The notes beneath the pieces are model-generated. The model saw nothing but the letters and a program-made list of their open reading frames with translations, made no database searches and was not told where the DNA came from. Position numbers and translations under genes: made by a program. 64,000 bases of DNA from Allobosea sp. CS1GBMeth4 (GTDB lineage Bacteria; Pseudomonadota; Alphaproteobacteria; Rhizobiales; Beijerinckiaceae), in the NCBI RefSeq assembly GCF_900185715.1, contig NZ_FYAS01000055.1, positions 62,001 through 126,000 of the forward strand, given 5' to 3'. Below, piece by piece: positions 1 to 64,000 of the stretch (positions are counted from its first letter, which is position 1; each line of letters begins with the position of its first letter).

Positions 1-701
1 CGTTGAAGGATGCGCGCGTGCGCAAGGCGATGTCGCTCGCCATCGACCGCGAGGCGATCGTCAAGCGGATCATGGACGGTGCCGCCGAGCCGGCCTACCA
101 GTACCTGCCGACCGGCATGTTCGGCACGCTGCCGAACCCGCCCAAGCTCGCCTACGACCCGGCGGCGGCGAAGAAGCTGCTGGCCGAGGCCGGCTATCCC
201 GACGGCTTCCAGCTGACCCTCTCGGCGACGAACGATCGCTATATCAACGACAGCCAGATCACCCAGGCGGTCGCGCAGTATCTGACCCAGATCGGCATCA
301 AGGCCGAGGTCGACGCCATGACGCGGGCGATCTACTTCCCGCGCCGCGCCAAGAAGGAGTTCAGCGTCGCGCTCGGCGGCTGGGGTTCGGCGACCGGCGA
401 GGCCGCCTCCTTCCTGCGGCAATGGCCGCCGACCCCGAACGAGACCAAGACGCTCGGCGGCTCGAACTATGGCGGCTACAAGAACGAGGAATTCGACAAG
501 GTGATCCGTGCCGCCGTCACGACGCTCGACGACAAGAAGCGCGCCGAGTTGCTGCAGCAGGCGATGACGCTCGTCCTCGCCGACGGCGCCTTCATTCCGC
601 TGCACTTCGAGAGCGGCATCTGGGCCTTCAAGTCGGAGCTTTCGGTCGCGGGCCGCGCCGACCAATACATGCTCGCCATGTCGGTGAAGCCGGCGAAGTA
701 A
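1..701 (+). CDS. Peptide ABC transporter substrate-binding protein, C-terminal part
   Basis: This is the last 232 or so codons of a periplasmic solute-binding protein of the SBP_bac_5 (DppA/OppA) family. The 5' end lies outside the window. The visible part has the typical family flow: VRKAMSLAIDREAIV near the start, a YDPAAAKKLLAEAGYPDG segment, then a C-terminal lobe ending in a short basic tail. It is followed after 30 bases by two permeases and two ATPases in the order expected of a dpp/opp operon, so it should capture the ligand for that transporter. The substrate (dipeptide, oligopeptide or another ligand of this family) cannot be read from this fragment. Confidence 0.93.
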   Translation, partial: LKDARVRKAMSLAIDREAIVKRIMDGAAEPAYQYLPTGMFGTLPNPPKLAYDPAAAKKLLAEAGYPDGFQLTLSATNDRYINDSQITQAVAQYLTQIGIKAEVDAMTRAIYFPRRAKKEFSVALGGWGSATGEAASFLRQWPPTPNETKTLGGSNYGGYKNEEFDKVIRAAVTTLDDKKRAELLQQAMTLVLADGAFIPLHFESGIWAFKSELSVAGRADQYMLAMSVKPAK

Positions 702-731
702 GCCGGCGATCATCTCACCGAGGTTCGGCGC

Positions 732-1709
732 ATGACCGCCTATGTCCTGCAGCGGCTGATCCAGAGCGTCTTCGTGCTGCTCGCGGTCTCGGTCGTGGTC
801 TTCTTCGCCGTCTACGGCATCGGCGACCCGATCGAGCTCCTCGTCTCGCCGCAGGTGAGCGAGGCCGAGCGCCAGGCGCTGATCCGGCGGCTCGGGCTCG
901 ACCTGCCGGTCTGGCAGCAATACCTGACCTTCATGGCCAATGCGCTGAAGGGCGATCTCGGCCGCTCCTTCGTGCATGGCGTGCCGGCGGTGCAGTTGAT
1001 CCTGGCGCGCCTGCCCGCGACCTTCGAGCTCGTGCTGCTGGCGATGACGCTGGCGCTCGCCGCCGGCATCCCGCTCGGGCTGATGGCGGGGCTCGATCCC
1101 GACAGCCGGCGCGCCCGCATCGTCATGGCCGGCACCGTGCTCGGCTTTTCGCTGCCGAGCTTCTGGAAGGGCATGATGCTGATCCTGCTCTTCGCCGTGC
1201 TGCTCGGCTGGCTGCCGACCGCGGGGCGCGGCGAGACGGTTTCGGTGCTCGGCATCCAGACCAGCCTGCTGACCTTCGACGGGCTGCAGCACATCGCCCT
1301 GCCCGCCCTCAACCTCGCCATCCCCAATCTCGCGCTGATCGTGCGCCTCGTCGCCGCCGGCACCACCGAGACCATGACGCAGGACTATGTGAAATACGCC
1401 CGCGCCAAGGGGGTGCGGCCCCGCCGCGTCGTCAACCGGCATGTGCTGCGCAACATCCTGATCCCGGTCGTCACCGTGGTCGGCGTCGAATTCGGCAGCC
1501 TCGTCGCCTTCTCGACCATCACCGAGACCGTCTTCGCCTGGCCCGGCATGGGCAAGCTGCTGATCGACTCGGTCTACCAGCTCGACCGCCCGGTGGTCGT
1601 CGCCTACGTCCTGCTGGCGACGCTGCTCTTCGTCGGCGTCAATTTCCTGGTGGACGTGCTCTATGCCGCGCTCGACCCGCGGGTGAAGCTCGCCGGAGAG
1701 AAGGCATGA
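732..1709 (+). CDS. ABC transporter permease, DppB/OppB type
   Basis: A 325-aa inner-membrane permease, normal length for DppB. A first membrane helix lies at about residues 10-32 and several more lie between 95 and 315. The ATPase-contact (EAA) loop is seen as DYVKYARAKGVRPRRVV in the cytoplasmic segment near residue 220. The gene sits directly after the binding protein, and its stop overlaps the next start as ATGA, which implies translational coupling with the second permease. It should form the heterodimeric channel of a peptide-type importer. Confidence 0.95.
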   Translation: MTAYVLQRLIQSVFVLLAVSVVVFFAVYGIGDPIELLVSPQVSEAERQALIRRLGLDLPVWQQYLTFMANALKGDLGRSFVHGVPAVQLILARLPATFELVLLAMTLALAAGIPLGLMAGLDPDSRRARIVMAGTVLGFSLPSFWKGMMLILLFAVLLGWLPTAGRGETVSVLGIQTSLLTFDGLQHIALPALNLAIPNLALIVRLVAAGTTETMTQDYVKYARAKGVRPRRVVNRHVLRNILIPVVTVVGVEFGSLVAFSTITETVFAWPGMGKLLIDSVYQLDRPVVVAYVLLATLLFVGVNFLVDVLYAALDPRVKLAGEKA

Positions 1710-2614
1710 GCCTCGACGCCTCCCGCCTCGCCGGTCCCGCCGAGGCCGACACGCCCCTGCGCGAGAAGGTGCTGCGCCGCCTGCGCAACCGCCCGACGAC
1801 GCGCGGCGCCGCGATCCTGCTCGGCATCATGGTGCTGCTCGCGCTGCTCGCCCCGGTGATCGCGCCGCAGAACCCGCATGATCTCGGCGCGCTCAGCGTG
1901 ATGGACAACCGGCTGGCGCCGGGCGAGCGCGGCATGAGCGGCTTCACCTACTGGCTCGGCAGCGACGCGCAGGGGCGCGACATGCTGAGCGCCATCCTCT
2001 ACGGGCTGCGCACCAGCCTGCTCGTCGGGCTCGCCTCGACGCTCGGCGCGCTCGCCATCGGCATCATGGCCGGGCTCGCGGCGGCGCAGTTCGGCGGCGC
2101 GGTCGACGCGGTGCTGATGCGGATCGTCGACTTCATGCTCGGCTTCCCCTCGATCCTGGTGGCGCTGGTGCTGCTCGCCTCGATCGGGCGCGGCGTCGAC
2201 AAGGTCATCCTCGCCATCGTGCTGGTGCAATGGGCCCAGTACGCCCGCCTGATGCGGGCCGCGGCCCTGGTCGAGCGGCGCAAGGAGTATATCGAGGCGG
2301 CGGTGAATTTCGGCCTGCCGACCCGGCACATCATGCTGGCGCATCTCTTGCCGAACTCGGTCGGCGCCGTGCTCGTCGTTGCCACGATCAGCATCGCCTC
2401 GGCGATCACGCTGGAGGCGACGCTCTCCTTCCTCGGCGTCGGCGTGCCGGTGACGCAGCCCTCGCTCGGCCTGCTCATCGCCAACGGCTTCGAGTTCCTG
2501 CTCTCGGGCGAATACTGGATCGCCGTCTTCCCCGGCATCGCGCTGGTGCTCCTGATCATGTCGCTCAATCTCGTCGGCGACCGCCTGCGCCGCAGCTTCA
2601 ACGTGCGCGCATGA
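1706..2614 (+). CDS. ABC transporter permease, DppC/OppC type
   Basis: A 302-aa second permease. The open frame runs far upstream, but the ATG at 1706 is chosen because it overlaps the previous stop (ATGA) and gives the usual DppC N-terminus: a short cytoplasmic leader, then one membrane helix at about residues 33-53. The contact loop reads EYIEAAVNFGLPTRHIM near residue 195, and the protein ends RRSFNVRA, a common DppC ending. Its stop again overlaps the start of the next gene. Confidence 0.95.
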   Translation: MSLDASRLAGPAEADTPLREKVLRRLRNRPTTRGAAILLGIMVLLALLAPVIAPQNPHDLGALSVMDNRLAPGERGMSGFTYWLGSDAQGRDMLSAILYGLRTSLLVGLASTLGALAIGIMAGLAAAQFGGAVDAVLMRIVDFMLGFPSILVALVLLASIGRGVDKVILAIVLVQWAQYARLMRAAALVERRKEYIEAAVNFGLPTRHIMLAHLLPNSVGAVLVVATISIASAITLEATLSFLGVGVPVTQPSLGLLIANGFEFLLSGEYWIAVFPGIALVLLIMSLNLVGDRLRRSFNVRA

Positions 2615-3594
2615 GCGAGGCTCCCCTTCTTTCCGTGCGCGGCCTCAGGACCGTGTTCCATGCGCAGGACGGCGCCTGGCCGGCGGTCGACGGCGTCGAT
2701 TTCGGCGTCGCCAAGGGCGAGGTGCTCGGCCTCGTCGGCGAGTCCGGCTCAGGCAAATCGGTGACCGGGTTCTCGCTGGTGCAGCTCGTCGACCCGCCGG
2801 GCGAGGTCGTCGCCGGCGAGGTGCTGTTCGGCGGCGAAGACCTGCGCGCCGCCTCGCAGGAGCGCCTGCGCCAGTTGCGGGGCGACCGGATCGCGATGAT
2901 CTTCCAGGACCCGCTGATGACGCTGAACCCGGTGCTCAGCATCGGCGAGCAGATGAGCGAGGCGATCCTCGAGCATCGTCCCTGCAGCCGGCAGGAGGCT
3001 CTCGACAAGGCGGCCAAGGCGCTGGCCCGCGTCGGCATCTCCTCGCCGGAGGCCCGCCTCAAGCAATACCCGCACGAATTCTCCGGCGGCATGCGCCAGC
3101 GCGTCGCGATCGCGACAGCGCTCCTGAACGATCCCGACCTGATCATCGCGGACGAGCCGACCACGGCGCTCGACGTCACCATCCAGGCGCAGATCCTCTA
3201 CGAGATGCAGAAGCTCGCGCGCGAGAGCGGCGCCGCGGTGATCTGGATCACGCACGACCTCGCCGTGGTCGCCGAGCTCGCCGACCGGGTGGCGGTGATG
3301 TATGCCGGCCGCATCGTCGAGATCGGCGATGTCGAGACCGTGCTCGACCGGCCGCGCCATCCCTATACGCTCGGCCTGCTCAGCTCCTCGGCGGCCATGG
3401 TCGAGCCGGGCGAGCGCCTGCATCAGATCGACGGCATCGCGCCGCGCATCGACTCGCGCCCCTCCGGCTGCCCGTTCCGGCCGCGCTGCGAGCGGGCGCT
3501 GCCGGTCTGCGCCGAGAGCGACCCGCAGCCCCAGGCCCATGACCGCCGCACGCTGCGCTGCCACAACCCCGTGCCCGATCAGGTGGCCGCATGA
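2611..3594 (+). CDS. ABC transporter ATP-binding protein, DppD/OppD type
   Basis: A 327-aa ATPase. Walker A is GESGSGKS at residues 43-50, the signature reads FSGGMRQRVAIATAL, and Walker B reads LIIADEPTTALD. After the ATPase domain comes the oligopeptide/dipeptide C-terminal domain with its iron-sulfur-type cysteine motif (SGCPFRPRCERALPVC). The start at 2611 overlaps the preceding stop, and the stop overlaps the next start. It energises the importer together with the following gene. Confidence 0.95.
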   Translation: MSEAPLLSVRGLRTVFHAQDGAWPAVDGVDFGVAKGEVLGLVGESGSGKSVTGFSLVQLVDPPGEVVAGEVLFGGEDLRAASQERLRQLRGDRIAMIFQDPLMTLNPVLSIGEQMSEAILEHRPCSRQEALDKAAKALARVGISSPEARLKQYPHEFSGGMRQRVAIATALLNDPDLIIADEPTTALDVTIQAQILYEMQKLARESGAAVIWITHDLAVVAELADRVAVMYAGRIVEIGDVETVLDRPRHPYTLGLLSSSAAMVEPGERLHQIDGIAPRIDSRPSGCPFRPRCERALPVCAESDPQPQAHDRRTLRCHNPVPDQVAA

Positions 3595-4598
3595 GCGAGA
3601 CCCTGTTCGAGCTGCGCGGCATCCGCAAATATTTCCGCGGCAAGGCCAATCTGGCCGAGCGCCTCCTGAGCGCGATCGGCCGGCATCCGCCGCCGGCGAC
3701 CCTGAAGGCGGTCGACGGCGTCGATCTCAGCGTCCGGAAGGGCGAGGTGCTCGGCCTCGTCGGCGAATCCGGCTGCGGGAAGTCGACGCTGGCGCGGATC
3801 GCCACCGGCATCCTGCCGCCGACCGAGGGCGAGGTGTTCTACAAGGGCCGCGCGGCGGCGGCGCTGAAGGGCAAGGACCGGCTCGATTATCTGCTGAAGG
3901 TGCAGATGATCTTCCAGGACCCTTACGCCTCGCTCGACCCGCGCATGCGGGTCGCGCGTATCGTCGGCGAGGCGCTCTCTGTCCACAAGCTCGTGCCGAA
4001 GGCGGTGATCGACGGCACCGTCGATCGCGCGCTCGCCGAGGTCGGGCTCGATCTCGCCTATCGCGAGCGCTACCCGCACCAGTTCTCCGGCGGCCAGCGC
4101 CAGCGCATCGGCATCGCGCGCGCGCTCGCGGTGAAGCCCGAGTTCCTCGTCTGCGACGAGCCGGTCTCGGCGCTCGACGTCTCGATCCAGGCGCAGGTGA
4201 TCAACCTGTTCATGGACGTGCGCGAGCGGCACGGGCTGACCTATCTCTTCGTCAGCCACGATCTCGGCCTGGTCCGCCACATCAGCGACCGCGTCGCCAT
4301 CATGTATCTCGGCCGCATCGTCGAGATCGGCAGCGCGGCGGCGATCTTCGCCGAGCCGGCGCATCCCTACAGCGCCGCCCTGATCAAGGCGATTCCCTCG
4401 GCGGCGCGGCGCAGGAGCAGCTTCCAGCCGCTCAAGGGGGAACTGCCCTCGCCGCTGTCGCCGCCGCCCGGCTGCCCCTTCCACCCGCGCTGCGAGCACG
4501 CCATGGCTGTCTGCCGCGAGGTCCGCCCGGACCTTCGGGAGATCGCGCCCGGCCGCAGCGCCGCCTGCCACCTGCACACGACAGACAAAGCCGCATGA
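3591..4598 (+). CDS. ABC transporter ATP-binding protein, DppF/OppF type
   Basis: A 335-aa ATPase, the second of the pair. Walker A is GESGCGKS near residue 60, the signature is FSGGQRQRIGIARAL, and Walker B is FLVCDEPVSALD. The C-terminal oligopeptide domain carries PGCPFHPRCEHAMAVC. An ATGA overlap joins it both to the upstream ATPase and to the hydrolase downstream, so all of 732-5467 is likely one translationally coupled transcript. Confidence 0.95.
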   Translation: MSETLFELRGIRKYFRGKANLAERLLSAIGRHPPPATLKAVDGVDLSVRKGEVLGLVGESGCGKSTLARIATGILPPTEGEVFYKGRAAAALKGKDRLDYLLKVQMIFQDPYASLDPRMRVARIVGEALSVHKLVPKAVIDGTVDRALAEVGLDLAYRERYPHQFSGGQRQRIGIARALAVKPEFLVCDEPVSALDVSIQAQVINLFMDVRERHGLTYLFVSHDLGLVRHISDRVAIMYLGRIVEIGSAAAIFAEPAHPYSAALIKAIPSAARRRSSFQPLKGELPSPLSPPPGCPFHPRCEHAMAVCREVRPDLREIAPGRSAACHLHTTDKAA

Positions 4599-5467
4599 CC
4601 ACGCTCGCTCTCGACCCGCCGCAAGGCCGCAGCACCCTGCCCTTCCTCGACGCACGCCATCCCCAGCGCCCGCTGGAGGTGAATGTCTACCGGCCCGCGC
4701 GGCATCGACCGGATGACGAGGTCGTCTTCGTCCAGCACGGCATGCTGCGCAATGGCGACGACTACCGCGACTTCTGGATCGAGGCCGCCGAGAGGCACAA
4801 TCTGCTGATCGTCGCGCCGACCTTCGGCAACGCACATTTCCCGCAGGCCGAGGGCTACAATAACGGCCTCGTCGTCGGTGAGGACGGCGCCATCGCCGCT
4901 TCCGACGACTGGCTCTATGCCGTGCCCACCCGCGTGCTGGCGGCGCTGCGCGAAGCCGGCGTCACCAGGCGCGAGACGGTCAAGCTGTTCGGCCATTCCG
5001 CCGGCGGCCAGTTCGTCCACCGCCTGCTGGCGACACAGAGCGAGACGCCGTTCGAGGCCGCCTTCGCCGCCAATTCCGGCTGGTACACGCTGCCGACGCT
5101 GGAGCGGCGCTTCCCGGAGGGGCTCGGCGGGCTGGGCTTAAGCGAGGCCGAGCTGGCGCGCTGGCTCGCCTGGCCGATGGTGATCTTCGCCGGCGACCGG
5201 GACATCGTCACGGATGACCCCAACCTGCCGGCGCAGCCCGAAGCGCTGGCGCAGGGGCCGATGCGCTATGCCCGCGCCCGGTTCATGCTCGACTTCGCCA
5301 AAGCCGAGGCGGCGCGGCGCGGCCTGCCCTGCAACTGGACGCTGATCACCGTGCCCGGCATCGGCCATGACGGGGCGGCGATGTCGCGCGCCGCCGCTTC
5401 CTGGTGGTTCGAGGGTCGCATGCCCTCGGTCGAGGAGCTGAGACCGGAGGCGAGCGCAGTCGCCTGA
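4595..5467 (+). CDS. Alpha/beta hydrolase coupled to the peptide transporter
   Basis: A 290-aa alpha/beta-hydrolase with a PHB-depolymerase/esterase look. The oxyanion HG is at residues 48-49, the nucleophile elbow GHSAGG is at 133-138 with Ser135, an acid candidate lies in FAGDRDIV near 200, and His lies in GIGHDGAAM near 262. No signal peptide is visible, so it is probably cytoplasmic. The start overlaps the stop of the last ATPase gene (ATGA), which suggests it acts on the imported compound, for example by cleaving an ester or amide. The substrate is unknown. Confidence 0.85.
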   Translation: MTTLALDPPQGRSTLPFLDARHPQRPLEVNVYRPARHRPDDEVVFVQHGMLRNGDDYRDFWIEAAERHNLLIVAPTFGNAHFPQAEGYNNGLVVGEDGAIAASDDWLYAVPTRVLAALREAGVTRRETVKLFGHSAGGQFVHRLLATQSETPFEAAFAANSGWYTLPTLERRFPEGLGGLGLSEAELARWLAWPMVIFAGDRDIVTDDPNLPAQPEALAQGPMRYARARFMLDFAKAEAARRGLPCNWTLITVPGIGHDGAAMSRAAASWWFEGRMPSVEELRPEASAVA

Positions 5468-5539
5468 GCCGACGCGCTCAAGGAGCGACCCCAGGCGGCG
5501 GCCCCGCCGCGGGCATGACCGCGCCGGAGGGCGCGGGGT

Positions 5540-5794
5540 CTATCGCCCCGAGCCGTTGCTGCAATTCATGAACGCCATGTGCGCGGCCGAGCCGACCTTG
5601 GCCGACCGCCAGGCCTTCCGGCCGGGACGGGCGGGGTCATCGATGACCCGCCCGCCATTGCTGAGCGCGCAGGTGCAGGAGCGCTGGTCCCTCATGCCAC
5701 GGCATTCCGGATGACCCCCGCCTTGCGCCGAGACCGGCCCCGATGACGCAAGCGCGATCAGCGCGGCACCGCGGAGCAGAAGAGTCAAACGCAA
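5540..5794 (-). CDS. Small secreted Cys-containing protein, unknown
   Basis: An 84-aa protein with a clear Sec signal peptide (a short basic start, a leucine/alanine core, and cleavage likely after GPVSA). The mature part is about 60 residues and has four cysteines (PECRGM, SCTC, MNCSN), so disulfides in the periplasm are possible. It is convergent with the hydrolase gene. I do not recognise the family. Confidence 0.6.
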   Translation of the reverse strand: MRLTLLLRGAALIALASSGPVSAQGGGHPECRGMRDQRSCTCALSNGGRVIDDPARPGRKAWRSAKVGSAAHMAFMNCSNGSGR

Positions 5795-5901
5795 ATCAAA
5801 TCCCCCGGCCGCAGCCCAAGGTTGATGGCCTGGGGCCGTGCGTCCACGGCTTTCGAGAGCCGCGCCTGCGAATGCGCGGCCTCGCGTGTCCGTGCGGCCG
5901 C

Positions 5902-6831
5902 TCAGAGCTCGGCGCGCGGATCGTGCTTCGCCAGGCGGCCGAGCAGGTAATCGACCTCGGCCCTGGCGGCAGCAGTGAGGCCGGGGCCCGGCTTGCGCTG
6001 CGCGTCGCTCGCCAGGATGCCGCGCCGCATCATCACATATTTGCGCACGGCGAGGCCGACGCCCTGCTGCTGCTCGTAGCGCAGCAGCGGCAGATGCGCG
6101 TCGAAGATGTCATGCGCATCGTCGCGGCGGCCGGCCTTGCTCGCCTTGACCACGTCGATCAGCAATTCGGGGAAGGCGTAGCCGGTGTTGGCCCCGTCGG
6201 CGCCACGCTCCATCTCGAAATCGAGGAAGAGGCCGCCATTGCCGGTGAGGATGGCGACCCGCCGCAGCGATCCCTCGGCCTCGAACCTGCGCAGCGTCGC
6301 GATCTTCTCGAGTCCCGGCCAGTCCTCGTGCTTCAGCATCACGCAGGACGGATTGTCCGTGATGATCTTGCGGATCACCGCCGGCGTCATCACCACCGAG
6401 AGCGTCAGCGGATAATCCTGGATGACGAAGGGGATGTCGCTGCCGATCGCCTCGACCGCCTGGGCGTAATAGCCGGTGATCTGGTCGTCGGTGCGCAGAT
6501 TCGTCGGCGGCGCGATCATCACGCCGCCGGCGCCGAGATCCATCACCTGGCGCGCCAGCGAGCGCATCGCCGCGAAGCCGGGGGCGGAGACGCCGACGAT
6601 GATCGGTTTGCCCCCCATCTTCGCCACCGCGCGCTTGACCAGCTCGACCGACTCCTCCGGCTCGAGCTTGGGCGCCTCGCCCATGATGCCGAGCACGGTG
6701 ACGCCGTCGGAGCCGATGCCGGCGTAGAAATCGAAGAGCCGGTCGGCCGAGGTCCAGTCGACCGTGCCGTCGGGATTGAACGGGGTCGGGGCGATCGGGA
6801 AGACGCCGGAGGCTTCGGTGGTCAGGCGCAT
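5902..6831 (-). CDS. Dihydrodipicolinate synthase (DapA)/N-acetylneuraminate lyase family protein
   Basis: A 309-aa TIM-barrel class I aldolase. The catalytic tyrosine is in the VIQDYP stretch and the Schiff-base lysine in VMLKHEDW. The loop that reads GTTGE in true DapA reads GIMGE here, which argues for a catabolic lyase acting on a 2-keto acid rather than for lysine synthesis. It lies upstream of a fumarylacetoacetate hydrolase-type gene on the same strand, an association seen in sugar-acid or aromatic catabolic sets. The substrate is not determinable here. Confidence 0.88.
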   Translation of the reverse strand: MRLTTEASGVFPIAPTPFNPDGTVDWTSADRLFDFYAGIGSDGVTVLGIMGEAPKLEPEESVELVKRAVAKMGGKPIIVGVSAPGFAAMRSLARQVMDLGAGGVMIAPPTNLRTDDQITGYYAQAVEAIGSDIPFVIQDYPLTLSVVMTPAVIRKIITDNPSCVMLKHEDWPGLEKIATLRRFEAEGSLRRVAILTGNGGLFLDFEMERGADGANTGYAFPELLIDVVKASKAGRRDDAHDIFDAHLPLLRYEQQQGVGLAVRKYVMMRRGILASDAQRKPGPGLTAAARAEVDYLLGRLAKHDPRAEL

Positions 6832-6891
6832 GGGTTGGTCCTAGCTGTTCATGACATTGACGCGGCGGGCGGGCGGCGAGTGGGGCCGCCC

Positions 6892-7578
6892 TCAGACGAT
6901 CCGCGTCCGAACGGTGCCGACGCCGGCGATCACGCCTTCGAGCAGATCGCCCCTGACCACGGCGGCGACGCCTTCGGGCGTGCCGGTCATGATCAGGTCG
7001 CCCGGCGCCAGCGCGACGAAGCGCGAGAGGTAGGAGACCGTCTCCGGCACGTTCCAGATCATCTTGGCGAGATCGGAGCTCTGGCGGACCGCGCCGTTGA
7101 CCTTGAGCTCGATCAGTCCCTTGTCGGGATGGCCGGCCGTGGCCGCCGGGACGAGCTCGCCGATCGGCGCCGAGGCGTCGAAGCCCTTGCCCATGTCCCA
7201 GGGCTTGCCCGCCTTCTTGGCCGCGGCCTGCAGGTCGCGCCGGGTCATGTCGAGCCCGGCGGCATAGCCGAAGACATGGGAGAGCGCGTCGGCTTCGGTG
7301 ATGTCCTTGCCGCCCTTCCCGATCGCCACGACGAGCTCCATCTCATGGTGCAAATCGGCGGTCTTGGGTGGATAGGGCATGTCGGCGCCGCCGGTCAGCA
7401 CGGCGTCGGACGGCTTGGTGAAGAAGAACGGCTCCTCGCGATCGGGATCGCCGCCCATCTCGCGGGTGTGCTCGGCGTAATTGCGGCCGACGCAGAAGAT
7501 CCGACGCACCGGGAACAGGCCACCGCCGGCCACCGGGATGGCGGCGATCTTCGGCGGATCGATGACATAGCTGGACAT
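6892..7578 (-). CDS. Fumarylacetoacetate hydrolase family protein
   Basis: A 228-aa FAH-domain hydrolase of the single-domain (fumarylpyruvate hydrolase/YcgM) size. It carries the family run RRIFCVGRNYAEHTREMG, a metal-binding region with HHEMELVVAIG, and the C-terminal GDLIMTGTPEGV. The frame is open further upstream, but ATG at 7578 (MSSYVIDPP) gives the normal length. It should hydrolyse or decarboxylate a diketo acid. It probably belongs with the DapA-family gene just downstream on the same strand. Confidence 0.88.
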   Translation of the reverse strand: MSSYVIDPPKIAAIPVAGGGLFPVRRIFCVGRNYAEHTREMGGDPDREEPFFFTKPSDAVLTGGADMPYPPKTADLHHEMELVVAIGKGGKDITEADALSHVFGYAAGLDMTRRDLQAAAKKAGKPWDMGKGFDASAPIGELVPAATAGHPDKGLIELKVNGAVRQSSDLAKMIWNVPETVSYLSRFVALAPGDLIMTGTPEGVAAVVRGDLLEGVIAGVGTVRTRIV

Positions 7579-7704
7579 GGCGGCGCCCCGTTCGAGAAAT
7601 GCGGGAGCGTTCATGCGGGAGCGCGCCCGCTTCGGCAAGGGTCTTGCGCCGCTCAGCCGAGCTGCGTTGCGCTCATCCGCGGCGACCGGATGGAAGCGCG
7701 AAAA

Positions 7705-7848
7705 CCCCTCCCCCTTGCGGGGAGGGGCAGGGGTGGGGGCGCAAAGTCGGAACGAAGTCGCCGGGAAGATGGTTGGCTCGCTCCTACAAGCAGCCTTGCA
7801 CCCGGTCGTTCGCCCCCCATCCCATGCCCTTCCCCACAGGGGGAAGGG
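7705..7848. repeat. Paired palindromic intergenic repeat (REP-like)
   Basis: The 303-bp gap between the hydrolase and the Lrp gene contains two strong hairpins. CCCCTCCCC pairs with GGGGAGGGG at 7705-7727, and CCCTTCCCC pairs with GGGGAAGGG at 7827-7848. They look like a mosaic REP/BIME element. No ORF is convincing between them. Confidence 0.6.
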
Positions 7849-7881
7849 AGGAGTCGAGGCGACCAGCGCTTTACAAAGGAA

Positions 7882-8364
7882 TTACGGCGCCTTCGGCAGG
7901 TCCGGCACCTTGTAGGCCGTCGTCGCCTTGATCCGCTCCATGGCGAAGCGCGAGGTGACGTTCTTGAGCGGGATCGTCTCGATCAGCTTCTTGTAGAAGG
8001 TGTCGTAGGCGGCCATGTCGGCGACGACGACGCGCAGCATGTAGTCGACATCGCCCGCCATCCGGTAGAACTCGATCACCTCCGGCATCGCCGCGACGCT
8101 CTGCGCGAACTTCTCCAGCCAGGGGCCGGAATGGTCGGCCGTCTCGATCTGGACGAAGACGGTGAGCCCCAACCCGATCTTCTCAGGCGCGACCAGCGCG
8201 ACGCGCTTGAGGATGACGCCGGCCTGCTCGAGCTTCTGGATGCGCTTCCAGCACGGGGTCTGCGACAGCCCGACCCGATCGGCGAGCTCCGCGATCGAGA
8301 TATTGGCGTCAGCCTGCAGCACGGTCAGAATCTTGCGGTCGATGGCGTCCATCTCTCGATCCAT
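7882..8364 (-). CDS. Lrp/AsnC family transcriptional regulator
   Basis: A 160-aa regulator. The N-terminal winged HTH reads IDRKILTVLQADANISIAEL followed by VGLSQTPCWKRI, and it is joined to an AsnC ligand-binding domain with the expected GDVDYMLRVVV core. The gene is divergent from the SsuA-like binding protein at 8503. The shared AT-rich spacer (8365-8502) is the obvious place for its operator. It may control the importer, itself, or both. Confidence 0.93.
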   Translation of the reverse strand: MDREMDAIDRKILTVLQADANISIAELADRVGLSQTPCWKRIQKLEQAGVILKRVALVAPEKIGLGLTVFVQIETADHSGPWLEKFAQSVAAMPEVIEFYRMAGDVDYMLRVVVADMAAYDTFYKKLIETIPLKNVTSRFAMERIKATTAYKVPDLPKAP

Positions 8365-8502
8365 GGCAACAGAGAAGAATTTTCGTATCTGACTACGTTA
8401 TATAGCCTATTTTTCTTTTTGACCTCGGCAACTTGTATTCACATAGAAAATCCTTTTATCAGCCGTCAATAGGATCACAAATTTCGCCGCCCGAGGATCA
8501 CG

Positions 8503-9531
8503 ATGAAGGACCGCCGCCAGTTCCTGTTCGCAGGCTCCTCGTTCGCCGCCGCGCTGGCCACTCCCTTCGCCAGCGCCGCCGCTCAGGACTCGATTCCCGC
8601 CCGCATCGGCTACATCCCGATCATCGGCACGGCGCCGGTCTTCGTCGCCAATGGCGAGGGCTGGCTGAAGCAGGCCAGCATCGCGCCGAGCTTTACTGTG
8701 TTCGAATCGGGCCCGAACATGATCCAGGCGCTCGCCTCCGGCACGATCGACCTCTATGTCGCCGGCGTCGCCCCGCTCGCCGTCGCCCGCTCACGCGGCG
8801 TCGACATCCGCGTCGTCGCCTCGACGGCGACGGGCGAGAACGTCTTCGTCGCCGCCCCCGCTCTGGCGAAATTCTTCGCGGCGGGCGCGAGCGCCGCGGT
8901 CGCGTTCAAGGCGCACAGGAGCGCGACCGGCAAGCCGGCCCGACTCGCCACCCAGCCGCCCGGCTCGGTGCCCAACACGGTGCTGCAATACTGGCTCTGG
9001 GAGGTGGCGAAGGCCGACAAGGCCGATATCGAGATCGTGCCGATGGGCATCGACGCGACGCAGCAGGCGGTGCTCGCCGGTGCCGTCGAGGGCGCGATCG
9101 TGCGTGAGCCGGCCCTGACCATCATCCAGACCCGCAATCCCGGCATCAAGTTGATCGCCGGCGGCGAGGAGGTCTTCCCCGGCCAGCCCGGCACCGTCGT
9201 CGCCGTCTCCGGCGCCTTCGCCACCAGGAACCCCGACGCCGTGCAGAAGCTGGTCTCCAGCCTCGCCAAGGCGGCCGAGGTCCTGGTCAAGACGCCCGCC
9301 AAGGCCGCTCCCCATGTCGGCGCGGCGCTCGGCAAGGGCATCGTCGACCCCGCCCTGATCGAGAAGGCGCTGACCTCGCCGGCAACGCATTTCGAGATCG
9401 ACCCGCGCAAGATCATCGAGCCGGCCCGTGCCATGCAGGCCTACCAGGTCAAGCTCGGCTCGCTGGAGAAGGAGCTTCCCTTCGACGGCCTGTTCGAGAC
9501 GCAGTATTACGAGCGCGCCATCAAGGGCTGA
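8503..9531 (+). CDS. ABC transporter substrate-binding protein, SsuA/TauA/NrtA type
   Basis: A 342-aa periplasmic binding protein. The N-terminus has a twin-arginine look (DRRQFLF followed by a hydrophobic stretch and an ASA-AAQ cleavage region), so Tat export is plausible. The body follows the NMT1/SsuA family: IGYIPIIGTAPVFVA at the start and a GAVEGAIVREPA hinge segment. A permease and an ATPase follow. Sulfonate, taurine, nitrate and thiamine precursor are all possible ligands for this family, and the sequence does not settle which. Confidence 0.9.
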   Translation: MKDRRQFLFAGSSFAAALATPFASAAAQDSIPARIGYIPIIGTAPVFVANGEGWLKQASIAPSFTVFESGPNMIQALASGTIDLYVAGVAPLAVARSRGVDIRVVASTATGENVFVAAPALAKFFAAGASAAVAFKAHRSATGKPARLATQPPGSVPNTVLQYWLWEVAKADKADIEIVPMGIDATQQAVLAGAVEGAIVREPALTIIQTRNPGIKLIAGGEEVFPGQPGTVVAVSGAFATRNPDAVQKLVSSLAKAAEVLVKTPAKAAPHVGAALGKGIVDPALIEKALTSPATHFEIDPRKIIEPARAMQAYQVKLGSLEKELPFDGLFETQYYERAIKG

Positions 9532-9593
9532 CGGCAAGGCGAGAACGATCAACCCGCCCTCTTGCATAGCGCGACGCAATCCCACACACGCGT

Positions 9594-9657
9594 GTCATCC
9601 CGGGCGACCGGAGGGAGACCCGGGATCGGCGCCGCTGCGCGACTTGTCCGGGATGAC
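9594..9657. repeat. Palindromic intergenic repeat
   Basis: GTCATCCCGG at the left end pairs with CCGGGATGAC at the right end, with a second nested palindrome GACCCGGGATC inside. It fills most of the gap between the binding protein and permease genes. Its right end contains an ATG that could be mistaken for the permease start. Confidence 0.65.
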
Positions 9658-9685
9658 CCGCGCTGGTGGTCGAAGGCTGAGTGAA

Positions 9686-10444
9686 TTGACGGTGCAGTCT
9701 CTTCGGGCCCCTGCCCTCGCCCTCACCGGCCTCGCCGCGTTCCTCCTGCTCTGGGAGGCGATCCCCTATTTCGGCATCGTCAATCCGGCCTTCCTGCCGG
9801 GGCCGAGCGCCCTGCCGAGCGTCTTCCTGCGCGAGGTGAGGTCGGGCGCCTGGCTCGCGGCGATCCTCGGCTCGCTCGGCCATTACTTCATCGGCCTTGC
9901 CACAGGCGCGGGGCTCGGCATCGCCCTCGGCGTCGTCACCGGCATGTCGAAGCTCGCCGAGGAGGCGACCGCCTGGGTGGTCCGGCTGCTGCGGCCGATC
10001 CCCGGCCTCGCCTGGGTGCCGTTCGCGATCATCTGGTTCGGCGTCAATCCGCAGGCGGCGGTGTTCATCATCGCGATCGGCGTGTTCTGGATCGTCTTCT
10101 TCGCGGCGCAGGGCGCGATCCGCGGCGTCGACCGCGAGCTGATCGAGGTCGCGGACGCCTTCGGCTTCCGCTCCCCGGCGCAGAAACTCGCCAAGATCCT
10201 GCTGCCGGCGGCGATGCCCGGCATCCTCGTCGGCGTGCGCACCGCGCTCGGCCAGGCCTGGATGGCGGTGGTCGCGGCCGAGATCTTCGGCGTCGCCGGC
10301 GTCGGTCAGCGCATGATGCAGGCCTCCAGCCTGCTCGCGACCGACCTCGTCGTGATCTACATGCTGACCATGGCGGCGCTCTACGGCCTGCTCGATACGC
10401 TGTTCGTCGCCGTCCAGGGATGGGTGCTGCGTTGGAAAGCGTGA
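9686..10444 (+). CDS. ABC transporter permease, SsuC/TauC type
   Basis: A permease of about 252 aa with six likely membrane helices. The contact loop reads VADAFGFRSPAQKLAKILLP, followed by GILVGVRTALGQAWM, both typical of the SsuC group. TTG at 9686 is chosen because GAAGG sits 9 bases upstream. The only ATG in frame nearby, 9653, lies inside a palindromic repeat and lacks a ribosome binding site. GTG at 9692 is a further alternative. It pairs with the preceding binding protein and the overlapping ATPase. Confidence 0.88.
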   Translation: MTVQSLRAPALALTGLAAFLLLWEAIPYFGIVNPAFLPGPSALPSVFLREVRSGAWLAAILGSLGHYFIGLATGAGLGIALGVVTGMSKLAEEATAWVVRLLRPIPGLAWVPFAIIWFGVNPQAAVFIIAIGVFWIVFFAAQGAIRGVDRELIEVADAFGFRSPAQKLAKILLPAAMPGILVGVRTALGQAWMAVVAAEIFGVAGVGQRMMQASSLLATDLVVIYMLTMAALYGLLDTLFVAVQGWVLRWKA

Positions 10445-11196
10445 TCGACATCAGGGAGCTGTCGCTCAGCTTCACCCGCGACGGCGAGACGACGGAAGTG
10501 CTGCACAAGCTCGACCTCTCCGTCGCTCCAGGCGAGTTCCTCGCCATTGTCGGCCCCTCCGGCGTCGGCAAGTCGACCTTGCTGCGCGTCATCGCCGGGC
10601 TCGCCCGGCCGAGCGGCGGCGAGGTCGCGATCAATGCCAGGGACAACACCCGCCGGCCGGTCGCGCTGGTGTTCCAGGATTCGCGGCTGCTGCCCTGGCG
10701 CAGCGTGATCGCCAATGTCGGCTTCGGCCTCGAAGGGCAGAAACCCAGGGCCGAACGCCTCGCCCGAGCGCAGGCGATGCTCGATCTCGTCGGCCTCGGT
10801 CATCTCGCCCGGCGCTGGCCGCATCAGCTCTCCGGCGGCCAGCGCCAGCGCGTCTCGCTGGCGCGGGCGCTGGCGGTCGAGCCCGAGATCCTGCTGATGG
10901 ACGAGCCTTTCTCGGCGCTGGACGCGCTGACGCGCGAGACCTTGCAGGACGAGCTGATCGAGGTTCGCCGCCGCACCGGCAAGACGGTGCTGTTCGTCAC
11001 CCACGACATCGACGAGGCCGCCTATCTCGCCGACCGGGTCGTGGTGCTCTCCGGCGCGCCCGGGCGGATCGTCGCCGAGCACCGGATCGCGGCCGCCCAT
11101 CCGCGGAGACGGGGGGCGGAGGCGGAGGCCGAGATCGTGCGGGCCGTGCGAGGCGATCTCGGGGCGGATGTCGTGAGCGACGGCGCGGCGATCTGA
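10420..11196 (+). CDS. ABC transporter ATP-binding protein, SsuB/TauB type
   Basis: A protein of up to 258 aa with Walker A GPSGVGKST, signature LSGGQRQRVSLARAL, Walker B ILLMDEPFSALD and a switch histidine in LFVTHDIDEA. From the ATG it overlaps the permease by 25 bases. A GTG at 10441 would overlap the permease stop as GTGA and is an equally good start. It energises the importer of 8503-10444. Confidence 0.93.
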   Translation: MGAALESVIDIRELSLSFTRDGETTEVLHKLDLSVAPGEFLAIVGPSGVGKSTLLRVIAGLARPSGGEVAINARDNTRRPVALVFQDSRLLPWRSVIANVGFGLEGQKPRAERLARAQAMLDLVGLGHLARRWPHQLSGGQRQRVSLARALAVEPEILLMDEPFSALDALTRETLQDELIEVRRRTGKTVLFVTHDIDEAAYLADRVVVLSGAPGRIVAEHRIAAAHPRRRGAEAEAEIVRAVRGDLGADVVSDGAAI

Positions 11197-11206
11197 CAAG
11201 ACGTCC

Positions 11207-11295
11207 GTGGACAGGAAAATTCGTTCGCCTTTACGAACACAGGCGACGGTGATATTCCCTTCGTCCGTTATATCGAACGGATCGGACGACATATC
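11207..11295 (+). promoter_or_regulatory. metZ leader with two hairpins
   Basis: The short leader of metZ has two perfect inverted repeats. GTTCG pairs with CGAAC at 11223-11238 (6-nt loop). TCCGTT pairs with AACGGA at 11264-11281 (6-nt loop), ending only 14 bases before the ATG. The second could hide the ribosome binding region, or could be an operator half-site pair. I could not fit the SAM-II aptamer consensus to it. Confidence 0.35.
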
Positions 11296-12489
11296 ATGGC
11301 GATCAAAGCAGCGGACACGGCAGCGCTCCACCCCGAGACCCGGCTGGTCCATGCCGGCACGCTGCGCTCGCAGTTCGGCGAGACCTCCGAAGCGCTGTTC
11401 CTGACGCAAGGCCATGTCTATGACAGCGCCGAGCAGGCCGAAGGCCGCTTCCTCAACACCGATCCGGGCTTCCAATACGGGCGCCTCTCCAATCCCACCG
11501 TCGCCATGCTGGAGCAGCGCATGGCCGCCTTCGAGGGCGCCGAGGCCTGCCGCGCCACCGCGACCGGCATGGCGGCCGTCACCGCCGCCGTGATGGCGCC
11601 GGTGCGGGCCGGCGACCATGTCGTCGCGGCGCGCGCGCTGTTCGGCTCCTGTCGCTACGTCATCGAGGACCACCTGCCGCGTTATGGAGTCGAGTCGACG
11701 CTGGTCGACGGCACCGACCTCGCCGCCTGGCGCGCCGCGATCAGGCCGAACACCAAGCTGTTCTTCCTGGAGAGCCCGGCCAATCCGACGCTGGAGGTGA
11801 TCGACATCGCGGCCGTCGCGGCGATCGCCAGGGAGGCCGGCGTTCTCCTCGTGGTCGACAATGTCTTCGCGACGCCGCTCTTCCAGCGCCCGCTCGCGCT
11901 CGGCGCCGATCTCGTCGTCTATTCCGCCACGAAGCACATCGACGGCCAGGGCCGCTGCCTCGGCGGGCTCATCCTCGGCTCGAAGGCGCTGATCGAGGCC
12001 GACGTCCAGACCTATCTGCGCCAGACCGGCCCGTCCCTGTCGCCCTTCAACGCCTGGGTGATGCTGAAATCGCTGGAGACGCTCCCCTTGCGCATCCGCC
12101 AGCAGGCGCAGAACGCGACTGTGGTGGCGCAATGGCTGAAGGGCCGCAAGGACCTGCCGCATGTCGCCTTCATCGGCGACCCCGACCATCCGCAGGCCGA
12201 GATCATCGCCAGGCAGATGACCGGCCCCTCGACGCTGATCGCCTTCGAGGTCGCGGGCGGCAAGGACGGCGCCTTCCGCTTCCTCAACAAGCTCCGGCTG
12301 ATCCGCATCTCCAACAATCTCGGCGACGCCAAGAGCCTGATCGTGCATCCGGCGACGACGACGCATCAGCGTTTCACGCCGGAGGTCCGCGCCGGCATGG
12401 GCGTCGGCGACGGGCTGATCCGCCTCTCGATCGGGCTGGAGCATCCCGACGACCTGATAGCCGATCTGAAGCAGGCGCTGCAGGGCTGA
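11296..12489 (+). CDS. metZ: O-succinylhomoserine sulfhydrylase
   Basis: A 397-aa PLP enzyme of the Cys/Met metabolism family. The PLP lysine is Lys213 in SATKHIDGQGR; the GQGR-C-LGG run is characteristic of MetZ. The DNVFATP segment is also present. It makes homocysteine directly from O-succinylhomoserine and sulfide. It lies downstream of a sulfonate-type importer, so the neighbourhood has a sulfur theme, although there is a 99-base gap with its own hairpins and it may be transcribed separately. Confidence 0.93.
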   Translation: MAIKAADTAALHPETRLVHAGTLRSQFGETSEALFLTQGHVYDSAEQAEGRFLNTDPGFQYGRLSNPTVAMLEQRMAAFEGAEACRATATGMAAVTAAVMAPVRAGDHVVAARALFGSCRYVIEDHLPRYGVESTLVDGTDLAAWRAAIRPNTKLFFLESPANPTLEVIDIAAVAAIAREAGVLLVVDNVFATPLFQRPLALGADLVVYSATKHIDGQGRCLGGLILGSKALIEADVQTYLRQTGPSLSPFNAWVMLKSLETLPLRIRQQAQNATVVAQWLKGRKDLPHVAFIGDPDHPQAEIIARQMTGPSTLIAFEVAGGKDGAFRFLNKLRLIRISNNLGDAKSLIVHPATTTHQRFTPEVRAGMGVGDGLIRLSIGLEHPDDLIADLKQALQG

Positions 12490-12563
12490 GCGCGACGGCG
12501 GCGCCGGCACCGAAACCCGAGCGGGCCAACCGCGTTGAACCTCGGCAACGACAGAGGTTCACA

Positions 12564-12929
12564 ATGCCCAGCAAGATCGCCTGCACGGCGGCGCTGCTCG
12601 CCAGCCTCGCGGCTCCCACGCTCGCCCAGAATGCTTCGCCAGCCTCACCGGCGACGCCGGAAAAGCCGTCCTCGCCCGAGCTCGCCGCCTGCAAATCGAC
12701 GGCGATGGCGGCGCTGACGGCGCGCGAGCCCGAGATCAAGGACATCTACATCGACGAGGACGGGCTGACGGTCGCGGTGGCGGAGACCAGGATCGAGGAT
12801 ATCCCGGTCACGCGCATCCTGATGGGCGAGGCCTATCTGAAGACCGACAGATCCGACAAGCCGCGCCGCTTCCTCTGCCTGGTCGGCGAGAAGGGCAAGG
12901 TGCTGCTGACCTTCTTCACGCAGCGATGA
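12564..12929 (+). CDS. Small secreted protein, unknown
   Basis: A 121-aa protein with a Sec signal peptide (basic start, alanine/leucine core, cleavage near LAQ-N), a Pro/Ser/Ala-rich linker, then a compact domain with an acidic strand pair (IKDIYIDEDGLTVAV) and a Cys in RRFLCLVGEKG. A second Cys in LAACKS may pair with it. The ATG at 12564 is chosen because it starts the signal peptide. I do not recognise the family. It is probably a periplasmic protein of alphaproteobacteria. Confidence 0.7.
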   Translation: MPSKIACTAALLASLAAPTLAQNASPASPATPEKPSSPELAACKSTAMAALTAREPEIKDIYIDEDGLTVAVAETRIEDIPVTRILMGEAYLKTDRSDKPRRFLCLVGEKGKVLLTFFTQR

Positions 12930-12933
12930 CGGC

Positions 12934-13179
12934 TCAGCCGCCGTCGACGATGCGGGTATTCGGCCGGTCGCGGCCGTCGGCCAGTTCCTCGTGCCATTCG
13001 CCGCGAGCGTCCTGGTAGACGATGCCGTCGGTGACGCCCGGCCGCTTCTGGCGGGCCGCGGCCTTCTCCGCCGCCTTCAGCGCCGCGTCATGCGAGCGGA
13101 AGGTCTCCGAGAGCACGTCGCCGACCTTGTAGGCCCAGCCGCCGTCGTGCTCGACGATCTGGTACTTCACCGTGACCAT
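12934..13179 (-). CDS. DUF2188-like small protein
   Basis: An 81-aa protein of the DUF2188 kind: KYQIVEHDGGWAYKVGD, then SHDAALKAAEKAA, then a basic segment with VYQDARGEW. The start at 13179 is supported by GGAGG six bases upstream. It is convergent with the secreted protein gene, leaving a 4-base gap. The function of the family is unknown; members are often stress-related. Confidence 0.75.
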   Translation of the reverse strand: MVTVKYQIVEHDGGWAYKVGDVLSETFRSHDAALKAAEKAAARQKRPGVTDGIVYQDARGEWHEELADGRDRPNTRIVDGG

Positions 13180-13284
13180 GAGCATCCTCCATGGCTCACT
13201 GGTCGAACCGTCGCAGCGCGCTCCGGGTTCCACCAGGACGGAGGATAGCCTCGGCCCGGCGACGGCGGAAGAGGCCTGCCGGCC

Positions 13285-14118
13285 TCAGTCGCCATTGCCG
13301 GTGTCGGCGGCGCGCAGGCCTTCCAGCACCGGCATCTGGGTGATGTGGTAGCCCGCGTCGATGTGGTGGACCTCGCCAGTCACCCCGCCGGAAAGATCGG
13401 AGAGGTAGTAGAGCGCCGAGCCGCCGATCTCTTCCAGCGTCACCGATTTGCGCAGCGGCGAATTGGCTCGCTGCCAGGAATACATGGCGCGCGCATCGGA
13501 GATGCCGGCGCCGGCGAGGGTGCGCACCGGCCCGGGCGAAAGCGCATTCACGCGGATGCCCTTCGGGCCGTAATCGGCGGCGAGATAGCGCATGCTCGCC
13601 TCCAGCGCCGCCTTGGCGACGCCCATGACGTTGTAGTTCGGCATCACGCGCGACGAGCCGCTATAGGTCAGCGTGATCATGCTGCCGCCCTTCGGCATGC
13701 GCTCGGCGGCGCGCCTGGCGGCTTCCGTGAAGGAGAAGCAGGAGATCACCATGGTGCGCGAGAAGTTCTCGCGGCTGGTGTCGGCATAAAGCCCCTTGAG
13801 CTCGTTCTTGTCGGAGAAGCCGATGGCATGGATCAGGAAATCGAGCGTGTTGCGCTCGGGATCGCCGCCCCAGGCCTCGTCGATCGCGGCGAAGGCGGCA
13901 TCGACGGTCGCGACGTCCTCGACATCGCAGGGGATGACCAGCTTCGAGCCGATGCTCTCGGCGAGCGGCTTGACGCGCTTGCCGAGCGCCTCGCCCTGAT
14001 AGGTGAAGGCCATCTGCGCGCCGTGCGCATGCAGGGTCCGGGCGATGCCCCAGGCGATCGAGTTCTGATTGGCGACGCCCATGACGAGGCCGCGCTTGTT
14101 GTGCATCAGGGGGAGCAT
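13285..14118 (-). CDS. fabI: Enoyl-[acyl-carrier-protein] reductase (NADH)
   Basis: A 277-aa FabI of normal length. The N-terminus has the FabI form of the nucleotide motif (GLVMGVANQNSIAWGIA). The catalytic set is Tyr152, Tyr162 and Lys169, in YSGSSRVMPNYNVMGVAK. It does the last step of the fatty acid elongation cycle. It lies downstream of fabA and fabB on the same strand, with a DUF3303 gene in between. Confidence 0.96.
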   Translation of the reverse strand: MLPLMHNKRGLVMGVANQNSIAWGIARTLHAHGAQMAFTYQGEALGKRVKPLAESIGSKLVIPCDVEDVATVDAAFAAIDEAWGGDPERNTLDFLIHAIGFSDKNELKGLYADTSRENFSRTMVISCFSFTEAARRAAERMPKGGSMITLTYSGSSRVMPNYNVMGVAKAALEASMRYLAADYGPKGIRVNALSPGPVRTLAGAGISDARAMYSWQRANSPLRKSVTLEEIGGSALYYLSDLSGGVTGEVHHIDAGYHITQMPVLEGLRAADTGNGD

Positions 14119-14179
14119 GATCGGACTATCCGTATTGGCGCGGGCTTCAGGAGGCAGCGAGGGCGTCGGCGCCTGTCAC

Positions 14180-14452
14180 TCAGAGATGCTTCCTGACCGC
14201 CGCGGCGGTGTCCTTCGAGCTCGCCAGCGGCACGATCTCGAAACGGGCGAGATCGCCCCAGGCCAGCACCCATTCCTGCAGCTTGGTGACGTCGTCGCAC
14301 TGCATCACCTGGAAACAGCGGGCGAAGTCGGCCGAGATCCAGCTGTCGATATAGGTGAGGCCGTCCGGCATCATGCGGCCGCGCTCGTCGAAGCGCCGGT
14401 AGATCTCCTTCACCCGGGCCTGGTCGAAATGCTCGATCACCATGAACAGCAT
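14180..14452 (-). CDS. DUF3303 domain-containing protein
   Basis: A 90-aa protein with the DUF3303 pattern: MLFMVIEHF at the start, then YRRFDERGRMMPDGLTYIDSW, CFQVMQCDD and a C-terminal FEIVPL. It is a small ferredoxin-like single domain of unknown role. It lies between fabB and fabI on the same strand with short gaps (11 and 61 bases), so it is probably co-transcribed with them. Confidence 0.85.
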   Translation of the reverse strand: MLFMVIEHFDQARVKEIYRRFDERGRMMPDGLTYIDSWISADFARCFQVMQCDDVTKLQEWVLAWGDLARFEIVPLASSKDTAAAVRKHL

Positions 14453-14463
14453 GGCCGGTCTCC

Positions 14464-15690
14464 TCAGGCTTCGAGCCGCTTCATCACGATGGTGGCGTTG
14501 GTGCCGCCGAAGCCGAAGGAGTTGGAGAGCACGCAGCCGAGGTCGGCATTGTCGATGCGCTTGCGCACGATCGGCATGTCGGCGAAAGCCGGGTCGAGCT
14601 CCTCGATATGGGCGCTTTCGGCGATGAAATCGTTGTTCAGCATGAGCAGCGAATAGATCGCCTCCTGCACGCCGGTGGCGCCGAGCGAATGGCCGGTCAG
14701 CGACTTGGTCGCCGAGATCGGCGGGCTCTTTTCGCCGGCGCCGAAGACCGTACGGATCGCCTCGATCTCCTTGGCGTCTCCGACCGGGGTCGAGGTACCG
14801 TGCGGATTGATGTAGTCGACCTTGGCCGTCACGCCCTGCAGCGCCATGCGCATGCAGCGCTCGGCGCCCTCGCCGGAGGGAGCGACCATGTCGTAGCCGT
14901 CCGAGGTCGCGCCATAACCGACGATTTCGCCATAGATCTTGGCGCCGCGGGCCTTGGCGTGCTCGAGCTCCTCGAGCACGACGACGCCGGCGCCGCCGGC
15001 GATGACGAAGCCGTCGCGGCGCACGTCATAGGCGCGCGAGGCGATGGCGGGGGTCTCGTTGAAATCGGAGGACATCGCGCCCATGGCGTCGAACAGCACC
15101 GAGAGCGTCCAGTCGAGCTCCTCGCAGCCGCCGGCGAAGATCACGTCCTGCTTGCCCCATTGGATCAGCTCGTAGGCGTTGCCGATGCAATGGTTCGAGG
15201 TCGCGCAGGCCGAGGAGATCGAGTAGTTGACGCCCTTGATCTTGAACCAGGTGGCGAGCGTCGCCGAGGCGGTCGAGGACATGCCCTTGGGCACGGCGAA
15301 AGGGCCGACCTTCTTCGAGGAGCCGCTCTCGCGCGCCTTGTCGTAGGCGTCGATCAGGGCGCGGGTCGAGGGGCCGCCGGAGCCCATGACGATGCCGGTG
15401 CGCTCATGGCTGACCTCGTGCGGCTCCAGCCCCGCATCGACGATCGCCTGGTCCATGGCGACATGGTTCCAGGCCGAGCCGCCGCCATGGAAGCGCATGG
15501 CGCGGCGGTCGACGACCTCGGACGCGACCAGCGAGGGCACGCCCGCGACCCGGCTGCGGAAGCCGTGCTCGGCGAAATCCGGCACATAGGAGATGCCGGA
15601 CTTGGCCTCGCGCAGCGAGGCCAGCACTTCCTGCGTATTGTTGCCGATGGACGAGACGATGCCCATCCCGGTGACCACCACGCGTCTCAT
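14464..15690 (-). CDS. fabB: 3-oxoacyl-[acyl-carrier-protein] synthase I
   Basis: A 408-aa condensing enzyme. The nucleophile is Cys162 in SSACATSNH. The two histidines are in [11 protein letters not shown] (near 301) and the [10 protein letters not shown] segment (near 337). The frame is open upstream of 15690, but [16 protein letters not shown] is the standard start. With FabA it elongates cis-3-decenoyl-ACP and makes unsaturated fatty acids. FabA lies just upstream on the same strand. Confidence 0.95.
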
Positions 15691-15807
15691 GCTGCTTCTC
15701 CGGCTCTTGGTGCGGGCCGGGATGCCAGCTCCGGACCTTTCGCTTGATCGACTACCGCGCAAATGGACCGCGCGGAGGACGAAGGCAAGGCGTCGGGATG
15801 ATTTTGC

Positions 15808-16320
15808 TCAGGCCGCCTCGGGCTTGAACAGGCCGACGCGCATGTCGCTCGTCGTATAGATACGCTTCCCGTCCGCCTCGAGCCAGCCATCGGCGATGCC
15901 GAGGACGAGCTTGGACTTGAAGACGCGCTTGAAGTCGACGCCGTAGACGACCCGCTTGACCGAGGGCAGCACCTGGTCGGCGAACTTGACTTCGCCGACG
16001 CCGAGCGCCCGGCCGCGGCCGGGCAGGCCGAGCCAGCCGAGAAAGAAGCCGGTGAGCTGCCAGAGCGCATCGAGACCGAGGCAGCCCGGCATCACCGGGT
16101 CGCCCTTGAAATGACAGTCGAAGAACCAGAGGTCGGGCCTGACGTCGAGCTCGGCGCGGACCAGGCCCTTGCCGTGTTCGCCGCCGTCCTCGCTGATCTC
16201 GGTGATCCGGTCGAACATCAGCATCGGAGGCAGCGGCAGCTGCGCATTGCCCGGCCCGAAGAGCTCACCGCGCCCGCAAGCGAGGATCTCCTCGTAGCTG
16301 AATGACGATTGCCGCTCCAT
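15808..16320 (-). CDS. fabA: 3-hydroxydecanoyl-[acyl-carrier-protein] dehydratase
   Basis: A 170-aa FabA. The catalytic pair is His70 in [17 protein letters not shown] and Asp84 in GLDALWQ, matching E. coli His71/Asp85. The frame is open for 86 more codons upstream, but [11 protein letters not shown] is the conserved start. It dehydrates and isomerises C10 intermediates to make unsaturated fatty acids. It is divergent from irr, an arrangement common in this order. Confidence 0.96.
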
Positions 16321-16696
16321 ATCCAACTTCACTCCATTCAGGCCGCCGGGCCATCCCTGCCGGCCAATTCGCGATGAAACCGTGCCTAACACGGTGTCGC
16401 CGCGGAACGGAAGGGCGCAAGCCGGGCTCGCCCGTGGATGATCGGCCGGCGAAGCCGCGCCGAGCCCTGCTACCACGACCCGGCGGCCGTGGCATAAGGT
16501 CCCAGCCATGGCCCTCGGTGGCCGCTTTCGCGGCACGGAAGCCGGCGCCATGCCCGAGGCAGCGCGACGATGCTCCACGGCTGGAGCCCGGCCCCGGCGG
16601 GGCCCGATGCTTGCGAGCCGGCGCCCGAAGCCTTACATCGACTCTAAACTGCCGCGCTTCCGAACCCGGAAGCCGATCACCGGAGCACATGCAAGG
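16321..16696. other. fabA-irr intergenic region
   Basis: A 376-base spacer between two divergent starts. It must hold promoters for both. I looked for an ICE-type box (TTTAGAA/TTCTAAA dyad) and saw only a weak half-site near 16640 (CTCTAAAC). An open frame continues through it on each strand, but neither continuation looks like a protein. Confidence 0.5.
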
Positions 16697-17161
16697 ATGG
16701 ACGGTCTGAACCCGCAGGACCAGAGCGACCGGTCGAACGCGCGGCAAGGCTGCCCCTTCCACGACGTGCGCCAGAAGCTGCGCCGCGTCGGGCTGCGGCC
16801 GACGCGCCAGCGCGTCTCGCTCGGCTGGCTCCTGTTCGCCAAGGGCGACCGGCATGTCAGCGCCGAAATGCTCTATGAAGAGGCGATGAGGGCGCGCGTG
16901 CCGGTCTCGCTCGCCACCGTCTACAACACGCTGCACCAGTTCACCGAGGCCGGCCTGCTGCGCGAGCTGGCGATCGACGGCGCCAAGACCTTCTTCGACA
17001 CCGACAACAGCGACCATCACCATTTCGTCGTCGACGGCGAGGACAAGGTGATCGACATCCCGGCTTCGGCGGTCGATGTCGCCGAGCTGCCGCCGCCGCC
17101 CGAAGGCTACGAGATCAGCCGGGTCGACGTGGTGGTCAGGCTGCGCAAGGCCGCCGGCTGA
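16697..17161 (+). CDS. irr: Iron response regulator Irr (Fur family)
   Basis: A 154-aa Fur-family regulator. A haem-regulatory motif GCPFHD lies at residues 18-23 and the His cluster SDHHHF at 106-110; together these separate Irr from Fur and Zur. The winged helix covers about 25-90, with SLATVYNTLHQF as recognition helix. In rhizobia Irr is active and stable under low iron and decays when haem binds. The start at 16697 gives the usual short leader before the haem motif, although AAGG directly abuts the ATG, so the exact start is less sure. Confidence 0.93.
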   Translation: MDGLNPQDQSDRSNARQGCPFHDVRQKLRRVGLRPTRQRVSLGWLLFAKGDRHVSAEMLYEEAMRARVPVSLATVYNTLHQFTEAGLLRELAIDGAKTFFDTDNSDHHHFVVDGEDKVIDIPASAVDVAELPPPPEGYEISRVDVVVRLRKAAG

Positions 17162-17189
17162 GCCCGCGCCGGCCCGCGCTCGGCGCCGC

Positions 17190-17726
17190 CTACTGCACGG
17201 TCTCGTTGGGATAGACGCCCCAGAGCCGATCCTGCCTGATATAACCGGAAATCTTGCTGACCGTGACCCGGCACCAGGCGTTCTGGCAGGATTGCACATT
17301 GGCGATGACGCCCGGCTCGAGCGTCGCGACCACGGCAGCGCCCTCGCTCGCGGAATCGCGCAGGGCGAAGGTCTCGCCCTTGTTCTTCGACCAGGGCGAG
17401 ACCAGGACCGTGCGCCGCCCCGAGAGCAGGCTGTGCAGGACCCAGCCCTCGGTGCCGTCGGCGTCGCGCACGCGTCGCCAGGTCTCGAATTCGGCCGTGA
17501 CCTCGACCGGCAGGCCGGCGCGCTGGAACACCCAGCTGGTGCGATGCTCCTTCGACGGGCCCTCGCGCAGATTGACCCTGTCCGACTTCAGGCTGACATA
17601 GCGCGGCAGCGGCAGGCCGGAGACGGGACCGTTGGCGACATCCTGGGCCGCGCTCCCCGTCGCCAGCATGGCGAGGCCCGCCGCGAGCAGGAGGCCGAGC
17701 GCGCCGCGCATCCTCTGAACCGTCAT
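17190..17726 (-). CDS. Secreted SH3-domain protein
   Basis: A 178-aa protein with a signal peptide (cleavage near GSAAQ) followed by two bacterial SH3-like modules: RYVSLKSDRVNLREGPS at about 42-58 and FALRDSASEGAAVVATLEPG at about 120-140. This architecture is widespread in Hyphomicrobiales as a periplasmic protein thought to bind cell wall. It is convergent with irr. Confidence 0.85.
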   Translation of the reverse strand: MTVQRMRGALGLLLAAGLAMLATGSAAQDVANGPVSGLPLPRYVSLKSDRVNLREGPSKEHRTSWVFQRAGLPVEVTAEFETWRRVRDADGTEGWVLHSLLSGRRTVLVSPWSKNKGETFALRDSASEGAAVVATLEPGVIANVQSCQNAWCRVTVSKISGYIRQDRLWGVYPNETVQ

Positions 17727-18020
17727 TCCAATCCACTCCTCGACCCGCCCCTCCGGGCGCGCTCGCGCCGAAAGGTCAGGTTGTGTTCCGCCGCAACGCT
17801 GCTAGACAACGAAACGGCCGCCGACCGTCGAAACTGTCCGACTCAATTCCTGATGCGCCTCGGTTAATGGGGGGTTGAGGCGGAAAGGCGACGCTGCGGC
17901 CACCAGAGCCCGTTCCGATCGCTCCGCGCTCGCGAGCTGATCAGACCCGGCCCTGGTCGCGCCCGGCCGGGCGCGACGACGGACGCATCGGAGCCCGACG
18001 GGCCTGCAACGGAGCCGCGC

Positions 18021-19016
18021 ATGTCGAAGAAGAAGCCGCTGGTGGTCGTCACGCGCAAGCTGCCGACCGTGGTCGAGACGCGGATGCGCGAGCTTTTCGA
18101 CGCCAGGCTGAATCTCGACGACATGCCGATGAGCCAGGCCGCCCTGGTCGAGGCGGTGAAGACCGCCGACGTGCTGGTCCCGACCGTGACCGACAAGATC
18201 GACGCCGCGCTGATCGCCCAGGCCGGCGACCAGCTGCGCCTGATCGCCAATTTCGGCAACGGCGTCGACAATATCGACGTCGTCAGCGCGGTGCAGCGCG
18301 GCATCACCGTGACCAACACGCCGGGCGTGCTGACCGACGACACCGCCGACATGACCATGGCGCTGATCCTCGCCGTGGCCCGGCGCATCGCCGAGGGCGC
18401 GCGCATCATCACCGACGACGAATGGGCCGGCTGGTCGCCGACCTGGATGCTGGGGCGGCGCATCACCGGCAAGCGCCTCGGCATCGTCGGCATGGGGCGG
18501 ATCGGCCAGGCCCTCGCCCGGCGCGCCGCGGCCTTCGGCCTGTCGATTCATTACCACAACCGCCGCCGGCTCGACGCGCGCATCGAAGAGGCGCTCGACG
18601 CGACCTATTGGGACTCGCTCGACCAGATGCTGGCGCGGATGGACGTCGTCTCGGTCAACTGCCCGCACACCCCGGCGACCTATCATCTGCTTTCGGCCCG
18701 CCGGCTCAAATTGATGAAGCCCGACGCCATCCTGGTGAACACGGCGCGCGGGGAGATCGTCGACGAGACGGCTCTGGCCCGCATGCTGGAGGCGGGCGAG
18801 CTCGCCGGCGCCGGCCTCGACGTGTTCGAGCACGAGCCGGCGGTCAATCCGCGCCTGCTCAAGCTCGCCCGCCAGCACCGCGTCGTGGTGCTGCCGCATA
18901 TGGGCTCGGCCACCCATGAGGGCCGCGCCGACATGGGCGAGAAGGTCATCGTCAACATCAAGACCTTCATGGACGGGCACAAGCCGCCGGATCGCGTCCT
19001 GCCCAGCATGCTCTGA
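18021..19016 (+). CDS. D-2-hydroxyacid dehydrogenase (glyoxylate reductase-like)
   Basis: A 331-aa NAD(P)-dependent D-2-hydroxyacid dehydrogenase. The nucleotide motif GIVGMGRIGQALARR is near residue 155, the catalytic Arg is in NTARGEIVDE, and the acid/His pair lies around HEPAVN and LPHMGSATHEGR. The sequence resembles GyaR-type glyoxylate/hydroxypyruvate reductases. A GGAG element sits 8 bases upstream of the start. No neighbour indicates a specific pathway. Confidence 0.9.
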   Translation: MSKKKPLVVVTRKLPTVVETRMRELFDARLNLDDMPMSQAALVEAVKTADVLVPTVTDKIDAALIAQAGDQLRLIANFGNGVDNIDVVSAVQRGITVTNTPGVLTDDTADMTMALILAVARRIAEGARIITDDEWAGWSPTWMLGRRITGKRLGIVGMGRIGQALARRAAAFGLSIHYHNRRRLDARIEEALDATYWDSLDQMLARMDVVSVNCPHTPATYHLLSARRLKLMKPDAILVNTARGEIVDETALARMLEAGELAGAGLDVFEHEPAVNPRLLKLARQHRVVVLPHMGSATHEGRADMGEKVIVNIKTFMDGHKPPDRVLPSML

Positions 19017-19043
19017 GATTTCCGCCGGGCCGAGGCGGCCCGC

Positions 19044-19436
19044 TCAGGCCGCCTCGGGCTGCGCACCGGGGCGGTATCGGCATTCCGACAGGGCGTCGAG
19101 TTCGCCGAGATCGGCAGCATGGCGGCGGCCCCAGTCGCACAGCATCGCGATCACCGGAGCCAGGCTCCGGCCGAGCGGCGTCGCGGCATAGTCGACGCGC
19201 GCCGGCACCTGCGGGAACACCTCGCGGCTGACCAGCCCGTGTTCCTCCATCTCGCGCAATTGCTGGATCAGCACTTTCTGGGTGATGGCCGGAATGCGCC
19301 GCTGCAGTTGCGACAGGCGCCTGGGACCGTCGAAGAGCTGGTAGAGGATCACGGCCTTCCAGCGGCCGGAGATCACCTTGAGCGCCCGTTCGACCGGCAG
19401 CATCGGCAAGCGCTTCATCGGATCGGCCATGCTCAC
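19044..19436 (-). CDS. HxlR family transcriptional regulator
   Basis: A 130-aa winged-helix regulator: LKVISGRWKAVILYQLFDGPRRLSQLQRRIP, then ITQKVLIQQLREMEEHGLV. The N-terminal Cys that many HxlR proteins have just before the first helix is replaced here (MLPVERAL), so a thiol-sensing mechanism through that residue is unlikely. It is divergent from the quinone oxidoreductase-like gene at 19533, which is the most likely target. Confidence 0.88.
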   Translation of the reverse strand: MSMADPMKRLPMLPVERALKVISGRWKAVILYQLFDGPRRLSQLQRRIPAITQKVLIQQLREMEEHGLVSREVFPQVPARVDYAATPLGRSLAPVIAMLCDWGRRHAADLGELDALSECRYRPGAQPEAA

Positions 19437-19532
19437 CTCGTGGTCTGCTGCGGAGAAATCGGTGTGTAGTCGGCGGCCGGCATCCTAGCCCAGAACGCGC
19501 CTCACGCTCATCCCCTTCCCGCGAGGCATGCC

Positions 19533-20522
19533 ATGAAAGCCGTCCAGTACAGCCGCTTCGGCGGCCCCGAAGTGCTTGAGACCGTCGAGGTCGAGACGCC
19601 GTCGCCCGAGCCGGGCGAGGTGCTGATCGCGGTCCGCGCCGCCGGCGTCAACTTCTTCGAGGTGATGATGCGGCAGGACCGCGATGTGACGACGCCTGCC
19701 CTGCCCTTCATCCCGGGCGTCGAGGTCGCCGGCACGATCGCGGCGCTGGGCGCGGGCGTCGCGGGTTTCGCGATCGGCGAACGCGTCGCCGCTTCGCTCT
19801 TCGCCGCAGGCGTCCAGAGCGGCGGCTATGCCGACCACGTCGCCGCCAGCGCGGATGTCGTCGTGCGCCTGCCGGAGGCGCTTTCCTTCGCTGCGGCCGC
19901 CGCGCTGCAGGTGCAGGGCCTGACCGCGCTGCACCTGCTGCGGAGCCATCCGGCGGAGGCGCGCACCGTCCTGATCAGCGCCGCGGCCGGCGGTGTCGGC
20001 AGCCTGCTGGTCCAGCTCGCGAAGCGCCATGGCGCAAGACGGGTCATCGCCATGGCGAGCTCGGCCGAGAAGCTCGCCATGGCGCATGAGCTCGGCGCCG
20101 ATGCCGGCGTCGACTACACCCGTCCCGACTGGCCCGGGCAGGTCCGCGCAGCGAGCGACGGCGCCGGCCCGGACCTGATCTTCGATGCGTCCGGCGGCGA
20201 CGTCCCGGCGCAGTGCCTCGCCCTGCTCGCCCCGTTCGGGCGGCTGGTGCTCTACGGCCCCCTCTCGATCGCCGGTTTCCGGCCCGACGCCGAGACCCTG
20301 AAGACGCTGGTCGTCGGCAATCGCACGGTCGCCGGCTTCTCCCTCCTGCCGCATCTCGCGCCGGCCCGCCTCGCCGGCGACCTCGGCGAGCTGTTCGAAC
20401 TGGCGGCGGCGGGCGAGCTCAGGCTCCTGCCGGGCGGTCGCTTCCCGCTGGCACAGGCGAGCGCCGCCCATGCGGCGCTGGAAAGCCGGCGAACCGCCGG
20501 CAAGCTCGTGCTGGAACCGTGA
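19533..20522 (+). CDS. Zinc-independent MDR oxidoreductase (quinone oxidoreductase-like)
   Basis: A 329-aa medium-chain dehydrogenase/reductase. The nucleotide motif reads AAAGGVGSLLVQLAKRHG near residue 152, followed by the NADPH-type segment with ASSAEK. The structural zinc cysteines are absent, which fits the quinone oxidoreductase (QOR) group. It is divergent from the HxlR regulator with a 96-base spacer, a frequent regulator-target pair. Confidence 0.88.
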   Translation: MKAVQYSRFGGPEVLETVEVETPSPEPGEVLIAVRAAGVNFFEVMMRQDRDVTTPALPFIPGVEVAGTIAALGAGVAGFAIGERVAASLFAAGVQSGGYADHVAASADVVVRLPEALSFAAAAALQVQGLTALHLLRSHPAEARTVLISAAAGGVGSLLVQLAKRHGARRVIAMASSAEKLAMAHELGADAGVDYTRPDWPGQVRAASDGAGPDLIFDASGGDVPAQCLALLAPFGRLVLYGPLSIAGFRPDAETLKTLVVGNRTVAGFSLLPHLAPARLAGDLGELFELAAAGELRLLPGGRFPLAQASAAHAALESRRTAGKLVLEP

Positions 20523-20525
20523 GCG

Positions 20526-21530
20526 TCAGCCGCCGGCGCGGGCTGTGTCGAACTGCCCGGACTTGCGGAAGCGCCAGAGATAGCCGGGCACCTCGGCCTC
20601 GGCCGAGACCGGCGCGATGCCGAGCCCGCGCAGGGTCCGGCCTTCCGCCTCGGCCGCCGCGGAGACGACATTATCGCTCTCCAGCAGGGCGACCTGGTCG
20701 CGCGTCAGGACGAGTTCGTCCGGCAGGAGGCCCAGCGTCAGCGCGTCGACGATCTCGAGGACCCGCCCCTGCAGACGCGCGAGGCCGAAGGGCACCGGCG
20801 CCAGCAGGCATTTGCGGCCGGTGACCTCGCAGACATAGTCGACCAGCTCGCGCAGCGTCTTCACCTCGGGCCCGCCGAGCTCGTAGACCTTGCCGCCCTC
20901 GACCTTGCCGTCGACGGCGCGCGCGATCGCCTCGGCGACGTCGCCGACGAAGACCGGCTGGAACTTCGTCTGCGCCCCGGCGAGCGGCAGCACCGGCAGC
21001 ATCCGCACCAGCGCGGCGAAGCGGTTGAAGAAGGTGTCCTCCGGCCCGAACATCACCGAGGGGCGCAGCACGACCGGCTGCCTGACCGAGGCCTGGGCCG
21101 CCGCCTCGCCCTCCGCCTTGCTGCGGGCATAGAGGGATTTCGAATCGGCTGCCGCGCCGAGCGCCGAAACGTGTACCAGCCGCTCGACGCCGGCCTGCGC
21201 GCAGGCCTGCGCCACGGCCCGCGCGCCCTGCGCCTGCACGGAGGAGAAGTTCTGCCGGCCCTGCTCCTGCATGATGCCGACGAGATTGACCACGGCGTCG
21301 GCGCCCTGCACGGCCGCGGCGACCGAATCGGGGTAGCGCAGATTGGCCTGCACCGCAGTGACCTGGCCGACGATGCCGAGCGGCTGGAGGAAGCCGGCGA
21401 GATCAGGACGGCGGACCGCGGCCCGGACGCGATAGCCGCGCCGCGCCAGCGCCCGCACGACATGGCGCCCGAGGAAACCCGAGCCGCCGAAGACCGTGAC
21501 GAGTTGCGAAGCGGGAGGCAGAACCGTCAT
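20526..21530 (-). CDS. NDUFA9-like NAD(P)-binding protein
   Basis: A 334-aa atypical short-chain dehydrogenase of the complex I NDUFA9 subfamily. The motif VFGGSGFLGRHVVRALARRGY is close to the N-terminus, followed by VVNLVGIMQEQG and the YARSKAEGE segment that replaces YxxxK. The long upstream extension of the open frame is rejected because MTVLPPASQLVTVFGGSG is the standard beginning. Its stop is 4 bases from the convergent oxidoreductase gene. Confidence 0.88.
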   Translation of the reverse strand: MTVLPPASQLVTVFGGSGFLGRHVVRALARRGYRVRAAVRRPDLAGFLQPLGIVGQVTAVQANLRYPDSVAAAVQGADAVVNLVGIMQEQGRQNFSSVQAQGARAVAQACAQAGVERLVHVSALGAAADSKSLYARSKAEGEAAAQASVRQPVVLRPSVMFGPEDTFFNRFAALVRMLPVLPLAGAQTKFQPVFVGDVAEAIARAVDGKVEGGKVYELGGPEVKTLRELVDYVCEVTGRKCLLAPVPFGLARLQGRVLEIVDALTLGLLPDELVLTRDQVALLESDNVVSAAAEAEGRTLRGLGIAPVSAEAEVPGYLWRFRKSGQFDTARAGG

Positions 21531-21712
21531 GATGACGCGAAGCTCCGTTTGGAAGCGCTGAAAACTGGTGCCGTCGCGCCTGTTCCTAGTGCATCGGATC
21601 GCGGCTGTGAAGGCGGCGCGAAGCCGCCCTCGGCCGAGCCGGCAGCGTCTCGTCAAAAAGCCGGCTTCGCCCGTTGACAGGCGCGCGCCGCCCCCGTAAA
21701 CGAACCGCCGTT

Positions 21713-21799
21713 GCCCAGGTGGCGGAATTGGTAGACGCACCAGCTTCAGGTGCTGGCGCTCGCAAGGGCGTGGAGGTTCGAGTCCTCTCCTGGGCACCA
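21713..21799 (+). tRNA. tRNA-Leu (CAG)
   Basis: This is an 87-nt class II tRNA with encoded CCA. The acceptor GCCCAGG pairs with CCTGGGC. The D-loop region GGCGGAATTGGTAGACGC is typical of tRNA-Leu. The anticodon stem CCAGC/GCTGG encloses loop TTCAGGT, giving anticodon CAG. A variable arm (GGCGCTCGCAAGGGCGT) and GGTTCGAGTCC complete it. It reads CUG, the dominant leucine codon in this genome. Confidence 0.97.
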
Positions 21800-22030
21800 A
21801 CATCTCTTGAGGACTACCAACCTCAAGGGCTTAAGCCAGAACAGAGTGTTGCGCGTGGCCGATTGTGCTACAAAGGTGCGCAGCAATACTTCGAAGAGCC
21901 GTAGCCCGTTCGATCGGTATGAGGCTTCAGATCTTCGATACGGCGGGAACCCCGCCGATGTCGCGAAGCCGAGTAAGGGAACGACGGAGCGGGTGCGTTC
22001 CGTGCCAACCCTCGCCCTTCACCCAACAAG

Positions 22031-23503
22031 CTACCGACACGCGATGAACACGCTCGCCTTCTTCGCCTTGTCGGCCAAGTCTGCGGGGTCGAGCTTATCG
22101 CCCAACGTCCCTGTCTCGTAGGTGATCTGATTGGCGTCGAGGAAACTGATCGCGAGCGATGCCTTAACAGCGAAGTTGACGTTCTGCGGGAGGTCTCCTT
22201 GCTCTCCAGCAACCTTGATGGCGTTCAGCTTCGATGTCACGACGCCGACGACATTCCCTGAGGTGTCCAAGAGTGGACCGCCAGAGTTACCAGCCTGCAC
22301 CGGAGCGGAAATCTGAAGGTGCCGGCTGTCGTCCCGCAAGCCGGCCAGCGCGGTAACATTGCCGAGCGTGAAGTTGCCGGTCGTTGCCAAGATGTCGGTA
22401 TGTGGGAAGCCAAACGCGGCAATTCCTTCGCCCAACCGAACGCTCGACCGGAGCGACAACGTTTTTTCCACCGGCCCGGCGACCTTAAGGACCACCAAGT
22501 CATTGATGACATCTCTAGCGACAATCCGAGCAGGAAGCGCGGTGGCCCCATCCGGCCGCACCGTGATCGTAGCGCAGTCCTTCACCACATGGGCGTTCGT
22601 CATGACATGTCCAGCCTTCGACACGAAGAAGCCCGAGCCCGTAGAGAAGGTCGTCTTCGGCGGCTCGGTCGGCCTCGATGTGGGCGTAGTCGGAGGCGGA
22701 GCGGATGGAGGAGCATTTGCGACCTCGGGCTCATTGCGGCCCCAAGGGTAACTTGCGCGTTGAGTCGTTGGGAATGGCGCACCGGTCATACTGGCCCATA
22801 GTGAGCCCGAAATGATCGTAACCAGCCGGTTTCCGTAAACCGGAGCGTCGTCGCTGGACCATCCCATGTCGAAGCCGAGGATGCCGTCGCCATCGGTGTG
22901 ATAGCGGACATATCGATTGTAGCGGCCCTGATTGCCGGTGATGACGAAGAAGTCTCCCTTGAGCACCTTGTAATTGATGCGGTCGCCGCTTCCGACCATC
23001 TCGCGAAGGGTGGTGTCGTAGGCAGTGCGCACGTCGGCGGCGGCAATGTAGTTGAACTTCATGCGGAACCGATTGGCCGGCTCCTTCATCTCGACCCCGA
23101 GGTCGGTTCTCCTCACTTCAAGGTTAAGCCCCATCGGCACCCAAAGTTGCCGACCGCGTACCGGATGTGGCACCCAACGCAGGCGCCATCCGTCGAGAAC
23201 GGACCTTGCTGAAGCGAGCATGCTGTTGACCTGGGCTTCGGTCAGGACGCCCGTGGGCAACTCCCCGCGCGAAAGCTGATACTGTTTCGTCGCCTCGAAT
23301 AGCCGTCGCGAGTAACCAACATTGGGCACCGCGGGCCAATGGCCGGAGCTCGTCAGGACGATCTGAAACCAAAGCCGCGTGTCAGGCTTCAAGCTGAGGA
23401 AGGCTTCCTGCGCGGACTGAAAGTACGGATCAGAAGATTGCGCATGCACAGCGACAGGTGCCAGCAACAAAGACAGCCCTAAAGCGGCTGCTCGCAGGCG
23501 CAT
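22031..23503 (-). CDS. Secreted trypsin-like serine protease with N-terminal PG-binding-like region
   Basis: A 490-aa protein with a signal peptide (cleavage near VHAQ). An N-terminal segment resembles a peptidoglycan-binding repeat (RLFEATKQYQLSRGELPTGVLTEAQV). A unique middle domain is followed by a Pro/Thr-rich linker near 270-290, then a trypsin-like domain: His in MTNAHVV, Asp in INDLVVLKV, Ser in GNSGGPLLD. ATG at 23503 has GGGGAAG just upstream and begins the signal peptide. Its last 200 residues are close to those of the protease at 42946-44814. It stands alone between tRNA-Leu and the exporter genes. Confidence 0.85.
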   Translation of the reverse strand: MRLRAAALGLSLLLAPVAVHAQSSDPYFQSAQEAFLSLKPDTRLWFQIVLTSSGHWPAVPNVGYSRRLFEATKQYQLSRGELPTGVLTEAQVNSMLASARSVLDGWRLRWVPHPVRGRQLWVPMGLNLEVRRTDLGVEMKEPANRFRMKFNYIAAADVRTAYDTTLREMVGSGDRINYKVLKGDFFVITGNQGRYNRYVRYHTDGDGILGFDMGWSSDDAPVYGNRLVTIISGSLWASMTGAPFPTTQRASYPWGRNEPEVANAPPSAPPPTTPTSRPTEPPKTTFSTGSGFFVSKAGHVMTNAHVVKDCATITVRPDGATALPARIVARDVINDLVVLKVAGPVEKTLSLRSSVRLGEGIAAFGFPHTDILATTGNFTLGNVTALAGLRDDSRHLQISAPVQAGNSGGPLLDTSGNVVGVVTSKLNAIKVAGEQGDLPQNVNFAVKASLAISFLDANQITYETGTLGDKLDPADLADKAKKASVFIACR

Positions 23504-23777
23504 AACTTCCCCCAACGCGACAACTTCAGGGTCACTCTACGGAGACGGCCTGCCAAGTCAATGAGGAGCAAAGTATGAGGTTACCGCCGGCTGCGGGCGA
23601 AAATCAGGTTTGAATCGCAGCGATCCTGGCTGTTCTGCTCTGCTTCAACAAATGACAATGTCGAAGCACGCCTCTCCTGGGGACATTTTTCTCAAGGCCT
23701 CCGCGAGCCTTGATCTGGTTGCTCGCCATTGAACGTTCTGAACCGACCGCCGCCTCCTGGATTGGACGGCGAATGGT

Positions 23778-24464
23778 TCATGCCGTCCGGACGCGGCCGT
23801 CGACGACCTCGATGATCCCGTCGCAGCGGCGGGCGAGATCCATGTTGTGGGTGACGATCAGGAAGGACGTGCCCGACAGCCTGTTCTCCTCGCGCAACAG
23901 CGCGAAGACGTCCTGCGCCGATTTGCTGTCGAGATTGCCCGTCGGCTCGTCGGCGAGGACGAGATCGGGCCGCATCGCCAGCGCCCGTGCGATCGCGACG
24001 CGCTGCTGCTGGCCGCCGGACATGTTCAGCGCGTTGTTGTCCGCCACCGCCGAGAGGCCGACGCGATCGAGCAGGTCGCGGGCGCGTGCCTCGATCCGCG
24101 GGCTGGACCGGCCATTCGCGATGACCATCGGCATCATCACGTTCTCGCAGGCGGTGAAGGCCGAGACCAGCAGATGCGCCTGGAAGACGAAGCCGATCCT
24201 GTGACCGCGCAGATGGGTGAGTTCGGCATCGCCGAGCCGGCTGGTCGCCTCGCCAGCGATCAGCAATTCGCCGCGGGTCGGCCGGTCGAGCAGGCCGATG
24301 ATGTTGAGAAGCGTGCTCTTGCCCGAGCCCGAGGGGCCGACGAGAGCGACGAAGCCGCCGCGCTCGAGCTCGAGATCGATGCCGTGCAGCACCTCGGTCT
24401 CCGCCGGGAGCCCGATCGCATAGGATTTGCTCACCCGCTCCAGCCTGACGATCGCCTCAGCCAC
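23778..24464 (-). CDS. ABC transporter ATP-binding protein, LolD/MacB type
   Basis: A 228-aa ATPase with Walker [10 protein letters not shown], the signature in [17 protein letters not shown], Walker [13 protein letters not shown] and the [11 protein letters not shown]-like switch. It overlaps the upstream FtsX-type permease by 8 bases. Together with that permease and the HlyD-like protein it forms a MacAB/Lol-type mechanotransmission complex at the inner membrane. Confidence 0.93.
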
Positions 24465-25683
24465 GGATCGCCTCCACCGGATCGAGCCGCGAGGCGCGCA
24501 GCGCCGGCGCCATGGCCGCGACGACGCCCGTCGCGGTGGCGAGGAGCGCGCTCGCCACGAACAGGCCGGGCGCGATGATCAGCGGAAAGAGCTCGCTGCC
24601 GTCGGCCTGGCGCGCCACGCTGTGCCAATAGGCCAGTGCGCCGGCGCCGAGCATCGAACCGGTGACGGAGCCGGCGAAGCCGAGCAGCCCGCCCTGCAGC
24701 AGGAACAGCTGCAGGATCTGGCCGCGGGTCGCGCCCATCGCCCGCAGGATGCCGATATCCTTCGAGCGCTGGATCACCGAGACGACGAGGACGGCGGCGA
24801 TGCCGAAGGCCACGGACAGGCCGACGAAGAGGCGGATCAGCGTATTGGTGTTCTTCTGGGCCCGGACGGCCGTGAAGAACTGGGCATTGGTCTTGATCCA
24901 GCTGTCGGCCTCGACGACGTTGGAGGCCGCGATCTCGCGGGCGATCGTCTCGGCGGCGTAGATGTCGCGCACCGACAGCCCGATCTCGGTGACGCCGCCG
25001 ATGACGCCGAGCAGCGACTGGGCGGTGCGCAACGCGACATAGGTGTTGCGCAGGTTGGCGCCCTTGTTGCCGAGGTCGAACAGGCCGGCGACGGTCAGCG
25101 TTCTGCTCGCCCCGCCCATCCCGTTCAGCAGCAGCTTGTCGCCGACGGTGGCGCCGAGATCGCGCGCGAGCTCGATGCCGATGAGGATGTCGTCGCTCGC
25201 CAGCCGCAGGCGGCCGGCGACCATGTAGTCGGTCAGCCGGACGATCCTGAGATAGCGCTCCGGCTCGATCCCGGCGACGGAGACCGAACGGCTCGCCGCC
25301 CCGCGCACGGCGAGAGCGGAGCCGGTCATGCTCGCAGCGACCGCGGTGACTTCCGGCAGCGCCTCCATCCGCCTGACGATCGTCTGCCATTGGTCGATCG
25401 AGATGACGCGCTGGCTCGGGCGCTGAACGATCGCCTCCTCGATCTCGTCCGGGCGGTTGCGCAGGGGACGCGCGACCTGCTCCGGCGGCAGCAGCTGGAT
25501 CTGGGCCTGGGACGTCAGGACCCGCCTGAGGAAGTTCGCCTCGAGGCCGGCGAGCATCGCCGACATGAAGACGATCACGGCGACGCCGATCGTGATGCCG
25601 CCGACGATGAAGCCGGTCTGCAGCCGGCCCTCGCCGAGGAAGCGCAACGCTCCGGTCATAACGAAGGGCAGCCAGCGCATCAT
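24457..25683 (-). CDS. ABC transporter permease, FtsX/MacB domain
   Basis: A 408-aa permease with a membrane helix near residues 20-45, a large periplasmic domain (about 50-270), then three helices near 275-300, 325-355 and 370-395. This is the 4-helix topology of the MacB/LolE group. The cytoplasmic loop contains [23 protein letters not shown], the standard FtsX coupling motif. The start overlaps the stop of the adaptor gene. Confidence 0.93.
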
Positions 25684-26972
25684 GGCCGCACCGCCCTGAT
25701 CCTCTGCCCGGTCACGACACCGGAATTGGCCGGAACGAGTTCGTCGCCCTCGGCGACTCCGTCGAGGATCTCGATGTTGCTGGCGCCGCGCAGGCCGAGC
25801 CTGACCGGCTGACGGCTGGCGCGTCCCTGCCGCAGGCGCATCACCCAGGGAGCCGGGGAGACGGCGTCGCGGACGCTGCGCGCCGGCACCACGAGCGTTC
25901 GGGAGCGGCGTGCCGTCTCGATGTCGACGGAGACGGTCATGTCCTGGCGCAGATAGGCCGGCGGCTCGGCGACGCGCAGCTTCACCTCCACGGCGGCGCG
26001 GGCGATGTCGATGCCGGGGTTGATGTAGACGAGGACCGCCTCCATCCGCTCGTTCGGGAATGCGTCCGCCGAAGCCAGCGCCGGCTGGCCGGGCGCGACG
26101 AGGCCGAGATTGCGCTCGTCGAGCTGGATCACCAGCTGCGTCTCGCCGCGCGGCGCCAGCACCAGCAGCGCCTTTCCGGGCTGGGCGACCGTGCCCCGCT
26201 CGACCGCGCGCGAGATCAGGATGCCGTCGCGGGGGGCCGAGATCGTGGCATAGCCGAGCCGCGAGGAGGCCGTCTCGAGATTGGCGCGGGCCTGGTCGAG
26301 CTGCGCCTGCGCCATGATGGCGTCGCTGCCGCCGGGGCTGGCGGTGAAGACCTGAAGCTCGGCGCTGCGCGCCTGCGTACGGGCGACGTTGAGCGCCCGC
26401 ACGGCCTCGTCGAGCGCCGCGCGCGTCGCGGAGCCCGTCCGGGCGAGCTCGACGGTGCGGTCATGGCTCTGCTGGGCATTGAGCAACACGGCCTGCGTCT
26501 GGGTGAGCGCCTCCCTGGCCGCCGGCAGGACGAGCTCCTGCATCTGGCGCAGCCGCGCTTCGGCCTGCGCCACCGCTCCCTGGGCCTGGACGAGCGCCGC
26601 CCTGAGCTCGCGGTTGTCGAGCAGGATCAGCGGCTGCCCCTTGGCGACCGTCTGGCCCTCCTCGACCAGCACCTCCTCGACCGTACCGGTGATCTGGCTG
26701 CCGATCTCGACGCGATAGGGCGTCTCGACATGTCCGCTGGCAACGACGGTCTGGATCAGGTCGCCGCGCCGGACGACGTCGACGACGACGGCGGGTCCGA
26801 TCAGGGCCCGGCTCGCCTGCCAGGCGGCGACGCCGGCCGCGACAGCGAGGGCCAGCCCGAACCAGCGATAGGCCCAGAGGCGGCGCAGGAGATGCGCGGA
26901 TCGGAATCCACCCCCGCTCTCCGCCGGCTCTCCGGTCGCGACAGCAGCAGATTGTGGCAAACGCCGGTCCAT
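25680..26972 (-). CDS. HlyD/MacA-type periplasmic adaptor
   Basis: A 430-aa membrane fusion protein: one N-terminal membrane helix (about 35-55), a barrel-sandwich half (IGSQITGTVEEVLVEEGQTV), a long coiled coil (about 110-215), the second lipoyl half, and a beta-barrel end with VVPARSVRD. It is the first gene of the operon and should link the FtsX-type permease to an outer-membrane channel, which is not encoded here. Exported substrates of this class range from macrolides to lipids and peptides. Confidence 0.9.
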   Translation of the reverse strand: MDRRLPQSAAVATGEPAESGGGFRSAHLLRRLWAYRWFGLALAVAAGVAAWQASRALIGPAVVVDVVRRGDLIQTVVASGHVETPYRVEIGSQITGTVEEVLVEEGQTVAKGQPLILLDNRELRAALVQAQGAVAQAEARLRQMQELVLPAAREALTQTQAVLLNAQQSHDRTVELARTGSATRAALDEAVRALNVARTQARSAELQVFTASPGGSDAIMAQAQLDQARANLETASSRLGYATISAPRDGILISRAVERGTVAQPGKALLVLAPRGETQLVIQLDERNLGLVAPGQPALASADAFPNERMEAVLVYINPGIDIARAAVEVKLRVAEPPAYLRQDMTVSVDIETARRSRTLVVPARSVRDAVSPAPWVMRLRQGRASRQPVRLGLRGASNIEILDGVAEGDELVPANSGVVTGQRIRAVRP

Positions 26973-27138
26973 GTCAGACGCCCTGCATCACCTCGCCCCT
27001 GGCTCCAATGTCGAGTCTTGCCGCACCACGTCGTTGATTCAGCGCAAGAGGCAGGCGAGGGCCGAGGCGGACGATCGCCCGGGTCCGGACATGGAAGGCG
27101 GCTCGCTCGAGCAATAGCGGGGCTCGCCGCCGCGTCCT

Positions 27139-27152
27139 TTGCGTTCGATCAA
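27139..27152 (+). promoter_or_regulatory. FixK/FNR-like box upstream of usp
   Basis: TTGCGTTCGATCAA matches the TTGA-N6-TCAA dyad with one mismatch in the left half. It is centred about 95 bases before the start of the universal stress protein gene. A perfect copy of the same type lies at 29790 in the same gene group. Confidence 0.4.
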
Positions 27153-27239
27153 TGTACCGGGGCCGAGGCAATGGAATCCTCGACAGATCCGAGCGCCTCG
27201 GCCGGACGCCGGCGACGAGGCGAGACTGCGGGAGGGGCC

Positions 27240-27677
27240 ATGTACAGCCACATACTGATCCCCATCGACGGGTCGCCGCTCTCGATGGAAGCGATGCGGA
27301 CGGCGATGGCGTTCGCGCGCGATGCGGGCGCGAAAGCGACCGTCCTCATGGTGGTGGAGCCGTTTCATCTCTTCACCGTTTCGCCCGAGCAGCTGCCGGC
27401 GAGACGTGCCGAATACGAGAGGGATGCGAAGACGCATGCCGCCGACATCCTCGCGGCGGCGGAGCGCGAGGCGAAGCTGCTCGGCGTGCACTGCGAGGTC
27501 GTCCAGACGGAAGGCGACGATCCACATCGCGTGATCATCGAGACGGGTGCGCAGCGCGGATGCGATCTCATCGCCATGGCCTCGCATGGACGGCGCGGCA
27601 TCGCCGCGCTGCTTCTCGGCAGCGTGACGCTGAAAGTGCTGACCCATTCGAAGATCCCGGTCCTGGTCTACAGGTGA
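27240..27677 (+). CDS. Universal stress protein (UspA family)
   Basis: A 145-aa single-domain Usp. It begins HILIPIDGSPLS and ends with the ATP-binding type motif MASHGRRGIAALLLGSVTLKVLTHSKIPVLVYR (shown here in outline: G-x2-G-x9-G-S). A GGGAGGGG ribosome site precedes the ATG. The long open extension upstream is not used. It heads a group with a PRPP synthetase, an APH-fold protein and a phosphoribosyltransferase. Confidence 0.92.
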   Translation: MYSHILIPIDGSPLSMEAMRTAMAFARDAGAKATVLMVVEPFHLFTVSPEQLPARRAEYERDAKTHAADILAAAEREAKLLGVHCEVVQTEGDDPHRVIIETGAQRGCDLIAMASHGRRGIAALLLGSVTLKVLTHSKIPVLVYR

Positions 27678-27733
27678 GGACGCTTCATCGGGCCAGCCGG
27701 CAAGCGGCGGCCGCCGGCGCACCGCCCGGTCCC

Positions 27734-28702
27734 ATGCTCTTCGCGCTGGCGGGTAGCGACGAGCTCGGCCGCTCGGTCGCCGCGAAGCTCGACATGGCGC
27801 TCGCAGCCCATGAGGAGCGCGAGTTCGAGGACGGCGAGCACAAGATCCGGCCGCTCGATCCCGTCGCCGGGGCCGACGTCTACGTCCTCCACAGCCTGCA
27901 TGGCGGGCCCCGCGCCAGCGCCAACGACAAGCTCTGCCGGCTGCTGTTCTTCATCGCGGCGCTGAGGGACGCGGGCGCGGCGCGTGTCACTGCGATCGCT
28001 CCCTATCTCTGCTATGCGCGCAAGGATCGCCGCACCAAGCCCAACGACCCCGTCACCACGCGCTATGTCGCCGCGCTGTTCGAGGCGATGGGAACGGACA
28101 TCGTCGTCACATTGGAGGTCCACAACGAGGCGGCGTTCGAGAACGCCTTCCGTTGCCGCACGGTGGCGCTCTCCGCCGCGCCCGTCCTCGTCGAGCGCGT
28201 CCTGCAACTGGTCGGCGACGAGCCGCTCTGCGTCGTCTCCCCCGATCTCGGCGGCGGCAAGCGTGCCGAGCTCTTCCGCGAGGCGCTCGAAGCAGCGGTC
28301 GGCCGGCCCGTCGGCAAGGCTTTCGCCGAGAAGCATCGCAGCGCCGGCATCGTCTCCGGCGATCTCTTCGTCGGCGAGGTCGCAGGTGCCACCTGCATCG
28401 TGGTCGACGACCTCGTCAGCACCGGCGGAACGCTGGTGCGCGCCGCCCGCGCGGCGCTGGTGGGTGGCGGACGGCGTGTGATCGCCTGCGTCGCGCACGG
28501 GCTGTTCATGGCGGGCGCTTCCGAGATCCTCGCCGACCCCGCCATCGAGCGTATCGTCGCCACCGACACCGTGCCGCCGTTCCGGCTCGGGAGCGGCGCC
28601 GTCCGCGACAAGCTCGACCTGGTGAGCGCCGCGCCCCTGATCGCGGCGGCGATCGGCAGGCTGCACGACAACCGGCCGCTGACGGACCTCATGGTCTCCT
28701 GA
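27734..28702 (+). CDS. Ribose-phosphate pyrophosphokinase-like protein
   Basis: A 322-aa PRPP synthetase homologue. The flexible loop reads YARKDRRTKPNDPVTTRYVA near residue 100, and the PRPP-binding loop reads IVVDDLVSTGGTLV near 225. It differs from the housekeeping Prs by lacking the full SGDYDFIE-like N-terminal strands, so it is probably a second, conditionally used copy. ATG at 27734 gives the usual start MLFALAGSDELG; GTG at 27674 is an alternative. It is transcribed with the universal stress protein gene. Confidence 0.85.
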   Translation: MLFALAGSDELGRSVAAKLDMALAAHEEREFEDGEHKIRPLDPVAGADVYVLHSLHGGPRASANDKLCRLLFFIAALRDAGAARVTAIAPYLCYARKDRRTKPNDPVTTRYVAALFEAMGTDIVVTLEVHNEAAFENAFRCRTVALSAAPVLVERVLQLVGDEPLCVVSPDLGGGKRAELFREALEAAVGRPVGKAFAEKHRSAGIVSGDLFVGEVAGATCIVVDDLVSTGGTLVRAARAALVGGGRRVIACVAHGLFMAGASEILADPAIERIVATDTVPPFRLGSGAVRDKLDLVSAAPLIAAAIGRLHDNRPLTDLMVS

Positions 28703-29756
28703 GCAGGCGCTCGAGCTGCATCGCATCCCTGGCCGCCAGCTGCAGATAATGGCGCGCCTGCCTCGGCCATTTCTCCGGCGTTCTCGGCACGGGATCGAGC
28801 AGATGCGCGATCGACAGCCGCGCCCGGAGCATGGCGCGCTGGCTGCGGTAGAAGGAGAACAGGCCGGAGGCGCGATCCTCGCCGAGCGCCGCGGCCAGGT
28901 TCCGGCGGATGCGCTCGCCGGCCCAGCGGGCGCCGAGGCGCTCGCATTCCAGATGCAGGAAGGCGACCTCGTCGAGCGGGTCGAGCGCGCGCAGGCGCGG
29001 ATCGAACTCGAGGCGATCGATGATCCTCACCGGATCTGTCAGCCAGAGGTGCTCGGGGCGCAGGTCGCCATGCGCGTCGACGATGCGGCCCGCCCTGGCG
29101 CGGACGGCCAGGGTCTGCGCCCGCCGGCTCAGGAAGCGGTGCTGCACCGTGGCGATCCAGCCGATGCGGGCCACGGGCAGGCGAAAGCGCGGATCGCAGA
29201 GCACGCTCCTGTTGGTGTCGATGGCGCATCGCCAGCCGGCCAGAAGGCGCTCGGCCGGCATGAGCACGGGCCGGGCATGCCGATAGAACGCCGCCAATGC
29301 CAGGGCGACGCGCCGGGCCTCCACCGGCCGCAGGCGGCGCGTCAGCAGGGCCGTCTCCAGACTCAGTTCAGAGGGGAGCCGGCGCATGACCACGAGCCAG
29401 TCGGCGGCGGGGCCGGCACCGGCGACGGCGAGGCCCGCGGACGCCAGCGTCAACGGCACCACGGCGAGGTAGATATCCGGCGCGAGACGTCGGTTGAGTT
29501 CATATTCGGCGCGGCAGGCGGCAGCCCGCCGTTCGAGCGTCGAGAAGTCGAGATAGCGAAAGCGCACCGGCTTCTTCAGCTTGTAGACCCGGTCCTCGGT
29601 CAGGAAGACCCAGGACATGTGGGTCTCGCGCGCCTCCACCGTCCCGGCCACTCCGGGCAGATGCCGCGGGTCGCTCAGGAATCGCACCTTGTCCTCGAGC
29701 GGGACAGCCGGCCGAGGCGCCGAGGTCCGGGAGGCGGAGTCGAGGGCGCGGTCCAT
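28689..29756 (-). CDS. APH/aminoglycoside phosphotransferase-fold protein
   Basis: A 355-aa protein of the phosphotransferase (APH) fold without the P-loop kinase half that many relatives carry at the C-terminus. The catalytic loop reads DAHGDLRPEHLW near residue 232, and the metal-binding Asp lies in IIDRLEFDP. The N-terminus has the ATP-loop-like VFLTEDRVYKLKKPVRF. MDRALDS at 29756 is chosen; the extension beyond it is a low-complexity shadow. It converges with the PRPP synthetase (14-base overlap) and is divergent from the phosphoribosyltransferase. Its substrate is unknown. Confidence 0.82.
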   Translation of the reverse strand: MDRALDSASRTSAPRPAVPLEDKVRFLSDPRHLPGVAGTVEARETHMSWVFLTEDRVYKLKKPVRFRYLDFSTLERRAAACRAEYELNRRLAPDIYLAVVPLTLASAGLAVAGAGPAADWLVVMRRLPSELSLETALLTRRLRPVEARRVALALAAFYRHARPVLMPAERLLAGWRCAIDTNRSVLCDPRFRLPVARIGWIATVQHRFLSRRAQTLAVRARAGRIVDAHGDLRPEHLWLTDPVRIIDRLEFDPRLRALDPLDEVAFLHLECERLGARWAGERIRRNLAAALGEDRASGLFSFYRSQRAMLRARLSIAHLLDPVPRTPEKWPRQARHYLQLAARDAMQLERLLRRP

Positions 29757-29789
29757 GATTGCATGATAGGACGGAGACAGGCGCCGGAT

Positions 29790-29803
29790 TTGACGCCGAT
29801 CAA
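29790..29803. promoter_or_regulatory. FixK/FNR-type box
   Basis: TTGACGCCGATCAA is an exact TTGA-N6-TCAA dyad. It lies in the 131-base spacer between the divergent APH-fold and phosphoribosyltransferase genes, 33 bases from one start and 84 from the other. In alphaproteobacteria this dyad is bound by FixK/FnrN/Anr-type regulators under low oxygen. Confidence 0.55.
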
Positions 29804-29887
29804 TGCCGGAGCGCGCGGCGCTGATGGGATCGGCTGCCGGGAGAGCATGGCCTTGGCCGTGCTCCGCGGTAAGGATGGAACAGGACG

Positions 29888-30532
29888 ATGCGCTTTTCGG
29901 ACCGGACCGAGGCGGGGCGCAGATTGGCTGCAGCGCTCGCATCCTACCGCGATCGGCATCCCGTCGTGCTGGCGCTACCCCGCGGCGGCGTGCCCGTTGC
30001 CGCGGCGATCGCGGAGGCGCTGTCGGCGCCGCTCGACCTCCTTCTCGTCCGCAAGATCGGCCTTCCCGGGCAGCCGGAACTGGCGATCGGCGCGATCGTC
30101 GACGGGGCGGAGCCGGTCGTCGTCCGCAACGAGGCGCTGATCGCCCTCGCGGGCGTCCGGGACGAGGCGTTCGAGGAAATCCGCCGCGGCGAGCTCGCCG
30201 AGATCGCGCGCAGGCGGGCACGCTACATCGGCTCTCGCAGGCGCGCGCCGATCGCCGGCCGGACCGTGATCGTGGTCGATGACGGGATGGCGACCGGCGC
30301 GACGGCAAGGGCCGCGCTGCAGGCGATCCGCAAGCACGGGCCGGGGAGGCTCGTGCTGGCCGTCCCGGTGGCCTCGGCCGAGGCCGTCGCGGCGGTGCGC
30401 GGCGCAGTCGACGATCTCGTCTGCCTCGAAGTCCCCGAGGCCTTCCTCGCGATCGGCAGTTTCTATCGGGATTTCGGCCAGGTCAGCGACGAGGAGGTGG
30501 TCTCGATCCTGGCGCGCTTTCCGGCCACGTGA
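29888..30532 (+). CDS. Phosphoribosyltransferase family protein
   Basis: A 214-aa protein. The PRPP loop reads VIVVDDGMATGATARAAL near residue 128; before it is a basic hood segment and an N-terminal VVLALPRGGVPVAAAIAEAL strand. This group (often annotated as predicted phosphoribosyltransferase, ComF-unrelated) occurs next to universal stress proteins and dienelactone hydrolase-like genes in many proteobacteria. The acceptor base is not predictable from sequence. Confidence 0.88.
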   Translation: MRFSDRTEAGRRLAAALASYRDRHPVVLALPRGGVPVAAAIAEALSAPLDLLLVRKIGLPGQPELAIGAIVDGAEPVVVRNEALIALAGVRDEAFEEIRRGELAEIARRRARYIGSRRRAPIAGRTVIVVDDGMATGATARAALQAIRKHGPGRLVLAVPVASAEAVAAVRGAVDDLVCLEVPEAFLAIGSFYRDFGQVSDEEVVSILARFPAT

Positions 30533-30956
30533 TCGCCGCCGGCGGTCGCCCCGATCCGGTCGTGACCCGGCTCGCACGCCTTGCCTCCGATGCCGGCAGT
30601 ACTGCTGGTCGACCACGGGTCGTGGCCGGGTCCCCGGCCGCGCATCACGGATCGCGTCGACCGGCGTCCATTCCGCCTGCAGGCTGCCTGAAACGCGAAA
30701 GCCCCGTCTCGGGGAGAGACGGGGCATTGGTTATCGTTGGTTGCGGGGGCCTGAAACCACCGAGAGCGTTTATGAGAATGTGCCGCTCCTGGCCCTATGC
30801 AGACCCTGGGAGCGTCCGGTTTCGGGCAGTGTGATGAGCTCCGCAGTCGAAGGGCTGGAACTGGCCAGAGCGGACATTGAATTGATCTGGCGGAGTTTCC
30901 CGACAGCTAAAGTTTGGGCCGCTGGTAGACGAACTCCCGCAATCACGGAGCCGCCC
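30533..30956. other. Gap at the left edge of the accessory region
   Basis: 424 bases with no convincing gene. It holds a strong hairpin at 30701-30725. To its right the composition changes and the decayed phage-type gene begins. A short frame on the + strand reads through but has no recognisable protein character. Confidence 0.5.
30701..30725 (+). terminator. Hairpin, probable terminator of the phosphoribosyltransferase transcript
   Basis: GCCCCGTCTC pairs perfectly with GAGACGGGGC over 10 bp around a 5-nt loop, preceded by an A-rich run. The downstream T run is poor (ATTGGTTAT), so termination may be weak or factor-assisted. Confidence 0.5.
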
Positions 30957-31308
30957 CTAGGAATTGTCGATCTTCACCGTGAAGATGACGGGCGCGTCCT
31001 CATCGCCTTATGCGTCATTTCGATCGAGGCGCCGGGCTTGCCCCAGCCATGCTCGGCGAGGGCTTTGAAGAAGGTGGAATCGCCTTCCAAGGATCTGATA
31101 TCGGCGACGACGATCATTGCATCGATTGCCGCCCACCCAACTTTTCACGTATAAGATCCAGCAAAACCTTCGGAGGCTTATCCTCTTCCAAGAGGCGCTT
31201 TACGCGAGCGTTGATCGAAATCAATCCCTCCTTTGATTCAGCCGGGCTGCCCGACTGCCCCTTCTTCCAAGAGTTTAGATTTTCGAGAGGTGGATTTTTA
31301 TTTGCCAA
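30957..31308 (-). pseudogene. Decayed phage-type DUF5681-like gene
   Basis: Reading the minus strand, a start at 31308 gives NLNSWKKGQSGSPAESKEG, the 'KGQSGNP' hallmark of DUF5681/small-terminase-like proteins, then VLLDLIREKLGG. The frame then breaks. Another frame continues at once with AAIDAMIVVADIRSLEG and FFKALAEHGWGKPGASIEM. A third frame finishes DEDAPVIFTVKIDNS and a stop at 30957-30959. Two frameshifts therefore separate three parts of one former protein of about 115 aa. It is a relic of a phage or other mobile element. Confidence 0.65.
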
Positions 31309-31471
31309 TCATTGCTATTTCACTGCGAATATTATGAGAATGAAAGGGCGATCGCTCAAGGCTGATTGGTTAACGCCGCTAGATTTGCTTGTAACAAAAT
31401 TTTAAGTGATAAGAGCGGATGCTCGCGCCCAAGCCGTACCGGCTACATGAGAAGGGTGCGAGGGCCTGAGC

Positions 31472-32248
31472 ATGATCGAGCCGAGCAATTTTTTCAAAGC
31501 TGTCAGAACACAGCCCGAACGCTTCTATATCATCCATTATTCGTCCCAGGCGCTCTACGATGAGGGGATCGAAGCCTTTTCGCCGCGGATTACGTCGGTG
31601 GTCGTTATGCAGTTTCAGCTGCGCCAGACCCAAACTTTCTGCCTGCATTCAATCGCTGAAGAGTTAGGCATAGGACGAGATGACGTTGAAGCCCGCTATG
31701 ATGATATCGAGCGAGAGCTACTGTCGCGCTTTTTCTCGTTCGTGAAAAACAACCAAGACAAGTACTTTGTCCACTGGAATATGCGGAACCAAGTTTTTGG
31801 CTTCGAGCACCTCGAACATCGCTTCAGGGTGCTCACCGGCGAAGAGCCGCCGCGCGTGCCAATAGAGTTCCGGCTGAACCTGAATGACATTCTGAAAGTC
31901 AAGTACGGGGCGGATTATGCGGCCGATCCCAGAATGGCGAGCCTGATGCTGCTCAATGGCAAGCCGCCCAGGGGATTTCTCACCGGAGAGCAGGAAGCCG
32001 AGGCGTTCAAACGGAAAGAGTTCATCCGTATGAACAGCTCCACGATTTGCAAGGTGGAGTTCTTCCGACACGTTATCGTCGCCGCACAGCAGGGCAAACT
32101 GCGAACTGCCGGCCGCGGCTGGGTTCATCGAATTGACCGCTTGTTGGAGAATCGCTGGGCCAGAGCCGCAGCGCTTTTCGGATCGCTTGTGGGCGTCGGC
32201 GCGATTCTGGTGAATGCCTATCGCTTCGTCGCAAGCCTGAGTCTCTGA
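31472..32248 (+). CDS. Unknown protein with C-terminal membrane anchor
   Basis: A 258-aa protein. About 215 residues form a soluble domain with conserved-looking runs (FYIIHYSSQALYDEG, SPRITSVVVMQF, YFVHWNMRNQVFGFEHLEHRF). The IHYS/HWNM pattern with acidic residues could suit an RNase H-like nuclease fold, but that is a guess. A basic linker and one hydrophobic helix (about 233-254) end the chain, so it is probably tail-anchored. GC and codon use are lower than in the core genes. It stands alone, 650 bases from the defence-like block. Confidence 0.7.
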   Translation: MIEPSNFFKAVRTQPERFYIIHYSSQALYDEGIEAFSPRITSVVVMQFQLRQTQTFCLHSIAEELGIGRDDVEARYDDIERELLSRFFSFVKNNQDKYFVHWNMRNQVFGFEHLEHRFRVLTGEEPPRVPIEFRLNLNDILKVKYGADYAADPRMASLMLLNGKPPRGFLTGEQEAEAFKRKEFIRMNSSTICKVEFFRHVIVAAQQGKLRTAGRGWVHRIDRLLENRWARAAALFGSLVGVGAILVNAYRFVASLSL

Positions 32249-32383
32249 GACAGGGCAAGAAAAGCTGACCATCGCCTATTGCCAATTCTCCCCGGCCATC
32301 CCATCTCGGGCAAGCGAGGTTGAATCTGATCAATTCAACCGACCCCATTTGATGAAAAAGCTCTAGCTCACGTTCTCTGTTAA

Positions 32384-32525
32384 ACGCCGCAAACGCTCTC
32401 TCGCAAACGACACACCGCAAAACGCACCAGCTCATCAACGCACGCAACGCACCACAGAACCCAACGCATCAAAGCACAGCTCGCAAAGCGACACTCCCCA
32501 AAGCATCCAACGCAAAACTCGCAAG
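32384..32525. repeat. A/C-biased degenerate repeat tract with CGCAA units
   Basis: CGCAA occurs seven times in about 140 bases, at 32388, 32402, 32416, 32443, 32482, 32511 and 32520; the first three are exactly 14 bases apart. By hand count bases 32401-32520 of the + strand contain only 8 T and 17 G, so 79% is A or C. No ORF uses it sensibly. Function unknown. Confidence 0.55.
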
Positions 32526-32546
32526 CTCGAAATACCGGCGGCGCCC

Positions 32547-32560
32547 GCAATGCGCATTGC
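32547..32560. other. Perfect 14-bp palindrome
   Basis: GCAATGCGCATTGC is identical to its reverse complement. It lies between the A/C-biased tract and the small peptide gene and could be an operator for a dimeric regulator. No second copy was seen in the window. Confidence 0.4.
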
Positions 32561-32680
32561 ATCGCTGCCGATGAACAGCACTGGTGTCCGGATGCCGATC
32601 CTCAATCCTTTTTAGGGTTCTGTCGGCCGGCGAACCTTGGAGTCCCAACAATGGGTTTCAGGTTCGCGTTTGAAGTGCAA

Positions 32681-32737
32681 ATGAGTGAAGCTATGGCGAC
32701 ACGGCTTCTCGTCATCATCATCGCGCTGCTCACGTAG
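32681..32737 (+). CDS. Candidate tiny hydrophobic peptide
   Basis: An 18-codon frame with GAAG five bases upstream of the ATG encodes MSEAMATRLLVIIIALLT. The C-terminal half is an almost pure hydrophobic helix of the size seen in small membrane peptides and type I toxins. A longer start at 32651 (28 aa) and a shorter one at 32693 (14 aa) are in frame. A Rho-independent terminator begins 13 bases after the stop, so a transcript of this strand does end here. There is no homology evidence. Confidence 0.4.
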   Translation: MSEAMATRLLVIIIALLT

Positions 32738-32749
32738 TGGCGAGGAGAG

Positions 32750-32773
32750 GGGGACCGAGAGGTCCCCTTTTCT
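32750..32773 (+). terminator. Rho-independent terminator
   Basis: GGGGACC pairs with GGTCCCC around loop GAGA and is followed directly by TTTTCT. The T run is on the + strand only, so it ends a rightward transcript, not the leftward 430-aa gene whose stop overlaps it. Confidence 0.8.
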
Positions 32774-34064
32774 AGCCTTTGAACCATGTATCGTGCCAAT
32801 CTTCCGGCTCGTTGCGTTCCCGCCTCCAAGTCAGATAGTACTCGTCTGAGCGAAGGTGCTCGATATAAGCCGACTCCAGGCCGAGTATCTTCATTTTAGG
32901 CTCTTTTACCAGTCGCGTATTGGCGTAATCGATGCCTTCAAGGTATTTCAGGCGGTCAAAGGCGCTTAGAACCCGGTCCACCTGCTGAAGATATTCGTCT
33001 CGATGCAAGTCCCAACCCGTTCTCAGGCTCTCAATTTCTCGCATGCGCTCCCGCCCTTCCAGCAGCTCACGCTGGGCGGCCCGTCGGAACGGGTACAAGC
33101 TTTGGCTGAAGTCGAGCGGGGCATCTTTCCTTCCGAAATAGAGGTAGGCGACCCCGCGTAGTGCAGCCAGCATTTCCGGATTCTCGTGATTGTCCCGGAC
33201 GGCCGCCAGCAGCGGATCGGTCAGTACCTTCGGCCTACGATACTCGAATGGCGTGTTTGGCCACTGATTGAACCGATGGAACTCAAAGATCCCCGCCGGA
33301 AATAGCGAGGCGAAGCCCGGGTCTTTGAGAAACCCGCGCGCAGCCTCCGCAAGTTTCCCGCGAGAGATCAGGTCGATGATGTACGCGAAATAGAGGTTCT
33401 TCACCTCCTGATCTGAGAAGACGCCCGCGTGCCCCGCATCGACAAGTCCCTTGAAGCGGGCTGTGTCGGTCTTGGAGGCGAACCGATCTAACCACTGTCT
33501 TCCGATACTCCGCAGCCTTTGAGAAAGGTCTTCCGACCGCGAGCCAGGTACGGTCTCGGCTGCTGCCAGTCGAAAGCGAGAAACCCAATATCTCGAATGG
33601 ACCGGCACTTCCTCGAAAACGTCCGGGAAGGCGTCGATAATGCGCTCCGCTTCATCCCGTTGAAGCCGCGCTTTGAAGCGCCCGTTCCGCGCATCATCGA
33701 GGAGGCGCCGCACATCATCGACGACTTCGGCGGCCTCCGGGCTTTGCGTCGCAATGTCCGGCACGTCCTCGGGGTAGGCGTTCCCGTTGACATGGTGGAG
33801 CTTGCCATTGACCCAGAACGGCACCGGCGCATATTCGCCGATCATCATCCGTCGCCGAGTGACGCCGGGCGGGATCTGCTGGACAAGCCGGTATGGCGCA
33901 TCGGGCGGGAGCAGTAGGAAACGGGTGATCCGAAAGTCACCGTCTGTCTCGGATACCCAGAGCGAATTACTGTTGCTAACCGAGAAAAGCGGGATGCCGA
34001 TCGAGTCCGGCACATCAACCAGCCGGATGGAGCCCCACAGATCGGCCCGCGACCGGCGGCTCAT
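32772..34064 (-). CDS. Unknown 430-aa protein in defence-like block
   Basis: A soluble protein with no signal peptide or membrane segment. The N-terminal 150 residues are beta-rich (SVSNSNSLWVSET, FWVNGKLHHVNGNAYPED). The rest is mostly helical and charged, with LYFAYIIDLISRGKLAEAARGFL and a C-terminal acidic, Trp-rich tail (DEYYLTWRRERNEPEDWHDTW). The start overlaps the stop of the ADP-ribosyltransferase-like gene (ATGA), so the two are translationally coupled and may act together. I recognise no family. Confidence 0.75.
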   Translation of the reverse strand: MSRRSRADLWGSIRLVDVPDSIGIPLFSVSNSNSLWVSETDGDFRITRFLLLPPDAPYRLVQQIPPGVTRRRMMIGEYAPVPFWVNGKLHHVNGNAYPEDVPDIATQSPEAAEVVDDVRRLLDDARNGRFKARLQRDEAERIIDAFPDVFEEVPVHSRYWVSRFRLAAAETVPGSRSEDLSQRLRSIGRQWLDRFASKTDTARFKGLVDAGHAGVFSDQEVKNLYFAYIIDLISRGKLAEAARGFLKDPGFASLFPAGIFEFHRFNQWPNTPFEYRRPKVLTDPLLAAVRDNHENPEMLAALRGVAYLYFGRKDAPLDFSQSLYPFRRAAQRELLEGRERMREIESLRTGWDLHRDEYLQQVDRVLSAFDRLKYLEGIDYANTRLVKEPKMKILGLESAYIEHLRSDEYYLTWRRERNEPEDWHDTWFKG

Positions 34065-34861
34065 AGGCGTATCCCCGCCTTTCGGTAGATCGTGTTCACG
34101 GCACTGTAGATGGCGGAAAAATAGCTGTTGCCGCTAATCGGGTGGCATTCATAGAATTCAATGCGCGGCGTGATCGACTTGACGATTTTCACCATTTCGC
34201 GGTCGCGCTTGTACTCCTCAGGCATCACCACCCCGAGCAGATTTTCGGGGGTGAGGTCGATGTCCGTTTCAAGCTGAAGCTCAATCGCTGCCGCCCGATC
34301 GTCAAATCCCTCTGCGGATTTCTCCGCGTAGAGTCGGTTGATGGCCTTTACTGCCGCATGCCTTGGCGTGAGGCTGTATTCATCATCGAGTTTCTCGGCA
34401 GGACGCGGGTTGCGCTTCACATAGCTCTGATCGTCGCCGAAGAACGCGGACACGACCCTCCCAATGGATTCTCGTTCGGGCGCCAGCTCGAAAGTCTCCC
34501 TGCCGAAGAAGGTGACATACTCCGGCAGCCGCTTGTTCACGAAGGCGCCGCTATCGAAGGGAAAGAGGCGCTTGATCTTTGGGTCCGTCTGGAAGCGGAC
34601 AACGAAGACGGTCGGAAGCAGCCAGTACGGTGTCTCCCCCGCCTCCAGCTGGTACTTGTACGCGGGCCGTCCCACGAACAGGTACGTCAGCTTTTCGCCC
34701 CGGAAGACATTGCATGGCATCGCCGCGATGCGGCCGGTCCCGAGGATCGCCGGCAGATGCCCGGCCTGAGTCGTATGCAGCCACGGCAGTTTAGAAGCCG
34801 TCCCAACCTGGGCCTTCTCCAGAAATTCCTTCAAAGAGAAGTTCTTCAGCATCAGATGCAC
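34061..34861 (-). CDS. ADP-ribosyltransferase-like protein (tentative)
   Basis: A 266-aa soluble protein. The N-terminal segment LPWLHTTQAGHLPAILGTGRI (His29 and Thr30 in a strand, then a helix of the 'x-x-I-L-x-x-G' kind) resembles the NAD-binding start of DarT/PARP-like ADP-ribosyltransferases. A candidate catalytic Glu lies far downstream in VVMPEEYKRDREM. This is motif-level similarity only. The start is GTG at 34861, or ATG at 34852. It is 10 bases downstream of the AbiC-like gene and overlaps the 430-aa gene. Confidence 0.6.
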   Translation of the reverse strand: MHLMLKNFSLKEFLEKAQVGTASKLPWLHTTQAGHLPAILGTGRIAAMPCNVFRGEKLTYLFVGRPAYKYQLEAGETPYWLLPTVFVVRFQTDPKIKRLFPFDSGAFVNKRLPEYVTFFGRETFELAPERESIGRVVSAFFGDDQSYVKRNPRPAEKLDDEYSLTPRHAAVKAINRLYAEKSAEGFDDRAAAIELQLETDIDLTPENLLGVVMPEEYKRDREMVKIVKSITPRIEFYECHPISGNSYFSAIYSAVNTIYRKAGIRL

Positions 34862-34871
34862 CGATCCACGT

Positions 34872-35738
34872 TCACGCGGGCTGCTCCTCGTTCACTTCGG
34901 TCTGCGGGGGCAGGCCAAGTGCCGGGAAGTCATCCAGCGGGCCCATCCCGGCCCGCAGACCGACGTGTGTCCCATGCAGAAGCAGGCCGCTTTGGAGGTT
35001 GTCCAAAAGCTCGTACTTCTTGGAATAGTGCCGGAAGCGATATCCAGGCGATGACAGCATGTTGTAAAATAGCATGACCAGCTCGCCATCGGACAGCTGG
35101 GCGCGCAGGATTTTCATATATTTCTGCTTGGGATCGCCCTTTTCACCATCGAGCAGCGGCAAATGCGCGCCATCAACAAAGCGGATGAGATTGAAGAGGA
35201 ACCGGAAGTAGTGCCCGAGATCGTGACGGTTGCGTCTCCAGAACTCCGCATACGCCTCGTTGATGCTTTTCGATAGGTTTTCGGGCGGATACACGATGCT
35301 CGCTCGCAGCTCCTTACGGAGCTTTTCAACGAAGAGGCGAAAGCAATCGCGGCCGGTAGCCTTCTCGTCACCGCTCTCCTTATCCCGAAGGTCCATCCTG
35401 CTCACGATGTCGTTGTGCAGGGTCAGCATTCGGAAGAACGTTGCCTCGAAACTCTGCCGTATTTGAGCGGCCTGAAGCTTGCGGGATTCCGCCTGCGCTT
35501 CCTCTAATCCCTTTTGCTGCAGGTACAGCGTGAAGAGCACGCCGCCGAAGCCGAGCAAGCTGAGGAGCGGCCCTGCAATACCAGCGAACAGATCGGCGCG
35601 GGCTCCGAGGTTCTGCCATTGACTGCCTTCGGCGCTCCAGATGTGGTGCATGTTTGCAGCCACCAGCAGCACCAGGACGCCGAAAATGCCGAGCAACACG
35701 AGGAATGGGTGCAGCCGGTACGGCTTTGGATTTTCCAT
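34872..35738 (-). CDS. AbiC-like phage abortive infection protein (HEPN)
   Basis: A 288-aa protein matching the putAbiC layout: two N-terminal membrane helices (about 11-30 and 50-72), a coiled linker, then a helical domain with SFEATFFRMLTLHND, FWRRNRHDLGHYFRFLFNLIRF and LSDGELVMLFYNML. R171-x4-H176 fits the HEPN RNase motif. ATG at 35738 is preceded by a GGGGGGAG ribosome site. It is the first gene of a three-gene leftward operon and is divergent from the DUF3800 gene. It is likely a membrane-tethered RNase that acts on infection. Confidence 0.85.
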   Translation of the reverse strand: MENPKPYRLHPFLVLLGIFGVLVLLVAANMHHIWSAEGSQWQNLGARADLFAGIAGPLLSLLGFGGVLFTLYLQQKGLEEAQAESRKLQAAQIRQSFEATFFRMLTLHNDIVSRMDLRDKESGDEKATGRDCFRLFVEKLRKELRASIVYPPENLSKSINEAYAEFWRRNRHDLGHYFRFLFNLIRFVDGAHLPLLDGEKGDPKQKYMKILRAQLSDGELVMLFYNMLSSPGYRFRHYSKKYELLDNLQSGLLLHGTHVGLRAGMGPLDDFPALGLPPQTEVNEEQPA

Positions 35739-35817
35739 GTCTCCCCCCAGGAGCTTTGACTGAGGATAATCCGATTCTTGCGGCAGCTTCCGCAACTGTC
35801 CCCGGTAAATTGGTAGG

Positions 35818-36831
35818 ATGCTGATCTTCATCGATGAGACCGGGTCCATCGGCGAAATGGGAGGGCCGACCAGCATCTTCGCTGTCGGCGCCCTGATCGT
35901 CCCCGAAAGCAAGTGGGATAAGCTGCGCAACGCCTATCTGCGCATGCGCAAATCCCTTCCGCAGAACAAGGGCGAGGTAAAAGGACGCCTGCTCGATGAG
36001 GCGCGGGTGGCGCAGGTGGCTCAGCTCTTGCGCCGACACGAGGCGCTGTTCGAGTGCACCGTCATCGACCTCGGAATGCACAACGCGGAGATTGTCGCCC
36101 AGCACCAGGCACGACAAGCCGAGGGGATGACGAACACGCTGACGGATGCCCATCATCAGACGGTCGTGGACGCGATAGCGAAGGCTCGGCGGCAGTCGGA
36201 AGGCTTCAGCCTGCCCCTTTACGTCCAAACGATGCTCACCTTCCTACTGGTCCGGGACGTGCTGGATATTGCACCCAACTACTACGCTCAGAGGCGCCCG
36301 CGGGAGCTGGCGGCGTTCAAATGGGTGATCGATGCCAAGGACAAGCTTCCCAACCCCACGCCCTGGGAAGTGTGGTGGTCCACCTTCATCATGCCGTGGA
36401 TGCAGACGGATACGCTCCGCACGCCGATTGCTTGGGTCAGAGCTCCTGACTTCAATTTCCGGTTTGCCAAGCGCTTCGAGGCAAAGGCGAGCGAGTGGTA
36501 CCAGGAACTCCTCGCCAACGAGTCGAGCCAGAAGAATGACGGCGACAATTTCCCGCTCGACCTCCGGCTGATCATGAACGAGCATTTTCGGTTCTCGTCA
36601 GAGCCGGAGCCGGGTCTTGAGCTGGTCGATATCGTCACCTCGACCGTCCGTCGCGCTCTGGTCGGGAATATCCGTCCCGAGGGGTGGCGGAGCGTCCGCG
36701 ATCTCATCGTCAACCGCACCGGCGAGAACCTGCATATCCTCGCCCTAACAGGAGCCAGGCGCCCTAAGAATCTCCCATACGGCGACGTGGTGAAGGCGTT
36801 CCGGAACTCACGGCGGACGATGTTCGCCTAA
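35818..36831 (+). CDS. DUF3800 domain-containing protein
   Basis: A 337-aa protein beginning LIFIDETGSIG: the DUF3800 start with Asp6 and Glu7, which belongs to an RNase H-like fold with acidic active-site residues. Later conserved pieces include EVKGRLLDEARV, FKWVIDAKDK and GLELVDIVTSTVRRAL. DUF3800 proteins are frequent in mobile and defence islands and may be nucleases. It is divergent from the AbiC-like gene (79-base spacer) and its stop overlaps that of the convergent HEPN-like gene by 4 bases. Confidence 0.85.
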   Translation: MLIFIDETGSIGEMGGPTSIFAVGALIVPESKWDKLRNAYLRMRKSLPQNKGEVKGRLLDEARVAQVAQLLRRHEALFECTVIDLGMHNAEIVAQHQARQAEGMTNTLTDAHHQTVVDAIAKARRQSEGFSLPLYVQTMLTFLLVRDVLDIAPNYYAQRRPRELAAFKWVIDAKDKLPNPTPWEVWWSTFIMPWMQTDTLRTPIAWVRAPDFNFRFAKRFEAKASEWYQELLANESSQKNDGDNFPLDLRLIMNEHFRFSSEPEPGLELVDIVTSTVRRALVGNIRPEGWRSVRDLIVNRTGENLHILALTGARRPKNLPYGDVVKAFRNSRRTMFA

Positions 36832-37436
36832 GGGCGAGAATTTTGGATGTGGTCCAGATAGCCTTCGCAACCGCTGAAGTAGACCTCCAGCGCTTCCATC
36901 ACGTTTGCCATCTCCGCCAGATCCACTTCGCTCTGGGGCAATGACACCGGGTTGCCTTTCGTATCGCGTGGATACCGGAAGGAGAATGAACCGGGATCGA
37001 TGACCGCGAACTCTTTGATGACGCTCTCAACCGCGGTATCTTCATCGTTGCGTTCGACGATGCCGTAGATCTCATAGATCCGCTTCAGGGCTTCCCAAAG
37101 GACGATCAGGTCGTGGGTTTTCCAGTTCGCCGGCACACCCACTTCCGGGCCGAACTCATCAATGAGCGACTTCAGCGACAACTCAATGAAGTGGCGGTAG
37201 TTGAACAGGATCGGGTAAACCAGATGCTCCCGCTCATGCCAATTCGCGTTGGCCAGTTTCACCAGATGATCGGCAGCCCGCTTATACCCGTCTGTCATCC
37301 TCCAGGTTTTGCCGTGGCCACTCGTGTTGATGACCACGTTATCGATCGGCCGGGCAGCGCTGGAGAATGCCTTGTCGCCGAGCTTGGGCCACGGGAATCC
37401 TAGATCCTGGCTTTTGCCTTCCTCCTCTTCACTCAT
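36828..37436 (-). CDS. HEPN-like helical protein
   Basis: A 202-aa, largely helical protein. The core YPILFNYRHFIELSLKSLI (Arg81-His82) with THDLIVLWEAL downstream is the pattern of a HEPN-related family in which an R-H dyad sits in the third helix and a THDL motif follows. It could be a second RNase of the block or a regulatory partner. It begins 3 bases from a decayed tyrosine recombinase, which marks the right end of the block. Confidence 0.65.
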   Translation of the reverse strand: MSEEEEGKSQDLGFPWPKLGDKAFSSAARPIDNVVINTSGHGKTWRMTDGYKRAADHLVKLANANWHEREHLVYPILFNYRHFIELSLKSLIDEFGPEVGVPANWKTHDLIVLWEALKRIYEIYGIVERNDEDTAVESVIKEFAVIDPGSFSFRYPRDTKGNPVSLPQSEVDLAEMANVMEALEVYFSGCEGYLDHIQNSRP

Positions 37437-37439
37437 CGT

Positions 37440-37591
37440 TCACTTCCACATCATTTTCCGCGAATATCTCTCGTCCGGGCCGGAAAGGACGGCATAGATG
37501 GCCGTCGTGCGCATTGATGCATGGCCCATCCACTTTGCACCAGGTGCGGCGGCACGCCGGCGCGGTGACGCAGCCTCGTTGGCGCATGGTC
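37440..37591 (-). pseudogene. Tyrosine recombinase (integrase) C-terminal remnant
   Basis: On the minus strand one frame reads LRHRAGVPPHLVQ and a second, one base out of phase, continues KWMGHASMRTTAIYAVLSGP and ends at a TGA (37440-37442). Together they give the last catalytic His (GHAS) and Tyr (IYA) motifs of a phage-type integrase. The shift falls where CAA-AAG would be expected and only CAAAG is present, so one base has been lost. The rest of the gene upstream is missing. Confidence 0.8.
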
Positions 37592-37610
37592 ACGCCATTC
37601 TGCGTCGCAG

Positions 37611-37654
37611 AGGTCTGCTTTTGGGCGGAGGCCTAAGTTCCGCTTATGGCGCCC
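37611..37654 (+). repeat. Degenerate dispersed repeat, copy 1
   Basis: It begins AGGTCTGCTTTTGGGC and ends GTTCCGCTTATGGCGCC. The same outline (GTCTG-TTT-x-x-GGC ... GTCCG ... TGGCGC) is found at about 39248, 44850, 47045 and 58055. It directly adjoins the decayed integrase. Confidence 0.6.
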
Positions 37655-37859
37655 CTCAACAGTCCATCGCATCATGATAATTCTGCTCAAAGACGGCCTT
37701 GGGAATCGCGAACCTCGAGCCGATTAGGGATTGGACATCAGTTAATCGATCGACTTCGCGTCGTGGCCCCGGCAAAACAGAAACAACCCATACGCACAAC
37801 TCCGCCTTGCAATACACCAAAGCGCGTGTTCCCTTAGGGAGCCACGCCGCGGGGGCGAA

Positions 37860-38735
37860 ATGAAACGAAAATCGACGTACCTCATGTGCTGTATTTCCTT
37901 CATGCTGGCGGCATGCGGAGTAACAGCCCCGCGATTGGATCTCAGCGACGACTCTGCCGAAGCGGCAGCACTTTTTGCCCAGAGCGTCACCGTTCACGTA
38001 CACTGCGAGCTTAGAAATGCAGTTGTCTTCACCTATGACAAATTACGCCCCGAACAAGATGTCGAATGGCTGAAAGAATGGGCCGCTAAGATTACCTTGA
38101 CGATCAATGTTGACGAGAAGATTGGTCTTAGTCCTGGCTTAGCTTTAACAAAATTCTTCAGAAGCTACAGCAATACACTTCGCGGCGGCGAGCTTATTAC
38201 GGCGTCACGCTCCGCTGAACTAGGAATAGGCGGGGGGTTGTCGTCAACCGCCACCCGCGAACAGGAAATCACTTGGTTCCTGGTATTCCGTGACCTGCTC
38301 GACGAACGACAATACGCCAACGCAAAATGCGACCAGAAGCATCCCTTCTTGATGGAAGGCGACCTGAAGATAAAGGAAACGCTGTTCTCAGGCGTTTTCG
38401 CTGGCAGCTTGGCCCGGAACACGTCCGATCCCTTCGAGAGAGGGGGGCGGCTACAGGTGGTTCAGCATCTAGTGTCCTTCTTCATCGAGGCTTCCGGCAA
38501 TGTCACTCCGTCCTGGCGCTTTGTCGATGTGACCGCGAACGGAGGCGGCTCCTTCTTCAGCCTCAATCGAAACCGAAAGGACACGCTCCTTATAACGATG
38601 GGGCCTACTCAGCTCGCTGACAGCGGTCGCAAACTCCGCGAAACGCGCGTCATACCTTCGCAATCTGTCGACAGCTCACACCTGGCCAGGCAGATCGGCA
38701 CCAGCGTCGGAGCAAACCTGATCGGAATCAGATAA
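37860..38735 (+). CDS. Lipoprotein, unknown
   Basis: A 291-aa lipoprotein. The signal peptide ends in the lipobox LAAC (Cys at residue 19). The mature chain has no recognised domain; it contains LGIGGGLSSTATREQEITWFLVFRDLL and a C-terminal SSHLARQIGTSVGANLIGIR stretch. GC is low compared with core genes. The small Cys-rich gene follows 11 bases after its stop, so they are probably co-transcribed. It lies 0.8 kb upstream of hxsD. Confidence 0.7.
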   Translation: MKRKSTYLMCCISFMLAACGVTAPRLDLSDDSAEAAALFAQSVTVHVHCELRNAVVFTYDKLRPEQDVEWLKEWAAKITLTINVDEKIGLSPGLALTKFFRSYSNTLRGGELITASRSAELGIGGGLSSTATREQEITWFLVFRDLLDERQYANAKCDQKHPFLMEGDLKIKETLFSGVFAGSLARNTSDPFERGGRLQVVQHLVSFFIEASGNVTPSWRFVDVTANGGGSFFSLNRNRKDTLLITMGPTQLADSGRKLRETRVIPSQSVDSSHLARQIGTSVGANLIGIR

Positions 38736-38746
38736 TGGAGGATGAC

Positions 38747-39004
38747 ATGCAGCCTGAAAGTATCGATGCCGCAAGACGACTTGGTTGGGTCGAGATGACA
38801 CTGGACGAGATCAAGGTGCTGCGCGATCTTCATTCCAGCTCATCGGCTGATTTCATAGGAGGCTCGGTCGATTGCAACGGTAAGCCAGAGGGGACGCGCT
38901 GCGGCGGATTTGGCGTGAGCCTGAGCGGCTCTGTCGCGTGCTTTTGCCGGCAAGGTCTCTGTGTGTGCTTCCGAGCCCCTCTTTTTGCAGTACCGCCTCC
39001 CTAA
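38747..39004 (+). CDS. Small Cys-rich protein, unknown
   Basis: An 85-aa protein. ATG at 38747 is preferred over 38735 because GGAGG lies 5 bases upstream. The N-terminal 40 residues are acidic and leader-like, and end in DFIGG. The rest holds six Cys, four of them in CFCRQGLCVC, then a proline tail. The length, double-Gly and Cys-rich core would suit a ribosomally made peptide precursor, but no export or modification gene is directly adjacent, and this is inference only. It shares a transcript with the lipoprotein gene and precedes the HXS genes. Confidence 0.55.
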   Translation: MQPESIDAARRLGWVEMTLDEIKVLRDLHSSSSADFIGGSVDCNGKPEGTRCGGFGVSLSGSVACFCRQGLCVCFRAPLFAVPPP

Positions 39005-39518
39005 GATCAGCATCGCGGTGATCATAACGACGAGAGAAGCGTGATGGCCTGCAGGCATTTCAGCCACTGACGCGTCTCGGCGGCGCATTTGGGCTGGCAT
39101 ACTAGGAGCGCCCGATGATCTGGATCCGCGCAGAAGTTGCGATTCAGTTGAGGTCGGATGGGCTGATCCGATGTCACGACACATAGCGGCGCTTCGGCCC
39201 GATCTCGTATGGATTGTCAGCAGGCAGAACACTGCGGCCTGGTTACGATCTGCTGGTCGGACCCACCGTAACGTCCGCTGCAGGGCAACCACTCAATGTC
39301 CGCAGTTGGCGCTTTCGACTATCTCATTGTTTTCAATCGCTTCACCGCAACGGCGGGCGTGGAGCGGTCGTTTCTCATCCAGTGTCTGTTGAATGCCGGA
39401 TCGAGGCGATCGCTCGAAAACCTCTTGCAAAAAAACCGCCGCGACTTTCGAGCTATTGCAAGGCGCGCGGCCACACGCAAAGGTAGTCTAGCCTCTCACC
39501 TTCAGCCGGCCAATCGCC
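39005..39518. other. Gap upstream of hxsD, with a dispersed repeat copy
   Basis: 514 bases without a convincing gene. A copy of the dispersed repeat lies at about 39248-39318 (CTGCTGGTCGGAC ... AATGTCCGCAGTTGGCGC). A 108-codon frame (39296-39622) runs into hxsD in another phase; it shows no protein family character and starts inside the repeat. The hxs promoter should lie in the last 200 bases. Confidence 0.5.
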
Positions 39519-39761
39519 ATGACTTGCCATATCTCAATCCCGGCGTCCTTTCACGGTTATCTGGACTCAGCGATCGTGCGCTTCGAGAGCCGACATGCCG
39601 GCATCCGTGTCGTCTCAGGTGAAGCGGGCGTCGACCTCGAAGGCGAGCAAGCTGCAGATCCTGAACTGCGGGCTGATTTTCTGCATATCCTGTATCGCGA
39701 GAAGATCTATGCCGAGACTCTCTCGATGCGCCAGGCGCTTTTGCGCGTCGTGCTGCGATGA
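39519..39761 (+). CDS. hxsD: His-Xaa-Ser system protein HxsD
   Basis: An 80-aa protein in the HxsD position and of about its size. The C-terminal half (FLHILYREKIYAETLSMRQALLRVVL) fits the HxsD pattern in which a helix with LREK-x-x-x-x-T is followed by R-x-x-I/L. Its stop overlaps the start of hxsB (ATGA). No catalytic motif is visible; by analogy with other radical SAM peptide systems it may help bind the substrate. The identification rests mainly on context and the C-terminal motif. Confidence 0.75.
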   Translation: MTCHISIPASFHGYLDSAIVRFESRHAGIRVVSGEAGVDLEGEQAADPELRADFLHILYREKIYAETLSMRQALLRVVLR

Positions 39762-41167
39762 AGATTTGGCCGCTAAGATTTCGAGGAGGGGCGGCGGACG
39801 GCTATCTCTTCACCGACGACGCCGGAGGGTTTTTCCGCGCTGACGCCACCTTCCTGGATCGGTACGTTTCGGGCGGGTTGACGGCACGGGACAAGGCTTT
39901 CCTTCACCTCGGCGGCCACGGTTTCGAAGAGGCCGGTGATTTGGCTCACACGAGCTTCGCGTACCGCTGGAGCCAACGGCAAGCCATCCGAACCGAACTT
40001 GGCTATGTGATCCTGGTGCCGACGCTCAGGTGCAACCTGACCTGCACGTACTGTCAGGTCTCTCGCGCGGCCGAAAACGCTCGCGGGTACGATTGGAGCG
40101 AGGACACGACCGAGGCCGTGCTGCGCTATCTCGATGGATTGACGACGAGTGACGTCAAGATCGAGTTCCAGGGCGGTGAACCACTGCTGCGCCTGGATTT
40201 GCTCGAAGAGGTACGTTCGTTCTGTCGCCGGCGGTTCACGTCGTCCAAGTTCGTGGTCTGCACCAACCTCCAAAGGCTGGGATCCGAGGAATGGTCCTTC
40301 CTCGACGCCCCGGACACTTTCGTCAGCACTTCCCTCGATGGCGATCTCGCCACCCATACCCGGCAGCGAACGCGGTCGACTTCGGCCACCGAAGGGTTCC
40401 TAAGCAACCTGGATCAGGTACTGGAGCGGCTGGGAGCCGACAAGGTTTCGGCACTGCCCACGATCGACATCGACGATCCCCCCGACTTCGATGAGTTGAT
40501 CGAAGCCTACAGCTCTCGCGGCATGCGCTCGATCTATCTGCGGCCGATCAATCACCAGGGCTTCGCGCGGCGCGCTCGGTCCGTCGACGCCGATATCGAG
40601 CGATGGAACATGCTCCACCGCGAATTCGTGGAGCACCTAGTCGACCTCAACTACCGAACAGGCGCCGGGCTGGAGGAATACTATTTCTCCCAGTGTCTGC
40701 GACGCGCGCTGCGTCCGGGCGCCGACGATCACGTCGATTTAAGGAATCCCAATTTCTTCGGCTCTGATTACGTGGTCATCGACCACGATGGAAAACTGTA
40801 CCCGACGGACGAGGCGAGGATGCTGTCTCGGATCGGTCGCATCGACCTGTCCATCGGGGACGTCTTCACCGGCATCGCGGCGGAGAAACGGGACATCCTG
40901 AATGCGGCGTCGCTCAACAGCTTCGATCCCGACTGCATTCACTGTGCCTTCCAGCCCTATTGCGGATCGGACCTGATCGATGACCTCTCGCGGTACGGTC
41001 GCAGCGACCATGCGCGAAGCAACACCTGGTTCTGCAGACGGCACACCAGTGTTTTCGATCATGTCTTCGAACTGATGTACCGGGGTGATGCGGCCGCCGA
41101 TCATTCCCTGGCTCAGTGGTCAGGCATCGCGAACTGGGGTGCGCACCTAGCGCCCAAGCTATCATGA
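39758..41167 (+). CDS. hxsB: His-Xaa-Ser system radical SAM maturase HxsB
   Basis: A 469-aa radical SAM enzyme. The SAM-cluster cysteines are Cys92, Cys96 and Cys99 in RCNLTCTYCQVSR; the CQVS tail and the EFQGGEPLL motif are typical of HxsB. A C-terminal SPASM-type Cys set (DCIHCAFQPYCG ... WFCRRH, about 385-430) should hold auxiliary iron-sulfur clusters. The N-terminal LRFRGGAADGYLFTDDAG resembles the family's opening. It overlaps hxsD and hxsC by 4 bases each. It should modify HxsA, with unknown chemistry. Confidence 0.93.
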   Translation: MKIWPLRFRGGAADGYLFTDDAGGFFRADATFLDRYVSGGLTARDKAFLHLGGHGFEEAGDLAHTSFAYRWSQRQAIRTELGYVILVPTLRCNLTCTYCQVSRAAENARGYDWSEDTTEAVLRYLDGLTTSDVKIEFQGGEPLLRLDLLEEVRSFCRRRFTSSKFVVCTNLQRLGSEEWSFLDAPDTFVSTSLDGDLATHTRQRTRSTSATEGFLSNLDQVLERLGADKVSALPTIDIDDPPDFDELIEAYSSRGMRSIYLRPINHQGFARRARSVDADIERWNMLHREFVEHLVDLNYRTGAGLEEYYFSQCLRRALRPGADDHVDLRNPNFFGSDYVVIDHDGKLYPTDEARMLSRIGRIDLSIGDVFTGIAAEKRDILNAASLNSFDPDCIHCAFQPYCGSDLIDDLSRYGRSDHARSNTWFCRRHTSVFDHVFELMYRGDAAADHSLAQWSGIANWGAHLAPKLS

Positions 41168-42270
41168 TCCCCCTTCAGATCGCCGCGAGCACCTCAAGCG
41201 CCGGTCCGTTTATTGCGCGCCTCAATTCCGAAGGCCGCGCTTTCGAGCTGGAACGGACGCAGGGACGAACCCCGTTCGATGTCGATCTTGAGTTCGTCGG
41301 ATCGGGGAGGCTGGTTTATCGCTCCGCCTCGATCGAGCTTGAGCTCAAAAGCGTCGATGCCGACGATGTCGACGGAGACGTGGTCTTCGTGAACCCGGCG
41401 CGTGGTATCGCTCATCGCCTGGTTCGCGCAGGGTCGGCCCACAACACGTTCCTCATCACGGAGCGCTGCGACCAGCTCTGCGTGATGTGCTCGCAGCCGC
41501 CGAAGCGGGGTCATGTCGACATGTTCCCGTATTTCGAGGCCGCCGCTCTGCTCGCGCCAAAGGGTGCCGTTCTAGGCGTCTCTGGTGGCGAGCCGACGCT
41601 CTTCAAAGGTCAACTGCTCCCATTTCTTGAACGAGTGCTGGGACAGCGGCCGGACCTCAGCTTCCATGTCCTGACGAACGCGCAGCATTTCGATGTCGAT
41701 GATGTGAGTGCCTTGTGGCGGCTGCCCCGCGATCGCGTGACCTGGGGCGTCCCGCTCTATTCGAGCGACAGCGAGGTCCACGATGGAATCGTGGGAAAGG
41801 TCGGTGCCTTCCACAAACTCGCTGAAGGGCTGGCAATCCTGGCGAGATCGGGAGCTACGCTTGAGCTCCGGACCGTACTGATGACCCGGAATGTCGAGGC
41901 GTTGCCCGCGCTGGCGCGCTTCGTCGCTTCGCACGTTCCGTTCGCCACGAGCTGGGCGATCATGCAGCTCGAAAACATTGGGTACGGTCGGCTCAATTGG
42001 GCCGAGCTGTTCCACGACCACTCCCAGCGGTTCGAGCCCGTCGGTGAGGCGATCGACCTCGCGCGAAGCCGCGGCCTGGACGTCTGGCTCTATAATTTCC
42101 CCCGCTGCACGGTTCCGAGTGACTACCGGCAGCTCGCGCCTCCAACGATCTCGGATTGGAAGCGTCGCTATCCCGCGGCTTGCGATGGCTGCGCGGAGAA
42201 GGCGGAATGTAGCGGACTCTTCGAGTGGCAGACCGATGATCGCGGCTTCACGAGGTTTGGGTTGCTATGA
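41164..42270 (+). CDS. hxsC: His-Xaa-Ser system radical SAM maturase HxsC
   Basis: A 368-aa second radical SAM enzyme. Cys102, Cys106 and Cys109 are in ERCDQLCVMCSQPPK, the HxsC signature, followed by GVSGGEPTLFK. A C-terminal Cys group (CDGCAEKAECSGLF) may bind another cluster. ATG at 41164 overlaps the hxsB stop, and the stop overlaps the hxsA start, so all four hxs genes are translationally coupled. HxsB and HxsC are expected to act on the same substrate. Confidence 0.93.
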   Translation: MIPLQIAASTSSAGPFIARLNSEGRAFELERTQGRTPFDVDLEFVGSGRLVYRSASIELELKSVDADDVDGDVVFVNPARGIAHRLVRAGSAHNTFLITERCDQLCVMCSQPPKRGHVDMFPYFEAAALLAPKGAVLGVSGGEPTLFKGQLLPFLERVLGQRPDLSFHVLTNAQHFDVDDVSALWRLPRDRVTWGVPLYSSDSEVHDGIVGKVGAFHKLAEGLAILARSGATLELRTVLMTRNVEALPALARFVASHVPFATSWAIMQLENIGYGRLNWAELFHDHSQRFEPVGEAIDLARSRGLDVWLYNFPRCTVPSDYRQLAPPTISDWKRRYPAACDGCAEKAECSGLFEWQTDDRGFTRFGLL

Positions 42271-42890
42271 AGCGTAGGCTGTTCGCCATCCCGTCGCTGC
42301 TAGCGGCAGGCCTCATGCCAATGAAGACCGACGCGGCGTCGTTACCCGATGGGGTCTCCGGCGCCGCAAGGCCGGATTCTGACAAGTCGTTGTTCGACGT
42401 ATTCAGGCTTCCGCACAAATACATCCTGGCGCGGCACCGGAGCCATAGCTCCCATCGCAGTCATAGCTCGCATCGATCGTCGTCGGGCGGAAGCTATTAC
42501 AGGTCGCCGAGCTATTCGTCCCCGTCTCCCTCCTACTCGGCGCCGCTGTATACGCCCCCGGCTTCGTCGGCCGTCCCGTCCCCATCCGTTCGATCGCCGG
42601 ATGCCGGTTCCGCGCCGTCCGTCGGCGGTGGCGCCGGAAGGCCCGCTAGTGGCTCGCCGGCCCGTGGCAACCCCGTCATCTTGCCGGGGAACACCGACAG
42701 GTTCGCGGCCATCGTCAAGCAGGTTCAGATGGCGATGCTGGCGTTCGGATATTACAGCGGGCCGATCAACGGCACCGTGAGCCAGGACACGCGCGATGCG
42801 CTGACCCGGCTGCAAACCGATTACGGCCTGAAGCCGACTGGCACCATTACCCCGCAAACCCTGGATGCGTTGAGGATCAGGGCTGATTAA
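42267..42890 (+). CDS. hxsA: His-Xaa-Ser repeat protein HxsA
   Basis: A 207-aa secreted protein. A signal peptide covers about residues 1-24. Five tandem His-X-Ser triplets (HRS HSS HRS HSS HRS) occupy residues 57-71. A Ser/Pro/Tyr-rich spacer runs to about 140, then a PG_binding_1 domain (about 146-203; QMAMLAFGYYSGPINGTV and ALTRLQTDYGLKPTG). This is the defining layout of HxsA. The His-X-Ser array is the presumed site of radical SAM modification, and the domain would fix the product to peptidoglycan. Confidence 0.92.
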   Translation: MKRRLFAIPSLLAAGLMPMKTDAASLPDGVSGAARPDSDKSLFDVFRLPHKYILARHRSHSSHRSHSSHRSSSGGSYYRSPSYSSPSPSYSAPLYTPPASSAVPSPSVRSPDAGSAPSVGGGAGRPASGSPARGNPVILPGNTDRFAAIVKQVQMAMLAFGYYSGPINGTVSQDTRDALTRLQTDYGLKPTGTITPQTLDALRIRAD

Positions 42891-42945
42891 AGCAGCGGTT
42901 ACGCGGGGTGAGTAGTTTGGTCGGAGCTGTCGGGTGAGTGGTTCG

Positions 42946-44814
42946 ATGCGTTTCGCGATGGTTCTGGCGGTTGTGTTCGGGGTCGGTGGTCCGTGCCTGG
43001 CACAGCAATCGAGTTTCTCACAGAAGGGCGATTATCGATGGATTGCCTTGGCCAGTCGTCAGGCGGAGGACGAGGCCATCGGCGTCGCCAGGGCCTACCG
43101 CTACCTGCTGCCCACCGTGCGCGTCGTGCAGGCGACGAATGGTTGGTTCGCCATCGTCGCCGGGCCCGAGAGGGTGGCGAATGCAAAGGCCCGTAAGGAA
43201 CAACTGGTTCGGGAGGGCAACGCACCGAGCGATATGCTATTCAGCCGCGGCGACGGCTATGTGCGTGAGGTGTGGGTCCCGACGTCACCCAAGTTCGAGT
43301 TCCAGCTGGAGTATGACGGCAAGCGCCCCCTGTCAGCCCAACTCGGAGAGGCTCGGTTCGTCGTCGCCAGTCGCAAGGTCGATGGAAGCAACATCGCCGG
43401 TGTAACCATCTCGCAGCCCGACCGACAGCCGCTCAAGTTCGAGCTGGACGAGGCGACCGCTTCCTTCCCGAATGCCAAGCTGGTGGCGCTCCGCCTCGAC
43501 CCCGCATCGGACGACCACCAGCTGATGTTCTCGTCCTTCTGGGGCGGTGCGCATTGCTGCACCGTCACGAAGTTCATCGTACCGCAGAGCGGCTCCTGGC
43601 AGGCTGTTTCCGGCAAGACTGCCGATGGGGACGTCGGCTACTCCTTCGAGGATGTCGATGGCGATGGGGTCGCCGAGCTCATCCACAGCGACAACACATT
43701 TCTTTATCGGTACACCTACTATGCAGCCTCGATCGCGCCGACGAGGGTATCGCGGCTGAGCGGTACGAGGGTGGTCGACATTACGCTTGCGCCCTCGTCG
43801 CAACGGTACATGCGACAAAGCCTGTACAAAATGGAGCACTGGGCAGCGAAGAGCCCGGAGATGTGGCGGTCGAACGGCTTCCTGTCGGCATGGGTCGCGA
43901 TCAAAGCCGTCGTCGGCGAGTTCGACGACGCATGGAGCCGGATGCTGCCGCTCTACGATCGCGGCTCCGATTGGCCGCTGACCGAATGTGCCGTCGAGAA
44001 GGTCAAGGACGCGTGCCCACCCGGGCGAGAGATCACGGTGGATTTCCCGACGGCTTTGAGGAAGCATCTGGAAGACGAGCGCTACATCCCGCGGGGATCC
44101 GGCAGCGCGTCTGCCTCGACGGAGGTAGCAGCCCTTCCGAGTCCCTCGGCCGCGGCTCCATCATCCCCTCAGCCGCCGCCGGTGGCGCGGACCTCGTCAG
44201 GGACCGGCTTCTTCGTCGGTAGCTCGGGGCACCTCGTCACGAATGCGCATGTTGTCGAAAGCTGCCTCGACGCAAAGGTCCGCGGGCGGTCTCTTCCGGA
44301 GGCGAGCGCTAGGATCGTCGCCCGCGACCCGATCAACGACTTGGCCCTGCTGGTCTCGGAACGTCGGAGCGAGAAGACGTCCTCGATCCGGATGACCGCG
44401 CGTCTGGGCGAGACCGTCGCCGCCTTTGGCTTCCCGCTCACGCAGGTTCTGGCTACCAGCGGCAACTTCACTCTGGGCAACATCACTGCCTTGGCGGGGA
44501 TCGGCGACGATACCCGTTACATCCAGATCTCAGCGCCGATTCAACCGGGCAATAGCGGCGGGCCATTGCTCGACGAGCAAGGTAACGTGGTCGGCGTCGT
44601 CACCTCGAAGCTGAATGCGCTCAAAACGCTCGTAGCGTCTGGCGATGTGCCTCAAAACGTGAATTTCGCCATCCGAGCTACGGGGTTGATCGCCTTCCTC
44701 CAAAGCAACGGAGTTAGTGTCGATCCCATCCCGAAAGGCGCAAAACTATCGCCTCCGGATCTGGCTGACGAGGCCGGGAGCATAAGCGTCCAGGTAAGCT
44801 GCAACGCTCGCTGA
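42946..44814 (+). CDS. Secreted trypsin-like serine protease with SPOR-like N-terminus
   Basis: A 622-aa protein. Signal peptide to about residue 20; a SPOR-like repeat (WIALASRQAEDEAI ... GWFAIVAGPE) at about 25-95; a unique middle part with a calcium-loop-like DVDGDGVAEL; a Ser/Pro linker near 390-420; then a trypsin-like domain with His in VTNAHVVES, Asp in INDLALLV and Ser in GNSGGPLLD. ATG at 42946 starts the signal peptide; GTG at 42934 is an alternative. It lies 55 bases after hxsA, so it is likely co-transcribed and might process HxsA. Its catalytic domain is paralogous to 22031-23503. Confidence 0.85.
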   Translation: MRFAMVLAVVFGVGGPCLAQQSSFSQKGDYRWIALASRQAEDEAIGVARAYRYLLPTVRVVQATNGWFAIVAGPERVANAKARKEQLVREGNAPSDMLFSRGDGYVREVWVPTSPKFEFQLEYDGKRPLSAQLGEARFVVASRKVDGSNIAGVTISQPDRQPLKFELDEATASFPNAKLVALRLDPASDDHQLMFSSFWGGAHCCTVTKFIVPQSGSWQAVSGKTADGDVGYSFEDVDGDGVAELIHSDNTFLYRYTYYAASIAPTRVSRLSGTRVVDITLAPSSQRYMRQSLYKMEHWAAKSPEMWRSNGFLSAWVAIKAVVGEFDDAWSRMLPLYDRGSDWPLTECAVEKVKDACPPGREITVDFPTALRKHLEDERYIPRGSGSASASTEVAALPSPSAAAPSSPQPPPVARTSSGTGFFVGSSGHLVTNAHVVESCLDAKVRGRSLPEASARIVARDPINDLALLVSERRSEKTSSIRMTARLGETVAAFGFPLTQVLATSGNFTLGNITALAGIGDDTRYIQISAPIQPGNSGGPLLDEQGNVVGVVTSKLNALKTLVASGDVPQNVNFAIRATGLIAFLQSNGVSVDPIPKGAKLSPPDLADEAGSISVQVSCNAR

Positions 44815-44849
44815 AGCCGAGGCCTCGATCGCGGCACGGCGATTTCAGA

Positions 44850-44900
44850 AGGTCTGCTTTCAGGCAAAGGCCCAATGTCCGGAAGTGGCGCATTTCGCCA
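44850..44900 (+). repeat. Degenerate dispersed repeat, copy 3
   Basis: It begins AGGTCTGCTTTCAGGC, passes through CCCAATGTCCGGAAGTGGCGC, and ends in CATTTCGCC. It lies just after the protease stop and closes the hxs gene group on the right, as copy 1 lies to its left. Confidence 0.6.
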
Positions 44901-44976
44901 ATAAAAGCAGAGGGCCCTTCTGGCGCAAGCTTACCCTCAGCTTCTGCAGGCCGCACCGCGACGTGATTTGTCTTGA

Positions 44977-45888
44977 TCACGCCAATTCCAACAACTTGCG
45001 CAATTCGACGCTACCGGGAATGCGGTGGAAGCCCAAAGCCTCGTTGAGGCGTAATGCCGAGATGTTGGTATCAAGGTTCGTCGACCTCATCGTAGGGACC
45101 CCGCAGCGTCGCGCGCTCTCGATCAGACGCGACTTGAGCTCTCGCCCCAGTCCACGCCCGCGCCACCTGCTCACGACGCCAGTGAAGTAACTATAGATCG
45201 CATCCTCCATGCTATGCCCGATCGTCAGGCCGACCAGATTGCCATCCTCCCTCGCGGTGATCACCCAATCCGGACGCGCAGCCGGACCGTCGCGAATAAT
45301 CGAAAGGCACCGCGTGATCGTCCACGGCGGCAAGCCATCCATATCGGGTGCATCGGCTACCAGTGTCTGCAACAGCTGCGCCGCCTCAAGCCAATCAGCA
45401 GTTTGCGCGCCGGTCATGTCGGAAAACGAGACGCCTGTCGGAACCCACTTCCGTCGCTCGAACCCATGCAAATCCAGCAGCCAGTCGCAGTGGAGGGCGT
45501 GATGTCTGAAGCCACGCTCCTGCGCCCATCTTCGGGCTTCTCTCCCTGCCTCCGGCAGTGTGGCGACAAGTCCTAGCAAGCCGGAGGCTTTCATCTCGGC
45601 CTCAAGCAGGGCCAGCATCGCACCACCTCTCCCCTCGCATCGCCAGTGTCGATCGACAATGATGGCGACGCTGAGGTGGTCCTGGGGAACGTAAGGTGAG
45701 TAGGCGATCTGGCCGAAGGCCACCGCGCACTCATTCTCAAATCCAAGCCATCGCAGGCGAAGATCGCTAGTGGGCCATCGGGCCTCCCGCTCCAAAAACT
45801 CAGGAAGCGAAACTGGCATCTGCCGATGCTGATTGGTCAGCCGCCAAGCGTCCTCAGCAAACCCTCTTTCAAAAGGGACCATCTTCAT
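44977..45888 (-). CDS. GNAT family N-acetyltransferase (two-domain)
   Basis: A 303-aa protein with two GNAT-like halves. The second is better preserved, with the acetyl-CoA loop VVSRWRGRGLGRELKSRL near residue 230 and the NxxxxRLNEALGF ending. The first has a weaker RHWRCEGRGGAML. Two ATGs six bases apart (45888, 45882) share one GGAGAAGGG ribosome site. The substrate is unknown. It is in the accessory part, without operon partners. Confidence 0.85.
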   Translation of the reverse strand: MKMVPFERGFAEDAWRLTNQHRQMPVSLPEFLEREARWPTSDLRLRWLGFENECAVAFGQIAYSPYVPQDHLSVAIIVDRHWRCEGRGGAMLALLEAEMKASGLLGLVATLPEAGREARRWAQERGFRHHALHCDWLLDLHGFERRKWVPTGVSFSDMTGAQTADWLEAAQLLQTLVADAPDMDGLPPWTITRCLSIIRDGPAARPDWVITAREDGNLVGLTIGHSMEDAIYSYFTGVVSRWRGRGLGRELKSRLIESARRCGVPTMRSTNLDTNISALRLNEALGFHRIPGSVELRKLLELA

Positions 45889-45995
45889 GGACCCTTCTCC
45901 TCAAATCGCTGATGTTGCCAGCATCCTGATGATTTGGTTGGGAGACGCACATCTCGCCGGCAGCTGCACAACAGATACAGCGCGCTCTGAACCCT

Positions 45996-46496
45996 CTATT
46001 CCGCTGCAGGCGACAGGTGTTCGGCCAGTTTATCAAGCGTCTGATTACCGAACTCGACAGCTCCGAAACCGATTGTCGCATCACGCTGGGCACGCGAAGG
46101 ATGGAGCTGCCGCAGCGTGAGAACCGTCTTGCCGTCCGACTGCTCGTCGAATGCCACAAGCATCCTGAACCGACCCGGGTCATTGTCCCTGTCCGCTCCG
46201 TGCTCGACTTCGATGAACAGGGGTCGGGTGATAGCGAGGAATTTCATCCGGTTGCCGAAGCGAACCCCATTCTCGCCGACCATGTCGAACCGCCAGATCC
46301 CGCCCTCCCGCAGATCGAGCTCGTGGGTCACGATTGTTAGGCCCTTGGGGCCAAACCACAGCGGAAGCTGTGCGGGGTCCGCCCAAGCCTCAAAAACCTT
46401 GTCGCGAGGCGCGTTGATCACCCTGGCCAGAACGATCTCTCGATCGAGCGGCCAAGCGGCCCAGGCAGAACCGGAATGGGGCGTGCCATCAGTCAT
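45996..46496 (-). CDS. SRPBCC (AHSA1-type) protein
   Basis: A 166-aa START-like protein: VLARVINAPRDKVFEAWADP at the start, LPLWFGPKGLTIV, then REGGIWRFDMVGENG. It overlaps the upstream ArsR-type regulator by 8 bases (ATGACTGA), the classic pair in which an ArsR regulator is co-transcribed with an AHSA1 protein. Ligand unknown. Confidence 0.9.
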   Translation of the reverse strand: MTDGTPHSGSAWAAWPLDREIVLARVINAPRDKVFEAWADPAQLPLWFGPKGLTIVTHELDLREGGIWRFDMVGENGVRFGNRMKFLAITRPLFIEVEHGADRDNDPGRFRMLVAFDEQSDGKTVLTLRQLHPSRAQRDATIGFGAVEFGNQTLDKLAEHLSPAAE

Positions 46497-46833
46497 TGTC
46501 GCGATCTTTCTCACTCAGATGGGCAAGATGCGCTTCCAACTGGTCGAGGCGCTCTTCCCATGTTGCGATATGGAGTTGAAGCCAGGTGTCCGCGCTCCTT
46601 AGAGCGCCTGGCGTCAGGTTACAGGTGCGGACACGTCCGGCTTTCGTGGTGGAAACCAACCCGCCCTCCTCAAGCACCCGAATATGCTTCAGGAAGGTCG
46701 GAAGTCCGATTTCGAAGGGCTCTGCCAGTTCGCTCACGGAAGCAGGGCCGTTGGTCAACCGACCGATGATCGCCCTGCGGGTGGGATCCGCGAGCGCGTT
46801 GAAAACCAAGTCCAGAGAGAAAAAGTTTGCCAT
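46489..46833 (-). CDS. ArsR-type winged-helix regulator
   Basis: A 114-aa regulator: VFNALADPTRRAIIGRL, then PASVSELAEPFEIGLPTFLKHIRVLEEGGLV as the HTH and RVRTCNLTPGAL as the wing. No metal-binding CxC is present in helix 3, so it belongs to the non-metal group that accompanies SRPBCC genes. It probably represses its own two-gene operon. Confidence 0.92.
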   Translation of the reverse strand: MANFFSLDLVFNALADPTRRAIIGRLTNGPASVSELAEPFEIGLPTFLKHIRVLEEGGLVSTTKAGRVRTCNLTPGALRSADTWLQLHIATWEERLDQLEAHLAHLSEKDRDND

Positions 46834-47323
46834 ATGGCAAACTAACGCCCCCGCCGACCTGTGTCAATGATAGTTTCCCGCCCGGAACACTATCGCTCGC
46901 CGACATTGCGCCTGTCAGCGGTAAGGACAAGGCTGCCCTGCACTGAATGGAAGCTAAAGTTCGAGGAAGCTCGGTCGCGCTTGGTGCTGATCGAGCCTGA
47001 CAGCCGCTGTGGGTAGGGAAGGGACGCTACCTGTCGGTGACGAAAGTCTGGTTTGAGGCATCGCCCCAATGTCAGCCTGTGGCGCCAGCTCGCCACTGGT
47101 CGAGCAATGTGGCTATCGGAGACCCGGCGTGGAAATCGAGTTCGTGAAGGTGCCAAAGCACCTGATCGGGCGATATGAACTACGCGGATCACGGATCCGC
47201 ACAATATGATGTGATTGCACCAGATCGCACGGCGAATTGGCGCAAATGTTTCCCGCCGCTCTCTATTCTTCATAGCAGAAGCAATAACCCTTCTAGTGAA
47301 CAGAGGGGCGTGGGGAATAATAC
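46834..47323. other. Gap with dispersed repeat copy 4
   Basis: 490 bases without a convincing gene. A repeat copy is at about 47045-47090 (AAGTCTGGTTTGAGGC ... CCCAATGTCAGCCTGTGGCGCC). An imperfect pair CCTGTCAGCGG/CCTGACAGCCGCT lies further left. The right end should contain the promoter of the catabolic locus; GGGGAA lies 8 bases before the deformylase ATG. Confidence 0.5.
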
Positions 47324-47872
47324 ATGCCGGTTCGCGACATAGTAATGTTCGGTGACGAAAGGTTGCGTCACCATGCAATCCCCGTCGACGTCCGAACTTC
47401 CGAATGGAAAAGCGATGCCGACGACCTGGTTGATACGCTCGTCAGCCTGAAAAAGCGCTTTGGCTTTGGCAATGCTCTGGCGGCGCCGCAAATCGGCTCT
47501 CCCTATCGAATGATCGCTTTCGACGGTTCCATGGGCCGATTTATCGCGATCAACCCGCGCATCACCTGGCTATCAGAGGAGATGTTCCCGCTCTGGGACG
47601 ATTGCTTCAGCCTGCCTTCAGTCTGCGCTGCCGTGATGCGTCACAGGGAGATCTCGTTCGAGTGCCTTGATGTTTCCGGACAACTCATCTCCTTTCCGAA
47701 GCTGGAAGGCGCGCAGGCTGAGCTGGTCCAACATGAAGTCGATCACCTCGACGGCGTCTTGATGGTGGACAGGCTCGTGAAGCCCGGCGCGATCATCGCG
47801 CGCGAAATGCTCGACCGTGCAATCCATCCCGCGCTGACCAAGTCCGGCGACGACGATCGGCCGAGCAGATGA
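47324..47872 (+). CDS. Divergent peptide deformylase family protein
   Basis: A 182-aa protein of the deformylase fold. Motif I is GFGNALAAPQ at 47-56 and motif III is QHEVDH at 136-141, with metal ligands His137 and His141 and catalytic Glu138. Motif II, normally EGCLS, reads DDCFS (92-96), keeping the Cys ligand but changing the flanks. It heads an amino acid catabolic locus and overlaps the next gene (ATGA). It may deformylate N-formyl amino acids or peptides rather than nascent proteins. Confidence 0.85.
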   Translation: MPVRDIVMFGDERLRHHAIPVDVRTSEWKSDADDLVDTLVSLKKRFGFGNALAAPQIGSPYRMIAFDGSMGRFIAINPRITWLSEEMFPLWDDCFSLPSVCAAVMRHREISFECLDVSGQLISFPKLEGAQAELVQHEVDHLDGVLMVDRLVKPGAIIAREMLDRAIHPALTKSGDDDRPSR

Positions 47873-49029
47873 TCGAGGAAACCCAGGAGATTCTCGCCCG
47901 GCTTATCGGCTTCAAGACGGTATCGTCGGAGTCGAACCTGCCGCTGATTGAATTCTGCCGGGATCTGTTGAGTGCGCATGGCATAGACAGCGCAATCTAT
48001 CCGTCCGCGGAGGGGGACAAGGCCAGCCTGCACGCTAGGATCGGTCCCGATGTGGCGGGCGGCGTCGTTCTGTCGGGGCACACCGATGTCGTGCCGGCCG
48101 ACGGGCAGCACTGGGCATCGGACCCTTGGGTTCTCACCAAAAGGGAAATGAAGCTCTTCGGGCGCGGCACGTCGGACATGCTCGGCTTCGTGGCGATGGT
48201 GCTGGCGTCGGTTCCGATGTTCTGCGCTGCCGGGCTCCGTCGGCCCGTGCACATCGCCTTGTCCTATGACGAAGAGGTTGGCTGCAAAGGCGGGCGCATC
48301 CTTGCTGATACCTTAAGCAGATCGCTGCCGCCGCCACTGGGCGTCATCGTTGGCGAACCGACGGGCAATGAACTCGTCGAAGGGCACAAGGCCTATATGG
48401 AGCTTGCGGGCCGGGTGAGGGGCCATGCCGTCCACTCGTCGAGGCCCGACCTCGGAGCGAGCGCGCTGACCGCGGCAGCCCGGCTCGTCTGCTGGCTGGA
48501 CGAGTCACAGCGCGCTAACGCTCTCGATCAGGCATCGCAGGATGAGCGCTTCGAGCCTCCATACACCACCCTGCACTGCGGTGTGCTGCAAGCCGGCAGC
48601 TCTCCCACAGCTGTCGCCGACGCGGCCACGCTCTCCGTCGATATCCGGACGATCCCCTCCGAAGACCACGGCACCTATCTGAGGCGGTTGCGGGCGTTTG
48701 CCCAGGAGCTGGAGCAGTGTCCGGTGACGGCTGGCGCCCCGCGCTGCGATATCGATATCGAGGTCGTCACGGATATTCCGGGCCTCTTGCCCGAAGAGAA
48801 CGGCTCGGCGCAGGCCTTTATGCGATCCATCGGCCTGGCCCGCGGCCGAAAGACCTTCTCCGGCGGTACCGAAGCCGGCCTGTTCCAGCAGGCGGGTTGG
48901 TCGACGGTCGTTTGTGGGCCGGGTGAACTGACGCGCGCTCATAAGGCTGACGAATATATCGAGCTTTGCGAACTGGCGGGCTTCGCCGGCATCCTGAACG
49001 GGATCGCCGGCCGCTTGGCGGAGGCGTGA
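47869..49029 (+). CDS. M20 family deacylase (acetylornithine deacetylase-like)
   Basis: A 386-aa zinc-dependent amidohydrolase. Metal ligands lie in VLSGHTDVVP (near 65), in the GTSDM segment and in the SYDEEVGCKGG stretch; a dimerisation domain begins around GHAVHSSRP; the last ligand region is near GGTEAGLFQ. It resembles ArgE, but the operon has no arginine genes, so a broader N-acyl amino acid deacylase role is likely. It is translationally coupled to the deformylase gene. Confidence 0.9.
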   Translation: MIEETQEILARLIGFKTVSSESNLPLIEFCRDLLSAHGIDSAIYPSAEGDKASLHARIGPDVAGGVVLSGHTDVVPADGQHWASDPWVLTKREMKLFGRGTSDMLGFVAMVLASVPMFCAAGLRRPVHIALSYDEEVGCKGGRILADTLSRSLPPPLGVIVGEPTGNELVEGHKAYMELAGRVRGHAVHSSRPDLGASALTAAARLVCWLDESQRANALDQASQDERFEPPYTTLHCGVLQAGSSPTAVADAATLSVDIRTIPSEDHGTYLRRLRAFAQELEQCPVTAGAPRCDIDIEVVTDIPGLLPEENGSAQAFMRSIGLARGRKTFSGGTEAGLFQQAGWSTVVCGPGELTRAHKADEYIELCELAGFAGILNGIAGRLAEA

Positions 49030-49031
49030 GC

Positions 49032-49700
49032 ATGTTGATGTTCCGCGATGTATTCGCCTATTCCGACATGCTTCTGAGCGGCCTGTTGACCAGCATCGTC
49101 CTATGCGGTCTGGCCGGTTTCGCGGGCTTTGCGCTGGCGATCTTCTGCGCGGAGCTAAAACGGACCGTTCCAGGGCCTGCGTCCTGGGCCGTCTCCGCCT
49201 ATGTCGAGACGATCCGCAATACGCCGTTCATCGTGCAGCTCTTCTTCATTTATTTTGGGATGGCGAGCCTGGGTTGGCGGATGTCTCCTCAAGCGGCTGC
49301 GCTCGTCGCGCTGTCGCTGAACGCCGGCGCCTATTTCACCGAGATCATCCGCGGCGGCCTGATGGATGGCAGCCGCGGGATTCGCGAGGCCGCGCTCGCG
49401 CAGGGCATGACACCGCTACAGGTCTATCTGCGCATCGTGCTGCCGCCCGCGCTGGCGAAGGTCGACAAGCCGCTCGTGGGGCAGTTCGTGCTGATCTTCC
49501 TCGGTTCCGCCGTCATCTCGCAGATCTCCGTCGAGGACCTGACGAGTGCCGCCCAGTTCGTCCAGACGCGCACGTTCAGGGCCTTCGAGACCTACATCCT
49601 GGTCACGGCCATGTACGTGTCCGTCGGGCTGTCCTTCTCGCTGGCCTACGGCCGGATCCGGTTGGCGCTGTTTCCTTGGCTGCGGGAGCTGCGCCAATGA
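49032..49700 (+). CDS. Amino acid ABC transporter permease (HisM/GlnP type) 1
   Basis: A 222-aa permease. The N-terminal motif LLSGLLTSIVLCGLAG and YVETIRNTPFIVQLFFIYFG are typical of the polar amino acid (HEQRo) group. The contact loop reads REAALAQGMTPLQVYLRIVLP. ATG at 49032 lies 2 bases after the deacylase stop. It pairs with the next permease. Confidence 0.93.
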   Translation: MLMFRDVFAYSDMLLSGLLTSIVLCGLAGFAGFALAIFCAELKRTVPGPASWAVSAYVETIRNTPFIVQLFFIYFGMASLGWRMSPQAAALVALSLNAGAYFTEIIRGGLMDGSRGIREAALAQGMTPLQVYLRIVLPPALAKVDKPLVGQFVLIFLGSAVISQISVEDLTSAAQFVQTRTFRAFETYILVTAMYVSVGLSFSLAYGRIRLALFPWLRELRQ

Positions 49701-50347
49701 GTCAGTTCACGACATGGGGCATCGTTTCCACCATCATCGGGAAACTGCCCTGGACGCTTTGTCTCTCGCTCATCGCCTTCCTGGGCGGCGCTGTGGTGGC
49801 GTCGCTGCTGACGCTGCTCACGACACTGGGAAGCAGGCTCGCCGATGCTTGCGTTTCGATGGTGATCGCGACGATCCAGAGCATGCCTCTGCTGATGCTG
49901 ATGTTCCTCTGCTTCTTCGGACTACCGCTGCTTCAGGTGAACGTTTCGCCGCTGCTGGCGGCCTCCGTTGCCCTGATCGCCTTCACGGCGGCCTTCCTTA
50001 CCGAGACCTGGCGCGCCGCGCTGAAGGCGGTGCCGAGAGGGCAGTGGGAGGCGGCGATGGCATCCGGGATGAAGCATGGCGACACGCTGCGCGTCATCGT
50101 GCTGCCGCAGGCCGTGAGGATTGCCACGCCGGGGACGGTCGGTTTCCTCGTCCAGGTCGTCAAGGCCACGGCCTTGGCCTCGATCGTCGGCTTCATGGAG
50201 ATCACGCGGGCCGGAACGGTACTCAACAACATCACCTACAGACCGTTCCTCATCTTCGCGATCATCGGCGCGCTCTACATGGCCATCAACCTGCCGATTT
50301 CGCTGCTGGCCCGTCGCCTGGAGCGGCGCTTCACTTTCAACAACTGA
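49697..50347 (+). CDS. Amino acid ABC transporter permease (HisM/GlnP type) 2
   Basis: A 216-aa permease with LPWTLCLSLIAFLGG at the start, IQSMPLLMLMFLCFFG, and the loop WEAAMASGMKHGDTLRVIVLPQAV. It overlaps the first permease by 4 bases (ATGA). Two different permeases, one ATPase and a separate binding protein make a complete polar amino acid importer. Confidence 0.93.
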   Translation: MSQFTTWGIVSTIIGKLPWTLCLSLIAFLGGAVVASLLTLLTTLGSRLADACVSMVIATIQSMPLLMLMFLCFFGLPLLQVNVSPLLAASVALIAFTAAFLTETWRAALKAVPRGQWEAAMASGMKHGDTLRVIVLPQAVRIATPGTVGFLVQVVKATALASIVGFMEITRAGTVLNNITYRPFLIFAIIGALYMAINLPISLLARRLERRFTFNN

Positions 50348-50370
50348 CCCTTCGGCTCGGGAACACACAG

Positions 50371-51114
50371 ATGTCACAGGTTGCGCCCGCGATCGAGTTT
50401 CGCAAGGTCAGCAAATGGTTCGGCGATTTCCGGGTTCTGTCCGAGGTCGATCTGAAGATCGGCAAGGGCGAGAAGGTGGTGGTGTGCGGCCCTTCAGGCT
50501 CCGGCAAGTCGACGCTGGTTCGCTGCATCAATCAGCTGGAGCGTCATCAGCAGGGCGACATTCTGCTGGGCGGGACAACGGTTGCAGGCAATGCGGCGCA
50601 CATCCGCGGCATCAGGCGCCGCGTCGGGATGGTCTTTCAGCAGTTCAATCTCTACCCGCACATGACGGCGCTCGAAAACTGCTGCGTCGCTCAAAGACTG
50701 GTCGCGTGGCGCAGCCGCACCGAAGCCGAGGACGTGGCGCGAGCCTATCTGGAGCGCGTTCGGATCGCCGACAAGGCGGGCAGCTACCCGCACCAACTTT
50801 CCGGAGGGCAGCAGCAGCGGGTCGCGATTGCGCGCGCGTTATGCATGCAGAGTGAGGTCCTTCTCTTCGATGAGCCGACCTCTGCGCTGGACCCCGAAAT
50901 GATCCGCGAGGTTCTCGACGTCATGGTCACGCTCGCTGGAGACGGGCTGACCATGGTCTGCGTGACCCATGAAATGGGCTTCGCCCGGCAGGTGGCGGAC
51001 AAGATCGTGTTCATGGATCACGGCCGCATCGTCGAAGAGGGGGCCCCTTCGGATTTCTTCCGGCAGCAGAAGACGGACAGGGCGCGCGAGTTCCTTGCCC
51101 AGATCCTCCACTGA
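50371..51114 (+). CDS. Amino acid ABC transporter ATP-binding protein (GlnQ type)
   Basis: A 247-aa ATPase with Walker [11 protein letters not shown]-loop VFQQFNLYPHMTALEN, signature [15 protein letters not shown] and Walker B VLLFDEPTSALDPEM. It ends with the GlnQ-style MDHGRIVEEG segment. ATG at 50371, 23 bases after the second permease. Confidence 0.95.
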   Translation: MSQVAPAIEFRKVSKWFGDFRVLSEVDLKIGKGEKVVVCGPSGSGKSTLVRCINQLERHQQGDILLGGTTVAGNAAHIRGIRRRVGMVFQQFNLYPHMTALENCCVAQRLVAWRSRTEAEDVARAYLERVRIADKAGSYPHQLSGGQQQRVAIARALCMQSEVLLFDEPTSALDPEMIREVLDVMVTLAGDGLTMVCVTHEMGFARQVADKIVFMDHGRIVEEGAPSDFFRQQKTDRAREFLAQILH

Positions 51115-51170
51115 ACCACTGCCCGATCTACTAGGTCGAAACGAAACATAACAACGGGAAGGGCAACATC

Positions 51171-51962
51171 ATGTTGAAAAGACTGTCATTGTGCCTGGCG
51201 ATCGTCGCCTCGTTCATCTCAGGCGCCACGATCGCCAGGGCCGCAACGCTCGATGAGATTCTCCGCAAGGGGAAGGTGAGGATCGCGGTTGTCCAGGACC
51301 TCGCGCCATGGGGCTTCCTGAACACGAATCTCGAGCCCGAAGGCTTCGACATCGACGTCGCCCGGCTGCTTGCCAAGGACATGGGCGTCCAACTGGAACT
51401 GGTTCCGACGATTGCCGCCAATCGCATTCCGTTCCTGCAGACCGACAAGGTCGATATCGTCATCGCGGCGCTCGGCGCCAATCCGGATCGCGCGAAGTCG
51501 ATCTGGTTCTCCAGTGCCTATGCGCTGCTGTATTCGGGCGTCTTTGCCGCGAAGAACCAGGCGATCTCGTCCTATGCCGATCTTGCCGGCAAGACGGTCG
51601 GTGTCACGCGCGGCAATACCGAAGACCTGCTGATCAGCTCGCTAGCGCCCGCCGGCGCCAGGATCATGCGCTTCGAGGACAACGCCACGACGATTTCCGC
51701 CTGGATGACGGGGCAGACGCAGGTCCTGGTGAACACGAACACGACCGCGGCCGAGATCGCCAAGAACAATCCCGACAAGACTATCGAGAGCAAGATCACG
51801 ATCGTGAAGTCGCCGCTCTACATGGGTGTCTCCAAGGGCAGCGACGATCTCCTGCGCTGGATCAACATCTTCATTCTCACCAAGAAGCTGAACGGCGACC
51901 TGAACAAGATATCGGAGAAGTGGTTCCGCGAACCGATCCCGAGCGATCTCCCCACGCTGTGA
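51171..51962 (+). CDS. Amino acid ABC transporter substrate-binding protein
   Basis: A 263-aa binding protein with a signal peptide (cleavage near ARAA). Family 3 motifs are present: ILRKGKVRIAVVQDLAPWGF at the start, EGFDIDVARLLAKDMGVQLELVP, and GVTRGNTEDLLI in the hinge. The ligand is not clear. The aspartate that normally binds the alpha-amino group cannot be placed with certainty. Confidence 0.92.
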   Translation: MLKRLSLCLAIVASFISGATIARAATLDEILRKGKVRIAVVQDLAPWGFLNTNLEPEGFDIDVARLLAKDMGVQLELVPTIAANRIPFLQTDKVDIVIAALGANPDRAKSIWFSSAYALLYSGVFAAKNQAISSYADLAGKTVGVTRGNTEDLLISSLAPAGARIMRFEDNATTISAWMTGQTQVLVNTNTTAAEIAKNNPDKTIESKITIVKSPLYMGVSKGSDDLLRWINIFILTKKLNGDLNKISEKWFREPIPSDLPTL

Positions 51963-52018
51963 AACCATGAGCGGAGCCGTCGGCATGGCGGCTGCGCTCC
52001 GTGCTCAGGAAGTGCATC

Positions 52019-53398
52019 ATGCAGTCCGGTTCCAATGACGATCTGGCCGTGCCGGTCAGGACACAGATCGAAGGGTTCGCGACCGGGGCACTCTCGCCGA
52101 TACGGCTTGCGCAAGCGTCCCATGACAAAGCGCTCGCACATGCGGAGTTGAACTTCATCAGGTTGCGGGACCGGGATGCGATCGCGGCCGACGCGGCGGC
52201 ATCCGAGAAGCGATGGCGGTCCGGCCAGCCGCTGGGAACGCTCGACGGCGTCGTCGTTACCATCAAGGATAATTGCCTGGTTTCGGGTATGACCACGACC
52301 TGGGGATCGAAGGTCAAGCAGATCGATGCCACCGAGGATTCACCACCCGTTGCTCGCCTGCGCGAGGCCGGAGCGATTATACTCGGTCTGACCACGCTGC
52401 CGGAATGGGGTTGGAAGGGCGTGACCGACAACCCCCTCACCGGGATCACCCGCAACCCATGGATGCCGTCCCGGACGAGCGGCGGCAGCAGCGGCGGGGC
52501 GGCTGTGGCGGCGGCGCTTGGTGTTGCTGCCCTCAATCTCGGTTCAGATGGCGCCGGTTCGATCCGCATTCCAGCCTCGTTCTGCGGCGTCTTCGGCTTC
52601 AAGCCGACTTTCGGCGTTGTTCCGGCCTATCCGTTGAGCGCCTTGCCGGAAATGGTCACCTACGGTCCGATCACGCAAACCGTCGAGGACGCCGAGATCA
52701 TGCTCGACATCCTCAGGGCCCCGGATTGGCGTGACTGGATCGCCACGACGCCGGTGCTTCAGCGACGGAAGGACGGCAGCGCTCCCCGGATCGCATACAG
52801 CCGGACCTTGGGCTTTGCCACAGTCGATCAGGACGTGCTCGACGTCACGAGCCGCGCCGTGCAGTCTCTCAGGGAGGCGGGGTGGGAGATCGAGGAGATC
52901 GACCATGTCTTCGATGACCCCTGGGACATCGTCCGTCCGCTGTGTTTCGGCGGCCTGGGCTACATGGTCGGCGCGATCGAACAGGCTGCCCGTGCGGACA
53001 TGGATCCGAACCTCGTATCGTCTCTGCAGATGCGCCCGTCCTCGGACGAGATTTATGCGGCCGCGATCGCCAGGCAGGCACTCGGGCGGACGATGAACCA
53101 CTTTCATCAGCGTTTCGACCTGCTGTTGACGCCGCAGATGCCGCTGACCGCATTCGGGGCCGGGCGCGATTTTCCCGAGGGTCGCGGCATGTCCAACTGG
53201 TTCCAGTGGAACCCTTTCACCTATCCCTTCAATCTGACGCAGCAGCCCGCCGCGTCCCTTCCCTGCGGCCTGTCGGCATCCGGCCTTCCGGTCGGGTTGC
53301 AGGTGGTCGGCCGGCGGTTTTCCGATCTCGACATCCTTTCATTCTGCCGCCAGTTTGAAGAAGTATTTCCATTCCCGCGCCTGCACCAGCTGTCATGA
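52019..53398 (+). CDS. Amidase (amidase signature family)
   Basis: A 459-aa Ser-cisSer-Lys hydrolase. Lys is in VVTIKDNCLV (near 84), cis-Ser and the glycine/serine core in SRTSGGSSGGAAVAAALG (near 155), and the nucleophile in GSDGAGSIRIPAS (near 185). ATG at 52019 has AGGAAG 8 bases upstream; GTG at 52001 is an alternative. It would hydrolyse an amide taken up by the importer. It is not GatA, because gatB/gatC are absent and the context is catabolic. Confidence 0.9.
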   Translation: MQSGSNDDLAVPVRTQIEGFATGALSPIRLAQASHDKALAHAELNFIRLRDRDAIAADAAASEKRWRSGQPLGTLDGVVVTIKDNCLVSGMTTTWGSKVKQIDATEDSPPVARLREAGAIILGLTTLPEWGWKGVTDNPLTGITRNPWMPSRTSGGSSGGAAVAAALGVAALNLGSDGAGSIRIPASFCGVFGFKPTFGVVPAYPLSALPEMVTYGPITQTVEDAEIMLDILRAPDWRDWIATTPVLQRRKDGSAPRIAYSRTLGFATVDQDVLDVTSRAVQSLREAGWEIEEIDHVFDDPWDIVRPLCFGGLGYMVGAIEQAARADMDPNLVSSLQMRPSSDEIYAAAIARQALGRTMNHFHQRFDLLLTPQMPLTAFGAGRDFPEGRGMSNWFQWNPFTYPFNLTQQPAASLPCGLSASGLPVGLQVVGRRFSDLDILSFCRQFEEVFPFPRLHQLS

Positions 53399-53472
53399 CG
53401 GCCCTCTGAAGCCTCCATGCTGCGCCGTGGAGATAAACCTCGGGGTGGCCGCATGAACCTGGACGCGAGGCG

Positions 53473-53937
53473 ATGAGCGAACAACTCGACGATCTGGACC
53501 GTCGAATCCTGCGGGCGATGCAGGACAACAATCGACTGTCCTTTGCGGAATTGGCGGAGAAGGTCGCGTCTTCCTCGGCCTCATGCATGCGCCGGGTCAA
53601 CCGCCTGCGCTCGGCCGGCGTCATTCTGGCGGATATCGCGCTGATCAATCCCAAAGCGGTCGGAAAGACCCTGACCGTCATCGTGAATGTCGAGCTCGAC
53701 CGGGAGCGGCTCGATCTCGTCGAGGAGTTCAAGCGGGCGATGCGCGCAGCCCCCGAGGTCAACCAGTGCTACATGGTGACCGGCGCGGCGGATTTCGTCC
53801 TGATGGTCACCGTGGAAGATGTCGAGGCGTTCGATGCGTTCGTAAAGCAGCGGCTTTACACCAACGCGAACGTCAGGAAATTCCAGAGCATGATCACACT
53901 CGATCGCGTGAAATTCGAGCCTCGCATCAAGATCTGA
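53473..53937 (+). CDS. Lrp/AsnC family transcriptional regulator
   Basis: A 154-aa regulator with the HTH LDRRILRAMQDNNRLSFAELAEKV and SSASCMRRVNRL, followed by the AsnC domain with VNQCYMVTGAADFVLMVTV. It is embedded in the catabolic locus between the amidase and aminotransferase genes on the same strand, so it is the likely local regulator, sensing one of the amino acids involved. Confidence 0.93.
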   Translation: MSEQLDDLDRRILRAMQDNNRLSFAELAEKVASSSASCMRRVNRLRSAGVILADIALINPKAVGKTLTVIVNVELDRERLDLVEEFKRAMRAAPEVNQCYMVTGAADFVLMVTVEDVEAFDAFVKQRLYTNANVRKFQSMITLDRVKFEPRIKI

Positions 53938-54148
53938 CATTGGCTGCCGGCACGCTTCGCAGGCCTTCGCGGAGTGCCGCATGCCCGGAATGGCGGCGTT
54001 TCATCTGGCCGACGCATTTGAGCGCACTGTTTCACGCCAGCCACGAATGCGGATGAAAACAGAGCAGATTGCATGAAAACATGCAGCTCATGGTTCGGGG
54101 CGTTTCGCTCGGAACGACCGCGGAATGCCAAGGAAGCAGGACAGGATC

Positions 54149-55117
54149 ATGCAACATAATGCGGTGGCGGCCGGTGCTCGCTCATGGCCCAGGGTCGAAA
54201 AGGTCGTCCCGGACACCCGGACCTATCCTCGCGGCGTCGCCTATGTCGACGGCGCGTTCACCACCATCTCCGAGGCCAAGATTTCGGTTCTCGACTGGGG
54301 CTTCCTGCATTCGGATGCAACCTATGACACGGCCCATGTCTGGAACGGTCGGTTCTTCCGTCTCGATTTGCATCTCGACCGCTTCTTCGGCGGTCTCGAG
54401 AAGCTGCGGATGTCGATTCCCTATTCACGGGAGCAGGTGGCGGAGATCATGCACACCTGCGTCGGCCTGTCCGGGCTTCGGGCGGCCTATGTGGAGGTGA
54501 TCTGCACGCGCGGGTCGTCCCCGACCTTCAGCCGGGATCCGCGTCAATCGGTCAATCGTTTCATGGCCTTCGCGGTGCCGTTCGGCTCGGTCGCCAACCA
54601 GGAGCAGCTTCGGCGCGGCCTGCATGTTGCGGTCAGCGATATCGTTCGTATTCCCCCGAAATCCGTCGATCCGTCCATCAAGAACTACCATTGGCTCGAC
54701 CTCGTCCGTGGGCTCTACGATGCCTATGAGCAGGGCGCGGAGACGGCTCTCATCCGTGACACCGATGGCAATATCGCGGAGGGGCCGGGGTTCAACGTCT
54801 TCGTCGTCAAGGGCGGCCGGCTGACGACGCCTGCCTTCGGCGTCCTGCCCGGGATCACGCGGCAGAGCGTCTTCGAAATCTGCGGTCTGCTCGGCTATGA
54901 GTATGCGGCCGAGCCGGTGCCTCTCGACAACCTGCTTGGCGCCGATGAGGTGTTCATCACCTCCACGGCCGGCGGCGTCATGCCGGTCACGATCGTCAAT
55001 GGGCAGCCTGTCGGAAATGGCAATGTCGGCGTCGTCACGCAGGAGATCATGAAGGTCTACTGGGAGCGCCATGAGCACCCTGACTGGTCCGTGGCCGTCG
55101 CCTACCCGGAGGCCTAG
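54149..55117 (+). CDS. Class IV aminotransferase (D-amino acid/branched-chain type)
   Basis: A 322-aa fold-type IV PLP enzyme. The catalytic Lys is in SIKNYHWLDLVRGLYDA, and the phosphate-binding region is in GVLPGITRQSV. The N-terminal VAYVDGAFTTISEAKISVLDWG is typical. ATG at 54149 (MQHNAV) is preferred because of AGGA just upstream; ATG at 54125 is in frame. It might be a D-amino acid transaminase, which would fit the FAD-dependent D-amino acid dehydrogenase at the end of the locus. Confidence 0.88.
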   Translation: MQHNAVAAGARSWPRVEKVVPDTRTYPRGVAYVDGAFTTISEAKISVLDWGFLHSDATYDTAHVWNGRFFRLDLHLDRFFGGLEKLRMSIPYSREQVAEIMHTCVGLSGLRAAYVEVICTRGSSPTFSRDPRQSVNRFMAFAVPFGSVANQEQLRRGLHVAVSDIVRIPPKSVDPSIKNYHWLDLVRGLYDAYEQGAETALIRDTDGNIAEGPGFNVFVVKGGRLTTPAFGVLPGITRQSVFEICGLLGYEYAAEPVPLDNLLGADEVFITSTAGGVMPVTIVNGQPVGNGNVGVVTQEIMKVYWERHEHPDWSVAVAYPEA

Positions 55118-55120
55118 ATC

Positions 55121-56329
55121 ATGGGGCTCGAGCCATTCTTCGGCCGGCTGCGATCGGCCATTGATGATGCAAGGCGCGATGGGCTTTACAAGGATGAGAT
55201 CATCCTCGGCTCACCTCAGCAGGCCCGGGTCGATATCCTTTCAGGCGAGATCGAGCCTTCGCTGATCAACATGTGCTCGAACAACTATCTGGGGCTGGCC
55301 AACAATCCGAAACTGGTTGCCGCCGCACGGGAGAGCCTGCTGGTCGATGGCTTCGGCATGGCCTCCGTCCGCTTCATCTGCGGGTCCCATGCCGTTCACA
55401 AGCAGCTTGAGCGACGAATCTCGCAATTCCTCCAGACCGACGACACCATCTTGTTCAGCTCGTGTTTCGACGCGAATGCCGGTGTGTTCGAGGCACTGCT
55501 CGACGAAGAAGACGTGGTCATCAGCGACGCGCTCAATCACGCCAGCATCATCGATGGCATTCGTTTGTGCAAAGCCCGCAGGCTCCGCTACCGAAACAAC
55601 GACATGGCGGATCTGGAGCGGGCTCTCAAGGAAGCCGCCGGCGCTCGGACGGTCCTGATCGCGACAGATGGCGTCTTTTCCATGGATGGTATCGTCGCCG
55701 ATCTCAGGAGTATCTGCGACCTGGCTCATCGATACGGCGCGCTGGTTCTTGTCGATGACTCCCATGCTGTCGGCGTTATCGGGCCGGGCGGCAGAGGAAC
55801 GCCCGCATTGTTCGACGTACAAGAACAGGTGCAGATTGTGACGGGCACGCTAGGAAAGGCCCTCGGAGGCGCCTCGGGCGGCTATGTCAGCGGGCGCAAT
55901 GAGATCATCACGTGGTTGAGACAGAGGGCCAGGCCCTATCTGTTCTCGAATGCCCTGATGCCGGCGATCTGCTCGGCTTCGCTTGCAGCCATCGATCTGG
56001 CGGAAGCCGGGGACCAGTTCAGGGATCATCTAAGCCGGCAGACCGCGCGCCTGAGGGGCGGGTTGTCGCAACTGGGATTGAAGCTGGGAGGAAGTAGCCA
56101 TCCCATCGTGCCGGTGCTGTGTGGCGAGCCGCTCCTGGCCGTCGAGCTCACCAGTCATCTCCGGAGCAACGGAATCCTCGCCGTTCCCTTCTCTTTTCCC
56201 GTCGTGCCGCAAGGTCAGGCGCGCGTCCGGATGCAGGTCAGCGCCTCCCACACCCTGCAGGATATCGATGATGTTCTCGCCGTCATGGAGCAATTTCCCA
56301 ATCTCGATGAACTGAGGGATGTCGCGTAG
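55121..56329 (+). CDS. kbl: Glycine C-acetyltransferase (2-amino-3-ketobutyrate CoA ligase)
   Basis: A 402-aa alpha-oxoamine synthase. The PLP lysine is Lys246 in TGTLGKALGG; NMCSNNYLGLANNP, GMASVRFICG and VLVDDSHAVGVIG are the KBL landmarks. It splits 2-amino-3-ketobutyrate with CoA to glycine and acetyl-CoA (reversible). It starts 3 bases after the aminotransferase stop. Threonine dehydrogenase, its usual partner, is not in the window. Glycine from this reaction is the ligand of the riboswitch just downstream. Confidence 0.92.
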   Translation: MGLEPFFGRLRSAIDDARRDGLYKDEIILGSPQQARVDILSGEIEPSLINMCSNNYLGLANNPKLVAAARESLLVDGFGMASVRFICGSHAVHKQLERRISQFLQTDDTILFSSCFDANAGVFEALLDEEDVVISDALNHASIIDGIRLCKARRLRYRNNDMADLERALKEAAGARTVLIATDGVFSMDGIVADLRSICDLAHRYGALVLVDDSHAVGVIGPGGRGTPALFDVQEQVQIVTGTLGKALGGASGGYVSGRNEIITWLRQRARPYLFSNALMPAICSASLAAIDLAEAGDQFRDHLSRQTARLRGGLSQLGLKLGGSSHPIVPVLCGEPLLAVELTSHLRSNGILAVPFSFPVVPQGQARVRMQVSASHTLQDIDDVLAVMEQFPNLDELRDVA

Positions 56330-56454
56330 ACGACGCATTGTCCCCGCATGGCCGGCATTCGGTTCCCCAATTTCGGCTTGATGCGGCCAGCGAGGGCGAG
56401 CGCAGTCGCAACTGAAAATCTGGTTTGACAGTCGACGCAGGAACGCGAAGTATT

Positions 56455-56651
56455 CTTTTCAGCGGGAGAGATCGTCGGGTTTTCGAACTCGAACGACGCC
56501 GACGGAGCAACCACCCCGGAAACTCTCAGGCAAAAGTACCGCTGCGATGGTTAGACTCTGAAAAGCAGGACGGCAGTTCTGCGCCGATGGTGAAAGTCGC
56601 AAGGCTCGAATGACCGGGCCCGACGAAGCTCTCAGGCCAATGACAGAGGGG
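56455..56651 (+). promoter_or_regulatory. Tandem glycine riboswitch
   Basis: Two aptamer modules follow each other. The first runs from AGCGGGAGAG at 56461 through CCGGAAACTCTCAGGCAAAAG. The second runs from about 56555 through GCCGATGGTGAAAGTCG to GAAGCTCTCAGGCCAATGACAG. The 'GGAGAG ... CTCTCAGG' pair and the paired modules with a short linker are the glycine riboswitch hallmark. The second module ends in AGAGGGGG, the ribosome binding site of the next gene, so control of translation is likely. Confidence 0.93.
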
Positions 56652-56656
56652 GTGCA

Positions 56657-57946
56657 ATGACCCGCATGGTGCGGGCAGGAGCACCTATGAGCACATCGGA
56701 TATCTCACGCGTCGCCGTGATCGGCGCGGGCATCACCGGCATAACGACCGCTTACAACCTCGCCAGGCGGGGCTGCCGGGTCACCGTCTTCGACCGTCAG
56801 CCCTACGCGGCGATGGAAACCTCCTTCGCCAATGGCGGCCAGCTCTCGGCCTCGAATGCCGAGGTCTGGAACAGTTGGGCGACCGTCCTGAAGGGCATCA
56901 AGTGGATGTTCACGCCGGGCGCGCCTCTCCTCGTCAATCCAAAACCCTCCTGGCACAAGCTGTCCTGGATGGGCGAGTTCGTAGCGTCGATCCCCAGATA
57001 CGAAGAGAACACGCTGACGACGGCCCGGCTCGCGATCGAGGCCCGCGCCCATCTGATGCGCATGGCTCGCGAGGAGAACATCGCGTTCGACTGCGAGGAG
57101 CGCGGTATTCTGCACTTCTACCACAGCAAGGCGGAGTTCGAAGCGGCTGCCAGGGTATCGGCGCTTCTTGCGAAAGGCGGACTGGAACGCCGCGCCGTCA
57201 CGCCTGACGAGATCCGCGCGATCGAGCCCTCGCTGAACGGCGATTTCTACGGCGGCTTTTACACGCCCTCGGATTTTACCGGCGACATCCATAAATTCAC
57301 CACCGGCCTTGCCAGTGCCTGCGAGCGCCTCGGCGTGGCCATGCGACTCGCGAGTGACGTTCAATCGATCGAGCGCAACTCCGCGGACGGTATCCGTGTG
57401 AACTGGGCCTCGAGCGAAGGCGGAAAGCACGCAGAGGTCGAAAGCGAGGCCTTCGATCGCATCGTCGTCTGCGGCGGCGTCATGTCCCGCCGGCTGGGTG
57501 CCAGCCTCGGCGATCGCGTCAATGTCTATCCGGTCAAGGGATACTCGATCACGGTTCAACTGCCGGAAGCGACGGATCAGGCCGCCGCTCCATGGACGAG
57601 CCTGCTCGACGACCGCGCCAAGATCGTCACTAGCCGGCTCGGGCCCAGCCGTTTCCGCGTTGCCGGCACGGCCGAGTTCAACGGCTACAATAAGGATATC
57701 CGGGCCAGCCGGATCGAGCCGCTGGTGCAATGGTGCCGCAAGCATTTCCCAGGAATGAGCACTCGGCATGCCGTACCCTGGGCCGGCCTGCGGCCGATGA
57801 TGCCCGACATGCTGCCGAGGGTCATGCGCGGGCGCGATCCACGGGTATTCTACAACACGGGCCATGGTCATCTCGGCTGGACCTTGTCTGCCGCCACGGC
57901 CGATGCCGTCGCGGCCCTGGTGACAGCGCGCCCGAACAAAAGGTAG
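56657..57946 (+). CDS. FAD-dependent D-amino acid dehydrogenase (DadA-like)
   Basis: A 429-aa flavoprotein of the DadA/glycine oxidase superfamily. The FAD motif VIGAGITGITTAYNLARRG is at about 22-40; TSFANGGQLSASNAEVW is characteristic of DadA; the C-terminus has GHGHLGWTLSAATAD. ATG at 56657 is set by GGGGG 5 bases upstream, inside the riboswitch tail; ATG at 56687 is in frame. Control by a glycine riboswitch suggests that glycine itself, or a compound giving glycine, is oxidised. Confidence 0.9.
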   Translation: MTRMVRAGAPMSTSDISRVAVIGAGITGITTAYNLARRGCRVTVFDRQPYAAMETSFANGGQLSASNAEVWNSWATVLKGIKWMFTPGAPLLVNPKPSWHKLSWMGEFVASIPRYEENTLTTARLAIEARAHLMRMAREENIAFDCEERGILHFYHSKAEFEAAARVSALLAKGGLERRAVTPDEIRAIEPSLNGDFYGGFYTPSDFTGDIHKFTTGLASACERLGVAMRLASDVQSIERNSADGIRVNWASSEGGKHAEVESEAFDRIVVCGGVMSRRLGASLGDRVNVYPVKGYSITVQLPEATDQAAAPWTSLLDDRAKIVTSRLGPSRFRVAGTAEFNGYNKDIRASRIEPLVQWCRKHFPGMSTRHAVPWAGLRPMMPDMLPRVMRGRDPRVFYNTGHGHLGWTLSAATADAVAALVTARPNKR

Positions 57947-58311
57947 GGCCAGCCTCCGAACCACAAAAGCGCCCTGCCAGGTTACTTGGCTCGAATTGCT
58001 TTGGCAGGGCCTGCTTCGGTCGACAGCAGGTCCTCTCGTTCGACGACAATGAGCGAATGTCTGCTTCCGGGCCAAGCACTAAAGTCCGCTGTTGGCGCAC
58101 CGCGACTGGTGGAGCCTAGGCCAGCGGTGGCTGGGGAAGCGACGCCCGAGAATGTGCGGTCCGGACGCCAGAAGGATGGTCGTGACCGCACCGATCCTTT
58201 TGCGAACAGCACCCGGGCAAGGCCGCCAGGAGGTCAGCTGGAACTTTCTCGGCCCCGTGCAGGTTGTCCGATGGCCGCCGCTGAGTCAGCGCTGAACAGC
58301 AAGAGGCATCC
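57947..58311. other. Gap with hairpin and dispersed repeat copy 5
   Basis: 365 bases without a gene. GCCCTGCCA at 57971 pairs over 9 bp with TGGCAGGGC at 58002, around a 22-nt loop; it may end the catabolic transcript, although no T run follows. A repeat copy is at about 58055-58100 (AATGTCTGCTTCCGGGC ... AAAGTCCGCTGTTGGCGC). Confidence 0.5.
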
Positions 58312-58566
58312 ATGGGCATCATCTGGACGGTCATCATCGGATTTGTCGCGGGCGTCGTCGCGAAGTTTCTCACGCCAGGCTCAAACGAACCCTCGGGGTT
58401 CATCCTGACCACGATCCTGGGCATCATCGGCGCGGTCGTTGCCACTTATCTTGGCCAGGCCATGGGCTTCTATCGGCCCGGCGAGGGAGCTGGCTTCATC
58501 GGCGCTGTCGTCGGCGCGGTAATCCTGCTCGTCGCCTGGTCGATGATCAGCCGCCGCAACGCCTGA
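58312..58566 (+). CDS. GlsB/YeaQ/YmgE family membrane protein
   Basis: An 84-aa protein with three hydrophobic helices (about 2-20, 28-48 and 58-78). It has the transglycosylase-associated pattern GIIWTVIIGFVAGVVAKFL, then GFILTTILGIIGAVVATYLG and GFIGAVVGAVILL. Family members are stress-induced inner-membrane proteins. It lies 22 bases before the yidB-like gene, so the two are probably an operon. Confidence 0.93.
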   Translation: MGIIWTVIIGFVAGVVAKFLTPGSNEPSGFILTTILGIIGAVVATYLGQAMGFYRPGEGAGFIGAVVGAVILLVAWSMISRRNA

Positions 58567-58588
58567 CACCCTAAAATGGAGATTTGCG

Positions 58589-59044
58589 ATGGGCAGCGAT
58601 AACGGTTTTCCGTCGATGACAGCCCTGCTCGGGCTTCTGGCGATCGCCGGCTACCAGAACCGCGACAAGCTGGCCGAATGGTTCGGCGGGGCACAGCATG
58701 GCGAAAGGCCGCTGGGCGCGCCAGCTGGGATCGACGGGGTCTTGAAGGATCCGAACGCCGCTGCCGGGGGCGGCGTTGGCAGCCTTCTCGGCAACGGCAT
58801 CCAGGAACTGCTCGAGCGCTTCAGGCAGGCCGGGCGCGGCGATGCCGCCGACTCTTGGGTCCGAACGGGTGCCAACCAACAGATCGACGGCCAGGACCTC
58901 GAGCAGGCCATCGGCCCGGACGTCATGGAACGGCTCGCGGCCCAGACCGGGCTCAGCCGTGAGGAGATCGTGGCTCGCCTCTCGAGACGGTTGCCTGAAG
59001 CCATCGACAAATACACTCCTGACGGCCAAGTGCCCGCAGCTTGA
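58589..59044 (+). CDS. YidB family protein
   Basis: A 151-aa protein of the YidB (DUF937) type: a Gly-rich region with GGGVGSLLGNGIQELLERFRQ, SWVRTGANQQIDGQDLEQAIG, then the helical end LSREEIVARLSRRLPEAIDKYTP. Role unknown; probably cytoplasmic. It is co-oriented with the GlsB-type gene. Confidence 0.9.
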   Translation: MGSDNGFPSMTALLGLLAIAGYQNRDKLAEWFGGAQHGERPLGAPAGIDGVLKDPNAAAGGGVGSLLGNGIQELLERFRQAGRGDAADSWVRTGANQQIDGQDLEQAIGPDVMERLAAQTGLSREEIVARLSRRLPEAIDKYTPDGQVPAA

Positions 59045-59059
59045 GGGCGAAGCGGTGAT

Positions 59060-59176
59060 ATGCGCCGCGCACGCAGCGGCCACATCCTGAACATCTCCTC
59101 GATCGGCGGCTACTGCAGTGCGGCGGGCTATACTTGCTTGTGGCGCAGCACACCCCTTGACGGCATCCCGCCGTAA
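59060..59176 (+). pseudogene. Short-chain dehydrogenase fragment
   Basis: A 38-codon frame begins MRRARSGHILNISSIGGY. RSGHILNISSIGG is the catalytic-serine strand of classical short-chain dehydrogenases. The downstream YxxxK is missing and the frame soon stops. It is a relic only. Confidence 0.5.
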
Positions 59177-59297
59177 TCTCATCACGCCAGTCGTGGAGCG
59201 TCTTACCAGTCGGGCCGGGAATCCCGCCGCCCCGCGAGGCAGCCGTTGAGCGCGCCAGCGGGTTCCAGTTCAGAAGCTCCGGCTCGCTCGCGATGAC

Positions 59298-60080
59298 TCA
59301 TCCAAGTAGATCTCCCTGCGCCGGCGGCTTGATCGCCGGGAACAGCGCTGGGTCGTTCGGATCGTCCTTCTTCACGCCGCGGGCGACGATCGTCAGCGAG
59401 CCGTCATGCAAGGGTCGCTGCAGCGCCTTGGCCTGTTCCCAGGGCGCCGTCATCCAGACGGCGCAGTCCTCCGGCGTCGTCAGGATCACCGGCATCGCCT
59501 TGGGGTGCACGGCGCCGACCTCGGCATTCGGCTCGGTGGTGAGGAACGCGAAGAGGTCGCAGGTTTCCTCGCCCGTCTTCATCTTGCGCACGCAGGTCCA
59601 GCGGGGCGTCCAGATGCCGGCGAAGAAGGCGGTCGGCCGCTCCTCGCCGAAGGCGAACCAGATGTCGCCGCCGGCCTCCTTGTTGAACTCGCTGAAGCTG
59701 GTGAAGGGCACGAGGCAGCGATGAGGCACGTCGAGCCAGCGCTTCCAGTGCGAGCTCGAGGTGTTGCGGACATTGGTCGTGCCGCTGTCCGGCTCCATCC
59801 CCAGCAGCTGGTCGAAGTCGACGGGCTTGTTCTTGGCGCGGAGCTTGTCGGCGCGCTTCGTCGCGGCGTCGAGCAGCGCCTTCTTCGACGAGGGCATGCC
59901 CCAGCGCGTCATCGCCAGGCGCGCCTCGCCCTCTTCATTGCGGATGATCGGCGCCTCATAATCCGGGAATATGCCGGGCTGCGGCGGCAAGTTGGCGAAG
60001 TTCGCGCCGCCGTCATTGAACGGCGCGAACAGCTTGCGCATCGCCTCGACATTGCGGGTGTGGCTGTAGAGATTGCACAT
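59298..60080 (-). CDS. SRAP/HMCES-type protein (YedK family)
   Basis: A 260-aa SOS response-associated protein. Cys2 (MCNLYSHT) forms the thiazolidine crosslink with abasic sites. The RNTSSS segment and CLVPFTSFSEFNK are the other conserved parts, and the active-site His is in HPKAMPVIL near 213. It shields abasic sites in single-stranded DNA. Confidence 0.93.
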   Translation of the reverse strand: MCNLYSHTRNVEAMRKLFAPFNDGGANFANLPPQPGIFPDYEAPIIRNEEGEARLAMTRWGMPSSKKALLDAATKRADKLRAKNKPVDFDQLLGMEPDSGTTNVRNTSSSHWKRWLDVPHRCLVPFTSFSEFNKEAGGDIWFAFGEERPTAFFAGIWTPRWTCVRKMKTGEETCDLFAFLTTEPNAEVGAVHPKAMPVILTTPEDCAVWMTAPWEQAKALQRPLHDGSLTIVARGVKKDDPNDPALFPAIKPPAQGDLLG

Positions 60081-60290
60081 CCCGAGAAGCTAGGCCGGTG
60101 CTCAGCGTCGCGCTAGCCTGAGCTCTGAAGCGGACATCGGGAATGCCCGCATTCGCCCCGTTGCGGACGTCAAACGTACGCTAACCGCACATGCGATTTT
60201 CTACCCAAGCGAGGTGGAGCCGACCTGCGAAGGACATGCATTTCCGGAGTTGGCGTGCTTCAGTGTTGTCGTGCCATTTTGGAAAGATCC

Positions 60291-60692
60291 ATGCGCTTAT
60301 TCATTGCAGTGCTGGTCTTGTTCGGATTTACAGACCCGTCAGTTGCTGTGGCTCCCTCTTCACAGTCAGCGCCGTTGTCAACGACCACGACTTTTCACGC
60401 GACCTTTCGATGCCGTCTCTCCGACGATCTCTGCCATTCAGTTTACCGGGAGCTTGGCAGGCTCACTGACGCGCAACTCAAAGATGCTCAAAAATATCGT
60501 CGATATCCATTAGAAGAGCGTATCGAGCTGATTGCAAACCGCAATTTCGCTCGCTTGCAGAGGCGGCTGCCTCAGCTCCGTAAGGACGTAGGGCAGGAGG
60601 TTCTGCGACTCCATCTATGTGCAGCCAAAGACAGACTAGCGGCTGCAAAAGGCGCCGCTTATTCGACTAACTGCGACAGCCTTGCTCCCTAG
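60291..60692 (+). CDS. Secreted unknown protein
   Basis: A 133-aa protein with a signal peptide (MRLFIAVLVLFGF, cleavage near SVAV), a Ser/Thr-rich linker and a helical, basic domain with RNFARLQRRLPQLRKDV. Four Cys lie in the mature part. GGAAAG five bases before the ATG supports the start. GC is lower than in its neighbours. No family recognised. A fragment resembling the dispersed repeat lies just upstream (60240-60262). Confidence 0.6.
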   Translation: MRLFIAVLVLFGFTDPSVAVAPSSQSAPLSTTTTFHATFRCRLSDDLCHSVYRELGRLTDAQLKDAQKYRRYPLEERIELIANRNFARLQRRLPQLRKDVGQEVLRLHLCAAKDRLAAAKGAAYSTNCDSLAP

Positions 60693-60754
60693 ACAGCAAC
60701 GGAGACTCGTCAGTTGCGTCGCTCAGAGGTCCGCTTCCGACCCTTATTTGACGC

Positions 60755-61144
60755 TCACTCGTACGCGCCGACACGGCGCCGCCGACGCGGTGCCTTCGGC
60801 TCGGCCGGAAGCATGTCACCCTTGCCTCCTTCGATCAGCCTGAGACCGGACAGGCTCGGCGGCAGGTCCGGCGGAACGGTGGAGCCGAGATCGGGGCAGT
60901 AACCGCCGCAGGGCTGCTTGTGGTGCACGACACGGCCATTGCGCTTGGCCGGACGGTGCGGGCATGCCCCGCGAAAGCGCTCGACCAGGCTGGCGATCGT
61001 CTCCGCCGCTCCAAACTTCTCGGCCAGCCGCGCGAGCCTGGCATCGCCGTAGCGCCGGCAGCGTGTGCAGCGAAACCGGACGATGATCCACGGATAATGC
61101 TCAAGCGTCGTCTCCGGATGCGGTGTCGGGTCAGGGTTCGTCAT
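60755..61144 (-). CDS. Zinc-ribbon-like unknown protein
   Basis: A 129-aa protein. IVRFRCTRCRRYGDARLARLAEKFG is a CxxC zinc ribbon followed by a helix, and further Cys are in GACPH and CGGYCPDL. It ends in a very basic tail (PRRRRRVGAYE). ATG at 61144 overlaps the upstream gene's end by 14 bases. Nucleic acid binding is possible. Confidence 0.7.
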   Translation of the reverse strand: MTNPDPTPHPETTLEHYPWIIVRFRCTRCRRYGDARLARLAEKFGAAETIASLVERFRGACPHRPAKRNGRVVHHKQPCGGYCPDLGSTVPPDLPPSLSGLRLIEGGKGDMLPAEPKAPRRRRRVGAYE

Positions 61145-61364
61145 CGGCGCGTGGCGGCCGGGCGCCTTCCGAGAACAGCCCGCGCAGGAAGCCGCGCGAG
61201 GACGAGCGGTCGGCGTCCGCCAGCAGCACGAGGAAATCATGCGCGAGCGCCCGCAGCGCCGCGGATTCCGAGCCGTGCTCCTCGAGCAGATCGGTGATCA
61301 CCCCGGTGATCTCGGCGTCAAGGGAAGTGTCCTCGATTCTCTGGTCGGCTGGCTGGGCTGACAT
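61131..61364 (-). CDS. Small helical unknown protein
   Basis: A 77-aa acidic protein: TGVITDLLEEHGSESAALRALAHDFLVLL is one long helix pair, and the tail is polar. It is transcribed with the zinc-ribbon gene (stop overlaps its start). Its start at 61364 directly abuts a divergent start codon for the next + strand frame, so promoters must lie inside coding sequence. No family recognised. Confidence 0.6.
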   Translation of the reverse strand: MSAQPADQRIEDTSLDAEITGVITDLLEEHGSESAALRALAHDFLVLLADADRSSSRGFLRGLFSEGARPPRADDEP

Positions 61365-61392
61365 GTCTCAAATCCCTGGATATGAGAACATA

Positions 61393-61647
61393 ATGAGAAC
61401 AGACGAGCCCGAAGAGTCAAGCCGACCAAGGGTTGCACCCCGGCCGATGACGCTCGCCAACATGCGGGCGCAGGGCGTGCGCTACGTGTCGCTGTTCTGC
61501 GGAATTCCCTGCAGCCACCATGCCGACATCTGTGCGGACGCGCTGCCGGCGGACATGCCGGTGCCCGAGATCGGCCAGCACTATCGCTGCTCGAAATGCG
61601 GCCGCAAGGGCGTGATCAGCCGGCCGGCATGGCATAGACGAGAGTGA
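61393..61647 (+). CDS. Small PMTLxNMR-type zinc-ribbon protein
   Basis: An 84-aa protein: RPMTLANMRAQGVRYVSLFCG, then ADMPVPEIGQHYRCSKCGRKG and RPAW at the end. This 'PMTL-NMR-GVR' small protein with a single C-terminal CxxC ribbon is widespread in Hyphomicrobiales, often next to similar genes. ATG at 61393 chosen; ATG at 61363 is in frame and would overlap the divergent gene. Confidence 0.75.
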   Translation: MRTDEPEESSRPRVAPRPMTLANMRAQGVRYVSLFCGIPCSHHADICADALPADMPVPEIGQHYRCSKCGRKGVISRPAWHRRE

Positions 61648-61819
61648 CCGCTGGGGGGCGGAAAGACCGCTGGCCGCCATAGGAGGCTGCAACGACTGCC
61701 GGTGATGCCCGCTCAATGTGCTTGAATTGCAACAGACATGCGCATCAACCCCTAGTAGATTTTACCGCGTCGAACTAGCAGCCAGTCCCTCGGCGAACCT
61801 GACGACTAGGAAGATAGCC

Positions 61820-62473
61820 ATGAAGAAATATCTGCTCACCAGCGTTGCTGCCCTTGGCCTGATCGCCGCCGGCGCCGCCTCAGCCGCCGACCTGCCGTCG
61901 CGCAAGGGCCCGGTCGCCGCTCCGGTCTACGTTCCCGCCTTCACCTGGACCGGCTTCTACGTCGGTGCCAACGCCGGCTACGGCTGGGGCAACGTGAACA
62001 CCAACGCCGCTGTCAGCATCGGGGACCTCGACGGGTTCATCGGTGGCGGCCAGGTCGGTTACAACTACCAGATCGGCCAGTTCGTGCTCGGCGCCGAAGC
62101 GGATTTCCAGGGCGCTGACCTCGATACCGGCACGAACATCTTGGGCGCGAGCGTCAAGACCGAGTATTTCGGCACCGTCCGCGCTCGCGCCGGCGTCGCT
62201 TTCGACCGCTTCCTGGTGTACGCCACTGGTGGTTGGGCTTACGGCAACGTGAAGACCTCGATCCCGCTGATCGGTTTCTCGTCCGACCGGACCCACACCG
62301 GCGGCTTCGCTGTCGGCGGCGGTATCGAGTACGCCTTCACCGACAACCTGATCGGCGGCGTCGAGTATCTCTACGTCGATCTCGGCGAGAAGAATGTCAC
62401 CACGATCGTCGGCACCGGCAAGGTTGGCACCGACTTCTCGGTCGTCCGCGCCCGCCTCAGCTACAAGTTCTGA
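61820..62473 (+). CDS. Outer membrane beta-barrel protein (Omp31-like)
   Basis: A 217-aa outer-membrane protein. The signal peptide ends ASAADLP; then comes TWTGFYVGANAGYGWGN, the opening strand of the Omp31/Omp25 family; eight amphipathic strands; and a C-terminal RARLSYKF with terminal Phe, the BAM signal. AGGAAG precedes the ATG. A strong terminator follows 22 bases after the stop, so it is a monocistronic, probably abundant gene. Confidence 0.93.
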   Translation: MKKYLLTSVAALGLIAAGAASAADLPSRKGPVAAPVYVPAFTWTGFYVGANAGYGWGNVNTNAAVSIGDLDGFIGGGQVGYNYQIGQFVLGAEADFQGADLDTGTNILGASVKTEYFGTVRARAGVAFDRFLVYATGGWAYGNVKTSIPLIGFSSDRTHTGGFAVGGGIEYAFTDNLIGGVEYLYVDLGEKNVTTIVGTGKVGTDFSVVRARLSYKF

Positions 62474-62495
62474 TCCAACCTCATCGGATCTGAAC

Positions 62496-62525
62496 AACCC
62501 GGTGGCCGAGGCCACCGGGTTTTTT
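62496..62525 (+). terminator. Rho-independent terminator of the porin gene
   Basis: AACCCGGTGG pairs with CCACCGGGTT around a short GC loop and is followed by TTTTT. The stem of 10 bp or more and the T run make it one of the strongest terminators in the window. Confidence 0.92.
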
Positions 62526-62581
62526 GTTGCATCCGCCTCGGCAGTCTTGCCGACATTGATCCCAGTCCGGATTTGGTGGCT

Positions 62582-62830
62582 TCAAGGCGTCCGTTCGACC
62601 AGTGCGTCGGAGATTTCCCGTTCGAGCGCTGCGATCAGCTCTCGATACTCTTCTGCGATGGCGGCCGCCTCGGGGCTGCCGGCCCGCTTCCCCCACCAAT
62701 GGACGGCCTCGCAGGCGAGCGAATAGGCCTCATAAAGGTCCGCAGGGGCTTGCACCTGCAGCAGATCGGTGCGGCGGTCGGGCCAGAGGAGCATGAGCCT
62801 CGCCAAGCCGGCCTTCAGTTCTCGCGTCAT
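62582..62830 (-). CDS. Small helical unknown protein
   Basis: An 82-aa protein, almost entirely helical (LYEAYSLACEAVHWWGKRA, then AEEYRELIAALEREISDAL). No motif recognised. It stands alone between the porin and DUF3606 genes. Confidence 0.55.
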   Translation of the reverse strand: MTRELKAGLARLMLLWPDRRTDLLQVQAPADLYEAYSLACEAVHWWGKRAGSPEAAAIAEEYRELIAALEREISDALVERTP

Positions 62831-62927
62831 ACCACCAACTACGTTGCTGCTATGAGGTTAGTTCCAGCTGGCACAGCATGGAACCAGGGCCTTGCTGACG
62901 AGTCCTTCCCGCGAAAGGAGAACCGCC

Positions 62928-63110
62928 ATGGCCGACGACAAGAGCGAACGCGGACCGCAGGACCGCAGCCGCATCAATCTCAGCGAGGATTACGAGGTCC
63001 GCTACTGGACCAAGAAGTTCGGCGTTTCGAAGGAAGAGCTGAAGCGGGCGGTCGCCAAGGCTGGATCGAGCGCCGCGGCTGTCGCGCGCGAACTTGGCAA
63101 GACGCTCTGA
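62928..63110 (+). CDS. DUF3606 domain-containing protein
   Basis: A 60-aa protein with the DUF3606 pattern: RSRINLSEDYEVRYWTKKFGVSKEELKRAVAKAG and a short C-terminal helix. GAAAGGAG lies 7 bases before the ATG. Family role unknown. Confidence 0.9.
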   Translation: MADDKSERGPQDRSRINLSEDYEVRYWTKKFGVSKEELKRAVAKAGSSAAAVARELGKTL

Positions 63111-63232
63111 CGCGATCCGCTGCGGCGACCCGCGTATTGCGATCGCGATGTGGAATACCAAAATGTCATGATCGACCTTCGACGCCGAAGGTCGTCAACC
63201 CGGATCCATGTTGCTTTTCGGAGGATATGGCT

Positions 63233-63574
63233 ATGGCAACAGCTCCCGTTCGTCGCCCGCAGCACGGGGACTTGCGGTCGAGGAATTCAGACCACTTTGA
63301 GCGCCCGGTGGTCATCCTGGTCGGCTTCGGGCACCCGGCCGCGATTTCCTCAGTGATGGAAGCCTATATGTTCCTGGTCGACTGGCCGCCGAGTAGACGC
63401 GCCTCTGGCCATGACTTCGCGATAAAGGCCTGTCAGGCAGCCTTGCGCGACGAGATCGAGGCCGAGACGGTGCGGGGAATCTTCGTCGGCCTGGCGGAGA
63501 AGTATAACATTCTCGCGCCGGACTTCGGCGCCTTCGCTGCCGCCTACACCGAAGGTAGGCGGGGACGGGCTTGA
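63233..63574 (+). CDS. DUF982 domain-containing protein
   Basis: A 113-aa protein. RPVVILVGFGHPAAISSVMEAYMFLVDWPP, then ACQAALRDEIEAETVRGIFVGLAEKYNIL follow the DUF982 layout seen in many small rhizobial proteins. GGAGG 8 bases before ATG 63233 decides the start over ATG 63227, which is only 2 bases from it. It is convergent with the ligase gene; their stops adjoin. Confidence 0.8.
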   Translation: MATAPVRRPQHGDLRSRNSDHFERPVVILVGFGHPAAISSVMEAYMFLVDWPPSRRASGHDFAIKACQAALRDEIEAETVRGIFVGLAEKYNILAPDFGAFAAAYTEGRRGRA

Positions 63575-64000
63575 TCATCCGCCCAGGCGGTAAACCTGCG
63601 CCTCGTCGGCCTTCTCGCGCAGACCCTTGAAGGAGGCATGGCGCAGCTTGTCGTCATGCGTCCAGCCGCGATAGGCGATCTCGGCGGCGAGCTTCGGCCG
63701 CACCCAGACGACGCCCTTGCGCGCCATCCGCACCGGCGGCGACTGCGCCTTGATCCGGTCGAGCTGCCGGCGCAGCGCCGTCGCGCTGTCGACGGTGAAG
63801 CCGGTGCCGACGCTGCCGGCATAGGTCAGACCATAATTGCCCTTGGCCGCGAGCAGCAGCCGCCCGATGCCGCCAAGCGCGACGCTCGAGGGCTCATAGC
63901 CGATGATCAGGAAGGTGTCGGCCTGGATGCATTTGATCTTGAGCCAGTCGCCGCCGCGGCCGGAGCGATAGGGCGCGTCGCGGCGCTTGGCGATGATGCC
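63575..64000 (-). CDS. ATP-dependent DNA ligase (LigD type), C-terminal part
   Basis: The last 141 codons of an ATP-dependent DNA ligase; the rest lies beyond the window. It opens in GIIAKRRDAPYRSGRGGDWLKIKC, which joins nucleotidyltransferase motifs IV and V (Lys in IAKR and the second Lys in KIK). An OB-fold domain follows, ending in LRHASFKGLREKADEAQVY, the usual LigD ending of this domain. Whether polymerase and nuclease domains are present cannot be seen. Confidence 0.9.
   Translation of the reverse strand, partial: GIIAKRRDAPYRSGRGGDWLKIKCIQADTFLIIGYEPSSVALGGIGRLLLAAKGNYGLTYAGSVGTGFTVDSATALRRQLDRIKAQSPPVRMARKGVVWVRPKLAAEIAYRGWTHDDKLRHASFKGLREKADEAQVYRLGG

Follow-up and report, generated by a model that had tools for sequence, protein, structure and literature searches.

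The region from 39519 to 42890 of the window, by which we mean the whole 64,000-nucleotide stretch of DNA from Allobosea sp. CS1GBMeth4 that was analysed, is a genuine His-Xaa-Ser (Hxs) system, belonging to a family that has already been named, and the unit that moves is larger than its four hxs genes, extending from 39295 to 44891 and including a fifth gene. The locus is best explained as a RiPP-like protein-modification operon of a mainly rhizobial and alphaproteobacterial type that lies on a transferable cassette of 5.6 kb. For its mode of action we favour, with a probability of roughly 0.5 for the reading as a whole, an RRE-guided cross-linking in each His-Xaa-Ser triplet of the substrate protein HxsA, which would be followed by Sec-dependent export and binding to the wall. 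The cassette and its genes are the following.

39295–44891, no strand assigned: transferable cassette, made up of hxsD-hxsB-hxsC-hxsA and the gene for a secreted protease, delimited by block identity with genomes G029 and G022, in which the flanks differ
39519–39761, + strand: hxsD-position gene, 80 aa, placed by synteny and conservation in 22 aligned rows; predicted order beta-alpha-beta-beta-alpha-alpha
39758–41167, + strand: hxsB, radical SAM/SPASM maturase, 469 aa (NCBIfam TIGR03978, 404.3 bits, cut-off 370)
41164–42270, + strand: hxsC, second radical SAM maturase, 368 aa, ATG at 41164 (TIGR03977, 296 bits, cut-off 267.9)
42267–42890, + strand: hxsA, putative exported substrate, 207 aa (TIGR03979, 142.5 bits, cut-off 121.65)
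42946–44814, + strand: trypsin-like serine protease with a signal-like N-terminus, fifth cassette gene, 622 aa counted from the ATG at 42946, with a GTG at 42934 as a possible start (Trypsin_2, 92 bits)

The open reading frames, read directly in the sequence, bear out the consecutive arrangement of the four hxs genes given in the earlier note, and all three junctions between them are ATGA overlaps. Of the models proposed there as a check (TIGR03976–TIGR03979), those for HxsB, HxsC and HxsA are matched above their curated cut-offs and TIGR03976 is not matched by the protein in the HxsD position; the identification is supported, as are both maturases, the array and the domain for wall binding, but HxsD, taken there as a standard member, escapes the HxsD model. 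With its 3' end at 42890 the region as first drawn stops short of the protease gene that moves with it. That the region is accessory agrees both with its G+C content, 0.57–0.63 around the locus versus 0.66–0.72 in the left 20 kb, and with the presence of HxsC above the cut-off in only four of 67 genomes of the genus, the own genome included. The order D-B-C-A together with a His-Xaa-Ser array recurs in 22 of 23 loci with a relative of HxsB, so that the system is not a product of chance, and dN/dS values of 0.10–0.22 for the five cassette genes against the Bosea robiniae copy (L026) indicate purifying selection on all five.

The substrate HxsA has the five uninterrupted triplets and the peptidoglycan-binding domain that had been described, arranged with its other parts as follows.

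42267–42335, + strand: signal peptide, probably also leader (KRRLFAIPSLLAAG), from conservation, with the signal and its cleavage position judged by eye
42384–42434, + strand: pre-array motif (KSLFDVFRLPHKYILAR), 57% mean pairwise identity in 25 rows
42435–42479, + strand: array of five His-Xaa-Ser triplets, HRS-HSS-HRS-HSS-HRS, residues 57–71
42714–42872, + strand: PG_binding_1 domain (Pfam PF01471, E 4.4e-13, 49.6 bits, cut-off 23)

Among 41 array proteins, a set in which 16 duplicate or short loci were skipped and near-identical strains kept, each array holds five to eight triplets with a strict three-residue period, and an Ala lies two residues ahead of the first His in 39. Slippage was considered as the source of the array and rejected: the three HRS units here are written in different codons (CACCGGAGC, CATCGCAGT and CATCGATCG), and the repeat is therefore kept at the protein level. 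Mean pairwise identity, calculated for 25 of the 41 proteins, is 56% in the signal and 54% in the peptidoglycan-binding domain, with 22% in the spacer and 25% in the linker, and in the same five loci the HxsA signals are 55.5% identical versus 30.5% for those of MauG-like proteins. A signal motif, KRLFxIPSLLAAG, is found in 30 of the 41, the other 11 belonging to other lineages and differing at the N-terminus. As the HxsA signal is as conserved as the globular domain of the protein, it probably doubles as a leader that the maturases read.

Both maturases keep their SAM-cluster cysteines, as had been stated, and further features of the two proteins are given here.

39758–39997, + strand: predicted HxsB N-terminal RRE-like domain, approximately residues 1–80, three strands then three helices in an AlphaFold2 model
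40031–40054, + strand: HxsB radical SAM cysteines C92-x3-C96-x2-C99, invariant in 21 rows
40934–41035, + strand: HxsB C-terminal cluster cysteines C393, C396, C402 and C426 (SPASM region), invariant in 21 rows
41467–41490, + strand: HxsC radical SAM motif C-x3-C-x2-C, from the sequence
42181–42210, + strand: HxsC C-terminal C-x2-C-x5-C, from the sequence

The HxsB model (pLDDT 88.3) predicts that an RRE-like, leader-binding domain lies ahead of the radical SAM and SPASM regions. The N-terminal elements of the model, strands at residues 7–10, 15–19 and 25–29 followed by helices at 30–37, 43–51 and 62–75, come in the order of RRE domains, in which three strands are followed by three helices in a winged-helix type of fold. 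None of eight HxsB N-termini tested gave a Pfam match in the first 85 residues. The top structural match of the model is CteB (5why_B; Z 28.1, rmsd 4.3, 387 residues aligned, range 4–442), which we take to be a sactipeptide maturase with an RRE and which has the same layout of N-terminal domain, radical SAM and SPASM parts at 15–16% identity; anSME (4k39_A), a maker of formylglycine, follows with Z 27.5 over residues 80–459, and TigE (8vpo) matches residues 1–469 with Z 21.4. SuiB and SkfB, which also carry an RRE, align only from residue 76, in a list obtained with the whole model that, by the tool's own warning, barely tests residues 1–75. HxsC had no sequence relative in the PDB at E 0.01. 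In a midpoint-rooted tree of HxsB the window type sits in a group that holds 27 of the 39 rows and is separated from the other 12 with 100/100 support, at a split where, as the tool warns, long branches meet. Among the 12 are the labelled Klebsiella and Nostoc systems and the Sphingobium copy, and the window type of HxsB is thus not common to all Alphaproteobacteria.

The protein in the HxsD position is counted as a divergent variant of HxsD by its place in the operon. It has no NCBIfam or Pfam match up to E=1, and among ten further proteins from this position one, the Klebsiella positive control, scores above the TIGR03976 cut-off, one reaches E 0.05 over a C-terminal motif and eight have no match to that model; a profile comparison with three labelled HxsD proteins gave a probability of 21.5% and E 0.001 over 33 columns. 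Its AlphaFold2 model (pLDDT 95.2) predicts a fold other than that of the RRE-like domain of HxsB. A role as the RRE protein was considered and set aside, since the predicted element order, E-H-E-E-H-H, differs and neither Foldseek (best E 0.092) nor VIA gave a confident relative, the best VIA match being an FMRP domain (Z 6.9, rmsd 2.6, 69 aligned) at a score, under 8, that may reflect merely a common arrangement. No RRE chain is among the 50 structural matches listed, a result that does not exclude an RRE relationship, and the alignment profile had a single match among PDB sequences, at E 0.24, which was disregarded.

The extent of the cassette follows from two other genomes: 39295–44891 is 98.2% identical to G029 and 39311–44886 is 95.1% identical to Bosea robiniae (G022), and the flanks compared there, 5 kb and 9 kb on the two sides, have no match to the window at that place. 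The edges carry a short direct repeat.

39295–39312, + strand: left-edge copy (AATGTCCG....TGGCGC), three mismatches to the right-edge copy
44874–44891, + strand: right-edge copy, AATGTCCGGAAGTGGCGC, at which homology with G029 stops and within which homology with G022 stops

At a looseness of three mismatches, 0.10 matches to this pair are expected in the window, and two of 100 shuffles had two. A specific attachment site was rejected, because AATGTCCGGAAGTGG occurs at two places in the own genome with at most one mismatch and a longer form at five; four of the five copies in G029 lie on the same strand within 39 kb around hxs, and the G481 copy of the cassette (72.6% identical) lacks the repeat at both ends. 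The repeat resembles a dispersed intergenic element. In G029 the cassette is adjoined by a phage-type integrase of 208 aa; in B. robiniae a serine recombinase and an IS110-type transposase lie near it. These are candidates at most for the enzyme that moves it. The system is dispensable, as hxsB is broken in G029 and in two Mesorhizobium loci (L041 and L047) and present only as a fragment in L048.

A relative of the protease gene lies directly after hxsA in five genomes, the own genome included, and overlaps hxsA by 4 nt in G046. Among the 22 related loci only two have such a protease in this place and five have a MauG-type di-haem peroxidase instead. With rows that have no partner counted, the HxsB rows linked to a protease do not form a clade, L023 standing apart from the window, L026 and L027.

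We infer the chemistry, the order of events and the actions of the partners as follows. Before export, the N-terminal segment of HxsA, at once Sec signal and leader, would be held by the RRE-like domain of HxsB, and HxsD, whose predicted fold differs, would serve as a small accessory protein. HxsB and HxsC, each a radical SAM enzyme with a cysteine cluster at its C-terminus, would then modify the five triplets, most likely by joining the imidazole of the His to the beta-carbon of the Ser through a C-C bond in each (a three-residue cyclophane, −2.016 Da each), by which the array would become a stiff histidine-rich rod; the earlier proposal, that two enzymes act one after the other in the cytoplasm, is plausible as a hypothesis. 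After export and loss of the signal and leader, the C-terminal domain would hold HxsA at the peptidoglycan, and a lineage-specific secreted partner, here the trypsin-like protease and elsewhere the MauG-type peroxidase, would act on or with it outside the cytoplasm. The cyclophane is suggested by analogy: HxsA presents five times, as His-X-Ser, the aromatic-X-acceptor motif of such substrates, with the same spacing as triceptide links, which according to the available part of PMC11002830 join residues i and i+2. According to the same source, MscB links C4 of Phe to C-beta of Ser, and HaaB and YhhB both attach His C2, the former to Ala C-beta and the latter to Arg C-beta. The cyclophane enzymes (FxsB/MscB, HaaB and YhhB, with the triceptides) resemble HxsB in being radical SAM/SPASM enzymes, and the Hxs system differs from theirs in having two radical SAM enzymes and a motif repeated on a larger, wall-binding protein.

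The enzyme relationships do not favour a cyclophane. HxsB scores 90.5 bits on the PapB model, 63.5 on that of CcpM and 54.1 on that of anaerobic sulfatase maturases, is far below the cut-offs of the cyclophane families (42 of 370 bits for FxsB, TIGR04269, and 49.1 of 445 for YhhB, NF041707), and has CteB and anSME first among its structural matches. The same system might therefore perform another chemistry, such as conversion of Ser to formylglycine, formation of D-amino acids, or C-O, C-N or other links, a serious possibility that we nevertheless hold to be less probable than the cross-linking reading. PapB, like CteB, makes thioethers. Another system with two radical SAM enzymes, HghB and HghC with the RRE protein HghD, includes an N-C link made by HghB and a bond from Ser O to His C-beta made by HghC, as reported in PMC11002830. 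Thioethers are excluded here, as HxsA has no Cys, and a link between His and Ser is a better fit than a change of Ser only to the 41 arrays, whose triplets all repeat the two residues with constant spacing.

Two proposals on biological role are compatible with the cross-linking reading. Modified histidines could bind copper or zinc at the wall, making HxsA a metal-handling surface protein; this is rather unlikely, although five histidines fall within 15 residues and noursin, a His-crosslinked RiPP, requires its crosslink for copper binding according to the available text of PMC10206099. The cassette has no metal transporter or regulator, and the neighbours of hxs in two plasmid records, a mer operon in Klebsiella and a TonB siderophore receptor in Sphingobium, prove nothing. 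Still less probable is an anti-phage or antagonism module, in which modified wall-bound HxsA and the protease would act against invaders. Genes of defence type, picked by eye, lie no more than about 7 kb away, both from the cassette in the window (putAbiC) and from its relatives (MkoA in B. robiniae, 830 bits; PDC-M68B in G029, 203 bits; LmuA in G481, 154 bits), hxs genes occur on a Leptospira phage record, and, out of 72,556 plasmid records, 429 match HxsB in tblastn (320 from Klebsiella; 334 typed as conjugative); but any genomic-island cargo would keep such company, and HxsA and the protease look exported. A defence annotation of the cassette was rejected, as PADLOC, run on the three proteins HxsB, HxsC and protease, gave weak or partial matches only (pVip, 30 bits; RT-Protease, 65.6 bits). 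The least probable reading is that the copy in the window is in decay, as island cargo that yields no active product: despite the broken hxsB copies noted above all five genes are open here and evolve under the low dN/dS already given.

Set against the Hxs system as defined by TIGR03976–TIGR03979, the locus shares adjacent genes and an array on an exported protein as well as the model scores, and differs in its HxsD-position protein and in its co-moving protease. The loci on Rhizobium etli p42a and Sinorhizobium meliloti pSymA share the gene order, a leader-like signal peptide and an HxsD that is found by profile, and differ in being plasmid-borne with other genes downstream; the R. etli HxsD is labelled 'hypothetical protein'. 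The family was probably first described by Haft and Basu in 2011. Their paper is cited in PMC9062424. The word Hxs is absent from the available text of PMC8326336, as from that of PMC7470986, and the open literature searched yielded no report of the product of a system that is widespread across bacteria.

A bolder form of the cross-linking reading, which we regard as speculative, is that HxsA is a RiPP-type substrate that is a protein and not a small peptide, that its Sec signal doubles as leader and couples cross-linking to export, and that a second, lineage-specific step outside the cytoplasm, by the protease or by a MauG-type di-haem peroxidase, completes or activates a rod of histidine cyclophanes anchored in the wall. 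If true, this would be a maturation in two compartments, radical-then-haem or radical-then-protease, of a kind described for no Hxs system in the literature searched, and a signal peptide that is itself the leader would mean that RiPP-type enzymes can take whole exported proteins as substrates. The question can now be tested with a leader segment, an enzyme that would hold it, an expected mass shift and a secreted partner to add.

Reading the window sequence confirmed the positions and overlaps that the earlier note had given for hxsD, hxsB, hxsC and hxsA. Its proposed comparison with the NCBIfam models defining the His-Xaa-Ser (Hxs) system (TIGR03976-TIGR03979) placed the two radical SAM maturases and their putative substrate over the curated cut-offs, with HxsB at 404.3 bits (cut-off 370), HxsC at 296 bits (267.9) and HxsA at 142.5 bits (121.65), but left the HxsD model unmatched, so that three of the defining models are represented. 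The 80 aa protein at the hxsD position matched no NCBIfam or Pfam model and, in a profile comparison, had only a C-terminal pattern in common with labelled HxsD proteins. When TIGR03976 was set against ten HxsD-position proteins, eight gave no match and one matched at E 0.05, with a labelled Klebsiella control passing. Judged by sequence, the system is a variant of the Hxs system, and is filed as such because its HxsB, which shares 94% identity with the Bosea robiniae protein, is placed by the tree among 27 of the 39 rows, apart from the 12 others; the tree is midpoint-rooted, and long branches meet at this split.

Counting its own genome, HxsB exceeded the cut-off in three of 61 genomes (own and relatives; the genome G029 additionally has HxsB in two pieces), HxsC in four of 67 genomes of the genus and HxsA in 12 of 398 sampled from the phylum. 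HxsB was matched by 429 of 72,556 plasmid records (398 across at least 80% of the query) and by seven of 50,697 phage records (one to that extent). On these counts the Hxs system is known and widespread, yet sporadic within its own genus. The order D-B-C-A with an array is kept in 22 of 23 loci with HxsB relatives, including two where hxsB is interrupted (L041 and L047); L048 holds a fragment only. Overlaps of 4 nt recur for D/B (at the matched start, 19/22 loci) and C/A (24/25 HxsA rows). A Leptospira phage (KF114877.1, L130:3981-7290) has hxsA, hxsD, hxsB and hxsC annotated consecutively. In the Klebsiella pneumoniae plasmid NZ_CP103689.1 (L083:8494-9640) no open frame carrying a His-X-Ser array turned up, an HxsA-like start 3' of hxsC stopping early by eye, in contrast to the intact array-bearing hxsA copies of L088 and L089.

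Published accounts list Hxs genes in a P. aeruginosa genome (PMC8446631), place HxsB and HxsC in an rSAM network as putative maturases (PMC9062424) and describe Hxs on a Vibrio island as a putative peptide modification system (PMC6537148). The accessible parts of the open literature naming His-Xaa-Ser report no Hxs product; subscription papers lay mostly outside the search, and a product structure has possibly been published there or elsewhere.

The earlier note had drawn the unit at 39519-42890; the four genes do lie there, but the conserved block extends beyond them and takes in a gene whose product has a trypsin-like domain. Identity to G029 is 98.2% across window 39295-44891, and identity to B. 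robiniae is 95.1% across 39311-44886. Both comparisons took in flanking DNA, about 5 kb on one side and about 9 kb on the other, and this flank matched nothing anywhere in the window at E 1e-5; the sole further match at this level was 254 bp of the protease gene, which resemble another trypsin-like gene at 22215-22468. The block is edged by:

39295-39312: left-edge repeat, a copy of the right edge with 3 mismatches
44874-44891: right-edge repeat, AATGTCCGGAAGTGGCGC, in which the cassette block stops

Both edges belong to a short dispersed intergenic repeat (GTCYGNTTNNNGGCNNNNNNCCAATGTC plus a tail), which recurs at about 47040-47085 and is found at five places in the genome with at most one mismatch. 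Four copies of the tail motif surround hxs within 39 kb on one strand of G029, as if modules had been swapped there at the dispersed repeat. A phage-type integrase of 208 aa (G029 3832395-3833021; L110:12396-13022) lies some 75 nt away from the edge of the cassette, and in B. robiniae (G022) a large serine recombinase (C12:19517-21208; L109:9518-11209) lies about 3 kb from it. Other genes of the window's accessory region, and defence-type cassette neighbours in three related genomes, include:

32772-34861 (-): two genes adjoining putAbiC, matched by no Pfam model
34872-35876 (-): putAbiC, putative phage abortive infection protein, 64.5 bits
L112:2079-5675: MkoA, 830 bits
L111:7143-8177: PDC-M68B, 203 bits
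L108:16149-17324: LmuA, 154 bits

The fifth cassette gene encodes a Trypsin_2 domain (92 bits) and a signal-like start. The protease follows hxsA in B. robiniae (L026) and in L027 (genome G481), and a relative also stands 3' of hxsA in G046, from another family of the same order, where the two genes overlap by 4 nt. Protease-linked rows form no clade in the HxsB tree (39 rows), the G046 row (L023) being separated by partner-less rows from those of the window, L026 and L027. The link has therefore been lost, or gained twice. Among protease- and MauG-linked rows alone, the label requires one change (support 88/75). A second trypsin-like gene lies at 22031-23089 (-), near tRNA-Leu (21713-21799), and over a 254-bp stretch it shares about 68% identity with the cassette-type protease gene found in L022.

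In five of 22 loci (L038, L039, L040, L043 and L044), from four named genera and an Oricola MAG, all alphaproteobacterial, a CCP_MauG-family protein (53.8-66.8 bits, cut-off 25.6) with a signal-like start lies 311-356 nt 3' of hxsA. Two GH25 proteins (L029), a nuclease-like protein (L033) or an OLD-like protein (L034) follow hxsA elsewhere, and 11 of 21 loci (leaving out L042, whose stretch ends too early) have no same-strand frame of 150 aa starting within 400 nt. The downstream partner is thus lineage-specific and frequently absent. L040 has a second MauG-type di-haem peroxidase, and on S. meliloti pSymA (L086:10133-13493) hxsA is followed by frames that by eye look vWA-, PP2C- and kinase-type.

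The AlphaFold2 model of HxsB (21 sequences; pLDDT 88.3, pTM 0.88) was aligned by VIA-align with the sactipeptide maturase CteB (5why_B: Z 28.1, rmsd 4.3, 387 aligned, model 4-442; 5wgg_A: Z 27.2), anSME (4k39_A: Z 27.5, rmsd 3.2, 343 aligned, model 80-459), ChlB (9gm3_A: Z 25.9) and TigE (8vpo: Z 21.4, model 1-469). With less than 1 Z between them, CteB and anSME rank equally, and Foldseek concurs on CteB (5wgg_A, E 3.9e-16). Residues 1-80 are predicted to form three strands and then three helices, the element order of RRE (RiPP leader-binding) domains. Since SuiB and SkfB align from residue 76 only, and residues outside 76-439 are barely tested by the structural list, it is CteB and TigE that carry the N-terminal match; should this match be real, the leader of the substrate would be bound by HxsB itself. 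HxsD (22 sequences, pLDDT 95.2) is modelled as a small alpha/beta shape, unlike the N-terminal domain of HxsB, and its predicted fold has no clear relative by Foldseek or VIA-align.

Among chemistries touching the array, we put the probability of three-residue cyclophane formation, a C-C link from i to i+2, at about 0.5. Counting against it, the enzymes most closely related to HxsB, in sequence as in structure, produce thioethers or formylglycine, the latter being the product of anSME; a thioether is removed as an option by the lack of Cys in the window HxsA. Three-residue cyclophane motifs have the same residue spacing as His-Xaa-Ser, and a review describes links from Phe to Ser by MscB, His to Ala by HaaB and His to Arg by YhhB (PMC11002830). 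The models of the cyclophane families do not place the window HxsB among their members, but it may nonetheless work as those enzymes do.

By eye, HxsA starts with a signal-like segment; it also has the five triplets noted earlier (residues 57-71), a Ser/Pro/Tyr-rich linker and, again as noted, a peptidoglycan-binding domain (PG_binding_1). Each of 41 array proteins (the loci examined minus 16 duplicate or short ones) carries 5-8 triplets in unbroken period. Mean pairwise identity among the 25 of the window's type is 75% in the array, 57% in the 17 residues preceding it, 56% in the first 22 residues (lowered by the late-cut start of L038), 54% in the PG domain, 25% in the linker (24 rows) and 22% in the spacer. 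Where hxsA and a MauG-like gene occur together (five loci), identity is 55.5% among the HxsA signal peptides and 30.5% among those of the MauG-like neighbours, a small control of raw identities without correction for descent. Since conservation of such degree is unexpected for a cleaved Sec signal, something besides export probably reads the HxsA signal peptide. Its motif is present in 30 of the 41 proteins, and the remaining 11, from other lineages, have different N-termini, much as RiPP lineages differ in their leaders; the maturases would be the obvious candidates for its readers.
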